DNA of 48,345 nucleotides from Catellatospora coxensis (GTDB lineage: Bacteria; Actinomycetota; Actinomycetes; Mycobacteriales; Micromonosporaceae). The position numbers and the translations under genes were made by a program. Every line of letters starts with the position of its first letter. The stretch's first letter is position 1. The DNA lies in contig NZ_BONI01000073.1 of the NCBI RefSeq assembly GCF_016862635.1, positions 1 to 48,345 on the forward strand, in the 5' to 3' direction. The notes under the pieces are model-generated. The model was not told the DNA's origin. It saw only the letters and a program-made list of their open reading frames with translations, and searched no databases. Positions 1-48,345 of the stretch are shown here, in pieces.

Positions 1-75
1 CCCGGCGAAGGGCGTACAAGATACGCACGGGTGCCAGGCAAGTCGAATGATCGAGGTAGGCGGTAGGGTCCGGGC

Positions 76-561
76 ATGATCATTCGAGAGGCGAGCGGCC
101 AGGACTGGCCCGCGATCTATCCGTTCTTCACCGAGATCGTCGCGGCGGGGGAGACGTACGCGTTCCCGGAGGGCATGGACGCCGAGCAGGCCCGGCCGTG
201 GTGGATGGAGCAGGCCCCGGGCCGGACCGTGGTGGCCGTGGACGGGGACACCGTGCTCGGATCGGCCAAGATGGGCCCGAACCGGCCGGGCCGGGGCGCG
301 CACATCGCGACCGCCAGCTTCATGGTCGACTCCGCTCACCGGGGCCGCGGCGTGGGCCGGGCGCTCGGCGAGCACGTCCTGGACTGGGCGCGGGCGCAGG
401 GGTACCACGGCATGCAGTTCAACGCGGTGGTGGAGACCAACGGCGCGGCCGTACGGCTGTGGCAGGCGATCGGGTTCGAGATCCTCGCCACCGTGCCCGA
501 GGCGTTCGAGCACCCGAAGCACGGCCGGGTCGGCCTGCACGTCATGTACCAGCGGCTGTAG
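76..561 (+). CDS. GNAT-family N-acetyltransferase
   Basis: A 161-residue protein expected to transfer acetyl from acetyl-CoA to an amine substrate in the cytoplasm; the substrate cannot be read from the sequence. The acetyl-CoA binding loop (GNAT motif A) is visible as RGRGVGRA at residues 89-96, followed by the motif B region NGAAVRLWQAIGFE near 122-135. Length and arrangement fit the phosphinothricin-acetyltransferase-like branch of the family. The start has no Shine-Dalgarno sequence; instead a TAGGGT hexamer at 64-69 lies six bases before the ATG, so the mRNA is probably leaderless. It is monocistronic: the next feature on this strand is a candidate RNA gene. The family call is firm, the specific activity is not. 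Confidence 0.88.
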   Translation: MIIREASGQDWPAIYPFFTEIVAAGETYAFPEGMDAEQARPWWMEQAPGRTVVAVDGDTVLGSAKMGPNRPGRGAHIATASFMVDSAHRGRGVGRALGEHVLDWARAQGYHGMQFNAVVETNGAAVRLWQAIGFEILATVPEAFEHPKHGRVGLHVMYQRL

Positions 562-657
562 CCGGACCGCCCACCCGGGCACGATCCGGTGGCGCAGGAA
601 GCGCGAAACGGACGAAACCGCGCGTGCCGGTGCGGTGCCCACGTACGAAATCCGCAC

Positions 658-724
658 TCCAGGGCAAACGCGGAGAGTGGAGCCATGATTACTTTCAGTG
701 AAAAAATCTTGAGTTTGCCCTGGA
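658..724. other. 12-bp perfect inverted repeat with 43-nt spacer
   Basis: TCCAGGGCAAAC (658-669) is exactly repeated inverted as GTTTGCCCTGGA (713-724). The spacer is unusually AT-rich for this genome and contains TTTCAGTGAAA, itself a small palindrome. The right arm overlaps the proposed -35 element of the candidate RNA gene, so the pair may be a regulator site, or the 5' helix of a longer form of that RNA. Confidence 0.5.
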
Positions 725-750
725 CGACCCCAGGTCAGGCGACGTAGCGT
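721..750 (+). promoter_or_regulatory. Proposed promoter of the candidate ncRNA
   Basis: TGGACG at 721-726 and TAGCGT at 745-750 are separated by 18 bases. The same -35 hexamer and spacing occur at 30702-30731 in front of the acyl-CoA dehydrogenase operon. Transcription would start near 757. Confidence 0.4.
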
Positions 751-756
751 GATCCC

Positions 757-960
757 CAGTGGCGCGACGCTCGATGAAGGCCCCAGGGGTCCCAGCGGGC
801 CGGCCCGGCCGGAAGACAGGTTCTTCAGGTTGGTGGCGCCGAGCGAAGTGCACAGGGGGATGGGTGGACAGATGCCGTTGGGGGACGGCGTCCACCCGGA
901 CAGTGAAAGGCCGGCGGCCGCTAACGGGGGTGAGCGACCGCCGGCCACACTGTCGCCAGA
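757..960 (+). ncRNA. Candidate free-standing structured RNA, family unknown
   Basis: No convincing reading frame occupies this stretch, but it folds into nested helices by direct inspection. CGCTCG 768-773 can pair with CGAGCG 840-845, enclosing a small GAAG/CTTC hairpin (812-826). GGGTGGAC 862-869 pairs with GTCCACCC 890-897, with inner GCCGT/ACGGC (874-878/885-889). GACAGTG 899-905 and GGCCGGCGG 909-917 pair with CACTGTC 948-954 and CCGCCGGCC 938-946. A promoter-like pair precedes it. The hairpin repeat at 966-1014 follows 12 bases after the last helix, in the orientation that elsewhere follows plus-strand genes. The next gene is on the opposite strand, so this is not a riboswitch leader. 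A 6S/Ms1-like RNA is one possibility that I cannot confirm. Confidence 0.5.
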
Positions 961-965
961 CCGAA

Positions 966-1014
966 GGAAGGGCACCTTCACAACGCTAGGCGTTGTAGAA
1001 GGTGCCCCTTCTTC
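966..1014 (+). repeat. GAAGGGCACCTTC hairpin repeat, copy 1 (probable terminator)
   Basis: Outer arms GAAGGGCACCTTC and GAAGGTGCCCcTTC (one inserted C) enclose an inner CAACGC/GCGTTG stem with a TAG loop. It lies between the plus-strand candidate RNA and the convergent minus-strand gene ending at 1042. Its polarity (AAGG before, CTTC after) is that of copies following plus-strand genes. Confidence 0.85.
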
Positions 1015-1041
1015 ACTCTTCCTATGGCGTGAGCTGCGGGT

Positions 1042-2001
1042 TCAGGCGCCCGGCGAGGGCCGGGGCGCGACCGGGGGCAGCGTGACCTCCGTCGGGAGCC
1101 GGGCGGCCGCGGCGAGGCGGCCCGCCCAGTCGGCGCGGATGCGGTCGAGCTGCTCGCGGTGCTCGGCCTCCCAGTCGTCCAGCCGCCACGACAGCACCCG
1201 CATCGCCGCCGTGTACGCGGGCATCCGGCACTCGGCGTCGTCGCGGTACAGCGCGGTCAGCTCGGCCTCCGCCCGCACCCACCCCGGCCTGGCCGGGCGA
1301 CCGTCGATCGGGGCCTCCTCCGGGCGCAGGTCCCAGTTGCGGACCAGGAAGTCGTCCCGGCCGTCCCAGCTGACCCTGTGCCCCCGCCCCGCCATGCACG
1401 ACGAGTACGGCAGCCCCGCCGCCAGCACCGTCGGGTGCGCCGCGATCCTGTTCAGCAGCCCGGGCAGGTTCACCAGGTCGTAGGCTCCGGCCGGCGGATC
1501 GGCGTCGTGGTAGTCGCGGTGCTCGTACCGCTCCCGGCAGGAGTTGCCGGCCGCCACCCAGGCGGTCACGTCGTCGCCCGGTCCCAGGTGCCACTTCTCC
1601 GGCGATTCATCGGGCAGCCGGGCGTTGCCCATCGCGTTGCGCACGACCCTGCGGCCGAGGTGGGTGACCGAGTCGAGCACACCCGCCCAGCCGTCGCCGT
1701 AGCCGAGGTCGGCGTCGGTGAAGTCCTGGTAGAAGCTGACGTACGGGTGGATCCGCCAGGGCTGGCCGCGCTCGCGCATGCACGCCGCGGTGCCGCCCTC
1801 GACCCGGTGGTAGTTGAGCAGCTCGTTCGCGCGCAGCTCGGCCGCCGAGCCGGTGATCCGCATGGTCAGCTCGTCCAGCCGCCGGGCCGTCGCGGCCAGG
1901 TCGAACCGCGCCGCCCGGTGCACGGCGTACCCGCCGCCCGCGATCAGCAGCGCCGCGCTGACCACCACGGCGACCAGGCGCTTGCGGGTGAGCCGGACCA
2001 T
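1042..2001 (-). CDS. Hypothetical protein with N-terminal membrane anchor/signal
   Basis: A 319-residue protein of no family I recognise. Residues about 8-27 form a hydrophobic segment after a basic start (MVRLTRKRL), so it is either anchored with the bulk outside or secreted. The rest is soluble, rich in Trp, Arg and Asp, with Cys at several spaced positions that could form disulphides outside the cell. The frame is open far upstream, but the ATG at 2001 has GAAGGG about eight bases before it and directly precedes the signal segment, so I chose it. It is divergent from the membrane protein gene at 2155 and may share that 150-bp regulatory gap. Function unknown. Confidence 0.72.
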   Translation of the reverse strand: MVRLTRKRLVAVVVSAALLIAGGGYAVHRAARFDLAATARRLDELTMRITGSAAELRANELLNYHRVEGGTAACMRERGQPWRIHPYVSFYQDFTDADLGYGDGWAGVLDSVTHLGRRVVRNAMGNARLPDESPEKWHLGPGDDVTAWVAAGNSCRERYEHRDYHDADPPAGAYDLVNLPGLLNRIAAHPTVLAAGLPYSSCMAGRGHRVSWDGRDDFLVRNWDLRPEEAPIDGRPARPGWVRAEAELTALYRDDAECRMPAYTAAMRVLSWRLDDWEAEHREQLDRIRADWAGRLAAAARLPTEVTLPPVAPRPSPGA

Positions 2002-2154
2002 CCCGTTCCCTTCGCGACACCGGATGAGACGGGTATGAATGTAGCCGCCGCTACCGGCCGGCGAGGTCCCGTGTGCCACGCAGCGGAGTCTCGCTTCGGC
2101 GACGATGTCCGTCGATGGTAGAACCGCAGTCTGTGTTCCGCGCCGGAGTGGGGG

Positions 2155-2898
2155 ATGGTCATGGCCGCGGTGGAGACCGTCACCGAGATCGAGCCGCCCG
2201 TCGCGGAAGGCCCGTCCCTGCGCTGGGTGCTGATCGCCGGAGCGCTGCTCGGCACGCCGGCCTTTCTCGGGGACGAGCTGCCCGAGGCCGTTGGGCGTAT
2301 CGTGCTGACGCTGACCAGCAACGGCTTCGCCTGGGGCGCGGCGGCGTTCGGCACGGGCTACCTGGTCCGCCGGGCCCGCCGCGCCCCTGTCGTCGCGACC
2401 GGCCTGCTGCTCGTCGCCACCGCCGTGTACTACCTGCTCATCCTGGTGGTGTCGCGGCGCTGGAGTGGTGGCTACACCGAGGACGGCTCGCCTCACGACC
2501 TGTACGGGCTGATCGGCCTGGTTCGTGCGGCGGGCTTCTGGCTGGTGCTCGCCGCCGGCGCGGGGCTGGTCTTCGGCCTGCTCGGCCACGTCGTGCGCAA
2601 CGCTTCGCCAGGGCGGTCCGCGGCCGCCGCGGGCCTGTCGTACGGCCTGCTGGCCGCGGAAGGCCTGCACGGCCTGGCCACCGCGGCATGGTGGATGATC
2701 GACGACCCCTTCGTCCAGGCATACGTCGTCTCGTACGCGGTCCAGGTGCCGCTCGCCCTGGCCGTCGTGACCGTCGCGATGGCCGGCCGCAGCGGGCCCG
2801 TCTCCTGGGCGGTCTACACGGCGTCGGCCGTCTGCGCTGCCGGCCTCGGCATCGCCCTCTGGTCCGTCGTCGACTCGATCCGCGTATCCGGCTTCTGA
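2155..2898 (+). CDS. Polytopic membrane protein, unknown function
   Basis: A 247-residue protein with about seven hydrophobic segments and short polar loops, including a twin-Arg/basic loop after the second helix (VRRARRAP). It looks like one of the small uncharacterised actinobacterial membrane families (DUF6518-like is a guess from general layout only). Start: ATG at 2155 has GGAGTGGGG just upstream; a second ATG at 2161 is possible. It is divergent from the hypothetical gene at 1042-2001 and followed by a very long perfect hairpin. No catalytic or binding motif is visible. Confidence 0.75.
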   Translation: MVMAAVETVTEIEPPVAEGPSLRWVLIAGALLGTPAFLGDELPEAVGRIVLTLTSNGFAWGAAAFGTGYLVRRARRAPVVATGLLLVATAVYYLLILVVSRRWSGGYTEDGSPHDLYGLIGLVRAAGFWLVLAAGAGLVFGLLGHVVRNASPGRSAAAAGLSYGLLAAEGLHGLATAAWWMIDDPFVQAYVVSYAVQVPLALAVVTVAMAGRSGPVSWAVYTASAVCAAGLGIALWSVVDSIRVSGF

Positions 2899-2961
2899 CC
2901 GGCCCGCCCCCACGCCGACCAACTCCTCGCCCCACCCACCGCTCCCTGACCAGCGCACCGT

Positions 2962-3011
2962 AGATCTAGAAGAGTTGTTGTCGCTCCAGCGACAACAACT
3001 CTTCTAGATCT
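2962..3011 (+). terminator. Perfect 24-bp hairpin
   Basis: The 24 bases at 2962-2985 are exactly repeated inverted at 2988-3011 with only CC between them. The arm begins AGATCTAGAAGAG and ends GTCGCT. It stands 63 bases after the stop of the membrane protein gene and is not related in sequence to the GAAGGGCACC hairpins. A factor-independent terminator without a U-tract is the simplest reading. Confidence 0.7.
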
Positions 3012-3037
3012 CGCCTCAGCGAAACCGGCTCCCAAGG

Positions 3038-3096
3038 TGATCATGGTGCCAGGGTCGGGACACGCCGAAGAACGCGCCCATAAGGTCATGATCAAC
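3038..3096 (-). repeat. GATCATG element, copy 1 (imperfect inverted repeat)
   Basis: TGATCATG at the left end and CATGATCA at the right end bound a 59-bp element. Read on the minus strand it matches the element at 21091-21147: both share GATCATGA-CTTATGG in the first arm and CGGCGTGTCC in the centre. It occupies part of the 333-bp gap between the membrane protein and the RCC1 gene. I see no clear promoter in the rest of that gap. Confidence 0.65.
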
Positions 3097-3231
3097 AGGT
3101 GTCGCGCGGCGCCGTGCGCGGCCGATCCGGTGGCTGCCGCGTGTCGTGCTGGGCGGTACCTCGGTCGGCGGTACAAAAGGCACGAATCGCGTTGTGCGGA
3201 GTTGGTCCGCGAATGTCCACGGGGGAGTCTC

Positions 3232-4422
3232 ATGCACCTGACGTCTCGGTACCGCAGGGTCATCGGCGGGACGGCGCTCGGCGCGTTGCTGACACTGACC
3301 GGTGGTGCGCCGACCGTGGCGGCCCCTGAAGGCAGGGACTCCCCGGTGCTGCGGCCTGCGGTGGCCTGGGGGGACAACGGGGCGGGCCGGCTCGGGGACG
3401 GGACCGGGCAGCAGCGCGACACCCCGGTCGCCGTGTCCGGGCTGCTCTCGGTGGCGCAGATCGACGCGGGCACCGCGTACGGGCTCGCGCTGCTGACCAA
3501 CGGCACCGTGCGGGCCTGGGGCGACAACGCGCGCGGCGCGCTGGGCGACGGCACCGAGACGGACCACGCCACGCCGGGCGTGGTGGCGGGGCTGGCCGGC
3601 GTACGGCAGATCGCCGCCGGCGCCGTGCACGCGCTCGCGCTGCTGGCCGACGGCACGGTCGCGGCGTGGGGCGACAACACCAGCGGGCAGCTCGGGCAGG
3701 GCGTCTTGGGCGGCGAGCGGCTGCTCCCCGTGCTGGTGCCGGGGCTGCGCAAGGTGCGTGCCGTCGCGGCCCGGGACAGCTACTCGCTGGCGCTGCTGGC
3801 CGACGGCACGGTCCTGGCGTGGGGCAACAACAGCGCCGGGGTGCTCGGCAACGGCACCGTCGGCACCGACGACCCCACCCCAGCTCCGGTGGTCGGGCTG
3901 AGGAACGTACGCGCGCTCGCCGCGGGCAGCGGCCACGTGCTGGCCCTGCTCCGCGACGGCACGGTGTCGGCATGGGGCGCGAACAACTTCGGCCAGCTCG
4001 GCCGGGGCACCGTCAGCGCCGACCCGTCCCCGGTCCCGGCGCCGGTGGCCGGTCTCGCCGGGGTCGAGGCCGTCGCCGCCGGGCTGCTGCACAGCCTGGC
4101 ACTGCGCAAGGACGGCACCGTACGGTCCTGGGGCGGCAACGAGGACGGCCAGCTCGGCATCGGCTCCTTCGGCGGGGTGCGCGACCGTCCCGTCACCGTG
4201 TCCGGGCTGACCCGGGCCCGCGCGGTCGCGGCCGGGTTCAACACCAGTCACGCCCTGTCGCGCGCCGACGACGACATCGTGCTGGCCTGGGGCCGGAACA
4301 GCACGGGCCAGCTCGGCGACGGCAGCACCGTGCGCCGCAGCCTTCCGGTCACGGTGCAGACCAGCCTCGACCACGTCGGCACCCTCGCCGCGGGCGACGG
4401 ATTCGCGCTGGCCGCGGGCTGA
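3232..4422 (+). CDS. Secreted seven-repeat RCC1-like beta-propeller protein
   Basis: A 396-residue protein with an N-terminal signal peptide (basic MHLTSRYRR, hydrophobic core, likely cleavage near PTVAA at about 30) and seven RCC1-type repeats, each about 50 residues with a core like AWGDNTSGQLGQG followed by a conserved HALALLADGTV-type segment. Seven is the number of blades in a complete RCC1 propeller, so the protein probably is just this domain, exported. Bacterial members are usually annotated as alpha-tubulin-suppressor-like or BNR/RCC1 proteins; a binding role outside the cell is inferred and no ligand is known. The ATG at 3232 has GGGGGAG five bases upstream and starts the signal peptide, so the longer open frame is not used. 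The next gene follows after 28 bases. Confidence 0.87.
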   Translation: MHLTSRYRRVIGGTALGALLTLTGGAPTVAAPEGRDSPVLRPAVAWGDNGAGRLGDGTGQQRDTPVAVSGLLSVAQIDAGTAYGLALLTNGTVRAWGDNARGALGDGTETDHATPGVVAGLAGVRQIAAGAVHALALLADGTVAAWGDNTSGQLGQGVLGGERLLPVLVPGLRKVRAVAARDSYSLALLADGTVLAWGNNSAGVLGNGTVGTDDPTPAPVVGLRNVRALAAGSGHVLALLRDGTVSAWGANNFGQLGRGTVSADPSPVPAPVAGLAGVEAVAAGLLHSLALRKDGTVRSWGGNEDGQLGIGSFGGVRDRPVTVSGLTRARAVAAGFNTSHALSRADDDIVLAWGRNSTGQLGDGSTVRRSLPVTVQTSLDHVGTLAAGDGFALAAG

Positions 4423-4450
4423 CCTGCGCCGGGTCGTGCATACTGCCCGG

Positions 4451-4909
4451 ATGCGGTTCACCAAGACGTTCAGCGAGCAGCAGTATGCCCAGGCCCTCGA
4501 CTCGTGGTCGTGGCTCGGCCTCGACGGCAGGAAGCCGCTGTTCACCTCGCTGTTCGGCGACGTTTTCCTGGCGGGGCAGTACGGCTGCTGGTATCTCGAC
4601 ACCATCGAGGGCGTCCTCACCCGGGTCTGGGCCTCGGCCGACGAGCTGGAGCGCGACCTGTCCACCGAGCAGGGGCAGGACCGCTACCTGCTGGGCGGGC
4701 TGGCCGCCCAGGCCGCCGACCGGGGTCTGGAGCTGGGACCCGACCAGGTGTACACGTTCATGCCGCCGCCGGTCATCGGCGGGGGCGTGACCATCGAGTC
4801 CGTGGTCGTGGAGAGCTTCACCGTCGCGGTGAACATCGCCGGCCAGATCCACGAGCAGGTCCGCGACCTGCCGCCGGGCACCTCGATCACCGGCATCACG
4901 CTCGGCTGA
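4451..4909 (+). CDS. DUF1851 / T6SS-immunity Tdi1 C-terminal-like protein
   Basis: A 152-residue cytoplasmic protein. The C-terminal half carries the family pattern: a PPPVIGGG segment (about residues 100-107), then a beta-rich stretch and GQIHEQVRDLPPGT (about 130-143). The N-terminal half has the FGDVFLAGQYGCWYLDT pattern of the same family. Members include the immunity protein of a type VI effector, but most actinobacterial copies are orphan proteins of unknown role; no toxin gene is adjacent here. No Shine-Dalgarno sequence is visible; CATACT at 4439-4444 ends six bases before the ATG, which suggests a leaderless mRNA and its own promoter despite the short gap after the RCC1 gene. Confidence 0.8.
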   Translation: MRFTKTFSEQQYAQALDSWSWLGLDGRKPLFTSLFGDVFLAGQYGCWYLDTIEGVLTRVWASADELERDLSTEQGQDRYLLGGLAAQAADRGLELGPDQVYTFMPPPVIGGGVTIESVVVESFTVAVNIAGQIHEQVRDLPPGTSITGITLG

Positions 4910-4931
4910 CCCGCGCGTCCGGCCGCTTCCG

Positions 4932-5426
4932 TCACCGCGGGTCGCGCAGGCGGGGGACGAGCGCGTCGGCGCCGAGCCCGGCCAGGCCGTCCTGTTCGAT
5001 GCGCGCGGCCAGCGCCCGGGACCAGGTCACCAGGCCGGTGGCCGCGACGTCGTGCGGCGGCGCGGCGGCGTACTCCTCGATGCGGTCGGCGGCCCGTCCC
5101 AGCAGCCTGGACGCGCCGGTCGCGTTGCCGCGGCGGGCATGGGTGAGGCCCACCGCCAGCTGGGCGAGCCCGCGCCACAGCTCGCGCTCCGGCTCGGGCG
5201 CGGCCTTCCACGCGCCTTCCAGCACCTCGTGCGCGTGGAACGCGCGCCCCTCGGCGAGCAGTTCCTGGGCCTGCGCGAGCGCCTCGTCCGGCGGCAGCCG
5301 CAGTTCGCCCGGAGTGGTCGGCACGCCCGCCGCGCCTCGGGGCAGCGGTCGGCCCAGCTCGTCACGGGGGCGGGCGTTGCGTGCCCGGCCCGAGCCGTCA
5401 CGGTCACGATCGGCGGCTGCGCTCAT
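4932..5426 (-). CDS. DUF309 domain protein
   Basis: A 164-residue, mostly helical protein. The DUF309 signature FHAHEVLEGAW is at residues 63-73, followed by the LWRGLAQLAVGLTHARRGN helix pair typical of the family. The invariant His and Glu could bind a metal, but no reaction has been established for the family. The first 45 residues are polar and probably disordered. The start at 5426 was chosen because the frame upstream has no family similarity; there is no clear Shine-Dalgarno sequence, and CAGGAT six bases upstream suggests a leaderless mRNA. The stop lies 22 bases from the convergent DUF1851 stop. Confidence 0.8.
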   Translation of the reverse strand: MSAAADRDRDGSGRARNARPRDELGRPLPRGAAGVPTTPGELRLPPDEALAQAQELLAEGRAFHAHEVLEGAWKAAPEPERELWRGLAQLAVGLTHARRGNATGASRLLGRAADRIEEYAAAPPHDVAATGLVTWSRALAARIEQDGLAGLGADALVPRLRDPR

Positions 5427-5511
5427 CCGTCCATCCTGCCCCGCGCCGCCGTCTCCGGACACCGGTTCGCGGGGCGGCACGCCTTGCGGTGATCCTTTAC
5501 GCTCGCCGCTC

Positions 5512-5835
5512 ATGGACACCGACGGCGCGCCGAATCCAGTCGAACCCGCCCGGCCTCGCTCGCCGCGTCTGCTGCTGATCGCGATGTCGGTGCTGCTCGC
5601 GGTGGGCGCGGCGGTCGTGGCATGGCAACTGCGGCACCCCGGGCAGGCCGGGCAGCCGGCGGCGCTCCCGTCGGCGGCCCCCGACAGCGCGATGGCGGGC
5701 ACCTCCACGCCGTTCGGGCTGGTCGTCACCGGTATGGAGATCATCGACAAGGTGGCCGCCGGGGGCGTGTCCGGCACCGAGGGCAGGCCGCGCACCGCCC
5801 TGTCCATCCTGTCGGTCACCTTCCGGCCGGCCTGA
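5512..5835 (+). CDS. Membrane-anchored remnant of a cyclophilin (C-terminal tail only)
   Basis: A 107-residue protein. Residues 1-18 are polar, 19-43 form one membrane segment, then a Pro/Ala-rich linker. From about residue 66 (TPFGLVVTGMEIIDKVAAGG) to the end (LSILSVTF) it matches the last strand-helix-strand of cyclophilin-type peptidyl-prolyl isomerases. Everything that holds the cyclophilin active site (the FHR and QGG-type motifs) is absent, so it should have no isomerase activity. A normal membrane-anchored actinobacterial cyclophilin is about 200-300 residues, which suggests an internal in-frame deletion, or domestication of the tail. TACGCT at 5498-5503 just before the ATG suggests a leaderless transcript. 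Expression is plausible but unproven; it may be a decaying gene. Confidence 0.65.
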   Translation: MDTDGAPNPVEPARPRSPRLLLIAMSVLLAVGAAVVAWQLRHPGQAGQPAALPSAAPDSAMAGTSTPFGLVVTGMEIIDKVAAGGVSGTEGRPRTALSILSVTFRPA

Positions 5836-5881
5836 CCGTTGCCGGGCCGCGGCCGATGGATCGCGCGCTCGGCGCAGGTCG

Positions 5882-7135
5882 TCAGGCGTCGGCGCGGCGC
5901 AGGGCGCCGAGCTCGTCCAGCTCGGTCAGCACGCTGTTGAGATGGCCGACCTGCTCGTCGGTATGCAGCGAGGTCAGCTGCACCCGGAAACCGACCTGAC
6001 CCCGGGGCACCAGCGGGTACGCGGCGAGCGTGACGTACACGCCGCGCCGCCAGAGCAGGCGGGCCACGTCGGCCAGGTCGTGGCCGGGTGACAGCGGCAG
6101 CTCGATGACCGGTGTCTGGTCCCGGTTGGGGGTGTGCGCGCCCAGCGACCGCAGGTGCGCGAGCACCCGGGCGGTCAGCCGGTGCAGCGTGTGCCGCAGC
6201 TGCTCGCCGCGGGCCTCGTTGACGTCGAACCCGGCCAGCACCGCCGCCAGCGAGTGCACCGGCGACGGTCCGGAGTAGAGGTAGGGCGGCGCGGCCAGCT
6301 TCAGCCGCTCCTTCAGCGCGGTCGGCACCGCCACGAACGCCAGCAGCGCCGAGTACGCCTTGGAGAACCCGCCGACGAGCACCACGTCGTCGTACGTCTC
6401 CGCGCAGTGCCGCACCACCGCGTTGCCGCGGGTCCCGTACGGCGTGGGCGAGCCGTCGCCGCGTTCGCCGATGACGCCGAAGCCGTGCGCGTCGTCGACG
6501 TAGAGCAGCGCGCCCCACTCGCGGCAGATCTTCGCCAGGGCGGGCAGGTCGGGGATGTTGCCGGTCATGCTGTTCACGCCGTCGAGGCAGACCACCCGGG
6601 GGTGGGCGGTGTCGGCCGAGCGCAGCAGGCGCACCAGCTCGTCGGGGTCGTCGGCGTGCCAGCGGTGCAGCCGCGCGCCGAGCCCGCGGGCGTACGAGCC
6701 GCCGTCGTAGATCGTCTTGTGGGCGCCGGCCTCGACGAACACCGCGCCGCTGCCGGCCAGCGCGGGCAGCACCGACATGTGGATGTGCGTGATCGTGGGG
6801 AGCACCAGGGTGTCGGGCGCGCCGAGCAGCTCGGCGAGCCGTTCCTCGATCTGCGGGTAGAGCCGCGGGCTGCCCAGCAGGCGCGACCAGCCCGGATGGG
6901 TGCCCCAGCGGCGCACCGCGCGCTCGGCGGCGGTGATGATCTCCTCGTCCAGGTCGAAGCCGAGGTAGTTGCAGGACGCGAAGTCGGTCAGCCAGTCGCC
7001 GCCCACCCGGATGCGGCGGCCGTCGACCTCGTCGACGACCGCGTCGTACATCGGGGTCACCGCGCGCAGCCGGTCGAGCTGGTCGACCGACGGCACCTTG
7101 TGCGCATCCGGCAGGTGCGGGGACATCTTCGTCAT
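5882..7135 (-). CDS. Alpha-oxoamine synthase-family PLP enzyme
   Basis: A 417-residue fold-type I PLP enzyme of the family that includes 8-amino-7-oxononanoate synthase, 2-amino-3-ketobutyrate CoA ligase, serine palmitoyltransferase and the CqsA/LqsA autoinducer synthases; these condense an amino acid with an acyl-CoA. The PLP lysine is K259 in GGFSKAYSA, the cofactor-contacting VDDAHGFG is at 213-220, and FASCNYLG at 52-59 is the family N-terminal signature. No biotin genes are nearby, so a role in biotin synthesis is unlikely. It is downstream of the GGDEF-EAL gene and coupled to it through a mini-ORF: its ATG overlaps the mini-ORF stop as ATGA. A signal or lipid precursor as product is an inference from that pairing. 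An alternative start is the ATG at 7126. Confidence 0.85.
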   Translation of the reverse strand: MTKMSPHLPDAHKVPSVDQLDRLRAVTPMYDAVVDEVDGRRIRVGGDWLTDFASCNYLGFDLDEEIITAAERAVRRWGTHPGWSRLLGSPRLYPQIEERLAELLGAPDTLVLPTITHIHMSVLPALAGSGAVFVEAGAHKTIYDGGSYARGLGARLHRWHADDPDELVRLLRSADTAHPRVVCLDGVNSMTGNIPDLPALAKICREWGALLYVDDAHGFGVIGERGDGSPTPYGTRGNAVVRHCAETYDDVVLVGGFSKAYSALLAFVAVPTALKERLKLAAPPYLYSGPSPVHSLAAVLAGFDVNEARGEQLRHTLHRLTARVLAHLRSLGAHTPNRDQTPVIELPLSPGHDLADVARLLWRRGVYVTLAAYPLVPRGQVGFRVQLTSLHTDEQVGHLNSVLTELDELGALRRADA

Positions 7136-7182
7136 GCCCGCGCCCCGCTTCGCTCGGCTCGGGTCCCGACCTGCTCGCTCAT
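7132..7182 (-). CDS. Coupling mini-ORF, MSER family copy A (16 residues)
   Basis: Encodes MSEQVGTRAERSGARA. Its ATG overlaps the TGA of the GGDEF-EAL gene (ATGA at 7182-7179) and its own TGA overlaps the ATG of the oxoamine synthase gene (ATGA at 7135-7132), so ribosomes could pass from gene to gene by reinitiation. It resembles the longer mini-ORFs at 18525 and 36564 in start, position and the GTRA..ERS segment. Whether the peptide itself has a role is unknown. Confidence 0.5.
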   Translation of the reverse strand: MSEQVGTRAERSGARA

Positions 7183-10100
7183 GCGGCCACCTTCTGCTCG
7201 GTGATGAGGTTGATGGCCTGCTCGCCGGTGAGCGGGCGGGCGAACAGGAAGCCCTGGCCGTAGCGGCAGCCGATGCGGGAGAGCAGGTCGCGTTCCACGG
7301 TGCGCTCGATGCCCTCGGCGATCACCTGCAGGCCGAGCGTGTGCGCCAGCCGCACGATGCCGTCGACGAGCGCGGCCTGCTGCGCCGACGAGGCGATGGT
7401 GCTGGTGAACAGCCGGTCGATCTTCACCACGTCCAGCGGCACGTGGCGCAGGTAGCTCAGCGAGGAGTACCCGGTGCCGAAGTCGTCGATGGCCACCCGG
7501 ATGCCGGTGGTGCGCAGCTCGGTGAGGTCCTCCCAGACCCCGTCGTCGTCGCGCAGCAGCAGGCTCTCGGTGATCTCCAGCATCAGCTGGTGCGGCGGCA
7601 GGCCCTCCTCGGCCAGAGTCTCGTGCAGGCTGGCCACGAAGCCCGGGGTGCGGAACTGGCGCGCGGAGACGTTGATGCTGACGTACGGCACCGCGGCCGG
7701 CCCGGCCTCGCGCTGCCACCGCGCGGCGGCGGCCACGGCCTGGTGCAGCACCTCGTTGCCGATCCCGACGATCTGCCCGGACTCCTCGGCCACCTCGATG
7801 AACTCGCCGGGCAGCAGCCGGCCCCGGGTGGGGTGGTTCCAGCGCACCAGCGCCTCGTACCCGGCGGTGACGCCGGTGCGCAGCTCGACGATGGGCTGGA
7901 ACTCGACCGTGAACTCCTTCGCGGCGATCGCCCGGTCCAGCTCGGTGCGCAGCTCCAGCCGTTCCACGATCGCCGTGTGCAAATCGGGCTGGTAGCGCCG
8001 CCACTGGCCCTTGCCCTCGCCCTTGGCGACGTACAGCGCCAGGTCGGCCTGCCGCAGCAGTTCCGGCGCGCTGCGGGCGTCGGCGCTGGTGGCGATGCCG
8101 ATGCTGGCGATGCCGGAGACCAGCCGGTCGTCGATGGTGAACGGCTCGGCCAGCGCCTCGACGATCCGGTCGGCGACGTCGTCGATGGTGGCCGCGTCCG
8201 GGGCGCCCTCGATCAGGGCGGCGAACTCGTCACCGCCGAGCCGCGCCGCCACGTCGTCGGTGCGCAGTACGGCCGCCAGGCGCTGGCCGACCGCGCGCAG
8301 CAGCCGGTCGCCGTGCTCATGGCCGAGGGTGTCGTTGACGACCTTGAAGTCGTCGAGGTCGATGAACAGGACGCCGACGACGCTGCCGTCGGCGTCGGCG
8401 CGGGCGATGGCCTGGCCGATGCGCTCGGCGAAGCGCACCCGGTTCGCCAGCCCGGTGAGCGAGTCGTGGTAGGCCAGGTGGGTCAGCTCGGACTCCATCC
8501 GGCGCTGGTCGGTGACGTCGCGCAGGGTCACCACCAGGCCGTTGACGGTCGTCTCCTCGCGCAGGTCACGGCAGGAGACCTCGGTCTGCACGGCGGTGCC
8601 GTCGGGCCGCAGCACGGTCCAGTCCGCGGTGTCGACCGTCTCGTCCTCCGCCGCCGCCAGCCGGAGCAGGTCCGCGACCAGGGCGTGGTGCGGGCTGTCG
8701 ACCAGTTCCGAGAGGTTCTTGCCGGGTAGCTCCGTGGTGCCGAAGACCGACGACGCGGAGGGGCTGGCGTACCGGATGCGCCCGCCGTCCGGTTCGAGGA
8801 TCAGGATCACGTCCGAGGTGTTGTGCACCAGGGTGCGGAAGTACTGCTCGCTGTTGTGCCTGATGATCTCGTTGCTCAGCATGATGCGCTCGATGGCCAG
8901 CGCCGCCTGCGAGGCGACCAGCTCCATCGGCAGCTGGAGGTAGCTGAGCGAGTTCTCGTCCGAGGAGATCAGCAGCATGCCGATGTGCGGATCGCCGGTG
9001 GGGCGGTCCTCCAGCGCGAGCGGGCAGATCATGGTGATCTCGAAGTCGCCCATCTGGGCCGCGATGTCCGGGGGCAGCGATTTGGTGAAACGCAGCCGGG
9101 AGCCCATCGTCGTGTGCGTCGGGTGGAACAGTTCGGGCGCGGTGCCGTCGTTCATCACCATCGCGACGCGGTAGTCGGAGCCGGGCGGCAGCAGCCGCTC
9201 CGCCGTGCGCTTGAGGGCCCAGGTGACGCCCTCCACCGTGGTCGCGGACATCAGGGCGGCGTTGCTGGCGCGGATGCCGCTGGTGCGCATGGTGTTGCCG
9301 CGATAGCTGTTGACCACGCCGAACAGCCGGATCAGGGCCAGCAGCACCGTGGTCACCACGAACGCGACGATGACCATCGGGTACTTGAGCCGTCCCTGCC
9401 CCACGCCCACCACCAGCACCGCGAGCGGGATGAGCACGAAGAGCGTGAGCAGGGCCTGGTGCAGGGTGCGCATCTCGCGCGGTCTGACCACGCGGGGTGT
9501 GGTGAGGTCGGCCATCGACGGGTGCAGCGCGGCCGCGCCCCAGCACGCGTAGAAGACGATCCAGCCCAGGTCGACCGGGCCGCCGACGGTCCAGTAGCCG
9601 TGCAGCTGGACCAGGCCGTACATGACGTCGGCGGCCAGCAGGCCGACCGCGCCCACGGTCAGCAGCGCCACCGTGGGGCTGAACGGCACCACGGCGATCA
9701 GCCGGCCCACCGTGGCCAGGATCAGGATGTCGCCCAGCGGATAGGCCACCGAGACCAGGCGCTGGCTCATGGTCAGGTCCTGGTTGAGGATCTGCGGGCT
9801 GATCAGGAAGATCCACGAGAGCAGGCCGAGCCCGGCGGTGACGATCAGGGCGTCCAGCGGCACGGTGCGGTCCCGGCTGGCCGCCCCCGCCTTGGACAGG
9901 CCGAGCAGGCCGATGGTGACCGCGGGGTACATCGCCAGGTAGAGCATGTCGGCCGGGGACGGGAACGGGTTCACCTTGCCGAGCACGTCGGTCATGACGT
10001 TGTAGAGCGTGTCGCCGGCGGAGAGCAGGAGCAGCCCGGCGATGATCCACAACCAGGGGGACCAGCGGCGGGGGCGGTAGCGGTACAGCCCGTACCCGAT

Positions 10101-10226
10101 GGCGCCGGCGCTGCTGAGGCCGATCGCGCTCCAGAGCAGGATGTGCCAGCCGGGCAGGGCGTAGAACAGCGCCGCCAGGACGGCCATCCAGGCGCCGTAC
10201 CAGGCCATCACTTTGCGGGCTGACAC
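7179..10226 (-). CDS. Membrane PAS-GGDEF-EAL cyclic-di-GMP enzyme
   Basis: A 1015-residue signalling protein for cyclic-di-GMP synthesis and/or breakdown. Residues about 10-300 hold some ten membrane segments (a MASE-like sensor), about 330-455 a GAF-like region, about 460-580 a PAS domain, then GGDEF and EAL domains. The GGDEF motif is intact (RLGGDEFAAL, near 663) with an RTDD inhibitory I-site five residues before it. The EAL motif is intact (YEALVRW, near 790) with DDFGTGYSSL further on. Both activities are therefore possible, as in the mycobacterial bifunctional enzyme. The start is GTG at 10226, with GGAAGGAGGAG directly upstream; the open frame before it is not coding. An extended -10 TGTCATAAT on the minus strand near 10270 may be its promoter. 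Downstream it is coupled to the mini-ORF and oxoamine synthase. Confidence 0.92.
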   Translation of the reverse strand: MSARKVMAWYGAWMAVLAALFYALPGWHILLWSAIGLSSAGAIGYGLYRYRPRRWSPWLWIIAGLLLLSAGDTLYNVMTDVLGKVNPFPSPADMLYLAMYPAVTIGLLGLSKAGAASRDRTVPLDALIVTAGLGLLSWIFLISPQILNQDLTMSQRLVSVAYPLGDILILATVGRLIAVVPFSPTVALLTVGAVGLLAADVMYGLVQLHGYWTVGGPVDLGWIVFYACWGAAALHPSMADLTTPRVVRPREMRTLHQALLTLFVLIPLAVLVVGVGQGRLKYPMVIVAFVVTTVLLALIRLFGVVNSYRGNTMRTSGIRASNAALMSATTVEGVTWALKRTAERLLPPGSDYRVAMVMNDGTAPELFHPTHTTMGSRLRFTKSLPPDIAAQMGDFEITMICPLALEDRPTGDPHIGMLLISSDENSLSYLQLPMELVASQAALAIERIMLSNEIIRHNSEQYFRTLVHNTSDVILILEPDGGRIRYASPSASSVFGTTELPGKNLSELVDSPHHALVADLLRLAAAEDETVDTADWTVLRPDGTAVQTEVSCRDLREETTVNGLVVTLRDVTDQRRMESELTHLAYHDSLTGLANRVRFAERIGQAIARADADGSVVGVLFIDLDDFKVVNDTLGHEHGDRLLRAVGQRLAAVLRTDDVAARLGGDEFAALIEGAPDAATIDDVADRIVEALAEPFTIDDRLVSGIASIGIATSADARSAPELLRQADLALYVAKGEGKGQWRRYQPDLHTAIVERLELRTELDRAIAAKEFTVEFQPIVELRTGVTAGYEALVRWNHPTRGRLLPGEFIEVAEESGQIVGIGNEVLHQAVAAAARWQREAGPAAVPYVSINVSARQFRTPGFVASLHETLAEEGLPPHQLMLEITESLLLRDDDGVWEDLTELRTTGIRVAIDDFGTGYSSLSYLRHVPLDVVKIDRLFTSTIASSAQQAALVDGIVRLAHTLGLQVIAEGIERTVERDLLSRIGCRYGQGFLFARPLTGEQAINLITEQKVAA

Positions 10227-10328
10227 GCTCCTCCTTCCGGCGGGGCGACATGCGGCCCGAATTAGGTAATTATGACAGCTTTTCGTATACCTTATCGCCT
10301 CGCCGCCCTCCGGCGGCCAGAGATATGG

Positions 10329-10430
10329 CCAGGTCAAACGCCGTCTGCGTAGTTCGTCCCGGCTGCCGAGGGGACGGCTGCCGGGAACGCGAGACCTGGA
10401 CCACAAAGGGTACAAGTCCGGAACACCGGA
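10329..10430 (+). promoter_or_regulatory. Structured 5' leader candidate
   Basis: CCAGGTC 10329-10335 pairs with GACCTGG 10393-10399 around an internal TCCCGGC/GCCGGGA hairpin (10357-10363/10380-10386) with an inner GCCG/CGGC; a TCCGG/CCGGA hairpin follows at 10417-10430. This lies between an AT-rich promoter-like region (10260-10300) and the secreted-protein gene at 10485. Related actinobacterial genes often carry cyclic-di-AMP (ydaO) riboswitches, but the conserved GTCAGCTAACC-type core is not present, so I do not assign the class. Confidence 0.4.
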
Positions 10431-10484
10431 AACGCCCTCTCGGTTGAACCCTCCCGTACGCAATCCCAACGAAGGGACCTTCTC

Positions 10485-11237
10485 GTGGTCAACGTCGACC
10501 TGATGGCACGGCACCTGCCCGCACTCAAGCGCGTGTCCTTCCGGGCAGTACTCGCCGCCACCGGCATGGCAGTGCTCACCGGCATCGCCGGTTCGCCCGC
10601 CAGCGCCAGTCCCGCGGCTGCCACCGCGCCCGAGGCCAAGGCTGTCGCCAAGGCATTCGCGGCGCCTGCCACCGAGGCCGCCGCCGTGCAGGCCAAGGCC
10701 GTCGCTGCGGCTCCCGCCGCGAAGCCGGCGACCAAGGTGCCCGCCGCCAAGAAGGCAGAACAGTCCGCCAAGGCGCCCAGCAGCCAGCAGCTCATGCCGG
10801 CTCCGGTCGCGGAATACCAGGAGACTTTCCAGCCCACCGCCGAGCAGAAGCGCAACGCGGAGGTCATCATCGAGACCGGTCAGAAGATGGGCCTGCCGCC
10901 GCGCGCGTGGGTGATCGCGGTCGCGACCGCCGCCCAGGAGTCGACCCTGCGCAACCTGGGCGACCTGGGTGACATGAACGACCACGACTCGCTGGGCCTG
11001 TTCCAGCAGCGCCCGTCGGCCGGTTGGGGCAGCCCCGCTGAGATCACCGACCCGGTCTACTCCTCGAAGGCCTTCTACAACGGTCTGAAGAACGTCGAGG
11101 GCTACGACAAGATGGCGCTGACCGACGCCGCCCAGACGGTGCAGGTCTCGGCCTTCCCGAACCACTACGCCAAGTGGGAGAAGCTGGCCGCGAACCTGGT
11201 GCTGGCCAAGTACGGCCAGGGCCCGTACGCCGTCTGA
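10485..11237 (+). CDS. Secreted lysozyme/transglycosylase-like cell-wall protein
   Basis: A 250-residue exported protein. Residues 1-42 are a signal peptide (cleavage likely after SPASA), 43-110 an Ala/Lys/Pro-rich wall-spanning linker, and 118-250 a globular domain common at the C-termini of actinobacterial exoproteins. That domain has ATAAQESTLRN (Glu near 148, the position of the catalytic Glu in SLT-type folds), DSLGLFQQRPSAGWG and a closing SAFPNHYAKWE segment. Peptidoglycan lytic activity is inferred, not established for this exact family. The start is GTG at 10485 with GAAGGGA eight bases before it; no ATG serves as well. It has its own structured leader and is followed by a strong hairpin, so it is monocistronic. 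Confidence 0.82.
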   Translation: MVNVDLMARHLPALKRVSFRAVLAATGMAVLTGIAGSPASASPAAATAPEAKAVAKAFAAPATEAAAVQAKAVAAAPAAKPATKVPAAKKAEQSAKAPSSQQLMPAPVAEYQETFQPTAEQKRNAEVIIETGQKMGLPPRAWVIAVATAAQESTLRNLGDLGDMNDHDSLGLFQQRPSAGWGSPAEITDPVYSSKAFYNGLKNVEGYDKMALTDAAQTVQVSAFPNHYAKWEKLAANLVLAKYGQGPYAV

Positions 11238-11262
11238 CATACCGCAGTACCGCAGTAGCCTC

Positions 11263-11294
11263 AGGCCGCGCCGTCCCTCGGGACGGCGCGGCCT
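11263..11294 (+). terminator. Perfect 15-bp GC hairpin terminator
   Basis: AGGCCGCGCCGTCCC (11263-11277) and its exact complement (11280-11294) are separated by TC. It lies 26 bases after the stop of the secreted protein. Confidence 0.8.
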
Positions 11295-11323
11295 GGCGCA
11301 GCTCAGGGGCTGTTGCTCGTTAA

Positions 11324-11367
11324 GAAGGGCACCTTCTACATCGCAGAGCGATGTGAAGGTGCCCTTC
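11324..11367 (-). repeat. GAAGGGCACCTTC hairpin repeat, copy 2
   Basis: Outer arms are conserved; inner stem ACATCGC/GCGATGT with AGA loop. It ends eight bases from the stop of the minus-strand symporter gene and has the polarity expected for a minus-strand terminator (TTAA on the left, CCTT on the right). Confidence 0.88.
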
Positions 11368-11375
11368 CTTTCGCT

Positions 11376-13031
11376 TCAGCGGGCGGCGTGGGCGCCGACG
11401 CGGGGGCGGGACGGGCCGTCGAGGAGCGTGTCGGAGTGGCGGGGGGCGGTGGTGCCGGTCGTGGTGGCGTCGGCGTAGTAGTCGGCGGGGTGGGTGGCGT
11501 CGACTCCGGCGGGGACGCGTAGGGCGCGGAGCAGGAGGGTGGCGGCGACCACGATGGCGAGGTTGACGGCCAGGGCGATCAGGCCGGTGTAGACGGCGGA
11601 GCGGCTGTCGAGGCCGAGCTGGGCGAGCGGGAGGTTGGAGCCGCCGAAGTGGGCCTTGACGATGCGGCCGTCGGGGGCGCGCTGGGGGACCAGGTAGAGC
11701 AGGAACAGGCCGGTGGCGAGGCCGCCGAGCAGGCCGGTGGCCAGCGCCCAGCGGTGGAACCAGTTCGTCCACAGGCCGAGCACCACCGCGGGCACCGTCT
11801 GCAGCACGATGACGCCGCCGATGAGCTGGAACTCGATGGAGAACTGCGGGTCGAGCAGCAGGATGAAGACCAGCGCGCCGAACTTCGCCAGCAGCGACAC
11901 CCAGCGGCTGACCCGGGCCTCCTCGCGCGGCGACGCGCCGGGGCGCAGGTACTCGCGGTAGATGGAGCGGGTGAACAGGTTCGCGGCGGCGATCGACATG
12001 ACCGCGGCCGGGATGAGCGCGGCGACGCCGACTGCGGCGTACGCGATGCCGGCGCACCAGGCCGGGAACACCTCGTGGAACAGCTGCGGCACGACCGTGT
12101 TCAGGTCCCCGCCGACGGGGCGCACACCCTGGCCGATCGCGAAGAAGCCGAGCATCGCGACCAGCCCCAGCGCCAGGCAGTAGACGGGCAGCGCGGCGGC
12201 GTTGCGCTGCACCGTGGCCCGGTCCCGGGCGGCCAGGATGCCGGTCAGCGCGTGCGGGTACGCGAAGATGGCCAGCGCGGAGCCGAGCACCAGGGTGAGG
12301 TAGCCGAGCCAGCCGCCCTCGGGCAGCAGCAGCCCGCTCGCGGGGGAGACGTCGGCGGTGAAGCGCTCGCCGGAGCCGCGGAACGCCGCCGACCAGCCGC
12401 CGGACATGGCGACGAGCAGCACGATGGCCAGTACCAGCCAGAGCAGCAGCACGTCCTTGGCGATGGACAGCAGCGCGGGGGCGCGCAGCCCGGACCGGAA
12501 CGTGCAGAACGACGCGACGAGCACCGCGACGGTCAGCGGCCACTCGCCGGTGACGCCGAGCGTCTTCATCACCGCCTGCAGCGCGACGAGCTGCACCGCG
12601 ATGTACGGCATGGTGGCCACGATGCCGGTGACCGCGACCAGGGCGGCCAGCCCGCGCGAGCCGAACCGGGCCCGGGTGAACTCGGCCGAGGTGACGAAGC
12701 CGTGCGCGTGCGAGACCGACCAGGTGCGGGTGCTGATCAGGTATGCCAGCGGCGCGGTCATGATGGCGAACGGCACCGCGAAGAAGCCGGCCGCGCCGAC
12801 GCCGTACACCAGGGCGGGCACGGCGATGTACGTGTACGCGGTGTACATGCTGCCGCCGAGCAGGAACCAGGTGACCCAGTTGCCGAACGCGCGCCCGCCG
12901 ACGCCCCACTCCTCCAGCGAGTGCAGGCTAGGCGGCCGGCGCCAGCGGGCGGCGGCGAAGCCGAGCACCAGCATGGCGCCCAGGAGTACGGCGAAGACGC
13001 CGATCTCGACCTGACGTGCCGTCACGGTCAC
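11376..13031 (-). CDS. Sodium:solute symporter (SSS family, MctC-like)
   Basis: A 551-residue inner-membrane transporter with about 13 hydrophobic segments, including the SSS features GGRAFGNWVTWFLLGGSMYTAYTY (start and mid parts of helices 1-2) and FGSRGLAALVAVTG further on. Members coupled to a DUF3311 protein are typically monocarboxylate or amino-acid importers driven by sodium; the substrate here is unknown. The GTG start at 13031 overlaps the stop of the DUF3311 gene as GTGA, which fixes the start and indicates translational coupling. The C-terminal 40 residues are hydrophilic and probably cytoplasmic. The transcript ends at the hairpin repeat immediately downstream. Confidence 0.88.
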   Translation of the reverse strand: MTVTARQVEIGVFAVLLGAMLVLGFAAARWRRPPSLHSLEEWGVGGRAFGNWVTWFLLGGSMYTAYTYIAVPALVYGVGAAGFFAVPFAIMTAPLAYLISTRTWSVSHAHGFVTSAEFTRARFGSRGLAALVAVTGIVATMPYIAVQLVALQAVMKTLGVTGEWPLTVAVLVASFCTFRSGLRAPALLSIAKDVLLLWLVLAIVLLVAMSGGWSAAFRGSGERFTADVSPASGLLLPEGGWLGYLTLVLGSALAIFAYPHALTGILAARDRATVQRNAAALPVYCLALGLVAMLGFFAIGQGVRPVGGDLNTVVPQLFHEVFPAWCAGIAYAAVGVAALIPAAVMSIAAANLFTRSIYREYLRPGASPREEARVSRWVSLLAKFGALVFILLLDPQFSIEFQLIGGVIVLQTVPAVVLGLWTNWFHRWALATGLLGGLATGLFLLYLVPQRAPDGRIVKAHFGGSNLPLAQLGLDSRSAVYTGLIALAVNLAIVVAATLLLRALRVPAGVDATHPADYYADATTTGTTAPRHSDTLLDGPSRPRVGAHAAR

Positions 13032-13237
13032 CGCCCCGCCCGGGTCAGCCGGTGCACGAGGGTGGTGACCGCCATGGCCAGCACCGCGCAGCCGATCTGA
13101 TACCAGTAGAAGAACGGGACGCCCCACAGCTGCGGCTCCAGCCGGTTGTAGAGGCCGACCGGCAGCGGGGCGAGGATCGGGATCAGCAGCAGCCACCGCC
13201 ATCCCCGCCGTTGCGCACGTACGCCGAGTTCAGGCAC
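13028..13237 (-). CDS. DUF3311 small membrane protein
   Basis: A 69-residue protein with two membrane segments joined by NRLEPQLWGVPFFYWYQ, the DUF3311 signature. Such proteins are encoded directly upstream of SSS symporters and are thought to be accessory subunits; that is inferred from constant gene pairing. I chose the GTG at 13237 because GAGGAG stands seven bases before it and the resulting length matches the family. The frame runs open a further 130 bases upstream without family similarity. It overlaps the symporter start by four bases. Confidence 0.82.
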   Translation of the reverse strand: MPELGVRAQRRGWRWLLLIPILAPLPVGLYNRLEPQLWGVPFFYWYQIGCAVLAMAVTTLVHRLTRAGR

Positions 13238-13409
13238 CTGACGTCTCCTCTCGCCCCGTCCCGGCGACGATCGGCGGCGCCGGGGAGCACGCTGGGTAAT
13301 CAGGACACTGTCCGGTCGTAACGCGCCGGAGACATCGGCGAAATCACCGGTCTTGCGGCTCGCGATCATCGCCGGTGGCCGCCCCCTTCCGCGCCGGCCG
13401 TCCCGCGCT

Positions 13410-13429
13410 TATATTGCACTCGCAGTGCA
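13410..13429 (+). promoter_or_regulatory. -10 element and TetR-type operator, module 1 site 1
   Basis: TATATT (13410-13415) is a good -10 element and is directly joined to the perfect palindrome TGCACTCGCAGTGCA (13415-13429). Four related 15-bp sites lie at promoters of the other module 1 units. A repressor bound here would block the start site of the acyl-CoA dehydrogenase operon. Confidence 0.7.
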
Positions 13430-13455
13430 TTAAGTTCGCGGCGAAGGGGACCGAG

Positions 13456-14655
13456 GTGGGAGCGAGCGTGGCGGAGCCGGTGACGGCCGAGAGCCTGCGG
13501 GAACGGGTCGACGGCTTCCTGGCCGGGCACGATCCGGCGGGTGACCGGCTGGAGTTCCTGCGCGCCCGGTTCGACGCCGGGCTGGCCTGGGTGCACTACC
13601 CGGTCGGGCTGGGCGGACTCGGTGCACCGAGAGTGCTGCAACCGGTGGTGGACCAGCGTTTCGCCGCGGCCGGCGCGCCGGACAACAGCCCGCGTCGCAT
13701 CGGCATCGGCCTGGGCATGGCCGCCCCGACCATCCTGCGCCACGGCACCGCCGCGCAGCGCGAGCGCTTCCTGCGTCCGCTGTGGACCGCCGAGGAGGTG
13801 TGGTGCCAGCTGTTCAGCGAGCCCGGCGCCGGGTCCGATCTGGCCGGCGTCGCCACCCGGGCGGTACGCGACGGCGACGGCTGGCTGGTCGACGGGCAGA
13901 AGGTGTGGACGTCCATGGCGCACCAGGCGCGCTGGGGCATCCTGCTCGCCCGCACCGACCCGGCCGCCCCGAAACACGCCGGGCTGACCTACTTCCTGTG
14001 CGACATGCACGCCCCCGGCGTCGAGGTGCGCCCGCTGCGGCAGGCCACCGGCGAGGCCGAGTTCAACGAGGTCTTCCTGTCCGGCGTACGCCTGGGCGAC
14101 GAACTGCGGCTCGGCGCGGTGGGCGAGGGCTGGGCGGTGGCGCGTACCACGCTGATGAACGAGCGGGTCGCCATCGGCGGGGCCGCGCTGCCCCGCGAGG
14201 GCGGGATGATCGGCGTGCTGGCCCGCACCTGGCGCCGGCGGCCCGAGCTGCGCAGCCCGGCCCTGCACGACGAGGTGCTGCGGTTGTGGGTACGTGCCGA
14301 GGCGCTGCGGCTGACCGGCATCCGGCTGCGCCAGCAGCTGGCCGCGGGCGAGCCCGGCCCGGAGGGCTCGGCGATGAAACTCGCCTTCGCGGCGCTCACC
14401 CAGCAGATCTCCGGCACCGAGGTGGAGCTGCTCGGCGCGGAGGGCCTGCGGCACGACCACTGGCGGGCCGACCGCCCCGAGGAGCTGGACCTGATCGGCC
14501 GCGGTCCCACCTACCGGTGGCTGCGGGCCAAGGGCAACTCCATCGAGGGCGGCACCTCCGAGGTGCTGCGCAGCATCGTCGCCGAGCGGGTGCTCGGCCT
14601 GCCCGCCGAACCCCGCCAGGACACCGGCGTCGCCTGGAAGGACCTGCCCCGATGA
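13456..14655 (+). CDS. Acyl-CoA dehydrogenase, catalytic-type subunit
   Basis: A 399-residue FAD-dependent acyl-CoA dehydrogenase that would introduce the alpha-beta double bond into an acyl-CoA. It shows the FAD/substrate segment FSEPGAGSDLAG and WTSMAHQARWG, and the catalytic-base region SIEGGTSEVLR with Glu near residue 364. That spelling, and the following partner gene lacking the base, match the heteromeric alpha2-beta2 enzymes known from Mycobacterium steroid side-chain degradation (FadE28-FadE29 type). The substrate here need not be a steroid. The GTG at 13456 is preceded by AAGGGGA at five bases; a GTG at 13468 is possible. The stop overlaps the next start (ATGA). Expression is probably controlled by the operator at 13415. 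Confidence 0.87.
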   Translation: MGASVAEPVTAESLRERVDGFLAGHDPAGDRLEFLRARFDAGLAWVHYPVGLGGLGAPRVLQPVVDQRFAAAGAPDNSPRRIGIGLGMAAPTILRHGTAAQRERFLRPLWTAEEVWCQLFSEPGAGSDLAGVATRAVRDGDGWLVDGQKVWTSMAHQARWGILLARTDPAAPKHAGLTYFLCDMHAPGVEVRPLRQATGEAEFNEVFLSGVRLGDELRLGAVGEGWAVARTTLMNERVAIGGAALPREGGMIGVLARTWRRRPELRSPALHDEVLRLWVRAEALRLTGIRLRQQLAAGEPGPEGSAMKLAFAALTQQISGTEVELLGAEGLRHDHWRADRPEELDLIGRGPTYRWLRAKGNSIEGGTSEVLRSIVAERVLGLPAEPRQDTGVAWKDLPR

Positions 14656-15755
14656 CCCTCGACCTGCGCTACACCGAAGAGCAGGAGCAGCTGCGTGACT
14701 CGGTGCGCGCCATGCTCGCCGACCACGCCGGCTGGGCGCGGGTGCTCGAGGTCGCCGAGAGCCCCGAGCCGGACGACGCCGATCTGTGGCGGCTGCTGTC
14801 CGTGGAGACCGGGCTGGCCGCACTCGCCGTGCCCGAGCATCTGGGCGGCGCGGGCGCGACGCTCGCCGAGACCGCGGTGGTGCTGGAGGAACTCGGCCGC
14901 GCCGCCGCGCCCGTGCCCTACCTCGGCACCGCCGTCGCCGCGCAGCTCCTGCTGCACCTCGGCGAGAGCGACCTGCTGCGTGAGCTGGCCGGCGGCGGGA
15001 TCGTCGCACTGGCCCTGCCGTTCGACGTCGGCCCGGCCGGGCAACGGCTGCCGGATGTCGAGGTGTCCACGGCCGCGGACGGCAGTCCGCTGCTCAACGG
15101 CACGATCAGCGGCGTCGCCGACGCGTTGCGGGCGACGGTCCTGATCGTGCCCGCCGGCGGGGCGCTGTTCGCGGTCGACGCGGAAGCGCCGGGGCTGCGG
15201 CGGACGGCGGTGGTGTCGCTGGACGAGACCCGGCCGCTGTGCGACCTCGCGATGTGGAACGCACCCGCCCGGCTGCTGGCGGCGGGAGACCGGGCCGCGT
15301 CGGCGCTGGACTCGGCGCTGGTCGCGGGTGCGGTGCTGCTGGCTTCGGAGCAGCTCGGGCTGGCCCAGTGGTGTCTGGACACGACGGTGGAGCACCTGCG
15401 CACCCGGTATCAGTTCGGGCGGCCGGTCGGTTCGTTCCAGGCGCTCAAGCACCGGCTCGCCGACCTGTGGGTGGAGCTGGTCCAGGCGCGAGCGGTGGCG
15501 CGGTATGCCGCGGCGGCCGTGGCGCAGGGCGATCCGGACGCGCGGTTGGCGGCGTCGCTGGCCCAGGCGCACAACGGCCCGCTCGCGGTGCGCGCGGCGG
15601 AGGAGTGCGTGCAGATGCACGGCGGCATCGGCTTCACCTGGGAGCACCCGGCCCACCTCTATCTGAAACGGGCCAAGAGCGCGTCGGTCGCCTACGGCAC
15701 GGCCCCCCATCATCGGGCGGCTCTGGCCGCCCTCGCCGACCTCGCGCCGGCCTGA
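14652..15755 (+). CDS. Acyl-CoA dehydrogenase-like subunit without catalytic base
   Basis: A 367-residue acyl-CoA dehydrogenase-fold protein. The fold is complete, with VPEHLGGAGATLAETAVV in the N-terminal domain, RTRYQFGRPVGSFQALKH and MHGGIGFTWEHPAHLYLKRAK near the C-terminus. In place of the EGTSE/EGGTSE catalytic Glu it has SVAYGTAPHHR. It is therefore expected to serve as the non-catalytic, FAD- or substrate-supporting subunit of the enzyme encoded just before it, with which it is translationally coupled by an ATGA overlap. The 300 bp after it contain no gene I can support; only the liv promoter lies there. Confidence 0.85.
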   Translation: MTLDLRYTEEQEQLRDSVRAMLADHAGWARVLEVAESPEPDDADLWRLLSVETGLAALAVPEHLGGAGATLAETAVVLEELGRAAAPVPYLGTAVAAQLLLHLGESDLLRELAGGGIVALALPFDVGPAGQRLPDVEVSTAADGSPLLNGTISGVADALRATVLIVPAGGALFAVDAEAPGLRRTAVVSLDETRPLCDLAMWNAPARLLAAGDRAASALDSALVAGAVLLASEQLGLAQWCLDTTVEHLRTRYQFGRPVGSFQALKHRLADLWVELVQARAVARYAAAAVAQGDPDARLAASLAQAHNGPLAVRAAEECVQMHGGIGFTWEHPAHLYLKRAKSASVAYGTAPHHRAALAALADLAPA

Positions 15756-15969
15756 CGGTCTGCGGTTTCCAGGAAAGTGCACGAAAGCCCACCGTGATTC
15801 CTGCCGTTTCCCCGAAACTGCAGGACGCGGCGCGGAGGTTGCTTCACCGGGCGTGCAAATAAAGATCGACTGGGCGGTGTCCGGAGTGGGCGCCGGGCTT
15901 GGCGGTACCCGTGGATCACGTGATTTGAACGGCTTCGCGCAGTGAGGTCACGGGGTCGTAACAAGGGTA

Positions 15970-16006
15970 TTGACGAGCGGTTTCCCAAACCTACACTCCT
16001 AGTGTA
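15970..16006 (+). promoter_or_regulatory. livGFHM promoter with operator, module 1 site 2
   Basis: TTGACG (15970-15975), a 16-base spacer, and TACACT (15992-15997) form a strong promoter. The -10 element is the left half of the perfect palindrome TACACTCCTAGTGTA (15992-16006). This is the same motif class as at 13415, 22462, 22569 and 23532. The rest of the gap from 15756 shows nothing else. Confidence 0.72.
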
Positions 16007-16056
16007 ATAACTTAGCCCTCCCTCATATCGACCCCGACCGACCTGTAGAGGTGACG

Positions 16057-16893
16057 ATGAGACCGCCTTCCGGGCAGACACACGCGGCAGGCCACAGCCT
16101 GTTCCTGCGGGGCATCGGGGTGCGCTTCGGCGGGCTGACCGCACTCGACGACGTGTCGCTCGAAGTGGCCCCCGGCCAGGTCGTCGGCGTCATCGGCCCG
16201 AACGGGGCGGGCAAGACCACGCTGTTCAACGTGGTCTGCGGGCTGGTCCGGCCGACCTCGGGCACCCTCGAACTCAACGGCGAGCGCCTCACGCCCGCCC
16301 CGCATCGGCTGGCTGGGCTCGGCATCGCCCGCACCCTGCAGGGCGTCGGACTGTTCCGCGGGCTGACCGTGCTGGAGAACGTGATGGCGGGCGCGACCTG
16401 TACCGCCCGCGCCGGCTTCCTCTCCGGGCTGCTCGGCCTGCCCCGCAGCGACCGCGACGAGCGGCGGCTGCGGGAGGAGGCGATGACGCTGCTGGAGCGC
16501 TTCGACGTCGCGGCCTACGCCAAGGCGCTGCCCGGCACCCTGCCGTACGCGGTCGGCAAGCGTGTCGCGCTGGCCCGCGCGCTGGCCGGCCGCCCCCGCC
16601 TGCTGCTGCTGGACGAGCCCGCGGGCGGGCTGGGCGCGCAGGACATCGAGGAGCTGGGCGCGCTGATCACCACCCTGCCGGCCGAGGCGGGCTGCTCGGT
16701 GATGCTGGTCGAGCACCACATGGACCTCGTCATGGCGGTCTGCGACCGGATCGCGGTGCTCGACTTCGGACGGCTCATCGCCACCGGCACCCCGCAGGAG
16801 GTGCGCGACGACCCCGCGGTCGCCGAGGCCTACCTCGGGGCCGAGGCCGACGCGGCCACCCCGACCACCAGCCGCCAGGAGGCTTCGGCATGA
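16057..16893 (+). CDS. livG: Branched-chain-type ABC importer ATPase
   Basis: A 278-residue ATPase subunit of a HAAT-type (LIV) importer. Walker A GPNGAGKTT is at residues 47-55, Walker B LLLLDEPAGG near 182-191 and the switch His in LVEHHMD. The signature helix reads LPYAVGKRVALARAL rather than LSGGQ, a divergence common in the LivG branch. The C-terminal GTPQEVRDDPAVAEAYLG is the usual LivG ending. The ATG at 16057 has AGAGG upstream; a GTG six bases earlier is also in frame. First gene of livGFHM, coupled to livF by an ATGA overlap. Amino acids are the classical substrates, but LIV systems beside acyl-CoA genes in actinobacteria often import other carboxylates or aromatic compounds. Confidence 0.88.
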   Translation: MRPPSGQTHAAGHSLFLRGIGVRFGGLTALDDVSLEVAPGQVVGVIGPNGAGKTTLFNVVCGLVRPTSGTLELNGERLTPAPHRLAGLGIARTLQGVGLFRGLTVLENVMAGATCTARAGFLSGLLGLPRSDRDERRLREEAMTLLERFDVAAYAKALPGTLPYAVGKRVALARALAGRPRLLLLDEPAGGLGAQDIEELGALITTLPAEAGCSVMLVEHHMDLVMAVCDRIAVLDFGRLIATGTPQEVRDDPAVAEAYLGAEADAATPTTSRQEASA

Positions 16894-17615
16894 CCGCTGA
16901 CGACGTGATCCTGCAGGTGAAGGGCCTGACCGCCGAGTACGGCGCGGCGCCCGTACTGCAGGAGGTCGACCTCACCGTGCGGGCCGGGACCATCGCCGCG
17001 GTGCTCGGGGCCAACGGCGCGGGCAAGACCACGCTGCTGCGCACCCTGTCGGGGCTGGTCAAGCCGAGCGGCGGCGAGATCGTCTACAGCGGGCAGCCGC
17101 TGCTCGGCGTGCCGGTGGAGCAGCTGGTGCGCCGGGGCATGGCACACGTGCCGGAGGGCCGCGGCGTGGTCGCCGAGCTGACCGTTGATGAGAACCTGCG
17201 GCTGGGCGGCCTGTGGCGGCGCGATCGCGGCGACGCGGCGAAGGCGCTGACCGAGGTGTACGAGCTGTTCGAGCCACTGGCGCAGCGCCGCCGCAGTGCC
17301 GGGCACCAGCTCTCGGGCGGCGAGCGGCAGATGCTGGCGCTCGGCCGCGCCCTGGTCGCCCGCCCGAAACTGCTGCTGCTCGACGAGCCTTCGCTGGGTC
17401 TGGCGCCCCGCGTCATCGCGCAGATCATGGCGCTGCTGCGGCAGCTGCGCGACACCACCGGGCTGACCGTGCTGCTGGTGGAGCAGAACGTCCGCAGCGC
17501 GCTGTCGGTCGCCGACGAGGCGGTGGTCATGTCGCTGGGCCGGATCGTCACCGCGACCAGCGCCGACCGGCTGCGCGACGACGAGGAACTGCGTCACGCC
17601 TACCTGGGCTTCTGA
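16890..17615 (+). CDS. livF: Branched-chain-type ABC importer ATPase
   Basis: The second ATPase, 241 residues. Walker A GANGAGKTT is at 40-48, the signature LSGGERQMLALGRAL starts near 141, Walker B LLLLDEPSLGLAP near 161, and the switch position reads LLVEQNV with Gln, as is usual for LivF. It pairs with LivG to power the permeases LivH and LivM. The start overlaps the livG stop as ATGA. Confidence 0.9.
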   Translation: MTADDVILQVKGLTAEYGAAPVLQEVDLTVRAGTIAAVLGANGAGKTTLLRTLSGLVKPSGGEIVYSGQPLLGVPVEQLVRRGMAHVPEGRGVVAELTVDENLRLGGLWRRDRGDAAKALTEVYELFEPLAQRRRSAGHQLSGGERQMLALGRALVARPKLLLLDEPSLGLAPRVIAQIMALLRQLRDTTGLTVLLVEQNVRSALSVADEAVVMSLGRIVTATSADRLRDDEELRHAYLGF

Positions 17616-17649
17616 GCCCGCCCCAACGACCGCAAGAAGGAGGTATCCG

Positions 17650-18528
17650 TTGGACCGCTTCGTGTTCCTCACGTTCGACGGCCTGTCCAAGGGGGCGGTG
17701 CTGGCCGCGTTCGCGCTGGCCCTGGTGCTGATCTGGCGGGCCGCGCGCATCGTCAACTTCGCCCAGGGCGCGATGGCGGTGGCCGCGGCGTACGCCGGTT
17801 ACAGCGTCACGACGGCGACCGGCTCGTACTGGCTGGGCTTCGCCGCGGCGCTGCTCGGCGGGCTGCTGATCGGCGTGGTCGTCGAGCGGGCGGTGATGCG
17901 CTTCGTGGACCACGCCTCGCCGCTGTCCGAGGTGATCGTCGCGCTGGGCCTGGTGCTGGTGCTGCAGGCGGTGCTGGGCATGGTGTACGGCAACGAGTTC
18001 CTGCCCGCGGGCACCCCGTTCAGCCGCACCGCGCTGAGCGTCGGCGACGTGCCGCTGCTGTCGCGATACGACCTGTTCGTCTTCGGGGCGGTGCTGCTGG
18101 TGCTGGTCGGGCTGGCGCTGCTGTTCACCCGTACCTCCGTCGGCCTGCGCATGCGGGCCTCGGCCTTCGCCCCCGAGGTGTCGCGGCTGCTCGGCGTCAA
18201 CGTCGGCGGCATGCTGACGCTCGGCTGGGCGCTGGCCTCGGCGGTCGGCGCGCTCGCCGCGCTGCTGGTCATCCCCACGGAGCTGGGCCTGCACCCGCAC
18301 GCCATGGACCTGGTGTTCGTGTCCGCGTTCACCGCCGCGGTGGTCGGCGGACTCGACAGCCCGCCCGGCGCGGTGGTCGGCGGCCTGACCGTCGGCCTGA
18401 TCCTCTCGTACGTCAGCGGCTACCTGGGCAGCGACGTCACCCCGATGGCAGTGCTCGTGCTGCTGCTCGCGGTGCTGCTGGTCCGCCCCGGCGGCCTCTT
18501 CTCCAGCACCGTGGCGAGGCAGGCATGA
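17650..18528 (+). CDS. livH: Branched-chain-type ABC importer permease
   Basis: A 292-residue permease with about eight membrane segments and the LivH features RAARIVNFAQGAMAV near residues 30-44 and SAFTAAVVGGLDSPPGAVVGG near 225-245, the loop that contacts the ATPases. It starts with TTG at 17650, supported by a full AAGGAGG at 17636-17642. Its TGA overlaps the ATG of the mini-ORF that leads into livM. Confidence 0.9.
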   Translation: MDRFVFLTFDGLSKGAVLAAFALALVLIWRAARIVNFAQGAMAVAAAYAGYSVTTATGSYWLGFAAALLGGLLIGVVVERAVMRFVDHASPLSEVIVALGLVLVLQAVLGMVYGNEFLPAGTPFSRTALSVGDVPLLSRYDLFVFGAVLLVLVGLALLFTRTSVGLRMRASAFAPEVSRLLGVNVGGMLTLGWALASAVGALAALLVIPTELGLHPHAMDLVFVSAFTAAVVGGLDSPPGAVVGGLTVGLILSYVSGYLGSDVTPMAVLVLLLAVLLVRPGGLFSSTVARQA

Positions 18529-18599
18529 GCGAGCGGAGCGAGCGAATCATGTCGGCAGGAACTCGTGCCGCCGACGAGCGCAGTGAGGAGAAGGCATGA
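18525..18599 (+). CDS. Coupling mini-ORF, MSER family copy B (24 residues)
   Basis: A 24-codon frame beginning MSERSERIM and ending DERSEEKA. Its ATG overlaps the livH stop (ATGA 18525-18528) and its TGA overlaps the livM ATG (ATGA 18596-18599). The GAGGAGAAG inside its last codons doubles as the Shine-Dalgarno sequence of livM. The same arrangement with similar codons occurs at 36564-36635, between unrelated genes. It may be only a mobile coupling sequence; peptide function is unknown. Confidence 0.6.
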   Translation: MSERSERIMSAGTRAADERSEEKA

Positions 18600-19708
18600 G
18601 CGAGCAGACTGTGACCCCGGCCGCGCCCGCGACGGCCCCCGCTCCGCGCCGGGCCCTGGCCCTGCCGGGTTTCCTGAGCCGGTCGACGCTGCTGCGCCAC
18701 CTGCTGCTCACCGTGCTCGCCGGGGTGGTGCTGTACCTGCTCACCCAGCAGCTCGACCCGTTCCGCAACTTCCAGCTGGCCACCGTCGCCGCCTACCTGT
18801 GCGCGACGGCGGGGCTGACGTTGCTGGTCGGCATGAACGGGCAGCTGTCGCTGGGGCACGGGGCGCTGATGGCCGTCGGGGCGTACACCGTGGCGCTGAC
18901 CCAGAACGCGCTCGCCGACCGGGGAATCACCGGCAACCAGGTGCTGCCGCTGTCGCTGGCGCTGGGGGTGCTGGTCACCATGGCCGCCGGTGCGGTCATC
19001 GGGCTGGCCGCCGCCCGGCTGCGCGGGCCGTACCTGGCCGGCGTGACCCTGGCCGTGGCGATCGCGGTGCCCGCCGCGACGGTCACCTTCGACGAGGTCT
19101 TCAACAGCGAGCAGGGCCTGTCGGTGGCCGTCGAGCCGCCGCCGCTGTCGCTCGGCCGCTACTTCCCGAACGAGCGCTGGCAGGCCTGGGTGGCGCTGTG
19201 CGGCGCGCTGCTGACCATGCTGCTGCTGGCCAATCTGGTGCGCAGCCGGGTCGGGCGCAACCTGCGCGCGGTACGCGACGACGAGGTGGCCGCGCGGCTG
19301 TCCGGCATCCACGTGGCCCGTACCCAGGTGCTGGCGTTCGTGGTGAGCGCGGCCAGCGCCGGGCTCGGCGGCGGGCTGATGGCGCTGCTGGCGCAGAGCG
19401 TCTCGCCGGGCGCGTTCTCGCTGACCCTGTCGCTGTTCCTGCTGATGGCCGTGGTGATCGGCGGCCTGGGCAGCCTGTCGGGCGCGGTGTGGGGAGCGAT
19501 CCTGCTCGTGGCACTGCCCGACCTCACCCACGACAGCACGCTGCTGGTCTCCCTGTCGCCCGCGGCGGCGCAGCGGCTGGAGGGCAACCTCCCGCTGGCC
19601 GTCTTCGGGCTGACCCTGATCGTCGTGATGATCGCCGCCCCGGGCGGTGTGCAGGGCCTGCTGCGCCGGATCGGCGCGAGGGCCCGGCGGCGGGTGCCTG
19701 CCCGCTGA
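18596..19708 (+). CDS. livM: Branched-chain-type ABC importer permease
   Basis: A 370-residue permease with nine or ten membrane segments, a 35-residue polar N-terminus, and the LivM markers NGQLSLGHGALMAVGAYT near residues 80-97 and VVIGGLGSLSGAVWG near 285-299. Its own first residues (MSEQTV) echo the mini-ORF family start. With LivH it forms the transmembrane path; LivK delivers the substrate from outside. Confidence 0.9.
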   Translation: MSEQTVTPAAPATAPAPRRALALPGFLSRSTLLRHLLLTVLAGVVLYLLTQQLDPFRNFQLATVAAYLCATAGLTLLVGMNGQLSLGHGALMAVGAYTVALTQNALADRGITGNQVLPLSLALGVLVTMAAGAVIGLAAARLRGPYLAGVTLAVAIAVPAATVTFDEVFNSEQGLSVAVEPPPLSLGRYFPNERWQAWVALCGALLTMLLLANLVRSRVGRNLRAVRDDEVAARLSGIHVARTQVLAFVVSAASAGLGGGLMALLAQSVSPGAFSLTLSLFLLMAVVIGGLGSLSGAVWGAILLVALPDLTHDSTLLVSLSPAAAQRLEGNLPLAVFGLTLIVVMIAAPGGVQGLLRRIGARARRRVPAR

Positions 19709-19788
19709 TCTCACGGCCGCACCACCGTACCAACCGCTCCACCTCTGTTATATCGATAATCATCAATGTAAGCGTGACGGAAGGACCG

Positions 19789-21075
19789 GTGTCACTGATG
19801 AACGCCCTGACCCGACGCGGGCTCTCGCTCGCCACGGCCGCCGTGCTGCTCACGGCTGTCGCAGCCTGCAGTGAGGACGCGAACACCCCGCCGGCCGAAG
19901 TGCCCGGCGTGACCGCGAGCGAGATCGTGATCGGCTCGCACATGCCGCTGACCGGTCCCGCCGCGGCCGGATACTCCGAGATCGCCCCGGCGAGCAAGGC
20001 GTACTTCGACTACGTCAACGCCAACGGCGGCGTGCACGGCCGCAAGATCACGTACAAGTTCATGGACGACGGCTACAACCCGGCCAACACCCAGACCGTG
20101 GTGCGCAAGCTGGTCCTGGAGGACAAGGTCTTCGCCATCCTCAACGGCCTGGGCACCCCGACCCACACCGGCGTGCTGGACTTCCTGAAGACCAACCGGG
20201 TGCCGGACCTGTTCGTCGCCTCGGGCAGCCGCAGCTGGAACCAGCCGGACAAGTACCCGGGCACGTTCGGGTTCAACACCGACTACACCGTCGAGGGCAA
20301 GATCCTGGCCACCCACATCAAGGCCACCCACGCGGGCAAGAAGGTCTGCTTCATGGGCCAGGACGACGACTTCGGCCGGGACAGCCTGGTCGGCGTCGAG
20401 CAGGTGCTCGGCGCGGGCGCCGTGGTCGCCAAGGAGAAGTACGTCACCAGCAACCAGAACGTCGCCCCGCAGATCGGCGCCCTGAAGGCGGCGGGCTGCG
20501 AGGTCGTCGTGCTGGCCACCGTGCCGGGCTTCACCGCGCTGTCCATGGGCACCGCCGCCCGACTCGGCTTCAAGCCGTCGTGGGTCGTGTCGAACGTCGG
20601 CTCGGACTACCTGACCCTGTCCAAGGTGCTCGGTGAGGGCAAGGTCCTGCTGGAGGGCATGGTCGGCATCTCCAATCTGCCGTCGCCGGTGGACATGAGC
20701 GACCCGTGGACCGCCGCCTTCAAGAAGATCCACGACCAGTACAACAGCGGCGCCCCGTTCAACGGCAACACCGTGTACGGCATGTCGGTGGCGTACCTGT
20801 TCGTGCAGTCGCTGCAGGCGGCCGGCAAGGACTTGACCCGGGAGGGCCTGCTCGCGGCGATCGAGAAGGGCGGCTTCAAGGGCCCCGGCCTCGCCCCGTT
20901 CCGCTACAGCAAGGACAACCACTCCGGCATGGGCGGCGGCAAGCTCACCAAGGTGACCGCCGGCAACCAGGAGTTCTTCGGCCCCGTCTACGAGACCGAC
21001 TCCGCCGCCGGCCCGGTCAACGAGTACAAGGAAGAACGCCCCGCCCCCGCCCCCAACACCATCCCGGCAGCCTGA
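19789..21075 (+). CDS. livK: Substrate-binding lipoprotein of the LIV-type importer
   Basis: A 428-residue periplasmic-binding-protein-type lipoprotein. The signal ends in a lipobox LTAVAAC, with the lipidated Cys at residue 27. The mature part has the Leu/Ile/Val-binding fold pattern: IVIGSHMPLTGPAAAGYSE, then ANGGVHGRKITYKFMDDGYNP. The start is uncertain: GTG at 19789 lies four bases from GGAAGGA, while the ATG at 19798 lies 12 bases away. An AT-rich stretch at 19745-19772 suggests a separate promoter, allowing higher expression than the permeases, but it has no operator of the module 1 type. The gene ends at the GATCATG element. Ligand unknown; the large Liv-type cleft would suit a hydrophobic carboxylate. 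Confidence 0.88.
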   Translation: MSLMNALTRRGLSLATAAVLLTAVAACSEDANTPPAEVPGVTASEIVIGSHMPLTGPAAAGYSEIAPASKAYFDYVNANGGVHGRKITYKFMDDGYNPANTQTVVRKLVLEDKVFAILNGLGTPTHTGVLDFLKTNRVPDLFVASGSRSWNQPDKYPGTFGFNTDYTVEGKILATHIKATHAGKKVCFMGQDDDFGRDSLVGVEQVLGAGAVVAKEKYVTSNQNVAPQIGALKAAGCEVVVLATVPGFTALSMGTAARLGFKPSWVVSNVGSDYLTLSKVLGEGKVLLEGMVGISNLPSPVDMSDPWTAAFKKIHDQYNSGAPFNGNTVYGMSVAYLFVQSLQAAGKDLTREGLLAAIEKGGFKGPGLAPFRYSKDNHSGMGGGKLTKVTAGNQEFFGPVYETDSAAGPVNEYKEERPAPAPNTIPAA

Positions 21076-21090
21076 CCCCCCTTCCGCGTC

Positions 21091-21147
21091 GATCATGAAC
21101 TTATGGCACGGCTCGACGGCGTGTCCTTGCCATAACCTCATGATCAA
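21091..21147 (+). repeat. GATCATG element, copy 2
   Basis: An imperfect inverted repeat: GATCATGAACTTATGGCA against TGCCATAACCTCATGATC, two mismatches in 18, with CGGCGTGTCC in the centre. It lies between the convergent livK and thiolase genes, where it could end the livK transcript. It matches copy 1 at 3038-3096 read on the other strand. Confidence 0.7.
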
Positions 21148-21159
21148 CGCCCGGTGAGC

Positions 21160-21194
21160 ACCGGCCCGGCACGCGCGACGCGTGCCGGGCCGGT
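21160..21194 (-). terminator. Perfect 16-bp hairpin terminator
   Basis: ACCGGCCCGGCACGCG (21160-21175) and its exact complement (21179-21194) with a CGA loop stand 13 bases past the thiolase stop. Confidence 0.8.
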
Positions 21195-21207
21195 GGGGTG
21201 GGCGGGG

Positions 21208-22428
21208 TCAGGAGAGGCGTTCGAGGACCATGGCCATGCCCTGGCCGCCGCCTACGCACATGGTCTCCAGGCCGATGGACTTGTCGTGCCAGGCCAGGGA
21301 GTTGAGCAGGGTGGTGGTGATGCGGGCGCCGGTCATGCCGAAGGGGTGGCCGACGGCGATCGCGCCGCCGTTGACGTTGAGCTTGTCCCAGTCGATGCCG
21401 AGTTCGGCGGCGCTGGGGACGACCTGGGCGGCGAACGCCTCGTTGATCTCGATGAGGTCGACGTCGCGGATGGACATACCGGCACGGGCGAGGGCCTGCT
21501 TGGACGCCTCGACCGGGCCGAGGCCCATGATCTCGGGGGACAGGGCGGACAGTCCGGTGGAGACGATCCGGGCCAGCGGGGTGATGCCGAGCTCGGCGGC
21601 CCGGGTGTCGGACATGATGACCAGGGCCGCCGCGCCGTCGTTGAGCGGGCAGCAGTTGCCCGCGGTGACGGTGCCGTCGGGGCGGAACACGGGCGCGAGG
21701 CCGGCCAGGGCGGAGCGGGTGACCCCGGCGCGCGGGCCGTCGTCGGTGCTGACCACGGTGCCGTCGGGCAGGGTGACCGGGGTGATCTCGCGCGCCCAGA
21801 AGCCGTCCTTGATCGCCTGCTCGGCCAGGTTCTGCGAGCGGCAGGCGAACTCGTCCTGCAGCTCGCGGGAGACGCCCTTGAGCTGGGAGACGTTCTCGGC
21901 GGTCTGGCCCATCGCGATGTAGACGTCGGGCAGCTCCCCGTCCTCGCGGGGATCGTGCCAGGCCGGTGCGCCGAGGGCGGCCCGGCGTTCGGTACGCGCC
22001 AGCGCGGGCGCGTACAGCTCGTTGCGGGTGCCGGGCATGCCGTCGCTGCGGCCGTTGCCGTAGTGCGACACCGACTCGACGCCGACGGAGAGGAACACGT
22101 CGCCCTCGCCGGCCCGGATCGCGTGCAGCGCCATCCGGGTCGTCTGCAGCGAGGACGAGCAGTACCGGTTGACGGTGGTCCCGGGCAGGTGGTCGAAGCC
22201 CAGCATGGTGGCGACCACCCGGCCGAGGTTGTGGCCCTGGATGCCGGCGGGCTGGCCGCAGCCGAGCACCAGGTCGCCGATCTCGCGGGGGTCCAGGGCG
22301 GGCACCTGGCCCAGGGCCGCGCGCACGATGTCGGCGGCCAGGTCGTCGGGGCGTTTCGTGGCCAGCGAGCCCTTGTTGGCGCGGCCGATGGGGGAGCGGG
22401 CCGCGGCGACCACCACAGCTTCAGGCAC
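21208..22428 (-). CDS. Acetyl-CoA C-acyltransferase (thiolase)
   Basis: A 406-residue thiolase that would cleave a 3-ketoacyl-CoA with CoA to release acetyl-CoA (or propionyl-CoA) and a shortened acyl-CoA. The nucleophilic Cys is C90 in NRYCSSSLQT, the His is H361 in GHPFGMTGAR, and the second acid-base Cys is C391 in CVGGGQGMAM; NEAFAAQ is also present. All catalytic residues are intact. The start is GTG at 22428, with AAAGGA seven bases before it. It is divergent from the short-chain dehydrogenase gene; a TTGACA -35 element and a related operator lie in the shared gap. It is the only thiolase in the window and so probably serves both modules. Confidence 0.9.
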   Translation of the reverse strand: MPEAVVVAAARSPIGRANKGSLATKRPDDLAADIVRAALGQVPALDPREIGDLVLGCGQPAGIQGHNLGRVVATMLGFDHLPGTTVNRYCSSSLQTTRMALHAIRAGEGDVFLSVGVESVSHYGNGRSDGMPGTRNELYAPALARTERRAALGAPAWHDPREDGELPDVYIAMGQTAENVSQLKGVSRELQDEFACRSQNLAEQAIKDGFWAREITPVTLPDGTVVSTDDGPRAGVTRSALAGLAPVFRPDGTVTAGNCCPLNDGAAALVIMSDTRAAELGITPLARIVSTGLSALSPEIMGLGPVEASKQALARAGMSIRDVDLIEINEAFAAQVVPSAAELGIDWDKLNVNGGAIAVGHPFGMTGARITTTLLNSLAWHDKSIGLETMCVGGGQGMAMVLERLS

Positions 22429-22461
22429 GGTCGGGTCCTTTCGCGAGTACGGCTATCTTTC

Positions 22462-22498
22462 TGCACTCAAGCTGCATCTTTCGGTACGGCCCTGTCAA
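22462..22498 (-). promoter_or_regulatory. Thiolase promoter region with operator, module 1 site 3
   Basis: On the minus strand TTGACA (22498-22493) is a consensus -35 element. TGCACTCAAGCTGCA (22462-22476) lies in the -10 to start region; its left half TGCACTC is identical to site 1 and its right half is degenerate, keeping TGCA. Confidence 0.55.
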
Positions 22499-22561
22499 TG
22501 CCGCGCCAGGTGGGGCATGTCACCATGGCCGTGGTCCGTTGACCGTCCGCGTGGCGGTCCC

Positions 22562-22583
22562 TAATATCAGCACTGCTAGTGCA
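22562..22583 (+). promoter_or_regulatory. SDR promoter with operator, module 1 site 4
   Basis: TAATAT (22562-22567) is a -10 element followed after one base by AGCACTGCTAGTGCA (22569-22583), whose core CACTGCTAGTG is a perfect palindrome covering the expected start of transcription. Confidence 0.7.
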
Positions 22584-22608
22584 ACTAAGCGTCCTGGATG
22601 GAGTCCAC

Positions 22609-23391
22609 GTGACCGCCCTCAACCTCGACGGCGCAGCGGTCGTCGTCACCGGCGCCGGCTCCGGCATCGGCGCCGCGATGGCCCGCCGCTTCACCGCGGC
22701 CGGTGCCCGGGTGGTCGTCAACGACCGTGATCCCGCCGCGGCGCAGCGTGTGGCCGCGGAGACCGGCGGGCGGGCCTTCCCCGCCGACGTCACGGACGAG
22801 GCGCAGGTAGCCGCGCTGGTGGACTACGCGTGGGAGTCCTTCGGGGCCCTCGATCTGTTCTGCGCCAACGCCGGGGTCGCGCCGCCCGCCGACGGGGCCG
22901 GGGCATGGGACCTGGCCTGGCGCGTCAACGTGCAGTCGCACGTGCTGGCCGCGCAGGCGCTGCTGCCGCGCTGGCTGGCCGCCGGAAGCGGCCGCCTGCT
23001 GGTGACGGCGTCCGCGGCGGGGCTGCTCACCATGCTCGGCAACGCGCCGTACGCGGTCACCAAGCACGCGGCCGTGGCACACGCGGAGTGGCTGCGGGCC
23101 ACCTACGCGCATCGCGGGGTCGTCGTGCAGGCGCTGTGCCCGCAGGGTGTGCGCACGCCGATGCTGGAGTCGTCCGGCCCCGGCGGCAGCGTGCTGCTGG
23201 ACCCGGGCGCGATCAGCGCGGAGGAGTGCGCCGAGGCCGTGGCCGCCGCGCTCGGCGGGGACACCTTCCTGGTGCTGCCGCACGCCGAGGTCGCCGGCTT
23301 CTACCAGCGGCGGGCCGCCGACCCGGACCGCTGGCTGCGCGGCATGAACCGGCTGCAGCAAGAGCTCGAACACCGCCTGTCGGCGTCGTGA
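22609..23391 (+). CDS. Short-chain dehydrogenase/reductase
   Basis: A 260-residue classical SDR with the nucleotide motif TGAGSGIG at 14-21, the structural CANAG at 85-89, and the catalytic Ser135, Tyr148 and Lys152 (YAVTK). It would oxidise or reduce a hydroxyl/keto group with NAD(P)(H); the substrate, perhaps a hydroxyacyl-CoA or an alcohol of the same pathway, is inferred from the neighbours. The GTG at 22609 has GGATGGAG six bases upstream. A GTG at 22579 is in frame but overlaps the operator, so I rejected it. The tetR gene follows 205 bp downstream with its own promoter. Confidence 0.87.
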   Translation: MTALNLDGAAVVVTGAGSGIGAAMARRFTAAGARVVVNDRDPAAAQRVAAETGGRAFPADVTDEAQVAALVDYAWESFGALDLFCANAGVAPPADGAGAWDLAWRVNVQSHVLAAQALLPRWLAAGSGRLLVTASAAGLLTMLGNAPYAVTKHAAVAHAEWLRATYAHRGVVVQALCPQGVRTPMLESSGPGGSVLLDPGAISAEECAEAVAAALGGDTFLVLPHAEVAGFYQRRAADPDRWLRGMNRLQQELEHRLSAS

Positions 23392-23531
23392 GGCCGCGGC
23401 TGCGGTGCGCTGCGGACATCCGCGCAGCGCGAGCCTGGCCGGGCGTTCGGCGATCCGCCGGGGGCTCGCCTGCCGCCGGTCCGGTGGTGCGGCGCAGACG
23501 TGCGGCGGAATCGCCCCCGGGACGGCGCGAC

Positions 23532-23546
23532 TACACTCTGCGTGCA
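23532..23546 (+). promoter_or_regulatory. tetR promoter/operator, module 1 site 5
   Basis: TACACTCTGCGTGCA has the same left half as site 2 and the same GTGCA end as sites 1 and 4. TACACT also serves as a -10 element. Its place 50 bp before the TetR gene suggests autoregulation and links this regulator to the other four sites. Confidence 0.6.
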
Positions 23547-23596
23547 CGTTCGGGGAGCACGGCCGGTGGGGCCGTGGCGAGGTTGGCGGGAGTGGC

Positions 23597-24217
23597 ATGA
23601 GCAGGACCGGCACCGAGGGCAGGGTCGACGGGCGCACCGCCCGTGCCGAGCGCACCCGGGCCGCCATCGTGGACGCGCACCTCGCGCTCATCACGGAGGG
23701 TGACCTGCGGCCGACCGGGGAGCGCATCGCCGAGCGGGCCGGGGTCTCGCTGCGCGCCCTGTGGACCAACTTCTCCGACATGGAGACCCTGTTCGAGGCC
23801 AGCGGCGTGCGGGTGCTCGCCCGCCAGGACGCGGCCTACCAGCCCGTGGACCCGTCGCTGCCGCTGCACCGGCGGGTGGAGGAGTACTGCCGCCAGCGGG
23901 CCGAGCTGCTGCAGCTGATCGCGCCGATGGCGCGCGCCGCGGCGATGCGCGAGCCGGTCTCGGCGCAGCTGCGCCGCAACCGGCTCAAGCACATCCAGCG
24001 GGTACGCGACGAGGTGTCCGTGCTGTTCGCGCCCGAGCTGGAGATGGCCGGCCCGGGACGGGAGCAGCTGCTCGCCGCGCTGATCGCGTCCACCATGTGG
24101 CCGGCCTGGTCGATGCTGCTCGACGGGCTCGACCTGGACGTCGACGCGGCCCGCGGCGTCATGGTGCGCACCGTCACCGCGCTGCTGCTCACCGCGATGG
24201 CTTCGGGGATGGCATAA
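23597..24217 (+). CDS. TetR-family regulator of module 1
   Basis: A 206-residue one-component regulator. Residues about 20-65 form the TetR DNA-binding domain (ERTRAAIVDAHLALI helix 1, then GERIAERAGVSLRALWTNFSD as helix-turn-helix). The remaining 140 residues are the helical ligand-binding and dimer domain, with no family-specific motif I can name. ATG at 23597 follows GGCGGGAG. The proposed binding sites are the five 15-bp palindromes at 13415, 15992, 22462, 22569 and 23532; an acyl-CoA is the likely inducer by analogy with other TetR regulators of fatty-acid and steroid catabolism. The assignment of sites to this protein rests on position only. Confidence 0.87.
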   Translation: MSRTGTEGRVDGRTARAERTRAAIVDAHLALITEGDLRPTGERIAERAGVSLRALWTNFSDMETLFEASGVRVLARQDAAYQPVDPSLPLHRRVEEYCRQRAELLQLIAPMARAAAMREPVSAQLRRNRLKHIQRVRDEVSVLFAPELEMAGPGREQLLAALIASTMWPAWSMLLDGLDLDVDAARGVMVRTVTALLLTAMASGMA

Positions 24218-24260
24218 GCGGCACGATCCGCGTCTTTCCAAAGCCGTTACTTATAGGTAA

Positions 24261-24291
24261 CACTGTCGGCATGGTAAATGCATCGACAGTG
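24261..24291 (+). promoter_or_regulatory. Inverted repeat across the LAL start codon
   Basis: CACTGTCG (24261-24268) and CGACAGTG (24284-24291) are perfectly complementary, with the ATG at 24271 in the 15-base loop. Immediately upstream GTTACTTATAGGTAAC (24247-24262) is a second, imperfect palindrome over the -10 region. These may be an operator or an mRNA hairpin exposing the start codon. Confidence 0.45.
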
Positions 24292-27078
24292 CACATACCA
24301 AGGCTGCGCGGCCGTGACCGTGAGCAGCAGGCGATCGCCGAGCTTCAGGCGGGCGCGGCCGGCGGGCTCGGCGCGGCCCTGCTCCTGCACGGCGACCTGG
24401 GCGGCGGCAAGACCGCCCTGCTGCGCCATGCGGCGGCCACCGTCCCCGACGGGACCGTGCGCCTGTGGGCCACCGGCTTGGACGAGGAGTCCGACCTGCC
24501 GTACGCCGGGCTGCAGAGCCTGCTTCAGCCCGTAGTGGACCGGATCGCGGACCTGCCCGCCCACCAGGCGCGGGCGCTCACCCGCGCGCTGTCCGGCGAG
24601 GGCTGCGCCGCGGACGACCGCCTCGCCCTGTCCATGGCGGTGCTCACGCTGCTGGCCGCGCTCGGCCGGGACCACCCCGTGCTGTGCTGCGTCGACGACG
24701 CCGACGCGCTGGACCGGTCGTCGCTGGACGCCATCGCCTTCACCGCCCGCCGGATCCACGCGCACCGGGTCACGCTGCTGCTCACCTCCACCGCCGAACT
24801 CCCGCTCAACGGCGTGCCCCGCGTCGCGCTGCGCCCGCTGGACCCCGCCTCCGGCCGCGCCATGCTCGCCGACCTCCTGCACGAGTCCGGCCGCGGCGAC
24901 GACGGCGGTCCGCACCGGACATTCGCCGATTCCGGCATCCGGCCCCGCGTCGGCGACGACGTGCTGGCCGCGCTGGCCGCGCTAGGGGGCGGCAACCCGC
25001 GGGCGCTCACCGACCTGGCCGCCTCGCTCAGCGACAGCCAGCTCGCCGGGGAGGCCCCGCTGCCCACCCGGCTGCCCGCGGACAGCGCGCTGCTGCGCAC
25101 GTACCGGGCGCGGCTCGACCGGCTCGCGCCGGACACCCGCTGGCTGCTCCTGCTCGCCGCGGCCGACGAGGAGACCGACGCGGCGGGCCTGATGCGGGCC
25201 GCGCACAGCTCCGGGGTGGACATCGCCGCGCTGACTCCGGCCGAACGCGGCGGCCTGGTCCGGGTCAGCCGGGGCGGCATCGTGTTCCCGCAGCCCATCG
25301 CCCGCGCGCTGGCGTACGAGGAAGCTCCCCTGGCCCAGCGCCGCGCCGCGCACCTGCACCTGGCGCAGATCCTCGACGCCGACACCGAACGGCTGCGCCG
25401 CGCCGTGCACCTGGCCGCCGCCGCGCACGGCCCCGACGCCGAGCTGGCCGAGGAGCTGGAGGAGGCCGCGGCCGACGGCGGCTACTCGCGCGCCTCCACT
25501 GCCCTCGAACACGCCGCGTCGCTGACCACCGAACCCGGGGGAGCGGCCCACCGGCTCGTCACCGCCGCCCGGTACGCCTGGCAGTCCGGCAGCGCCGGCC
25601 GGGCCCGCAGCCTGCTGCGCCGTGCCCGCCCCGCGGCCCGGGACCGGGCGGTGTCCGCCGAGAGCGAGGTGCTGTCCGGCGAGATCGAGCTGCGTGCCGG
25701 GGCCACCGCGAACGCCGCCGAGTCGCTGCTGACCATCGCCGACCGGCTCGCCGGCACCGAACGCGAGCTGGCCGTGCTGGCGCTGATGCGGGCCGGGGAG
25801 GCCGTCTGCTTCTCCGGCGACTACCCCCGCTACGCCGAGGTGGCGAGCCGGGCCGCGGCGCTGCGCCGCCCCGACGACCCGCCGGAGCTGGAGGTGGTGT
25901 TCGAGCACATCGCCGGGTTCGGGTACACCTTCGGCGGTCGCCACCACCGCGCGATCGGCCCGCTGCGGCGCGTCGTCGAACTGGGCGAGGTCCTGGACAC
26001 CGCGGCCCCGCTGACCTGCGCCAGCGCCGCGGCGCTGCTGCTGGCCGACGACGTCGGCGCGCACCGGCTCGCCGCCCGCGCGGTCGAGGTCGCCCGGGAC
26101 AGCGGCGACGTGTCCGCGCTGCCGCTGGCCCTGGAGATGACCGCGTACGCCGAGTACTGGCTCGGCCGCTACGACGCCGCCGCGGCCACCAGCCTGCACG
26201 GGCTGCGCGCCGCGCGGGCCTGCGGGCAGGGCAACTACGCCGGGGACCACCAGGCGATGCTGGCCGTGCTGTGCGCCATCCGGGGCGACCGCGAGCAGGC
26301 CCTGCGGCACCTCCGCGAGATCGAGGTCGCGCCCGGCACCGGGCAGGTCAACCGCCCCAAGGCGCTCAGCCAGTGGGCCCTGGCGGTGCTCGACCTGATC
26401 GCGGGCCGTCCCGCCGACACGGTCGCCCGCATCGCCGCGATCGCCTGCCCGGTCACCGGCCGCGGCCACATCGTGGTGCAGGCGATGGCCACACCGTGGC
26501 TGGTCGAGGCGGCGGTCCGGGCCGACGACCGGGAGCAGGCCGTGGCGGCGCTGGCCGGGTTCGACCTGTGGGCGTCGTCCACGGGTGACCCGGTGCGCCG
26601 GGCCCTGTCGGCGCGCTGCCACGCGCTGCTCGCCCCGCGCGGCAGCGCCGAGGCCGAGGAGCACTTCCAGCAGGCGCTCGCCCTGCACCTGGCCGGGGAG
26701 GCCGATTTCGAGCAGGCCCGCACCGAGCTGCTGTACGGCCAGGAGCTGCGCCGCGCCCGCCGCCCCCGCGACGCCCGCGAGCACCTGCACCGCGCCCTGG
26801 AGACCTTCCTGCAGCTCGACGCCCCCGCCTGGGCCGACCAGGCCCGCGCCGAGCTGCGCGCGGCCGGCGAGGCCGTCGACGCCCCCGCCGTACGCGCCGC
26901 CGACGTCCTGACGGCCCAGCAACTCCAGATCGCCCGCCTCGTGTGCGACGGCGCCACGAACCGGGAGGTCGCCGCTCAGCTGTTCCTCAGCCCTCGCACC
27001 GTCGACCACCACATGCGCAACATCTTCGCGCGCCTCAACATCCGCTCCCGCATAGAACTCGCCAAAGCCCTGACCTGA
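24271..27078 (+). CDS. LAL-type (large ATP-binding LuxR) regulator
   Basis: A 935-residue transcription factor. An AAA/NACHT-like ATPase domain starts at once: Walker A GDLGGGKTAL at 41-50 and Walker B LCCVDDADALD near 137-147. The middle (about 400-870) is helical repeat, TPR-like. The last 55 residues are a LuxR helix-turn-helix: LTAQQLQIARLVCDGATNRE onward, with SPRTVDHHMRNIFARLNI. LAL proteins usually activate neighbouring catabolic or biosynthetic operons on ligand binding. Here it sits between the two halves of the catabolic island, so it may activate either. There is no Shine-Dalgarno sequence; a TAACAC/AACACT hexamer six to seven bases before the ATG suggests a leaderless mRNA. Confidence 0.9.
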   Translation: MVNASTVHIPRLRGRDREQQAIAELQAGAAGGLGAALLLHGDLGGGKTALLRHAAATVPDGTVRLWATGLDEESDLPYAGLQSLLQPVVDRIADLPAHQARALTRALSGEGCAADDRLALSMAVLTLLAALGRDHPVLCCVDDADALDRSSLDAIAFTARRIHAHRVTLLLTSTAELPLNGVPRVALRPLDPASGRAMLADLLHESGRGDDGGPHRTFADSGIRPRVGDDVLAALAALGGGNPRALTDLAASLSDSQLAGEAPLPTRLPADSALLRTYRARLDRLAPDTRWLLLLAAADEETDAAGLMRAAHSSGVDIAALTPAERGGLVRVSRGGIVFPQPIARALAYEEAPLAQRRAAHLHLAQILDADTERLRRAVHLAAAAHGPDAELAEELEEAAADGGYSRASTALEHAASLTTEPGGAAHRLVTAARYAWQSGSAGRARSLLRRARPAARDRAVSAESEVLSGEIELRAGATANAAESLLTIADRLAGTERELAVLALMRAGEAVCFSGDYPRYAEVASRAAALRRPDDPPELEVVFEHIAGFGYTFGGRHHRAIGPLRRVVELGEVLDTAAPLTCASAAALLLADDVGAHRLAARAVEVARDSGDVSALPLALEMTAYAEYWLGRYDAAAATSLHGLRAARACGQGNYAGDHQAMLAVLCAIRGDREQALRHLREIEVAPGTGQVNRPKALSQWALAVLDLIAGRPADTVARIAAIACPVTGRGHIVVQAMATPWLVEAAVRADDREQAVAALAGFDLWASSTGDPVRRALSARCHALLAPRGSAEAEEHFQQALALHLAGEADFEQARTELLYGQELRRARRPRDAREHLHRALETFLQLDAPAWADQARAELRAAGEAVDAPAVRAADVLTAQQLQIARLVCDGATNREVAAQLFLSPRTVDHHMRNIFARLNIRSRIELAKALT

Positions 27079-27085
27079 GCAAAGA

Positions 27086-27128
27086 AAGGGCACCTTCTTC
27101 AACGCTCCGCGTTGAAGAAGGTGCCCTT
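27086..27128 (+). repeat. GAAGGGCACCTTC hairpin repeat, copy 3
   Basis: Arms AAGGGCACCTTCTT/AAGAAGGTGCCCTT with inner CAACGC/GCGTTG and TCC loop, perfectly paired. It begins eight bases after the LAL stop, in plus polarity, and separates it from the convergent alcohol dehydrogenase gene. Confidence 0.88.
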
Positions 27129-27159
27129 ATTGACATCGTCCCTGCTTTGAGCAGTGGTT

Positions 27160-28311
27160 TCAGGGGAGGAGGATGACCGTACGCGCGCCCTCGCCGCGGG
27201 ACATGCGGGCGAAGGCGTCGGGGGACTCGTCCAGGGTGATCTGGTCGGTGATGAGGGCGGCCGGGTCGAGGCTGCCGTCCAGGACCTGGCGGGCCAGGTC
27301 GGGGACGTCGCGGTCGGGATCGGAGTTGCCGTACACCGACGAGCGCAGCGTGCGGGCGGAGTGGAAGATGTCGAGCGCGGCGAGGCTGACCATGTCGTCC
27401 TTCGCGCCCATGCCGACCACGGTCACCTGGCCGCCGCGCCGGGTGGCCCGCCACGCGGCCCGGATGGTCGCCGAGCGGCCCACGCACTCGAAGGAGTGGT
27501 CGGCCCCGCGGCGCTCGGTCAGGCCGCGGACCTGGGCGCTCAGGTCGTCACCCGATACCAGGAAATGGGTCGCCCCGGCGGACAGCGCGAGGTCGCGTTT
27601 GGCGTCGGAGACGTCCACGGCGATCAGCGGGTCGGCTCCGGCGGCGCGGGCGGCCATCACGGTGGACAGGCCGACACCGCCGAGTCCGATCACGACCGCC
27701 GATTCGCCGGCCCGGACCGCCGCGGTCCGGTGCACCGCGCCGACGCCGGTCAGCACCGCGCAGCCGAGCAGGGCGGCGGTGGCGAACGGCAGCTCGGCCG
27801 GCACCGGGATGACGGCGTGGTCGCCGACGACGACCTCCTCGGCGAGCGCGCCGAGCCCCAGCGTGACGTGCAGCGGCTCGCCGTCGGCGGTCGCGCCCCG
27901 GGCGGCCGTCGGCGCGCCGGCGGTCTCGCACAGCCAGGGCTGCCCGTTGCCGCAGAACCAGCACCTGCGGCAGGGCGGGGCCCAGTTCAGCACCACGTGG
28001 GCGCCGACGGCGACGCTCGCCTCCGGCCCGGCGGCGGTCACCACGCCTGCCGCCTCATGACCCAGCACCAGGGGGTACGGCGGCGCGAGCGTCCCGTTCA
28101 CCATCGACAGGTCGGAGTGGCAGACCCCGGCGGCGCGGATGTGCACCCGCACCTCCTTCGGGCCGGGTGCGGGGAGCAGGATCGGCTCGATCTCCAGCGG
28201 CGCGCCGGGGCCGCGCCAGAGCAGCGCGCGGACCGGCCGGTCGACGGCGGGCCCGGAGCCGGCCGCGGGGGCGGCGTTCGCGTCGGCAGCCGGCGGTGTC
28301 GGAGCGGTCAT
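27160..28311 (-). CDS. Zinc-dependent alcohol dehydrogenase (MDR family)
   Basis: A 383-residue medium-chain alcohol dehydrogenase, oxidising an alcohol to an aldehyde with NAD. Catalytic zinc ligands are C64 (GVCHSD), H85-E86 (GHEAAG) and C184 (LLGCAVLTG). The structural zinc site is complete with C114, C117, C120 and C128. The NAD motif is GLGGVG at 209-214. The first 25 residues are an Ala/Pro-rich extension. Its ATG overlaps the aldehyde dehydrogenase stop (ATGA), so the two are made together and probably hand the aldehyde on. Class resembles the actinobacterial AdhD/NDMA-linked enzymes; exact class not certain. Confidence 0.88.
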   Translation of the reverse strand: MTAPTPPAADANAAPAAGSGPAVDRPVRALLWRGPGAPLEIEPILLPAPGPKEVRVHIRAAGVCHSDLSMVNGTLAPPYPLVLGHEAAGVVTAAGPEASVAVGAHVVLNWAPPCRRCWFCGNGQPWLCETAGAPTAARGATADGEPLHVTLGLGALAEEVVVGDHAVIPVPAELPFATAALLGCAVLTGVGAVHRTAAVRAGESAVVIGLGGVGLSTVMAARAAGADPLIAVDVSDAKRDLALSAGATHFLVSGDDLSAQVRGLTERRGADHSFECVGRSATIRAAWRATRRGGQVTVVGMGAKDDMVSLAALDIFHSARTLRSSVYGNSDPDRDVPDLARQVLDGSLDPAALITDQITLDESPDAFARMSRGEGARTVILLP

Positions 28312-29768
28312 CGCTGGATCGCCTTCGTCTCGAGGAACTCGTCGAAGCCGTGCCGGCCGAGCTCACGGCCGATGCCGGACTGCTTGAACCCGCCGAACGG
28401 GGCCAGCGGATTGAATGCGCCGCCGTTCACGTCGACCGCGCCCGTACGCATCCGCCGCGCCACGGCCAGCGCCCGGTCCTCGTCCCCGGACCAGACCGCG
28501 CCGGCCAGGCCGTACCGGGAGTTGTTGGCGATGGCGACGGCCTCGTCGTCGGAGTCGAACGGGATCACCACCAGCACCGGCCCGAAGATCTCCTCCTGCG
28601 CGACGACGCTGTCGGGGTCCACGTCGGCCAGCACGGTCGCCGCCACGAAGTGCCCCCGGTCCGGCACGGGCGCGTCGAGCCCGCCCGCGATCAGGCGTGC
28701 GCCGCCGGCCAGGCCCTGCTCGATGTAGCCGCGTACCGTCGCACGCTGCGCGGCCGAGGCCAGCGGGCCGAGCCGGGTGCCCTCGTCGAACGGGTCGCCG
28801 AGGGTCTGCCCGGCGGCGGCCTCGGCGGCGATCGCCAGGGCCTCGTCGTACCGGGAGCGGTGCACGAGCATGCGGGTCCACGCGGTGCAGGTCTGGCCCG
28901 AGTTGAGGAACGCGTTGGCGACGCCGGTCTTCACCGCGCGGCGCAGGTCGGCGTCCTCCAGGATCACGTTGGCGGACTTGCCGCCCAGCTCCAGCGCGAC
29001 CCGCGCGATCCGGTCGGCGGCCAGGTGCGAGATGCGCGCGCCGACGGCGGTGGAGCCGGTGAACGACACGAGGTCCACGTCGGGGTGTGCCGCGATGGCC
29101 GCGCCGACCACCGAGCCGGGGCCGGTGACCAGGTTGGCCACGCCCGGCGGCAGCCCGGCCTCGTCGACCGCGTCGAACAGCAGGTATGCCACCAGCGGCG
29201 TCAGGTCGGCGGGCTTGAGCACCACCGTGCAGCCCGCGGCGAGCGCCCCGGCGACCTTCGCCATGATCTGGTGCAGCGGGTAGTTCCACGGGGTGATCGC
29301 GCCGACGACACCGACCGGCTCGCCGACGATCAGCGAGTTGCCGACGGTGTGCGTGCTCTCCGGCTGCCCGGCCAGCTCGACGTAGCTCTTCAGCACGGTC
29401 AGCGGCAGCCCGGCCTGGACCTTCGTGGCGATCTTCATGGGAGTGCCCAGCTCGCGGGCGACCGTGGTGGCGATGTCGCCCGCGCGGGCGGACAGCGCCG
29501 CGTGCAGCCGGTCGAGGTGCGCGGCGCGCTCGGCGGGGGCCAGCGCCGACCACGGGCCGAACACGGCCTTCGCGGCGGCCACGGCGCGGTCCACGTCCAC
29601 GGCGTCACCGGCGGGCACGTGCGCGATGAGCTGCTCGGTGGTCGGGTCCTCGACGGCGATCACGCCGGTGCCGTGCGGGGCGGTCCAGCTCCCGCCGATG
29701 TAGAGCTGGGTGCGGTCCGCGATCGGGGTGGTGCGCCCCGGATGCGTCGCCGCGGCTGCCAGGTCCAT
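28308..29768 (-). CDS. NAD(P)-dependent aldehyde dehydrogenase
   Basis: A 486-residue aldehyde dehydrogenase converting an aldehyde to the free acid. Catalytic residues are all present: N162 (PWNYP), E260 (ELGGKSAN) and C294 (NSGQTCTA); EEIFGPV and FGGFKQSG complete the family pattern. The ATG at 29768 has GGGAAGGGAC just upstream, better than the longer open frame. First gene of the ALDH-ADH operon on the minus strand. The 195-bp gap before it carries an operator-like site at 29961, so control by the adjacent TetR is likely. The acid formed would be the natural substrate of the acyl-CoA ligase at 34360. Confidence 0.9.
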   Translation of the reverse strand: MDLAAAATHPGRTTPIADRTQLYIGGSWTAPHGTGVIAVEDPTTEQLIAHVPAGDAVDVDRAVAAAKAVFGPWSALAPAERAAHLDRLHAALSARAGDIATTVARELGTPMKIATKVQAGLPLTVLKSYVELAGQPESTHTVGNSLIVGEPVGVVGAITPWNYPLHQIMAKVAGALAAGCTVVLKPADLTPLVAYLLFDAVDEAGLPPGVANLVTGPGSVVGAAIAAHPDVDLVSFTGSTAVGARISHLAADRIARVALELGGKSANVILEDADLRRAVKTGVANAFLNSGQTCTAWTRMLVHRSRYDEALAIAAEAAAGQTLGDPFDEGTRLGPLASAAQRATVRGYIEQGLAGGARLIAGGLDAPVPDRGHFVAATVLADVDPDSVVAQEEIFGPVLVVIPFDSDDEAVAIANNSRYGLAGAVWSGDEDRALAVARRMRTGAVDVNGGAFNPLAPFGGFKQSGIGRELGRHGFDEFLETKAIQR

Positions 29769-29960
29769 GCTGTCCCTTCCCATCAGGCGGCGTCGCCCGC
29801 GGCGCGGCACCGGACACCGTCCGCGCGGGGCGGGTGACGGCGTCGTCGTGGGCCGCCGGGCAGGGCCGGTCGGTCCGCACGGACCGTGGACCGCCTCAGG
29901 TGCGAGGCGGCCGCGTTCCGGTGGCCGCGTAGCGAGCGGCCGGCACGGGGCCGGGCCGCA

Positions 29961-29979
29961 AAACTAGCGCTGCAAGTTT
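29961..29979 (-). promoter_or_regulatory. Module 2 operator, site 1
   Basis: AAACTAGCGCTGCAAGTTT is an inverted repeat (AAACT/AGTTT with GC-GC inside). Read on the minus strand it ends in TAGTTT, a possible -10 element for the ALDH-ADH operon, as at site 2. It overlaps the last codons and stop of the tetR gene. Confidence 0.55.
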
Positions 29980-30650
29980 CGACTGTAGTACGAGTCGGGC
30001 CGCGGCTCCAGAGGCGGGAGCGGGCCGACCGTGGCCTCGTACTCCCGGGCCAGCCCGTCGACCAGCGCGTCCAGGCCGAGCGCGAACGCGCCCTCGTCGA
30101 CGCTGTGCTGGTGCTCGGCGAGGCGGTGGGCCTGGGACAGGTGCGGGTAGTGGGCGGCGTACAGCTCGGGGTCCTCGACGAAGCCGCGCGCGAACGAGCC
30201 GAGTGACGAGCCCGCGACCAGGTATCGCATCACCGCGCCGATGTGCGTGGCGCGGGCCGGCGGCCAGCCCGCCTTGACCAGGCCGCCGTACACGGCGTCG
30301 GCCATGTGCAGCGCGGCCGGCCGCCGCCCCGGGCCCTGGGCCAGGTACGGGACGATGTTCGGGTGCGCGGTCAGCGCGTCGCGGTAGGAGTGCCCCCACA
30401 GCCGCAGCGCGTCGCGCCAGTCGTGCGTGGTGAAGAACGACACGTCCACGCCCGCGATCACCGCGTCGGCGACCGCGTCCAGGATCGCGTCCTTGGTGGG
30501 GAAGTGGTTGTACAGCGACGGCCCGCGTACGCCCAGCTCGGCGGCCAGCCGCCGGGTGGAGAAGGCGGCCAGGCCGTCGGCGTCGATCATCGCGGCGGCG
30601 GTCTCCACGATGCGCTGCCGGCTCAACAGGGCCTGGCTGGGCCGGGGCAT
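29964..30650 (-). CDS. TetR-family regulator of module 2
   Basis: A 228-residue regulator. Residues 10-55 hold the DNA-binding domain: RIVETAAAMIDADG, then RRLAAELGVRGPSLYNHFPTK, the classic recognition-helix region. The C-terminal domain resembles the TetR_C class of short-chain-ligand regulators but I cannot name a ligand. ATG at 30650 follows GAAGGAGA at six bases. The gene is divergent from the acyl-CoA dehydrogenase operon at 30738 and followed by the ALDH-ADH operon; related 19-bp palindromes lie on both sides. It is therefore the best candidate regulator of both. Confidence 0.88.
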   Translation of the reverse strand: MPRPSQALLSRQRIVETAAAMIDADGLAAFSTRRLAAELGVRGPSLYNHFPTKDAILDAVADAVIAGVDVSFFTTHDWRDALRLWGHSYRDALTAHPNIVPYLAQGPGRRPAALHMADAVYGGLVKAGWPPARATHIGAVMRYLVAGSSLGSFARGFVEDPELYAAHYPHLSQAHRLAEHQHSVDEGAFALGLDALVDGLAREYEATVGPLPPLEPRPDSYYSRNLQR

Positions 30651-30701
30651 GTGCGGGTCTCCTTCGCTCGGTGCTGCCGGAAACTCTGCCACAGCGAGGT
30701 C

Positions 30702-30731
30702 TGGACGAGATAAAACTTTCACCGCTAGTTT
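30702..30731 (+). promoter_or_regulatory. Promoter of module 2 beta-oxidation operon with operator site 2
   Basis: TGGACG (30702-30707), 18 bases, then TAGTTT (30726-30731). The -10 hexamer is the right end of AAACTTTCACCGCTAGTTT (30713-30731), which shares AAACT-N9-AGTTT with site 1. The GTG start lies six bases after the -10, so the mRNA should be leaderless. Confidence 0.65.
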
Positions 30732-30737
30732 AAAGCG

Positions 30738-31886
30738 GTGGACATGACACTGTCGCCGGAACACGCCGCGGTCCGCCGCCTCGCCGCCGAGTTCGTCGAT
30801 CGCGAGGTCGTGCCGCACGCGGCCGAGTGGGACCGGCGCGAGAGCGTCGAGCGCACCGTGGTCAAGCAGCTCGGCGAGCTGGGCTTCCTCGGCCTGACCG
30901 TCGCCGAGGAGCACGGCGGCAGCGGCGGCGACCACCTGGCGTACTGCCTGGTCCTGGAGGAGCTGGGCCGCGGTGACTCGTCGGTGCGCGGGCTGGTGTC
31001 GGTGTCGCTGGGGCTGGTCGCGAAGAGCATCGCGCGGCACGGCACCGCCGCGCAGCGGGAGCGGTGGCTGCCCGGCCTGTGCGGCGGGGACCTGCTGGGC
31101 TGCTTCGCGCTGACCGAGCCGGGCACCGGGTCCGACGCGGCGTCGCTGACGACGCGGGCGGTCCGCGACGGCGAGGACTGGGTGCTCACTGGCTCGAAGA
31201 TCTTCATCACCAACGGGACCTGGGCCGATGTCGCGCTGGTCTTCGCCCGTACGGGCGGGGACGGGCCGCGGGGCATCAGCGCGTTCCTGGTGCCGGCGGA
31301 CACGCCGGGGCTGACCCGGCGGGAGATCCACGGCAAGCTCGGGCTGCGCGGGCAGCCGACGGCGGAGCTCGTGTTCGACGGGGTGCGGGTGCCGGCCGAC
31401 GCGCTGCTCGGCGAGGAGGGGCGCGGGTTCCATCTCGCCATGTCCACGCTGGACAAGGGGCGGATGTCGGTCGCGGCGGGGTGTGTGGGCATCGCGCAGG
31501 GGTGCCTGGACGCGGCCGTCGAGTATGCGAAGACCCGCACCCAGTTCGGCAAGCCGATCGCGGCGTACCAGCTGGTCCAGCAGTTGATCTCGGATGTCGC
31601 GGTGGACACCGCGGCGGCCCGGCTGCTGGTGTGGCGGGTCGCCGACCTGATCGACCGCGGGTTGCCGTACGCGACCGAGGCGTCGATGGCGAAGCTGTTC
31701 GCCAGCGAGGCGGCCGTGCGCGCCGCGAACAAGGCGCTGCAGGTGTTCGGCGGGTACGGCTACGTCGACGAGTACCCGGTCGGCAAGTACCTGCGCGACG
31801 CCCGTGTCACCACCCTCTACGAGGGCACCAGCCAGATCCAGCAGTTGTTGATCGGCCGCGCCCTCACCGGCGTGAACGCGTTCTGA
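30738..31886 (+). CDS. Acyl-CoA dehydrogenase (homomeric type)
   Basis: A 382-residue acyl-CoA dehydrogenase with the complete family pattern: CFALTEPGTGSDAASL, FITNGTWADVALVF, RTQFGKPIAAYQLVQQ and VFGGYGYVDEYPV. The catalytic Glu is E362 in TLYEGTSQIQQLLIGR, the position used by short/branched-chain enzymes that work as homotetramers. It would make a 2-enoyl-CoA. The leaderless GTG start (GTG GAC ATG) is fixed by the promoter six bases upstream. First gene of a five-gene operon, with a hairpin repeat between it and fabG that might reduce read-through. Confidence 0.9.
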   Translation: MDMTLSPEHAAVRRLAAEFVDREVVPHAAEWDRRESVERTVVKQLGELGFLGLTVAEEHGGSGGDHLAYCLVLEELGRGDSSVRGLVSVSLGLVAKSIARHGTAAQRERWLPGLCGGDLLGCFALTEPGTGSDAASLTTRAVRDGEDWVLTGSKIFITNGTWADVALVFARTGGDGPRGISAFLVPADTPGLTRREIHGKLGLRGQPTAELVFDGVRVPADALLGEEGRGFHLAMSTLDKGRMSVAAGCVGIAQGCLDAAVEYAKTRTQFGKPIAAYQLVQQLISDVAVDTAAARLLVWRVADLIDRGLPYATEASMAKLFASEAAVRAANKALQVFGGYGYVDEYPVGKYLRDARVTTLYEGTSQIQQLLIGRALTGVNAF

Positions 31887-31916
31887 AAGTCCAGCTCAGA
31901 CAGGTTGAGGCGTTAA

Positions 31917-31960
31917 GAAGGGCACCTTCCCCTACGTATGGCGATGTGAAGGTGCCCTTC
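31917..31960 (-). repeat. GAAGGGCACCTTC hairpin repeat, copy 4 (reversed, inner stem decayed)
   Basis: Outer arms GAAGGGCACCTTC/GAAGGTGCCCTTC are perfect, but the inner left half (CCTACGTATG) no longer pairs with GCGATGT. Its polarity is that of minus-strand copies although both flanking genes are on the plus strand. It ends seven bases before the fabG Shine-Dalgarno sequence, so it may act as a partial terminator or as a 5' cap structure for a processed fabG mRNA. Confidence 0.85.
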
Positions 31961-31978
31961 CTTTCCAAGGAGGGGTTT

Positions 31979-32740
31979 ATGAGCAGCAGGTTCGGTGGGC
32001 GGGTCGCGATCGTGACCGGCGGGGCACAGGGGATCGGGGCGGCCACGGCGCGGCGGCTGGCCTCGGAGGGGGCGACGGTCGCGGTCGTCGACCTCAGTGC
32101 CGAGAGGAGTGAGGCGCTGGCGAAGGAGATCTCGGCGAGTGGGGGCACGGCCGCCGGATACGGGTGCGACGTGACCGACGAGGCGGCGGTGCACGCGATG
32201 ACCGAGCAGGTGGTGGCGGATCACGGGCGGCTGGACATCCTGGTCAACAACGCGGGGATCACGCGGGACGATCTGCTGTTCAAGATGAGCGCGGCGGACT
32301 GGCACGCGGTGCTGAACACGAATCTGACCAGCATGTTCTACTGCTGCCAGGCGGCGCAGAAGCACATGGTGGCGGGGAAGTACGGCAAGATCGTCAATTT
32401 GAGCAGCCGGTCGGCGCTGGGGAACCGGGGGCAGGTCAACTACGCGGCGGCGAAGGCGGGCGTGCAGGGGTTGACGGCGACGCTGTCGATCGAGCTGGGG
32501 CCGTTCAACATCTGCGTCAACGCGGTCGCGCCGGGGTATGTGGCCACCGCGATGACCGCCGCCACCGCCGAGCGGGTCGGGTCGAACGCTGAGGACCACC
32601 AGAAGTGGGCCGCCGAGCACACGCCGCTGCGCCGGGTCGCCCAGCCCGAGGAGATCGCGTCCGTGGTGGCGTTCCTGGCCAGCGACGACGCGTCGTTCGT
32701 GACCGGGCAGACCCTGTACGTCAACGGCGGCGCACGCTAA
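31979..32740 (+). CDS. FabG-like 3-hydroxyacyl-CoA/ACP dehydrogenase (SDR)
   Basis: A 253-residue classical SDR with TGGAQGIG at 13-20, NNAG at 90-93, catalytic N114, S143, Y155 and K159 (YAAAK). Sequence style is that of FabG-type 3-oxoacyl reductases; in this operon it would run as a 3-hydroxyacyl-CoA dehydrogenase, feeding the thiolase. A strong AAGGAGG at 31967-31973 precedes the ATG by five bases. Confidence 0.88.
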   Translation: MSSRFGGRVAIVTGGAQGIGAATARRLASEGATVAVVDLSAERSEALAKEISASGGTAAGYGCDVTDEAAVHAMTEQVVADHGRLDILVNNAGITRDDLLFKMSAADWHAVLNTNLTSMFYCCQAAQKHMVAGKYGKIVNLSSRSALGNRGQVNYAAAKAGVQGLTATLSIELGPFNICVNAVAPGYVATAMTAATAERVGSNAEDHQKWAAEHTPLRRVAQPEEIASVVAFLASDDASFVTGQTLYVNGGAR

Positions 32741-32762
32741 CCACCAGCAGAAAGGCACCACA

Positions 32763-33935
32763 GTGGACTTCTCGCTCGACGACGAGCAGCGGGCGATCCG
32801 GGACACCGCGCGGGCGTTCATCCGCAAGGAGGTCGTCCCGCTCGAACACGAGCTGCTGCGCCGTGAACGCGCCGGGCAGCCCGGCATCGAGCGCTCCGAG
32901 CTGCGCGAGCTGCAGCTCAAGGCGCGCAAGTTCGGCTTCTGGGGGCTGGCCACGCCGGCCGAGCACGGCGGCATGGACCTGCCCGCGCTCATGCAGTCGC
33001 TGATCTGGACCGAGGTCGGGCACACCCTGGTGCCGTTCCGGTTCGGCGGCGAGGCCGACAACATCCTCTTCCACGCCGACAGCGCCCAACAGGACGAGTA
33101 CCTCAGGCCCACCATCGAGGGCGAGCGCGTCTCCTGCTTCGCCATCACCGAGCCGGGCGCGGGCTCCGACGCCGCGAACATCAAACTCTCCGCCCGCCAG
33201 GACGGCGACGACTGGATCCTCAACGGCGAGAAGACGTTCATCACCAACGGCAACGACGCCGACTTCGCCATCGTGGTCGCGGTGACGGACAAGGACAAGG
33301 GGGTACGCGGCGGCGGCACTACCGCGTTCCTGGTGGACCGGGAGATGGGCTGGCGGTCGGAGTTCATCGCCACGATGGGCCCCGGCGGTCCGGCGTCACT
33401 GGTGTTCGACGACGTGCGGGTGCCGTCGCGCAACATCCTCGGGGAGCTCGGGCAGGGCTTCGAGCTGGGGATGAAGTGGATCGGCAAGGGTCGCTACATC
33501 ATCCCGTCGCACGCGCTCGGCATCGGCGAGCGGGCCCTGCAGATGGCCGTCGACTACGCCAACACCCGGGTCACCTTCGGCAAGCCGATCGGCGAGAACC
33601 AGGCCATCCAGTGGATGATCGCCGACGCGGAGACCGAGCTGGAGGCCGCGCGCTGGCTGGTGCTGCGCGCCGCGTGGACCGTCGACCAGGGCATGGACCC
33701 GCGGCACTCGTCGTCGATGGCGAAGCTCTACGGCGCCGGGATGATCAACCGGTTGGTGGACCGGGTCATGCAGATCCACGGCGGCATGGGCTACACCCGC
33801 GAGCTGCCGATCGAGCGCTGGTACCGGCAGGTGCGGCTGCTGCGCATCTACGAGGGCACCGACGAGATGCAGCGCCTGATCATCTCGCGGGACCTGCTGC
33901 GCGGGTACACGAAGATCGGGGGGCATCTGGCATGA
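32763..33935 (+). CDS. Acyl-CoA dehydrogenase
   Basis: A 390-residue acyl-CoA dehydrogenase, only moderately similar to the one at 30738. It shows CFAITEPGAGSDAANI, TFITNGNDADFAIVV, RVTFGKPIGENQAIQWM, QIHGGMGYTRELP and catalytic E364 in RIYEGTDEMQRLIISRDLLRG. Two different active enzymes in one operon suggest two rounds of oxidation on different chain lengths or branching. GTG start at 32763 with AGAAAGG upstream; the stop overlaps the next ATG (ATGA). Confidence 0.9.
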   Translation: MDFSLDDEQRAIRDTARAFIRKEVVPLEHELLRRERAGQPGIERSELRELQLKARKFGFWGLATPAEHGGMDLPALMQSLIWTEVGHTLVPFRFGGEADNILFHADSAQQDEYLRPTIEGERVSCFAITEPGAGSDAANIKLSARQDGDDWILNGEKTFITNGNDADFAIVVAVTDKDKGVRGGGTTAFLVDREMGWRSEFIATMGPGGPASLVFDDVRVPSRNILGELGQGFELGMKWIGKGRYIIPSHALGIGERALQMAVDYANTRVTFGKPIGENQAIQWMIADAETELEAARWLVLRAAWTVDQGMDPRHSSSMAKLYGAGMINRLVDRVMQIHGGMGYTRELPIERWYRQVRLLRIYEGTDEMQRLIISRDLLRGYTKIGGHLA

Positions 33936-34363
33936 GGGTGTTCGCGTCCGCCCAGGAGTTGGCCGCCGCGGTCGGCCAGTGCATCGGCCCGGGGCCCTGG
34001 CAGCGCGTCGACCGGTCGCGGGTGGACGCGTACACCGACGCCACCGGCGGCGTCGACTGCGTCGGCATCGGGGCGGCCACGCCCGGCTGGCTGACCCTGT
34101 CGATGCTGCCGCTGCTGGTCCGCGACGTGTACCGGTTCGACAACGTGCGCCTCGGCGTCAACTACGGGGTGAACCGGGTCCGCTTCCCGGCCCCGATCCC
34201 GGTCGGGGCGCAGGTGCGCCTCACCGCCCGCATCGCCGAGGTCGAGCCCGTCGACGGCGGCGTGCAACTGGTCGCCCAGCTCACCGTCCGCGCCGACGGC
34301 GAGGACAAGCCCTGCTGCGTGGCCGAGACCGTCAGCCGTATCTACTTCGAGGAGGAGCAGTGA
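33932..34363 (+). CDS. MaoC/NodN-like hot-dog protein lacking the hydratase motif
   Basis: A 143-residue single hot-dog-fold protein of the MaoC dehydratase group. The frame of the family is clear: WQRVDRSRVDAYTDATG near 23-39, GWLTLSMLPLL near 52-62 and NYGVNRVRFPAPIPVGAQVRL near 76-96. Normal members have, between the first two, an HxxxxDPxxA-type segment carrying catalytic Asp and His and about 25 residues long. Here only about 12 residues (GVDCVGIGAATP) remain and no His is present. It may be non-catalytic, like the ChsH1 subunit of mycobacteria, though no ChsH2-like partner is nearby. It is translationally coupled on both sides (ATGA with the dehydrogenase, GTGA with the ligase), so it is unlikely to be a random relic. 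Confidence 0.78.
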   Translation: MRVFASAQELAAAVGQCIGPGPWQRVDRSRVDAYTDATGGVDCVGIGAATPGWLTLSMLPLLVRDVYRFDNVRLGVNYGVNRVRFPAPIPVGAQVRLTARIAEVEPVDGGVQLVAQLTVRADGEDKPCCVAETVSRIYFEEEQ

Positions 34364-35895
34364 GCACGCTTTCCCTGGCCGCCGTCCTGGCCGAGGCCGC
34401 GCGCCGCCATCCCGCCAAGACCGCCGTGGTCGACGCGTTCGGCCGGGAGACCTACGCCGACCTGTGGCGGCAGGCCCTCGCCTACGCCGCGGGGCTGCGC
34501 GAGCTCGGTGTCCGGCCCGGTGACGCCGTCGCGCTGGTCTGCCCGAACGTCACCGACTTCCCGCGCGCCTACTACGGCATCCTCGCCGCGGGCGGTGTCG
34601 TCGTCCCGGTGCACCTGCTGCTCACCCCGGCCGAGGCGGCGTACGTGCTGCGCGACAGCGGGGCGAAGCTCGTCGTCTGCCACAGCGGCATGCTCGCCCT
34701 GGGCGCGCCCGCCGCGGCTGAGGCCGCAGTGCCGGTCGTCAGCGTCGGCCCGCGCCCCGACGAGGGCGGCCCGGAACGGCTGGAGCAGGTCAGCTCCCGG
34801 GTCCCGGCGCTGCGCTCGTACGAGACCCGCTACCCGAACGACCCGGCGGTGATCTTCTACACCAGCGGGACCACCGGCAAGCCGAAGGGCGCCGTGCTCA
34901 CCCACCTCAACCTGGTGATGAACGCGACCGTCAACACCTTCGACGCCAACGACGCCAAGCAGTCCGACATCGTCCTCGGCTGCCTGCCGCTGTTCCACAC
35001 GTTCGGGCAGACCGTCGGCATGAACGGCGCCTTCCGCATCGGGGCCACCCTGGTGCTGCTGGCCCGGTTCACCGGTGAGGCGGCGATCGACCTGATGGTG
35101 CGGGAGAAGGTCGACGTCTTCCACGGCGTGCCCACCATGTACATCGGCCTGCTGGAGGCCGCCGCGGGCCGCGCCGAGCTGCCCGCGCTGCGGATCTGCA
35201 TCTCCGGCGGGGCGTCGCTGCCGGTCGCGGTGCTGGAGCGCTTCAACGCCGCGTTCCGGACCACGGTCTACGAGGGCTACGGGCTGTCGGAGACGTCGCC
35301 CAGCGCCACCACCAACCAGCCGCACTTCGGTGTACGCGCCGGCACCGTCGGCCATGCCCTCTGGGGCGTCGAGGTCGAGGTCGCCCGCGCCGAACTCGAC
35401 GAGCGCGTCGAGCTGCTCGGCCCGGACGAGCTGGGCGAGATCGTCATCCGCGGCCACAACGTGTTCGCCGGCTACCTCGGCAACCCCGCCGCGACCGAGC
35501 AGGCCCTGGTCGACGGCTGGTTCCGCACCGGCGACCTGGGCACCAAGGACGCCGAGGGCTTCGTGTCCATCGTGGACCGCAAGAAGGACATCGTCATCCG
35601 CGGCGGCTTCAACGTGTACCCCCGCGAGGTCGAAGAGGTCCTGGCCCGGCACCCCGCCGTGGAACTGGTCTCCGTCATCGGCGTGCCCGACGACACCCAC
35701 GGCGAGGAGATCTGCGCCGTCGTCGTCCTGCGCCCCGACACCGACCCGGTCACCGAGGAAGCCCTCATCACCTGGTCCCGCGACCAGCTCGGCAAGCACA
35801 AGTACCCCCGCCAGATCCGCTTCCTCCCCGAACTCCCGATGGGCCCCAGCCACAAGATCCTCAAACGCGAACTCCGCCGCCTCCTCGCCGACTGA
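34360..35895 (+). CDS. Acyl-CoA ligase (FadD-like, AMP-forming)
   Basis: A 511-residue ANL-superfamily enzyme that activates a carboxylic acid with ATP and CoA. The ATP loop YTSGTTGKPKG is at 167-177, then YEGYGLSETSP, GWFRTGDLG and DRKKDIVIRGGFNVYP; the catalytic lysine is K499 in GPSHKILKREL. Everything needed is intact. The GTG start overlaps the preceding stop (GTGA). Last gene of the operon, it probably activates the acid from the ALDH step, linking the oxidation genes to the beta-oxidation genes. Chain-length preference cannot be read. Confidence 0.9.
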   Translation: MSTLSLAAVLAEAARRHPAKTAVVDAFGRETYADLWRQALAYAAGLRELGVRPGDAVALVCPNVTDFPRAYYGILAAGGVVVPVHLLLTPAEAAYVLRDSGAKLVVCHSGMLALGAPAAAEAAVPVVSVGPRPDEGGPERLEQVSSRVPALRSYETRYPNDPAVIFYTSGTTGKPKGAVLTHLNLVMNATVNTFDANDAKQSDIVLGCLPLFHTFGQTVGMNGAFRIGATLVLLARFTGEAAIDLMVREKVDVFHGVPTMYIGLLEAAAGRAELPALRICISGGASLPVAVLERFNAAFRTTVYEGYGLSETSPSATTNQPHFGVRAGTVGHALWGVEVEVARAELDERVELLGPDELGEIVIRGHNVFAGYLGNPAATEQALVDGWFRTGDLGTKDAEGFVSIVDRKKDIVIRGGFNVYPREVEEVLARHPAVELVSVIGVPDDTHGEEICAVVVLRPDTDPVTEEALITWSRDQLGKHKYPRQIRFLPELPMGPSHKILKRELRRLLAD

Positions 35896-35904
35896 GGGCA
35901 AAAG

Positions 35905-35948
35905 GAAGGGCACCTTCTTATCGCTTCGCGATGTAGAAGGTGCCCTTC
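35905..35948 (+). repeat. GAAGGGCACCTTC hairpin repeat, copy 5
   Basis: Perfect outer arms; inner ATCGC/GCGAT with TTC loop. Nine bases after the FadD-like stop in plus polarity. Confidence 0.88.
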
Positions 35949-36039
35949 TTAACTTCTGCCGTAGGTTTTCCAACCCGTGCGCCGTACGCCGCCGTGTAGG
36001 TGGGGCGGAAGGTCGGGAAGACGAACGGGGAGGTGACGT

Positions 36040-36567
36040 GTGACGGACGACGACGGGTTCCGCGAGTTCGTGCACGCGCGGCTCGGCAGGCTGTCGCGCA
36101 TCGCGTACCTGCTGACCGGCGACCATCACGCGGCCGAGGACCTGCTGCAGAACGCACTGGTCAAGATCGCGTCACGATGGTCGAAGGTGTCGGCGGGCGG
36201 CGCGCCGGACGCGTACCTGCGCAAGGTGCTCTACCACGAGCACGTGTCGGCCTGGCGGCGCGGCCGCCACCTGCGCGCCGAGTGGCCGACGGCGGAGCCG
36301 CCGGAGGGCGGCGGCGGCCGCGACCTGGCCGCCGACACGGTGCGCCGCCTGCTGCTGGAGCAGGCGCTGGCCAAGCTCACCCGAAAGCAGCGTGCGGTGA
36401 TCGTGCTGCGCTTCGTCGAGGACCTGTCCGAGGCGGACGCAGCCGCGGCCCTCGGCGTATCCGTGGGCACGGTCAAGAGCCAGACGTCGTACGCCCTCAA
36501 GAAGCTGCGCGAACAGGCCCCGGAACTGCACGTGCTGGTCAGGGAGCCGAAGGAGGCATGGGCATGA
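36040..36567 (+). CDS. SigE-family ECF RNA polymerase sigma factor
   Basis: A 175-residue sigma factor with region 2 (FVHARLGRLSRIAYLLTGDHHAAEDLLQ, the core-binding and -10 part) at about 9-50 and region 4 (TRKQRAVIVLRFVEDLSEAD then GVSVGTVKSQTSYALKKLRE) at about 112-155. The LLTGD...AEDLLQ spelling is that of the actinobacterial SigE/SCO-type ECF group. GTG at 36040 has GGGAGG six bases upstream. Its stop overlaps the mini-ORF leading into a membrane protein, so the latter is probably its anti-sigma factor. Confidence 0.88.
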   Translation: MTDDDGFREFVHARLGRLSRIAYLLTGDHHAAEDLLQNALVKIASRWSKVSAGGAPDAYLRKVLYHEHVSAWRRGRHLRAEWPTAEPPEGGGGRDLAADTVRRLLLEQALAKLTRKQRAVIVLRFVEDLSEADAAAALGVSVGTVKSQTSYALKKLREQAPELHVLVREPKEAWA

Positions 36568-36635
36568 GCGAGCACAGCGAGCGGATCTGGTGGCCCGGCC
36601 ATGCCGTCGACGAGCGGAGCGAGGAGAGGGCATGA
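36564..36635 (+). CDS. Coupling mini-ORF, MSER family copy C (23 residues)
   Basis: A 23-codon frame beginning MSEHSERIWW and ending DERSEERA. ATGA overlaps join it to the sigma factor stop (36564-36567) and to the next start (36632-36635); GAGGAGAGG within it acts as ribosome binding site for the following gene. It aligns with copy B at both ends, with a different centre. Confidence 0.6.
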   Translation: MSEHSERIWWPGHAVDERSEERA

Positions 36636-37870
36636 GCGACCTGAACGAACTGCTGGCCGACATCGGGGACCGCGCACGGATCTACGACGTCACCGAGCGG
36701 GCCCTGGTGCTGGGCCGCAGGCGGCGCAACACCCGCCGCCTCGCGGGCGTGGGCGGGATCGCCGCCGTGGTCGCATTGTCGATCACCGGTGCCCTGACGC
36801 TGCCCACCCGCCCGGAGTCCGGCCCGGCCGTGCCGCCCTCGCCGACCCCGTCGCCGCCGGCGGTCGCCCTGACCGCTTGCACCGCCGCCGAACTGCCGAT
36901 GCCGGCGGGCCTGCGCGGGGACGCGTACCACGAGTTCGGCGCCGATCCCAGCGGCCGCTTTCAGGCGACGCGTGCCGCCGACGGCAAGGGCCGCGAGTTC
37001 CTGGTCGTCTGGGAGGACGGCAGCCCCAGGGCGGTCAGCGAATGGCCGAAGGGGGCCGTCCGGATCAATGCGGTCAGCTCGACGGGGACCGTGCTGCTGC
37101 GGGCCGGGCAGGCGGAGCTGGAGTCGTGGGTCGTGCGTCGTGACGGCACCACGACACGGCTGCTCGGTCCGGGCGCGGTCGGCCTCGGCATCAACTCCGC
37201 CGGCGTCATCGTGGGTCAGCTCCGGGGCAACCTGCTGATGACCTGGCCGAACGACACCGCGAAACCGGTGCCGCTGCCCGTGCCTGACGGCATGACCGCG
37301 GGCGACCCCGCGGCGATAGCCGACGACGGCACCGTCGTCACACAGCTGTTCGAGGGCCGGTTCGAGCAGACGCCGTTCCGGCGGTCCGGCCCCGGCTGGG
37401 CGTACGTCTGGCAGCCCGGCGGCTCGCCGCAGCGGCTCGCGCTGCCCGAGGCCATCGACGGCGTCAAGGTGAAGTCGTCGCGGGTCTTCCAGGTCGCCGA
37501 CGGCTGGGCCTCGGGTGTGCTGATCACCGGGGAGGGCGAGGACATCCGCCCCTATCCGGCCCGCTGGCGGCTCGGCAGCGGTGAGGTCGAGTGGCTGGCC
37601 GTGCCCGATCGGGGGGAGGGCACCGTCAATCCTCAGGGTTGGGCGGTGCTCCGAGCGGCGGACGACACGACGACCCTGGTCCGCGGTGACGTGGCGATCC
37701 GGCTGACGGGCCTGCCGGGTCACACGCCACGTCCGTCGAACGTCACGGGGACCGCCCCGCTGATGGTGGGCGTGGTCGGCCCGGATGCCCGCGTCCTGTC
37801 CGGGCTCCAGGTGAGCGAGGGCGAGAACCGCGACCTCGTGTATCGGAGACTGCGCTGGACCTGTCACTGA
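36632..37870 (+). CDS. Putative anti-sigma membrane protein
   Basis: A 412-residue protein with a cytoplasmic N-terminus of about 40 residues, one membrane helix (GVGGIAAVVALSITGALTL, about 38-57), a Pro/Ser linker (PSPTPSPP) and a large outer domain of beta-rich repeats with NG/DG turns (INAVSSTGTVLL, INSAGVIVG, IADDGTVV), like a propeller. Position directly after a SigE-type sigma gene and this topology fit the anti-sigma or sensor proteins that accompany such sigmas in actinobacteria, though no zinc-binding anti-sigma motif is seen. Function is inferred from context. Confidence 0.72.
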   Translation: MSDLNELLADIGDRARIYDVTERALVLGRRRRNTRRLAGVGGIAAVVALSITGALTLPTRPESGPAVPPSPTPSPPAVALTACTAAELPMPAGLRGDAYHEFGADPSGRFQATRAADGKGREFLVVWEDGSPRAVSEWPKGAVRINAVSSTGTVLLRAGQAELESWVVRRDGTTTRLLGPGAVGLGINSAGVIVGQLRGNLLMTWPNDTAKPVPLPVPDGMTAGDPAAIADDGTVVTQLFEGRFEQTPFRRSGPGWAYVWQPGGSPQRLALPEAIDGVKVKSSRVFQVADGWASGVLITGEGEDIRPYPARWRLGSGEVEWLAVPDRGEGTVNPQGWAVLRAADDTTTLVRGDVAIRLTGLPGHTPRPSNVTGTAPLMVGVVGPDARVLSGLQVSEGENRDLVYRRLRWTCH

Positions 37871-37880
37871 CCGGCGCGAT

Positions 37881-37918
37881 CGGGCCGGGCGTCGCCCCTG
37901 GTGGGAGCGCCCGGCCCG
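37881..37918 (+). terminator. 11-bp GC hairpin
   Basis: CGGGCCGGGCG (37881-37891) and CGCCCGGCCCG (37908-37918) pair perfectly, ten bases after the preceding stop and directly before the TTGACA of the next gene. Confidence 0.65.
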
Positions 37919-37955
37919 GTTGACAGGCGCGTCGCGGCTGTGGTCGGGTCGGGGG

Positions 37956-38645
37956 ATGCGACGGCTCGTGCTCTGGGACATCGACCGCACGTTGATCGAC
38001 GGCGGCAAGGTCGGGCGGGACGTGTTCGTCGCGGCGTACCTGGCGGTGGTGGGCAGCGAGCCGCCGCGGCTGCCGGAGTTCGGCGGGCGTACCGACCACT
38101 GGATCTTCACGACGGCGCTGGAGTGGCACGGCCGCGAGGTCAGCGCGGAGATCGTGGCCGAGTTCTTCACGCATCTCGCCGAGCACACCCGGGCGCACCG
38201 GCCGCAGCTGGTGGCCCGCGGCGCGGCCCTGGCCGGCGCGGCGCAGGCGCTGGCCGCTCTGGCCGGTGAGACGGGCGTGGTGCAGTCCGTCGTGACCGGC
38301 AACATCCGCGCGGCCGCGTACGAGAAGCTGTCCGCGTTCGACCTGCTCGGGCCGATCGACCTGGAGGTCGGCGGTTACGGCAACGACGACGGGGTGCGTG
38401 CGGTGCTGGTGCGGCTGGCGCACGAGCGCGCGCAGGCCAAGTACACCGCGGTGCTGCCCGCGCGGCAGGTGGTGGTCATCGGCGACACCCCGCACGACAT
38501 CGAGGCGGCGCGGGCCAACGGCGCGCTCGCCATCGGCGTGGCGACCGGCTCGTGCACCGCTGACGAGCTGGCCGCGGCGGGCGCGGACGTGGTACTGCCG
38601 TCGCTGGCGGACACGGCCGCGGTGTTGCGGGCCGCCCTGGCCTGA
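37956..38645 (+). CDS. HAD-superfamily phosphatase
   Basis: A 229-residue HAD hydrolase with nucleophile motif DIDRTLI at 8-14 (D8 and D10), motif II VVTGN, and motif IV VIGDTPHDIEAARANGA; the helical cap lies between motifs I and II. This is the layout of phosphoglycolate-phosphatase-like enzymes, but the substrate is open. ATG at 37956 is six bases after a TCGGGT hexamer, itself 18 bases from TTGACA (37920-37925), so the mRNA is probably leaderless and the TTG start further up is not used. Confidence 0.85.
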   Translation: MRRLVLWDIDRTLIDGGKVGRDVFVAAYLAVVGSEPPRLPEFGGRTDHWIFTTALEWHGREVSAEIVAEFFTHLAEHTRAHRPQLVARGAALAGAAQALAALAGETGVVQSVVTGNIRAAAYEKLSAFDLLGPIDLEVGGYGNDDGVRAVLVRLAHERAQAKYTAVLPARQVVVIGDTPHDIEAARANGALAIGVATGSCTADELAAAGADVVLPSLADTAAVLRAALA

Positions 38646-38656
38646 GCCGGTCGGCT

Positions 38657-38688
38657 CGCCGCGGAGCCGCCGTGCCGCTCCGGCGGCG
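38657..38688 (+). terminator. GC hairpin after the HAD gene
   Basis: CGCCGCGGAGC (38657-38667) pairs with GCTCCGGCGGCG (38677-38688) with one unpaired base. Confidence 0.55.
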
Positions 38689-38735
38689 GGCTTATCGGTT
38701 CGACAGGGCACCGGCCGGCCAGCATCATCGCAGGC

Positions 38736-39242
38736 ATGACGCGAACCGACGTGCCCGCCACCTGGGACGAACGAGCCACCCTGACCACCTTCCTCGACTA
38801 CGCCCGCGCGACCGTGCGCGCCAAGTGCGAGGGCATCACCGACTCCGACGCGCGGAGGGCGCCGCTGCCGGATTCCCCGCTGATGACGGTCAAGGGCCTG
38901 GTCAGCCACGTGCGCTGGGTGGAGTACTCGTGGTTCCAGGTGGTGCTGCTGGGTGAGGAGGACGCCGGGCCGTGGACCGAGCAGGAGCCGGACCGCGAGT
39001 TCACCTACGCCCTCGACGTGCCGATCGAGCAGCTGCTCGCCGAGTACGAGGCGCAGAGCGAGCGCTACCGCGAGCTCGTCGACTCGCTCGACCTGGACAC
39101 CCTCGCCAAACGCGACCTGCGCCGGGCCGGGCGTCCCGCGACGCTGCGCTGGATCCTGTTCCACCTGGTCGAGGAGATCGCCCGGCACAACGGCCACCTC
39201 GACGTGGTACGCGAGCTCGTCGACGGCACCAAGGGCGACTGA
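38736..39242 (+). CDS. DinB-like (DUF664) protein
   Basis: A 168-residue four-helix-bundle protein of the DinB/DUF664 family. The three metal-binding His positions are visible in GLVSHVRWVEYSWF and HLVEEIARHNGHLD. Family members may be metal-dependent thiol transferases using mycothiol or bacillithiol, but most are unassigned. TTCGAC at 38699-38704 and CATCAT at 38723-38728 give a promoter seven bases from the ATG, so the message is probably leaderless. Confidence 0.87.
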   Translation: MTRTDVPATWDERATLTTFLDYARATVRAKCEGITDSDARRAPLPDSPLMTVKGLVSHVRWVEYSWFQVVLLGEEDAGPWTEQEPDREFTYALDVPIEQLLAEYEAQSERYRELVDSLDLDTLAKRDLRRAGRPATLRWILFHLVEEIARHNGHLDVVRELVDGTKGD

Positions 39243-39312
39243 GCTGCCCGTTCCCGGGATGGCCGGCCCTCGGCGCGCGTAGCCTGAACCGGAGCGCGTC
39301 GGGGGAGGCGTC

Positions 39313-40095
39313 ATGGATCTGCACCTGGGCGGCAAGGTCGCGGTGGTCACCGGGGCCAGCAAGGGCATCGGGCTGGCGGTGGTGAAGTCGCTGGTCGCCG
39401 AGGGCGCGAGCGTGGTCGCCGGGGCCCGGGACACCTCCGGCGAGCTGGCCGGGATCGACGGCCCGGTGCGCGCCGTCGACGTCGACCTGACCGACCCGGC
39501 CGGCCCGCAGCGCCTGATCGACGAGGCGGTCGCCGCGTACGGCGGGCTGGACGTCCTGGTGAACAACGTGGGCGGGGTGAAGCCCCGGCTGGGCGGCTTC
39601 GTCTCGGTCACCGACGAGGACTGGATGTGGTCGCTGACCGTCAACCTGCTGTCCGCGATCCGGACCACCCGGGCGGCGCTGCCGCACCTGCTGGCCCGGG
39701 GCGCGGGCAGCATCGTGACGGTGAGCTCGATCAACGCCTTCCTGCCCGATCCCGCGATCATCGACTACACCGCGTCGAAGGCGGCGCTGACGAACTTCTC
39801 CAAGGCACTGTCCAAGGAGGTCGGGCCGAAGGGCATCCGGGTGAACACGGTCAGCCCCGGCCCGGTCCGCACGCCGCTGTGGGTGGGCGAAGAAGGTGTC
39901 GCCAAGTCGTTCGGCGCGGCGAGCGGGGTGTCGGCGGAGGAGGTGGCCAAGCAGGTCGCCGCGCAGGCGGTGACCGGCCGGTTCACCGAGGCCGAGGAGG
40001 TCGCCGACCTGGTGGTGCTGCTGGCCGGCGCGCGGGCGGGCAACGTCACCGGCGCGGACTTCGTCATCGACGGCGGCCTGATCACGACTCTCTGA
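39313..40095 (+). CDS. Short-chain dehydrogenase/reductase
   Basis: A 260-residue classical SDR: TGASKGIG at 13-20, NNVGG near 84-88 in place of NNAG, catalytic S139, Y152, K156. The ending VTGADFVIDGGL is standard. GGGGAGG lies four bases before the ATG. It is monocistronic, with a hairpin directly after the stop; substrate unknown. Confidence 0.87.
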   Translation: MDLHLGGKVAVVTGASKGIGLAVVKSLVAEGASVVAGARDTSGELAGIDGPVRAVDVDLTDPAGPQRLIDEAVAAYGGLDVLVNNVGGVKPRLGGFVSVTDEDWMWSLTVNLLSAIRTTRAALPHLLARGAGSIVTVSSINAFLPDPAIIDYTASKAALTNFSKALSKEVGPKGIRVNTVSPGPVRTPLWVGEEGVAKSFGAASGVSAEEVAKQVAAQAVTGRFTEAEEVADLVVLLAGARAGNVTGADFVIDGGLITTL

Positions 40096-40121
40096 GCGGC
40101 CGGGACCGTGGTCCCGGCCGC
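40096..40121 (+). terminator. Perfect 12-bp GC hairpin
   Basis: GCGGCCGGGACC and its complement, separated by GT, begin at the base after the SDR stop codon. Confidence 0.75.
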
Positions 40122-40205
40122 CGGGCGGTGCACGTGCCGGCGGCCGGTCGAGCCGTTCGCACCTCGGCTCGGCCGGCCGCCTTCCGCAACCGGATCAGGT
40201 GCAGG

Positions 40206-41588
40206 CTACGCCTGGGGCACCGGCGTCGGCTGCGCGACCAGCGTGGGACGGGACGTGCGGACGCGGCCGGACCACAGCACGCGGGCCAGCACGCCGGGGG
40301 AGAACAGCCGCTGCGGCGGGGACATCAGGTTCGCCACGGCCAGGAACGCCAGGCCGACCTCGGGGTGCTTGGCGGCCGCCCGGTGCAGGCGGGCGACGTA
40401 CGCGTTGAGGAATCGGCCCTTGCGGGTGCGCACGCCCTCGACCTCGGGGTAGCCGAGGTCCGCGCCGACCGCGATGTCCCACGGCACGTCGATGACCTTC
40501 GACGCGGCCGCGTAGAAGCGCTTCGGCAGGCCCGCGCCGCCCTGGCGCAGGCAGTCGCGCAGCACCATCGCCTCGGCCGCGGCGACGGTCATGCCCTGGC
40601 CGTACGCCGGGTTGAAGCTGCACACCGCGTCGGCGAAGGAGACCAGGCCCTCGGGCAGCCGGGTCAGGTGCTCGTAGCGGCGGCGCACGCTGACCGGCAG
40701 CCGCAGCCGCACCGCGGGCCCGGCCGGCTCGCAGGTGCTGAGCAGCTGGTGCAGCTCGTCGCTCGCGAACCGGCGGGCGAACTCCGCGTACGCGTCGGGG
40801 TCGGCCGGCAGGGTGCCGCCCTCGCCGACGCCGATCAGCGTCAGCATCCAGCGGTCGCCCTCGACCGGCACCACCACGCCGCCGATCGGCAGCTCGGGCG
40901 ACGGGCTGATCACGGCCGCGGTGAAGCCGAGCTGACCCGGCGTACGCCGGTAGGCGCGCGAGATGTAGACGGTCTTGGCGTCCACGTGCTCCTCGGCGGG
41001 CTTGTCGTAGCCCAGCTCCGCCAGCCAGGTCGGGCCCCGGTTGCCCCGGCCGGTGGCGTCGACCACCAGGTCGGCTTCCAGCCGCAGCTCGGTGTCGCCG
41101 CCGACGGGCAGGACGCGCGCGCCGACGACCCGGGTGCGGTCCTCGCTCGCGATCAGGCCGACGGCCTCGTGCCGGGCGAGCAGCTGCACGCCGGGCAGCT
41201 CGGTGACCCGGCGGCGCACGTACGCCTCCAGGCCGATGCGGGTCACGCCCAGCCCGGCCAGGCCGGTGTTCTTCGCGGCCAGCCGGTGGCCGTCGTTGAT
41301 CCAGATGACGTCGCCCTGGACGTCGACGGGGACCGCGCCGGCGGCGGTCATCTCGGCGGCGAAGCCGGGGAAGAGCTCCTCCAGGACCTGGCGGCCGCGG
41401 GCGAGCAGGCCGTGCGTGTGGTCGCCCTGCGGCACGCCCTTGCGCCCGGTGACGCCGTCGGTGGGCAGCGCGTCGCGGTCGAAGATGGTGACCTTCGCGT
41501 ACGACTCGCTCAGCACGCGGGCGGCGAGCAGGCCGCCGATGCTGGCGCCGAGCACGATCGCGTGCCCGGACTTTTCCTTGGCAGACAA
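40206..41588 (-). CDS. FAD-dependent monooxygenase/oxidoreductase
   Basis: A 460-residue flavoprotein of the group with p-hydroxybenzoate-hydroxylase/GGR-type fold. FAD-binding GASIGGLLAARVLS is at about 13-26, GVPQGDHTHGLL near 51-62 is typical of the subfamily, and DATGRGNRGP is the second flavin-binding motif; FNPAYGQGM near 345 is the pyrophosphate region. It would hydroxylate or oxidise a small, often aromatic or polyketide-like, substrate using NAD(P)H. I chose the TTG at 41588, which has ACGGAG seven bases upstream and gives the normal distance to the FAD motif; no ATG fits. It is divergent from the amylase gene; the 381-bp gap holds several palindromes. Confidence 0.82.
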   Translation of the reverse strand: MSAKEKSGHAIVLGASIGGLLAARVLSESYAKVTIFDRDALPTDGVTGRKGVPQGDHTHGLLARGRQVLEELFPGFAAEMTAAGAVPVDVQGDVIWINDGHRLAAKNTGLAGLGVTRIGLEAYVRRRVTELPGVQLLARHEAVGLIASEDRTRVVGARVLPVGGDTELRLEADLVVDATGRGNRGPTWLAELGYDKPAEEHVDAKTVYISRAYRRTPGQLGFTAAVISPSPELPIGGVVVPVEGDRWMLTLIGVGEGGTLPADPDAYAEFARRFASDELHQLLSTCEPAGPAVRLRLPVSVRRRYEHLTRLPEGLVSFADAVCSFNPAYGQGMTVAAAEAMVLRDCLRQGGAGLPKRFYAAASKVIDVPWDIAVGADLGYPEVEGVRTRKGRFLNAYVARLHRAAAKHPEVGLAFLAVANLMSPPQRLFSPGVLARVLWSGRVRTSRPTLVAQPTPVPQA

Positions 41589-41603
41589 GGTTTTCTCCGT
41601 CTC

Positions 41604-41624
41604 GGTGTGAGGTGTGCACACACC
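41604..41624 (-). promoter_or_regulatory. GGTGTG/CACACC palindromic site
   Basis: GGTGTG at 41604 is repeated at 41611 and followed by CACACACC, so GGTGTGCACACACC is an inverted repeat. It lies 16 bases before the monooxygenase start and may be an operator for it. Confidence 0.4.
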
Positions 41625-41742
41625 GTAAGAAGCGATGACGCAATCATGAAAACGAATATGCCGTCCGGTAGATGACAATGTGTGCCCGCTCACGCGCTCT
41701 GCGTGGGTGCTGTCGGGACTCCGACGGCGTACGCCTGGAAGA

Positions 41743-41757
41743 ATCTTTGAAAGATTT
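41743..41757. promoter_or_regulatory. Perfect 15-bp AT-rich palindrome
   Basis: AATCTTTGAAAGATT is symmetrical about its centre and stands out in GC-rich DNA, in the middle of the gap between monooxygenase and amylase genes. Confidence 0.4.
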
Positions 41758-41880
41758 TTCAGTGCTGCGGCCGCGATCGATGGCCTCGGCGTGCGCCGAT
41801 GCGTCCGGTCGATGATCGACGCTGCAAACGGAACCCTCATGATCTCCGATTTGTACGGTAAATCCGGCGCATCGATGCTC

Positions 41881-41934
41881 TTCACGCCGCGTCAACGCGG
41901 GGCTAACATCCGTGAAACCTTGCGCAAGAGTTTC
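41881..41934 (+). promoter_or_regulatory. Amylase promoter with LacI-like operator
   Basis: TTCACG (41881-41886), 17 bases, TAACAT (41904-41909). At 41914-41934 GAAAC and GTTTC flank the perfect centre CTTGCGCAAG, a 21-bp palindrome with only two mismatched pairs. The form and position, over the start site, are typical for a LacI-family (MalR-like) repressor of starch genes. Confidence 0.6.
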
Positions 41935-41969
41935 CATCCCCCGACCCTCCCTGACCCAGGAGGAGACTC

Positions 41970-44156
41970 GTGTCCACCCGCACCCGCCCCCTCGCCGCAG
42001 CCCTCGCCTCGGTGCTGCTGGCCGCCGCGCTCACCGCGGTCGCGCTGCTGCGACCCGCCGCCCCCGACCTCGTCCCGGCGAAAGCGGACGCCAACCCGGG
42101 CAACCGCGACGTCATCGTGCACCTGTTCCAGTGGCCCTGGGCCTCGATCGCCAACGAGTGCGCCACCGTGCTCGGCCCGAAGGGCTTCGGCGCGGTGCAG
42201 GTGTCCCCGCCGCAGGAGCACGTCGTGCTCAGCGGCCAGTCCTACCCGTGGTGGCAGGACTACCAGCCGGTCAGCTACCAGCTCGTCAGCCGCCGCGGCG
42301 ACCGTGCCGCCTTCGCGAACATGGTCACCACCTGCCACAACGCCGGCGTGAAGATCTACGTCGACGCGGTGGTCAACCACATGGCCGGCGGCGCGTCCAC
42401 CGGCACCGGCTCGAACGGCTCCACCTACTCGCACTACAGCTACCCCGGCATCTACCAGAACCAGGACTTCCACCACTGCGGGCGCAACGGCAACGACGAC
42501 ATCGTGGCCTGGGGCGACCGGTGGGAGGTGCAGAACTGCGAGCTGGTCGACCTGTCCGACCTGGCCACCGAGACCACCTACGTGCGCGGCAGGCTCACCG
42601 CGTACCTCAACGACCTGGTGTCGCTGGGCGTGGACGGGTTCCGGGTCGACGCGGCCAAGCACATGCCGTTCGCCGACCTGCAGGCGATCCTCGGCGGCGT
42701 CAGCGGCTCGCCGTACGTCTTCCACGAGGTGATCGAGGACAGCGCGTTCCCGCCGGGGGAGTACGCCGGGATCGGGGACGTGACCGAGTTCCGGTACGGC
42801 GACGTCGTCGGCAACGCGTTCCGTGACGCGAACCTGTCCAACCTGAACAACCTCGCCGCGCAGATGGCCCTCGGCTCCGGTGACGCGGTGAACTTCATCG
42901 ACAACCACGACACGCAGCGCAACGGGCGGGCGCGGCTGACGTACAAGAGCGGGCAGACCCACGCGCTGGCGGCGGCGTTCAGCCTGGTCTACCCGTACGG
43001 CACGCCGCAGCTGATGAGCAGTTTCACGTTCAGCAACAACGAGGCCGGGCCGCCCGCCGCCGGCAACGGCGTCACCAACCAGGTGACCTGCGGCTCGGGC
43101 TGGGAGTGCGAGCACCGCAAGACCGTGGTCGCGAACCTCGTCGGCTTCCACAACGCCGTCACCGGCACCGGGGTCGCCAACTGGACCTCGCCGTCGTCGT
43201 CGCGGATCGCGTTCGGCCGGGGCAACGTCGGGTTCGCCGCGTTCAACCGCGACGGCGCCGCGTGGAGCACCACCTTCAGCACCGGGCTGCCCGCGGGTGT
43301 GTACTGCAACGTCGCCACCGGCGACTTCACCGCCGGGACCTGCACCGGCGGCACCGTCACCGTGAACGGCTCCGGCCAGGCCACGGCCACCGTCGCCGCC
43401 AACGGCGCGCTGGCGATCTACACCGGGGCGCTGGTCGGCACGGTGCCGTCGGGCACGCCGTCGCCGACGCCCAGCGGCACCGCCTGCACGAGCGTGGCGG
43501 TCACCTTCGAGTCCAACACCACCACGACCACCGGCCAGAACGTCTTCATCGCCGGCAGCATCGCCCAGCTCGGCTCCTGGAACACCGCCAACGCGGTCGC
43601 CATGTCCGGCACCGCGTACCCGGTCTGGCGGGCCACGGTGAACCTGCCCGCGGGCGCGGCGTTCGAGTACAAGTACATCAAGAAGGACGCCTCGGGCACC
43701 GTCACCTGGGAGAGCATCGCCAACCGCAGCCGCACCGTGCCCACCGGCACCTGCGCGGTGACCTGGGCCGAAACCTGGAACGTGGCGGGCGGCACCACCC
43801 CGTCGCCCACGGCGTCCCCGTCGGCCTCGCCGAGCCCGTCGCCCACCGGCTCGTCCTGCGCCTCGATCGCCGCCGCGTTCTCCGTCAACGCGACCACGAC
43901 CTGGGGCCAGAACGTCTACGTCGTCGGCTCCATCCCGGCGCTCGGCAACTGGAACACGGCCAACGCGATCGCCCTGTCCAGCGCGACCTACCCGGTCTGG
44001 ACCGCCACCATCACCCTGCCGACGAACACGACCTTCGCCTACAAGTACCTCAAGAAGGACGCCGCCGGCACCGTCACCTGGGAAAGCGACCCCAACCGCT
44101 CCCGCACCACCCCCACCACCCCCTGCACCGCCTCCTATCCCGACACCTGGCGCTGA
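41970..44156 (+). CDS. Secreted alpha-amylase (GH13) with two CBM20 starch-binding domains
   Basis: A 728-residue exported enzyme hydrolysing alpha-1,4 links in starch. A signal peptide occupies about 1-40. The GH13 barrel runs to about 390, with VDAVVNHM (region I), nucleophile D227 in GFRVDAAKH (II), acid-base E253 in FHEVIED (III) and D314 in FIDNHD (IV). A C-terminal beta domain ends near 480. Two CBM20 modules follow, about 495-600 and 635-728, each with a GSIAQLGSWNTANA- or GSIPALGNWNTANA-type start and EYKYIKKDASG- or AYKYLKKDAAG-type core, joined by Thr/Ser/Pro-rich linkers. One CBM20 is usual; two may improve raw-starch binding. GTG at 41970 follows AGGAGGAG. Control probably by the LacI-like site upstream. 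Confidence 0.93.
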   Translation: MSTRTRPLAAALASVLLAAALTAVALLRPAAPDLVPAKADANPGNRDVIVHLFQWPWASIANECATVLGPKGFGAVQVSPPQEHVVLSGQSYPWWQDYQPVSYQLVSRRGDRAAFANMVTTCHNAGVKIYVDAVVNHMAGGASTGTGSNGSTYSHYSYPGIYQNQDFHHCGRNGNDDIVAWGDRWEVQNCELVDLSDLATETTYVRGRLTAYLNDLVSLGVDGFRVDAAKHMPFADLQAILGGVSGSPYVFHEVIEDSAFPPGEYAGIGDVTEFRYGDVVGNAFRDANLSNLNNLAAQMALGSGDAVNFIDNHDTQRNGRARLTYKSGQTHALAAAFSLVYPYGTPQLMSSFTFSNNEAGPPAAGNGVTNQVTCGSGWECEHRKTVVANLVGFHNAVTGTGVANWTSPSSSRIAFGRGNVGFAAFNRDGAAWSTTFSTGLPAGVYCNVATGDFTAGTCTGGTVTVNGSGQATATVAANGALAIYTGALVGTVPSGTPSPTPSGTACTSVAVTFESNTTTTTGQNVFIAGSIAQLGSWNTANAVAMSGTAYPVWRATVNLPAGAAFEYKYIKKDASGTVTWESIANRSRTVPTGTCAVTWAETWNVAGGTTPSPTASPSASPSPSPTGSSCASIAAAFSVNATTTWGQNVYVVGSIPALGNWNTANAIALSSATYPVWTATITLPTNTTFAYKYLKKDAAGTVTWESDPNRSRTTPTTPCTASYPDTWR

Positions 44157-44172
44157 CAGGGTCGGGGCAAAG

Positions 44173-44216
44173 GAAGGGCACCTTCTTAACGCTCCGCGTT
44201 AAAGAAGGTGCCCTTC
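44173..44216 (+). repeat. GAAGGGCACCTTC hairpin repeat, copy 6
   Basis: Arms perfect; inner TAACGC/GCGTTA with TCC loop, extending to a 20-bp stem. Sixteen bases after the amylase stop, plus polarity. Confidence 0.88.
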
Positions 44217-44303
44217 TTAACATCCCACCCGCGCTGAGCTGCGACGATGCGCCGCGCAGCCGGTGCGGCAGCCTGACCTGCGGCGCAGGCCGGAAAAGGT
44301 TAA

Positions 44304-44347
44304 GAAGGGCACCTTCTACAACGCGGAGCGTTGTGAAGGTGCCCTTC
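44304..44347 (-). repeat. GAAGGGCACCTTC hairpin repeat, copy 7
   Basis: Arms perfect; inner ACAACGC/GCGTTGT with GGA loop. Nine bases from the stop of the minus-strand helicase gene, minus polarity, so facing copy 6 across 87 bases. Confidence 0.88.
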
Positions 44348-44356
44348 CTTCGTCCT

Positions 44357-46519
44357 TCAGCGCCAGGGGCGGGTGGCGAGGGTGGTGAGGCGCTGGGTGG
44401 CGCGGGAGAGGGCCACGTACAGGGTGCGGCGGCCGGCGTCGGTGCCGGCGTCGATGAGGCCGGGTTCGACGAGGACGACGGCGTCGTACTCCATGCCCTT
44501 GGCGGCCAGCGCGGTGACGACGCGCAGGCGTTCGATGTCCCACTCGGACAGGCGGGCGGTGATGCGGTCGCGGATGCGGGCGTCGGGGGTGATCACACCG
44601 ACGGTGCCCTCGACCTCGGTGAGCAGCGCCGCGACCGCGTCGCGGACCGCGTCGTCGAGGTTCGCGCGGTCGACGATCCGGTGCACGGGGTCGACGCCGG
44701 TGGTGCGTACGGCCTTGGGCAGCGGCAGGTCCGGGGACACCCTGCGGATGACCTCGGCGGCGACCTCGAAGATCTCCGTCGAGTTGCGGTAGTTGGTGGT
44801 GAGCTGGTGCGGGTGGCGCCGACGGCTGCCCAGCGCCTCGTCCCGGGCGCGGGCCACCTCGCCCGCGCTGCCGATCCACGCCGACTGCGCGGGATCGCCG
44901 ACGACGGTCCAGCTCGCCGCGTGGCCGCGCCGGCCGATCATGCGCCACTGCATCGGCGTGACGTCCTGCGCCTCGTCGACGACGACGTGTGCGTAGTCGC
45001 GGTAGTCGTTCTCCCGAGGGGCGGCGGCCGACGCGGCGCGCGAGCGCTCGTACGCCGTCGCCACCTCGCGCACCCCGCCCACCGTGTACGCCTCGCGCCG
45101 GCGTACCCGCGGCTTGGGCTTCTCGCCGATCAGTTCCCGCAGCTCGTCGAGCAGCGGCACGTCGTCGATGCTGGGGCCCTGCTCGCGCAGCGGTGCCAGC
45201 GCCCGCACCAGCGTGCGCTGCTCCTCGTTCGACAGCGAGCCCTCGGCGTACCGGCGCAGCCGCTGCGGGTCGGCCAGCCAGCCCAGCACCTGCTCGGGGC
45301 GCACCAGCGGCCACCATGCCTTGAGGAAGGCGCGGAAGCCCTCGTGCTCGGTCAGCTCCTCGTCGAACCGGGCCTGCTCCAGCCGCGGCTGCTTGGCCTT
45401 CATCTGCTCCCAGAGCAGGTCCAGCACCGCGCCGAACGCCTTCGCACGGATCTCGTTGCGCCGGTTACCGCGCCCGATCCGCCGCCGGATGTCCTCGCCC
45501 TGCCGCCAGTTCAGCTCCAGCCACTCGCCGCGGTAACGCAGGCGCAGGCCGTCGGGGCAGCCGGGCGGGGCGTCCTCGGCGGCACGGCGCAGCACCCGCC
45601 GCATGCGCGTCGAGCCCTTGATCGCGCGGACCGCGGCGGTCTCCTCGCGGGTGGCGCTGAACCCGGGCACGAGCTGCCCGAGCGACTTCAGCGTCGCGGT
45701 GTCCTCGCCGAGCGAGGGCAGCACGGTCTCGATGTACTCGACGAACACCGGGGACGGGCCGACGATCAGCACGCCGCCACCGGCGAACCGGGCCCGGTCG
45801 GAGTACAGCAGGTAGGCCGCGCGGTGCAGGGCCACTGCGGTCTTGCCGGTGCCCGGACCGCCCTCGACCACGGTCACCCCGGACGCGGGGGAGCGGATCG
45901 CCAGGTCCTGCTCGTGCTGGATGGTCGCCACGATGTCGCGCATGCCGGTGCCCTTGGCCCGGCTCAGCGCCGCCAGCAGCGCGCCGTCGCCGACCACCCG
46001 CATGCCCTCGGGCGCGGCCGACGGGTCGAGCAGGTCGTCCTCCAGGCCGGTCACCTTCTCGCCGAACGACGAGATCATCCGGCGGCGGATCACGCCCAGC
46101 GGCTGGGCCGCGGTCGCGCGGTAGAAGGCCGCCGCGGCCGGCGCGCGCCAGTCGATGAGCAGCGGCTCCGCCTCCTCGGTACGCACGCCGAGCCGGCCGA
46201 TGTAGCGGGGGCGCTCGTCCCAGCCCGCCGCCTCGGGGTCGGCCGCGGCCTCGTCCGGCTCGACGCGGCTGGGGTGCATGTCGAGGCGGCCGAAGACCAG
46301 GCCCTCGTGCTCGGCGTCGAACGCGTGCCGCCGCCGCGCCGCGTGGAAGACCATCGCGTCGCGCTCGACCAGCGACCCGTACGTGCCGACCCGTGCGAGT
46401 TGATAGCCGTCGGCCTCGGCCTTCGCGGCGTCGGCGCGCAGTCGGGCCAGCCGCGCGTAGACACGGTCCACGTGCTGCTGCTCGATGGCGATCTCGTCGT
46501 GCAGGGTGTTGTCAGACAT
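44357..46519 (-). CDS. helD: HelD-like UvrD/Rep-family ATPase
   Basis: A 720-residue superfamily 1 ATPase. The coiled-coil N-terminal arm (about 1-40) and the LIDWRAP segment near 121-127 identify the HelD group, which binds RNA polymerase and releases stalled or inactive complexes. Walker A GGPGTGKTAVALHRA is at 220-234, motif II VVVDEAQDVTPMQW further on, and late motifs include AAKGMEYDAVV and YVALSRATQRL. The length is close to actinobacterial class II HelD; class II enzymes have been linked to rifampicin tolerance in some hosts. ATG at 46519 follows AGGAGA. Ends at hairpin copy 7. Confidence 0.85.
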   Translation of the reverse strand: MSDNTLHDEIAIEQQHVDRVYARLARLRADAAKAEADGYQLARVGTYGSLVERDAMVFHAARRRHAFDAEHEGLVFGRLDMHPSRVEPDEAAADPEAAGWDERPRYIGRLGVRTEEAEPLLIDWRAPAAAAFYRATAAQPLGVIRRRMISSFGEKVTGLEDDLLDPSAAPEGMRVVGDGALLAALSRAKGTGMRDIVATIQHEQDLAIRSPASGVTVVEGGPGTGKTAVALHRAAYLLYSDRARFAGGGVLIVGPSPVFVEYIETVLPSLGEDTATLKSLGQLVPGFSATREETAAVRAIKGSTRMRRVLRRAAEDAPPGCPDGLRLRYRGEWLELNWRQGEDIRRRIGRGNRRNEIRAKAFGAVLDLLWEQMKAKQPRLEQARFDEELTEHEGFRAFLKAWWPLVRPEQVLGWLADPQRLRRYAEGSLSNEEQRTLVRALAPLREQGPSIDDVPLLDELRELIGEKPKPRVRRREAYTVGGVREVATAYERSRAASAAAPRENDYRDYAHVVVDEAQDVTPMQWRMIGRRGHAASWTVVGDPAQSAWIGSAGEVARARDEALGSRRRHPHQLTTNYRNSTEIFEVAAEVIRRVSPDLPLPKAVRTTGVDPVHRIVDRANLDDAVRDAVAALLTEVEGTVGVITPDARIRDRITARLSEWDIERLRVVTALAAKGMEYDAVVLVEPGLIDAGTDAGRRTLYVALSRATQRLTTLATRPWR

Positions 46520-46633
46520 GCGTCTCCTGGGCCGGGTATGGCGATGGTGCCCCGATAGGGTACGGGCTGCCTCCGACCGGAAGATCGATCACCGGGCCGA
46601 TGTGACGCGCGGCCCCACCGGATAGGCTGGAGG

Positions 46634-47338
46634 TCAGCCGACCCGCTCCTTCGCGGCGGCTCCCGCGTCGGTCGGGTGGTCGACCTCGTCGGCGCCCAGC
46701 ACCTCGACCGTCTCGTCCGCGGCGGCTTCCACCAGCGACTTCTTGGCCCGGTGCTTGAACCACCACGTGGTGCCCAGGCCGAAGACCACGGCCAGGATCA
46801 GCGCCGCCCACGAGAAGCGCTTCAGCCACGCCTCCGCCACCGCGCCCAGCGCGTAGATCGCGAACGTGGTGCCGAACGCCCAGACCAGCCCGCCACCCGC
46901 GTTGGCCAGCAGGAACTTGCGGTACGGCACCTTCAGCGCACCGGCCATCGGGCCCGCCAGAATGCGCAGCAGCGCGATGAAGCGGCCGAAGAACACCGCC
47001 CAGGTGCCCCAGCGCCCGAACATCGCCTCGGCCCGCACGATCTGCTCCGGGCCCAGGTGCTTCGGGAAGCGGCGGCCCAGGCGCTCCAGCAGCGGGCGGC
47101 CGCCGCGCTTGCCGATCGCGTACCCGATGGAGTCGCCGACGATCGCGCCGATCGCGGCGCCGACGGCCACGCCCCACGGTGAGATGTGATCCGTGGTGGC
47201 CGCGAGCAGCGAGGCGCTGACCAGCACGATCTCGCCGGGTAACGGGATGCCCATGCTCTCGGTCCCGATGACCAGGCCGACGAGGAGGTAGATGGCGACC
47301 GCCGGAAGCGTCTCCAGCCATGCTCCGACGAACTCCAC
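46634..47338 (-). CDS. DedA-family membrane protein
   Basis: A 234-residue membrane protein of the DedA/SNARE-associated family, some of which flip polyprenyl or phospholipid carriers. The family pattern is present: a PLPGEIVLVSASLLA re-entrant loop near 32-46, GAIVGDSIGYAIGKRGG near 64-80, and FFGRFIALLRILAGPMAG near 115-132 with the conserved Arg. The C-terminal 35 residues are charged. GTG at 47338 has AAGGGGTGG upstream. Divergent from the carbonic anhydrase gene. Confidence 0.88.
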   Translation of the reverse strand: MEFVGAWLETLPAVAIYLLVGLVIGTESMGIPLPGEIVLVSASLLAATTDHISPWGVAVGAAIGAIVGDSIGYAIGKRGGRPLLERLGRRFPKHLGPEQIVRAEAMFGRWGTWAVFFGRFIALLRILAGPMAGALKVPYRKFLLANAGGGLVWAFGTTFAIYALGAVAEAWLKRFSWAALILAVVFGLGTTWWFKHRAKKSLVEAAADETVEVLGADEVDHPTDAGAAAKERVG

Positions 47339-47609
47339 CGGCCACCCCTTCTCCGAGCGTCATCGCCCGTAGTGACCTCACGGGACGCTCGAAAGATACC
47401 CGACCGGGGACCCCGTCGCACCCGGCTGAACTCCCTAAGGGGCCGCCGGAGGTGTCGGATCACGGGCTCAGACGCGCCGCGTGTCGCGGCTCGCCGCGCC
47501 GGGTTCGCGGCCGGTCGGGGTGCGTGTTTCGCGCTCAAGTCCGTGAGAAGGGTCGCACTACTTCCGAGTAACCTTCCCGTGGCGGGGCTTCACCAGCGAC
47601 CCTTGAATC

Positions 47610-48245
47610 ATGACGCAGTCGAGGACCGCGCCGTCGGATCGTGATGTGACGATGCCCGGCGAACGCCGGGGGCCAGCAGAGGCGCTGGCGGACCTGATGA
47701 CCGGCAACCGCCGCTTCGCGGCCGGACGCCCCCGATACGGCCACCATGTCGGCGAGGCGGCCGCGCAGTCCAGCGGCCAGGAGCCGTACGCGGTGGTGCT
47801 GGGCTGCATCGACTCGCGGGTGCCGCTGGAAGCCGTGTTCGACCAGAACTTCGGTGACATCTGCGTGGTCCGCTCCGGCGCGCACGTGCTGGACCGCTCC
47901 GTGGTCGGCTCGGTCGAGTTCGCCGTCGCCGAGCTGCACGCCTCGCTGGTGATGGTGCTCGGGCACGAGCGCTGCGGCGCGGTGGCCGCGACCGTCGACG
48001 CGCTGCGCACCGGCAGCCGGCCCGACGGGTTCATGGGTTACCTGGTGGACCAGATCGCACCGGCGGTCACCGAGGCGGGCCTCAACGACCCGCAGGTGAA
48101 CCAGAAGGCGCTGCGCCGCCACGTCAGCCGTACCGTCGAGCAGCTCAGCCTCGCCGAACGGCTCGCCACCGCCACCGCGGCCGGCCGCGCCCAGATCGTC
48201 GGCGCCGTCTACGACCTCGACACCGGCGTCGTCGAACTCCTCTGA
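47610..48245 (+). CDS. Beta-class carbonic anhydrase
   Basis: A 211-residue zinc enzyme interconverting CO2 and bicarbonate. Zinc ligands C66 (GCIDSRVP), H119 and C122 (GHERCGAV) and the Asp68-Arg70 dyad are all present, as is the RSGAHVLD loop near 88-95. No signal peptide, so cytoplasmic. ATG at 47610 lacks a good Shine-Dalgarno sequence; TAACCT at 47569-47574 is a possible -10 element. The ATG at 47652 is an alternative that would remove 14 non-conserved residues. A strong hairpin follows. Confidence 0.88.
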   Translation: MTQSRTAPSDRDVTMPGERRGPAEALADLMTGNRRFAAGRPRYGHHVGEAAAQSSGQEPYAVVLGCIDSRVPLEAVFDQNFGDICVVRSGAHVLDRSVVGSVEFAVAELHASLVMVLGHERCGAVAATVDALRTGSRPDGFMGYLVDQIAPAVTEAGLNDPQVNQKALRRHVSRTVEQLSLAERLATATAAGRAQIVGAVYDLDTGVVELL

Positions 48246-48302
48246 CCCCCCACCCGCCGGGCGCGCCGCCGCGCCCCGGCCCCGCCACCTGGCGCAACTC
48301 TT

Positions 48303-48345
48303 AAAGACGTGCGGCCTCAGAGAGTCTCTGAGGCCGCACGTCTTT
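48303..48345 (+). terminator. Perfect 21-bp hairpin at the window edge
   Basis: The arm at 48303-48323 (AAAGACGTGCGGCCTCAGAG, then A) is exactly complementary to 48325-48345 around a single central base. It ends in TCTTT at the last base of the window and is 58 bases after the carbonic anhydrase stop; it may extend beyond the window. Confidence 0.75.

Follow-up and report, generated by a model that had tools for sequence, protein, structure and literature searches.

Two permease genes of Catellatospora coxensis, both assigned by Pfam to BPD_transp_2 and both on the forward strand (17650..18528 and 18596..19708), are joined by a 24-codon mini-ORF, MSERSERIMSAGTRAADERSEEKA, whose start overlaps the stop of the first gene and whose stop overlaps the start of the second. 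This element copy (18525..18599, forward strand) measures 71 nt from DTGA to DTGA, a length of the form 3n+2, and inspection places GAGGAGA, Shine-Dalgarno-like for the downstream permease, inside the mini-ORF at 18585..18591 (forward strand). A predicted fold, together with covariation in the family, pairs an internal stem arm, CGTGCC (18564..18569, forward strand), with the right arm GGCATG (18593..18598, forward strand) that holds the start codon of the downstream gene, one of the pairs being G-U. In the window, by which I mean the whole stretch of 48,345 nt analyzed here, there are three such mini-ORF sites, each running from an ATGA over an upstream stop to an ATGA over the next start. 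The second (36564..36635, forward strand; 68 nt from DTGA to DTGA; a 23-codon mini-ORF, MSEHSERIWWPGHAVDERSEERA) follows a gene for an ECF-type sigma factor (36040..36567, forward strand; Pfam) and precedes a gene (36632..37870, forward strand) that is anti-sigma-like by position only and has no Pfam match at E 0.001; on the same evidence as before, its internal arm CATGCC (36600..36605, forward strand) is predicted to pair with GGCATG (36629..36634, forward strand), which again includes the downstream start codon, and its GAGGAGA, Shine-Dalgarno-like for the downstream gene by inspection, stands at 36621..36627 (forward strand). The third, on the minus strand (7132..7182), is a 16-codon mini-ORF, MSEQVGTRAERSGARA, that overlaps through ATGA both a PAS-GGDEF-EAL gene upstream (7179..11240, minus strand; Pfam; the longest frame, its start not fixed) and a class I/II aminotransferase gene downstream (5882..7135, minus strand; Pfam). 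The window holds two full copies of one element and one copy that by inspection is shortened and decayed. A sequence-only reading of this DNA had already picked out the three sites with their double overlaps, the GAGGAG within the last codons of the mini-ORF and the lack of any relation among the host genes, and all of this was confirmed.

The window alone would not have made the case, since a short core, GAGCGNAGCGAGG, searched with no more than 2 mismatches, matched it 26 times against a shuffle mean of 19.7, a count reached by 6 of 100 shuffles, so that the significance of the element rests on the whole genome; an Rfam search of the window gave 0 matches at the gathering score. The nucleotide pattern proposed by the sequence-only reading matched the 9.35 Mb C. 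coxensis genome 32 times and its reversed control 0 times; one of the 32 matches (C68:31839) bore no resemblance to the element. The 3' core, allowed up to 3 mismatches, gave 134 genome matches versus 12 in the control. There is a repeat family in this genome, and it is not chance. A profile was built from 32 pattern matches, among them L081, which is no element, and applied to the fetched loci and the window; at a threshold of at least 28 bits it counted at least 76 copies at 62 junctions, with 49 single copies, 12 pairs and one triple; this is a lower limit because the loci, namely the flanks of the pattern matches and of 3' core matches with up to 2 mismatches (contigs C113, C126, C129, C138 and C163 left out), were picked through the 3' core or the proposed pattern.

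Genes at these loci were called with a codon model of my own rather than a standard gene finder. Both neighbors lie on the same strand as the element at 59 of the 59 junctions where both are visible, against a base rate of 280 same-strand pairs among 394 adjacent pairs in the same loci, element junctions included. At 60 of 61 junctions the next gene starts at the 3' DTGA, a gene here being any frame that spans 60 codons or more or continues past the edge of the locus, versus 41 of 59 junctions where the 5' DTGA is the stop of the upstream frame; in 17 of the remaining 18, the end of the preceding gene falls somewhere between 1 nt past and 112 nt before the 5' DTGA. Because the first copy has no upstream-stop overlap at these 18 junctions, coupling to the upstream gene is not universal, and the difference between the two ends makes the downstream start codon the fixed point of placement, as has likewise been described for MIRU. 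The dispersed, frame-preserving link with double DTGA overlaps that had been proposed from three sites was borne out, with copies at gene junctions in all 59 testable cases and further copies in the genome. Copies stand in tandem at 13 of the 62 junctions. Contigs C7, C83, C102, C129 and C163 have matches at their ends, as do loci L049, L090 and L099, and contigs that begin or end at or beside copies suggest VNTR-like tandem arrays that the assembly did not resolve.

What the copies have in common beyond their position is a frame. A pooled set, to which C. coxensis contributed 70 copies, six more genomes of its genus 68, loci of named Catellatospora 38 and Plantactinospora 2, comprised 178 distinct complete copies (15 matches without a DTGA were dropped; some copies are orthologous, with 145 distinct 14-nt left flanks), and 172 of the 178 keep an open 3n+2 frame from DTGA to DTGA, the six that break the rule being L016, L033, L039, L071, L082 and L156. 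The open lengths range from 59 to 104 nt. For C. coxensis alone, a first scoring gave an open frame of 2 mod 3 to 67 of 70 complete copies, with 6 matches lacking a DTGA. In the 169 copies first scored as 2 mod 3, frame 0 is always free of stops, and frame +2 is interrupted by a stop in 73. At L055 (minus strand, about 3026-3167) a pair of copies has lost its middle DTGA, and the outer DTGA to DTGA distance of 137 nt, again 2 mod 3, still forms one open frame. In other genera and families, 39 of 45 copies at 39 loci were open as scored (3 were dropped, and the set contains at least one duplicate, L200 and L229); of the six remaining copies, five finish with ATGAGTGA and come to 2 mod 3 when counted to the first ATGA, and the sixth, L220, breaks the rule.

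The sequence-only reading had also entertained a peptide gene family, and a functional small peptide with a preference for gene junctions would account for the fact that MSERSERI...DERSEE can be recognized in most C. coxensis copies. Against it, homologous DNA is read in other frames, both across genera (MSERSERI, MSERQRAN, MSELASSS, MSERASGS) and within Catellatospora, where L088:6236 reads MSELASES beside MSELRERI copies and L047 reads MSERQRAN, and shifts of frame at one end of a copy are compensated elsewhere. Since the 3n+2 rule stays intact through all of this, it is the open frame that is kept and not the peptide, and membership in a peptide family was rejected on that ground; third codon positions are also among the conserved nucleotides (by inspection of column counts), linkers at one and the same junction vary between species, and I consider this explanation very improbable. 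A variant of the form ATGAGCGAGCTTGCGAGCGAATCA...GGAGGAGA occurs in other genera (genomes G142, G016 and G104), some examples reading MSELASES, and its listed lengths to GAGGAGA are 1 mod 3, likewise in Catellatospora.

The same counts bear on the plainest explanation, that these are low-complexity, GAGCG-rich spacer repeats whose frame is a by-product of codon bias. The core is indeed GC-rich and repetitive, but a spacer of this kind is hardly credible when the reversed pattern has no matches, 59 of 59 junctions are same-strand, stops are avoided in frame 0 and not in frame +2, and a stem covaries (see below); the junction and frame counts already contradict it. Frequent frame breaks, copies away from gene junctions and a lack of further copies were what the sequence-only reading had named as evidence against itself, and the counts came out the other way each time (172/178, 59/59 and 76 copies).

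The second conserved property, which that reading missed, is a stem on the downstream start codon. RNAalifold, run on 40 copies, predicted that the internal CATGCC pairs with GGCATG at the right end. Over 164 distinct right-hand windows this register pairs 88.8% of cells, versus 19 to 50% for 15 slid registers, and at positions -3, -2, -1 and 0, where 0 is the first base of the downstream start codon, pairing exceeded 2000 of 2000 shuffles; pairs at +1 to +3 are not assessable for covariation because the right-side bases there never vary. Matched variants of the two arms include GCGATG/CATCGC, GGCGTG/CACGCC, TGCATG/CATGCA, GCCATG/CATGGC, AGCATG/CATGCT and, in Plantactinospora, GTCATG/CGTGAC. 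The internal hexamer covaries with the right end of the element, down to the first base of the start codon that follows. All six bases pair in 88 of the 178 copies, G-U allowed, the inner five in 51 more, and fewer in 39; position -32 is paired in only 108 of the 164 windows, and the isolated fold is modest, with a mean pairing probability of 0.39 and a value above 0.5 in 38% of the 178 copies.

Loci mostly from one other genus, g4, presumably Micromonospora to judge by how many species it contains, tell the same story at 55 distinct sites, with 48, 41, 55 and 48 Watson-Crick pairs at -3, -2, -1 and 0, each position beyond 3000 of 3000 shuffles. All 72 of 72 copies at these loci are open, a count that is not independent evidence for the frame, since the loci were partly chosen at 80 nt (50 of the 84 came from a fixed-length search for 80-nt copies). 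The shared descent of copies within subfamilies makes such shuffle tests too easy to beat; with sites clustered by left flank, the signal was nonetheless reached in 0 of 5000 shuffles, except at -1 in Catellatospora (74 of 5000). The left flank was considered as the partner of the internal arm and rejected: the left and right hexamers are unlike in 97 copies, and of these the right one is the better partner in 81 and the left one in 5, with 11 ties, so that in this discordant set the stem follows the right end. I infer that the covarying stem is a coupling hairpin.

Comparison between species shows filled and empty sites. The permease junction consists of a single DTGA in 8 of 11 species and carries 71 extra nt, open as the 24-codon unit, in C. 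coxensis and genome G005; in genome G004 (L105), a frame-broken copy reads through and forms an N-terminal extension of the permease (MSERTGSAGTETADERAGEGVSEQ...). At this junction the element was presumably gained rather than lost. The EAL/aminotransferase junction contains, in 8 of 11 species, one or two mini-ORFs that are coupled through DTGA, measure 7 to 34 codons and differ in sequence, and the mini-ORF is absent in 3 of 11. The sigma junction has a single ATGA in the best homologs of genomes G003 and G010, a weak test of orthology, which is itself uncertain, because homologs in other species are 33-52% identical.

Such comparisons also speak to whether the host might have made the unit as a coupling cassette that tunes the stoichiometry of two genes and is kept by regulatory selection. 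The retention of a DTGA-coupled mini-ORF at the EAL/aminotransferase junction in 8 of 11 species, despite changes in its sequence, is what such selection would look like, but no common function links the genes that flank the three window sites, the mini-ORF is missing from the permease junction in 8 of 11 species and tandem copies are common (13 of 62 junctions), which leaves a host-made cassette quite improbable. With unrelated hosts, empty permease junctions and tandem copies, a tolerated parasite fits better, and the element would by this reasoning be a parasite rather than a regulator.

The proposed pattern is present in 8 of 11 Catellatospora genomes. Genomes G007, G008 and G009 of the same genus are without matches, and close relatives of theirs have dozens. 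A stricter pattern identified named records from Catellatospora methionotrophica, C. vulcania, C. sichuanensis and C. paridis and from Plantactinospora alkalitolerans. The original pattern also matches 115 of 300 genomes of the family, a figure from which I draw no range, since most of the listed matches outside the genus are unlike the element. Relatives of the element do occur in five other families of the order, among matches examined from six families, and the profile reached E 0.01 or better in at least 154 of 200 genomes of the order, with 24 candidates scored per genome and many of the matches weak and possibly due to chance. At E 1e-5 and with stricter filters, only the genome itself and one other of the same order matched among 198 genomes of the phylum, and strong copies look confined to the order at the search sensitivity used.

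Supply et al. are said to have described the MIRU, or mycobacterial interspersed repetitive units, in 1997. A recent review presents MIRUs as short repeats of mycobacteria, apparently mobile, which insert at start codons and whose internal ORF is coupled to the target gene at -4 nt (PMC12548453), and with this precedent the claim that the Catellatospora element belongs to an undescribed functional class was wrong in substance. Like a MIRU, the element is found at DTGA start sites between same-strand genes and mainly in operons (59/59 junctions; 60/61 with the 3' DTGA), consists of a small ORF whose ends overlap its neighbors (172/178 open and 2 mod 3; upstream overlap in 41/59), and occurs as many dispersed copies, in tandem at some loci (76 copies, 62 junctions). 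A MIRU core searched in 121 genomes of one family was found in 4, all of one genus. One site, L241, immediately precedes the gene of a RegX3 protein (2oqr being its best PDB match), the position expected of the senX3-regX3 MIRU, and this copy resembles the element in being a 53-nt DTGA to DTGA unit, 2 mod 3, with the common core GAGCGNAGCGA...GAGGAG; unlike the element, it has no stem at a distance of 31-34 nt from its right end, where 1 to 4 of 6 positions pair. Of the six core matches, two others, L237 and L238 in genus g51, fall within open stretches of 130 and 588 codons and not at junctions. The element profile found nothing significant in six mycobacterial loci, its best score (8.9 bits, E 0.033, at L236) falling on the MIRU core, and so membership in the MIRU by sequence failed. 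I therefore call the element MIRU-like, as it works like a MIRU without a significant profile match to those six loci; the two may share ancestry.

The reading I favor, and believe to be quite probable, is that of a MIRU-like short mobile repeat that inserts at gene start codons of the form DTGA, mostly inside operons, is transparent to ribosomes and carries a start-codon hairpin. The repeat would be mobile, and its insertion should be transparent because the unit is 3n+2 long, open from DTGA to DTGA and brings its own Shine-Dalgarno-like site. A ribosome that ends the upstream gene would restart on the mini-ORF by way of the old ribosome binding site of the target gene, stop at the second DTGA and restart on the target gene itself; at a filled site, as L101 beside L103 suggests, the mini-ORF would take over the former ribosome binding site and start position of the target gene, to which the element would supply a new GAGGAG. 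Termination-reinitiation through the mini-ORF is thus the likeliest working that I can infer. The modeled hairpin would hold the downstream start codon in its stem and the Shine-Dalgarno-like GAGGAG in its loop, where it probably blocks independent starts until translation of the mini-ORF opens it, which would give it a role in coupling.

Several known systems offer partial parallels. Rickettsia palindromic elements are likewise short and repeated and, as this element does, keep to the host reading frame when they insert; they lie inside genes, whereas the Catellatospora element is at start codons and has an ORF of its own, although the frameshifted G004 copy fused to the N-terminus of its permease resembles them. 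IS200/IS605 and REP elements use a sequence of their own interior to pair with the site of cleavage or the target, and the Catellatospora element is possibly alike in this. Translational couplers and bicistronic leader ORFs, mentioned alongside MIRU in the same review (PMC12548453), similarly couple a short ORF containing a Shine-Dalgarno-like site to the next start, but these are single leaders, designed or native, and the element is a repeated and apparently mobile unit.

Another reading takes the internal hexamer for a DNA or RNA insertion guide recognizing NNDTG at gene starts, which would match both the right end and the pre-existing left flank. In the left flanks of 100 single sites, C does occupy -1 in 85 cases and G occupies -2 in 62, versus 14/39 and 6/39 in native DTGA overlaps, a preference that shrinks against 187 DTGA starts of any kind (C in 113, G in 83), genes behind elements included. 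A left -1 base able to pair with the internal arm is present at 100 of 114 unclustered sites of the Catellatospora set (expected 92.4; 1 of 5000 shuffles) and at 43 of 55 sites in g4 (expected 34.3; 0 of 3000 shuffles), where the first start-codon base pairs in 51 of 55 (expected 27.2; 0 of 3000 shuffles). Clustering the sites gives Fisher values of 0.00025 at -1 in g4 and 0.0003 pooled, but clustered Catellatospora alone is not significant (555 of 5000 at -1 and 1232 of 5000 at the first start-codon base), there is no signal at -3, and the g4 loci are those of which 50 in 84 were picked through the fixed-length 80-nt search. Where the left and right sides of g4-type sites disagree, the internal arm follows the right at -1 in 12 of 12 and the left at the first start-codon base in 4 of 5; among GTG right ends of the Catellatospora set, by contrast, 7 of 8 have a C opposite. 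Duplication of an NNDTGA target followed by selection on the RNA stem could produce the same pattern, and I regard a guide as unlikely and the match of the internal arm to the insertion target, as read from flanking bases, as a lead, not a result. A ribosome-transparent mobile element in which one hexamer would guide insertion to NNDTG and then serve as an arm of the coupling hairpin, with subfamilies co-inheriting guide and target (GCATGA, GCGTGA, CGATGA), is also unlikely.

In the literature searched, with most subscription journals beyond reach, no paper was recognized as describing such elements outside mycobacteria, and three points are new as far as these searches show: the range of hosts, a conservation that does not depend on the frame, and a stem that covaries on the start codon. 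As for the sequence-only reading as a whole, its coupling cassette stands in substance, and its peptide family and its undescribed class do not. The many copies in Catellatospora and what is presumably Micromonospora, the differences in presence and absence between species and the covarying stem make it possible to ask, by comparison and with simple reporters, how MIRUs spread and why operons tolerate them. Genomes G007, G008 and G009, which have no match to the pattern, provide a natural contrast for finding the mobilizing function when set beside the rich genomes of C. coxensis, G002, G004 and G005, and the family itself amounts to a naturally occurring collection of leader ORFs through which ribosomes may reach the downstream gene.
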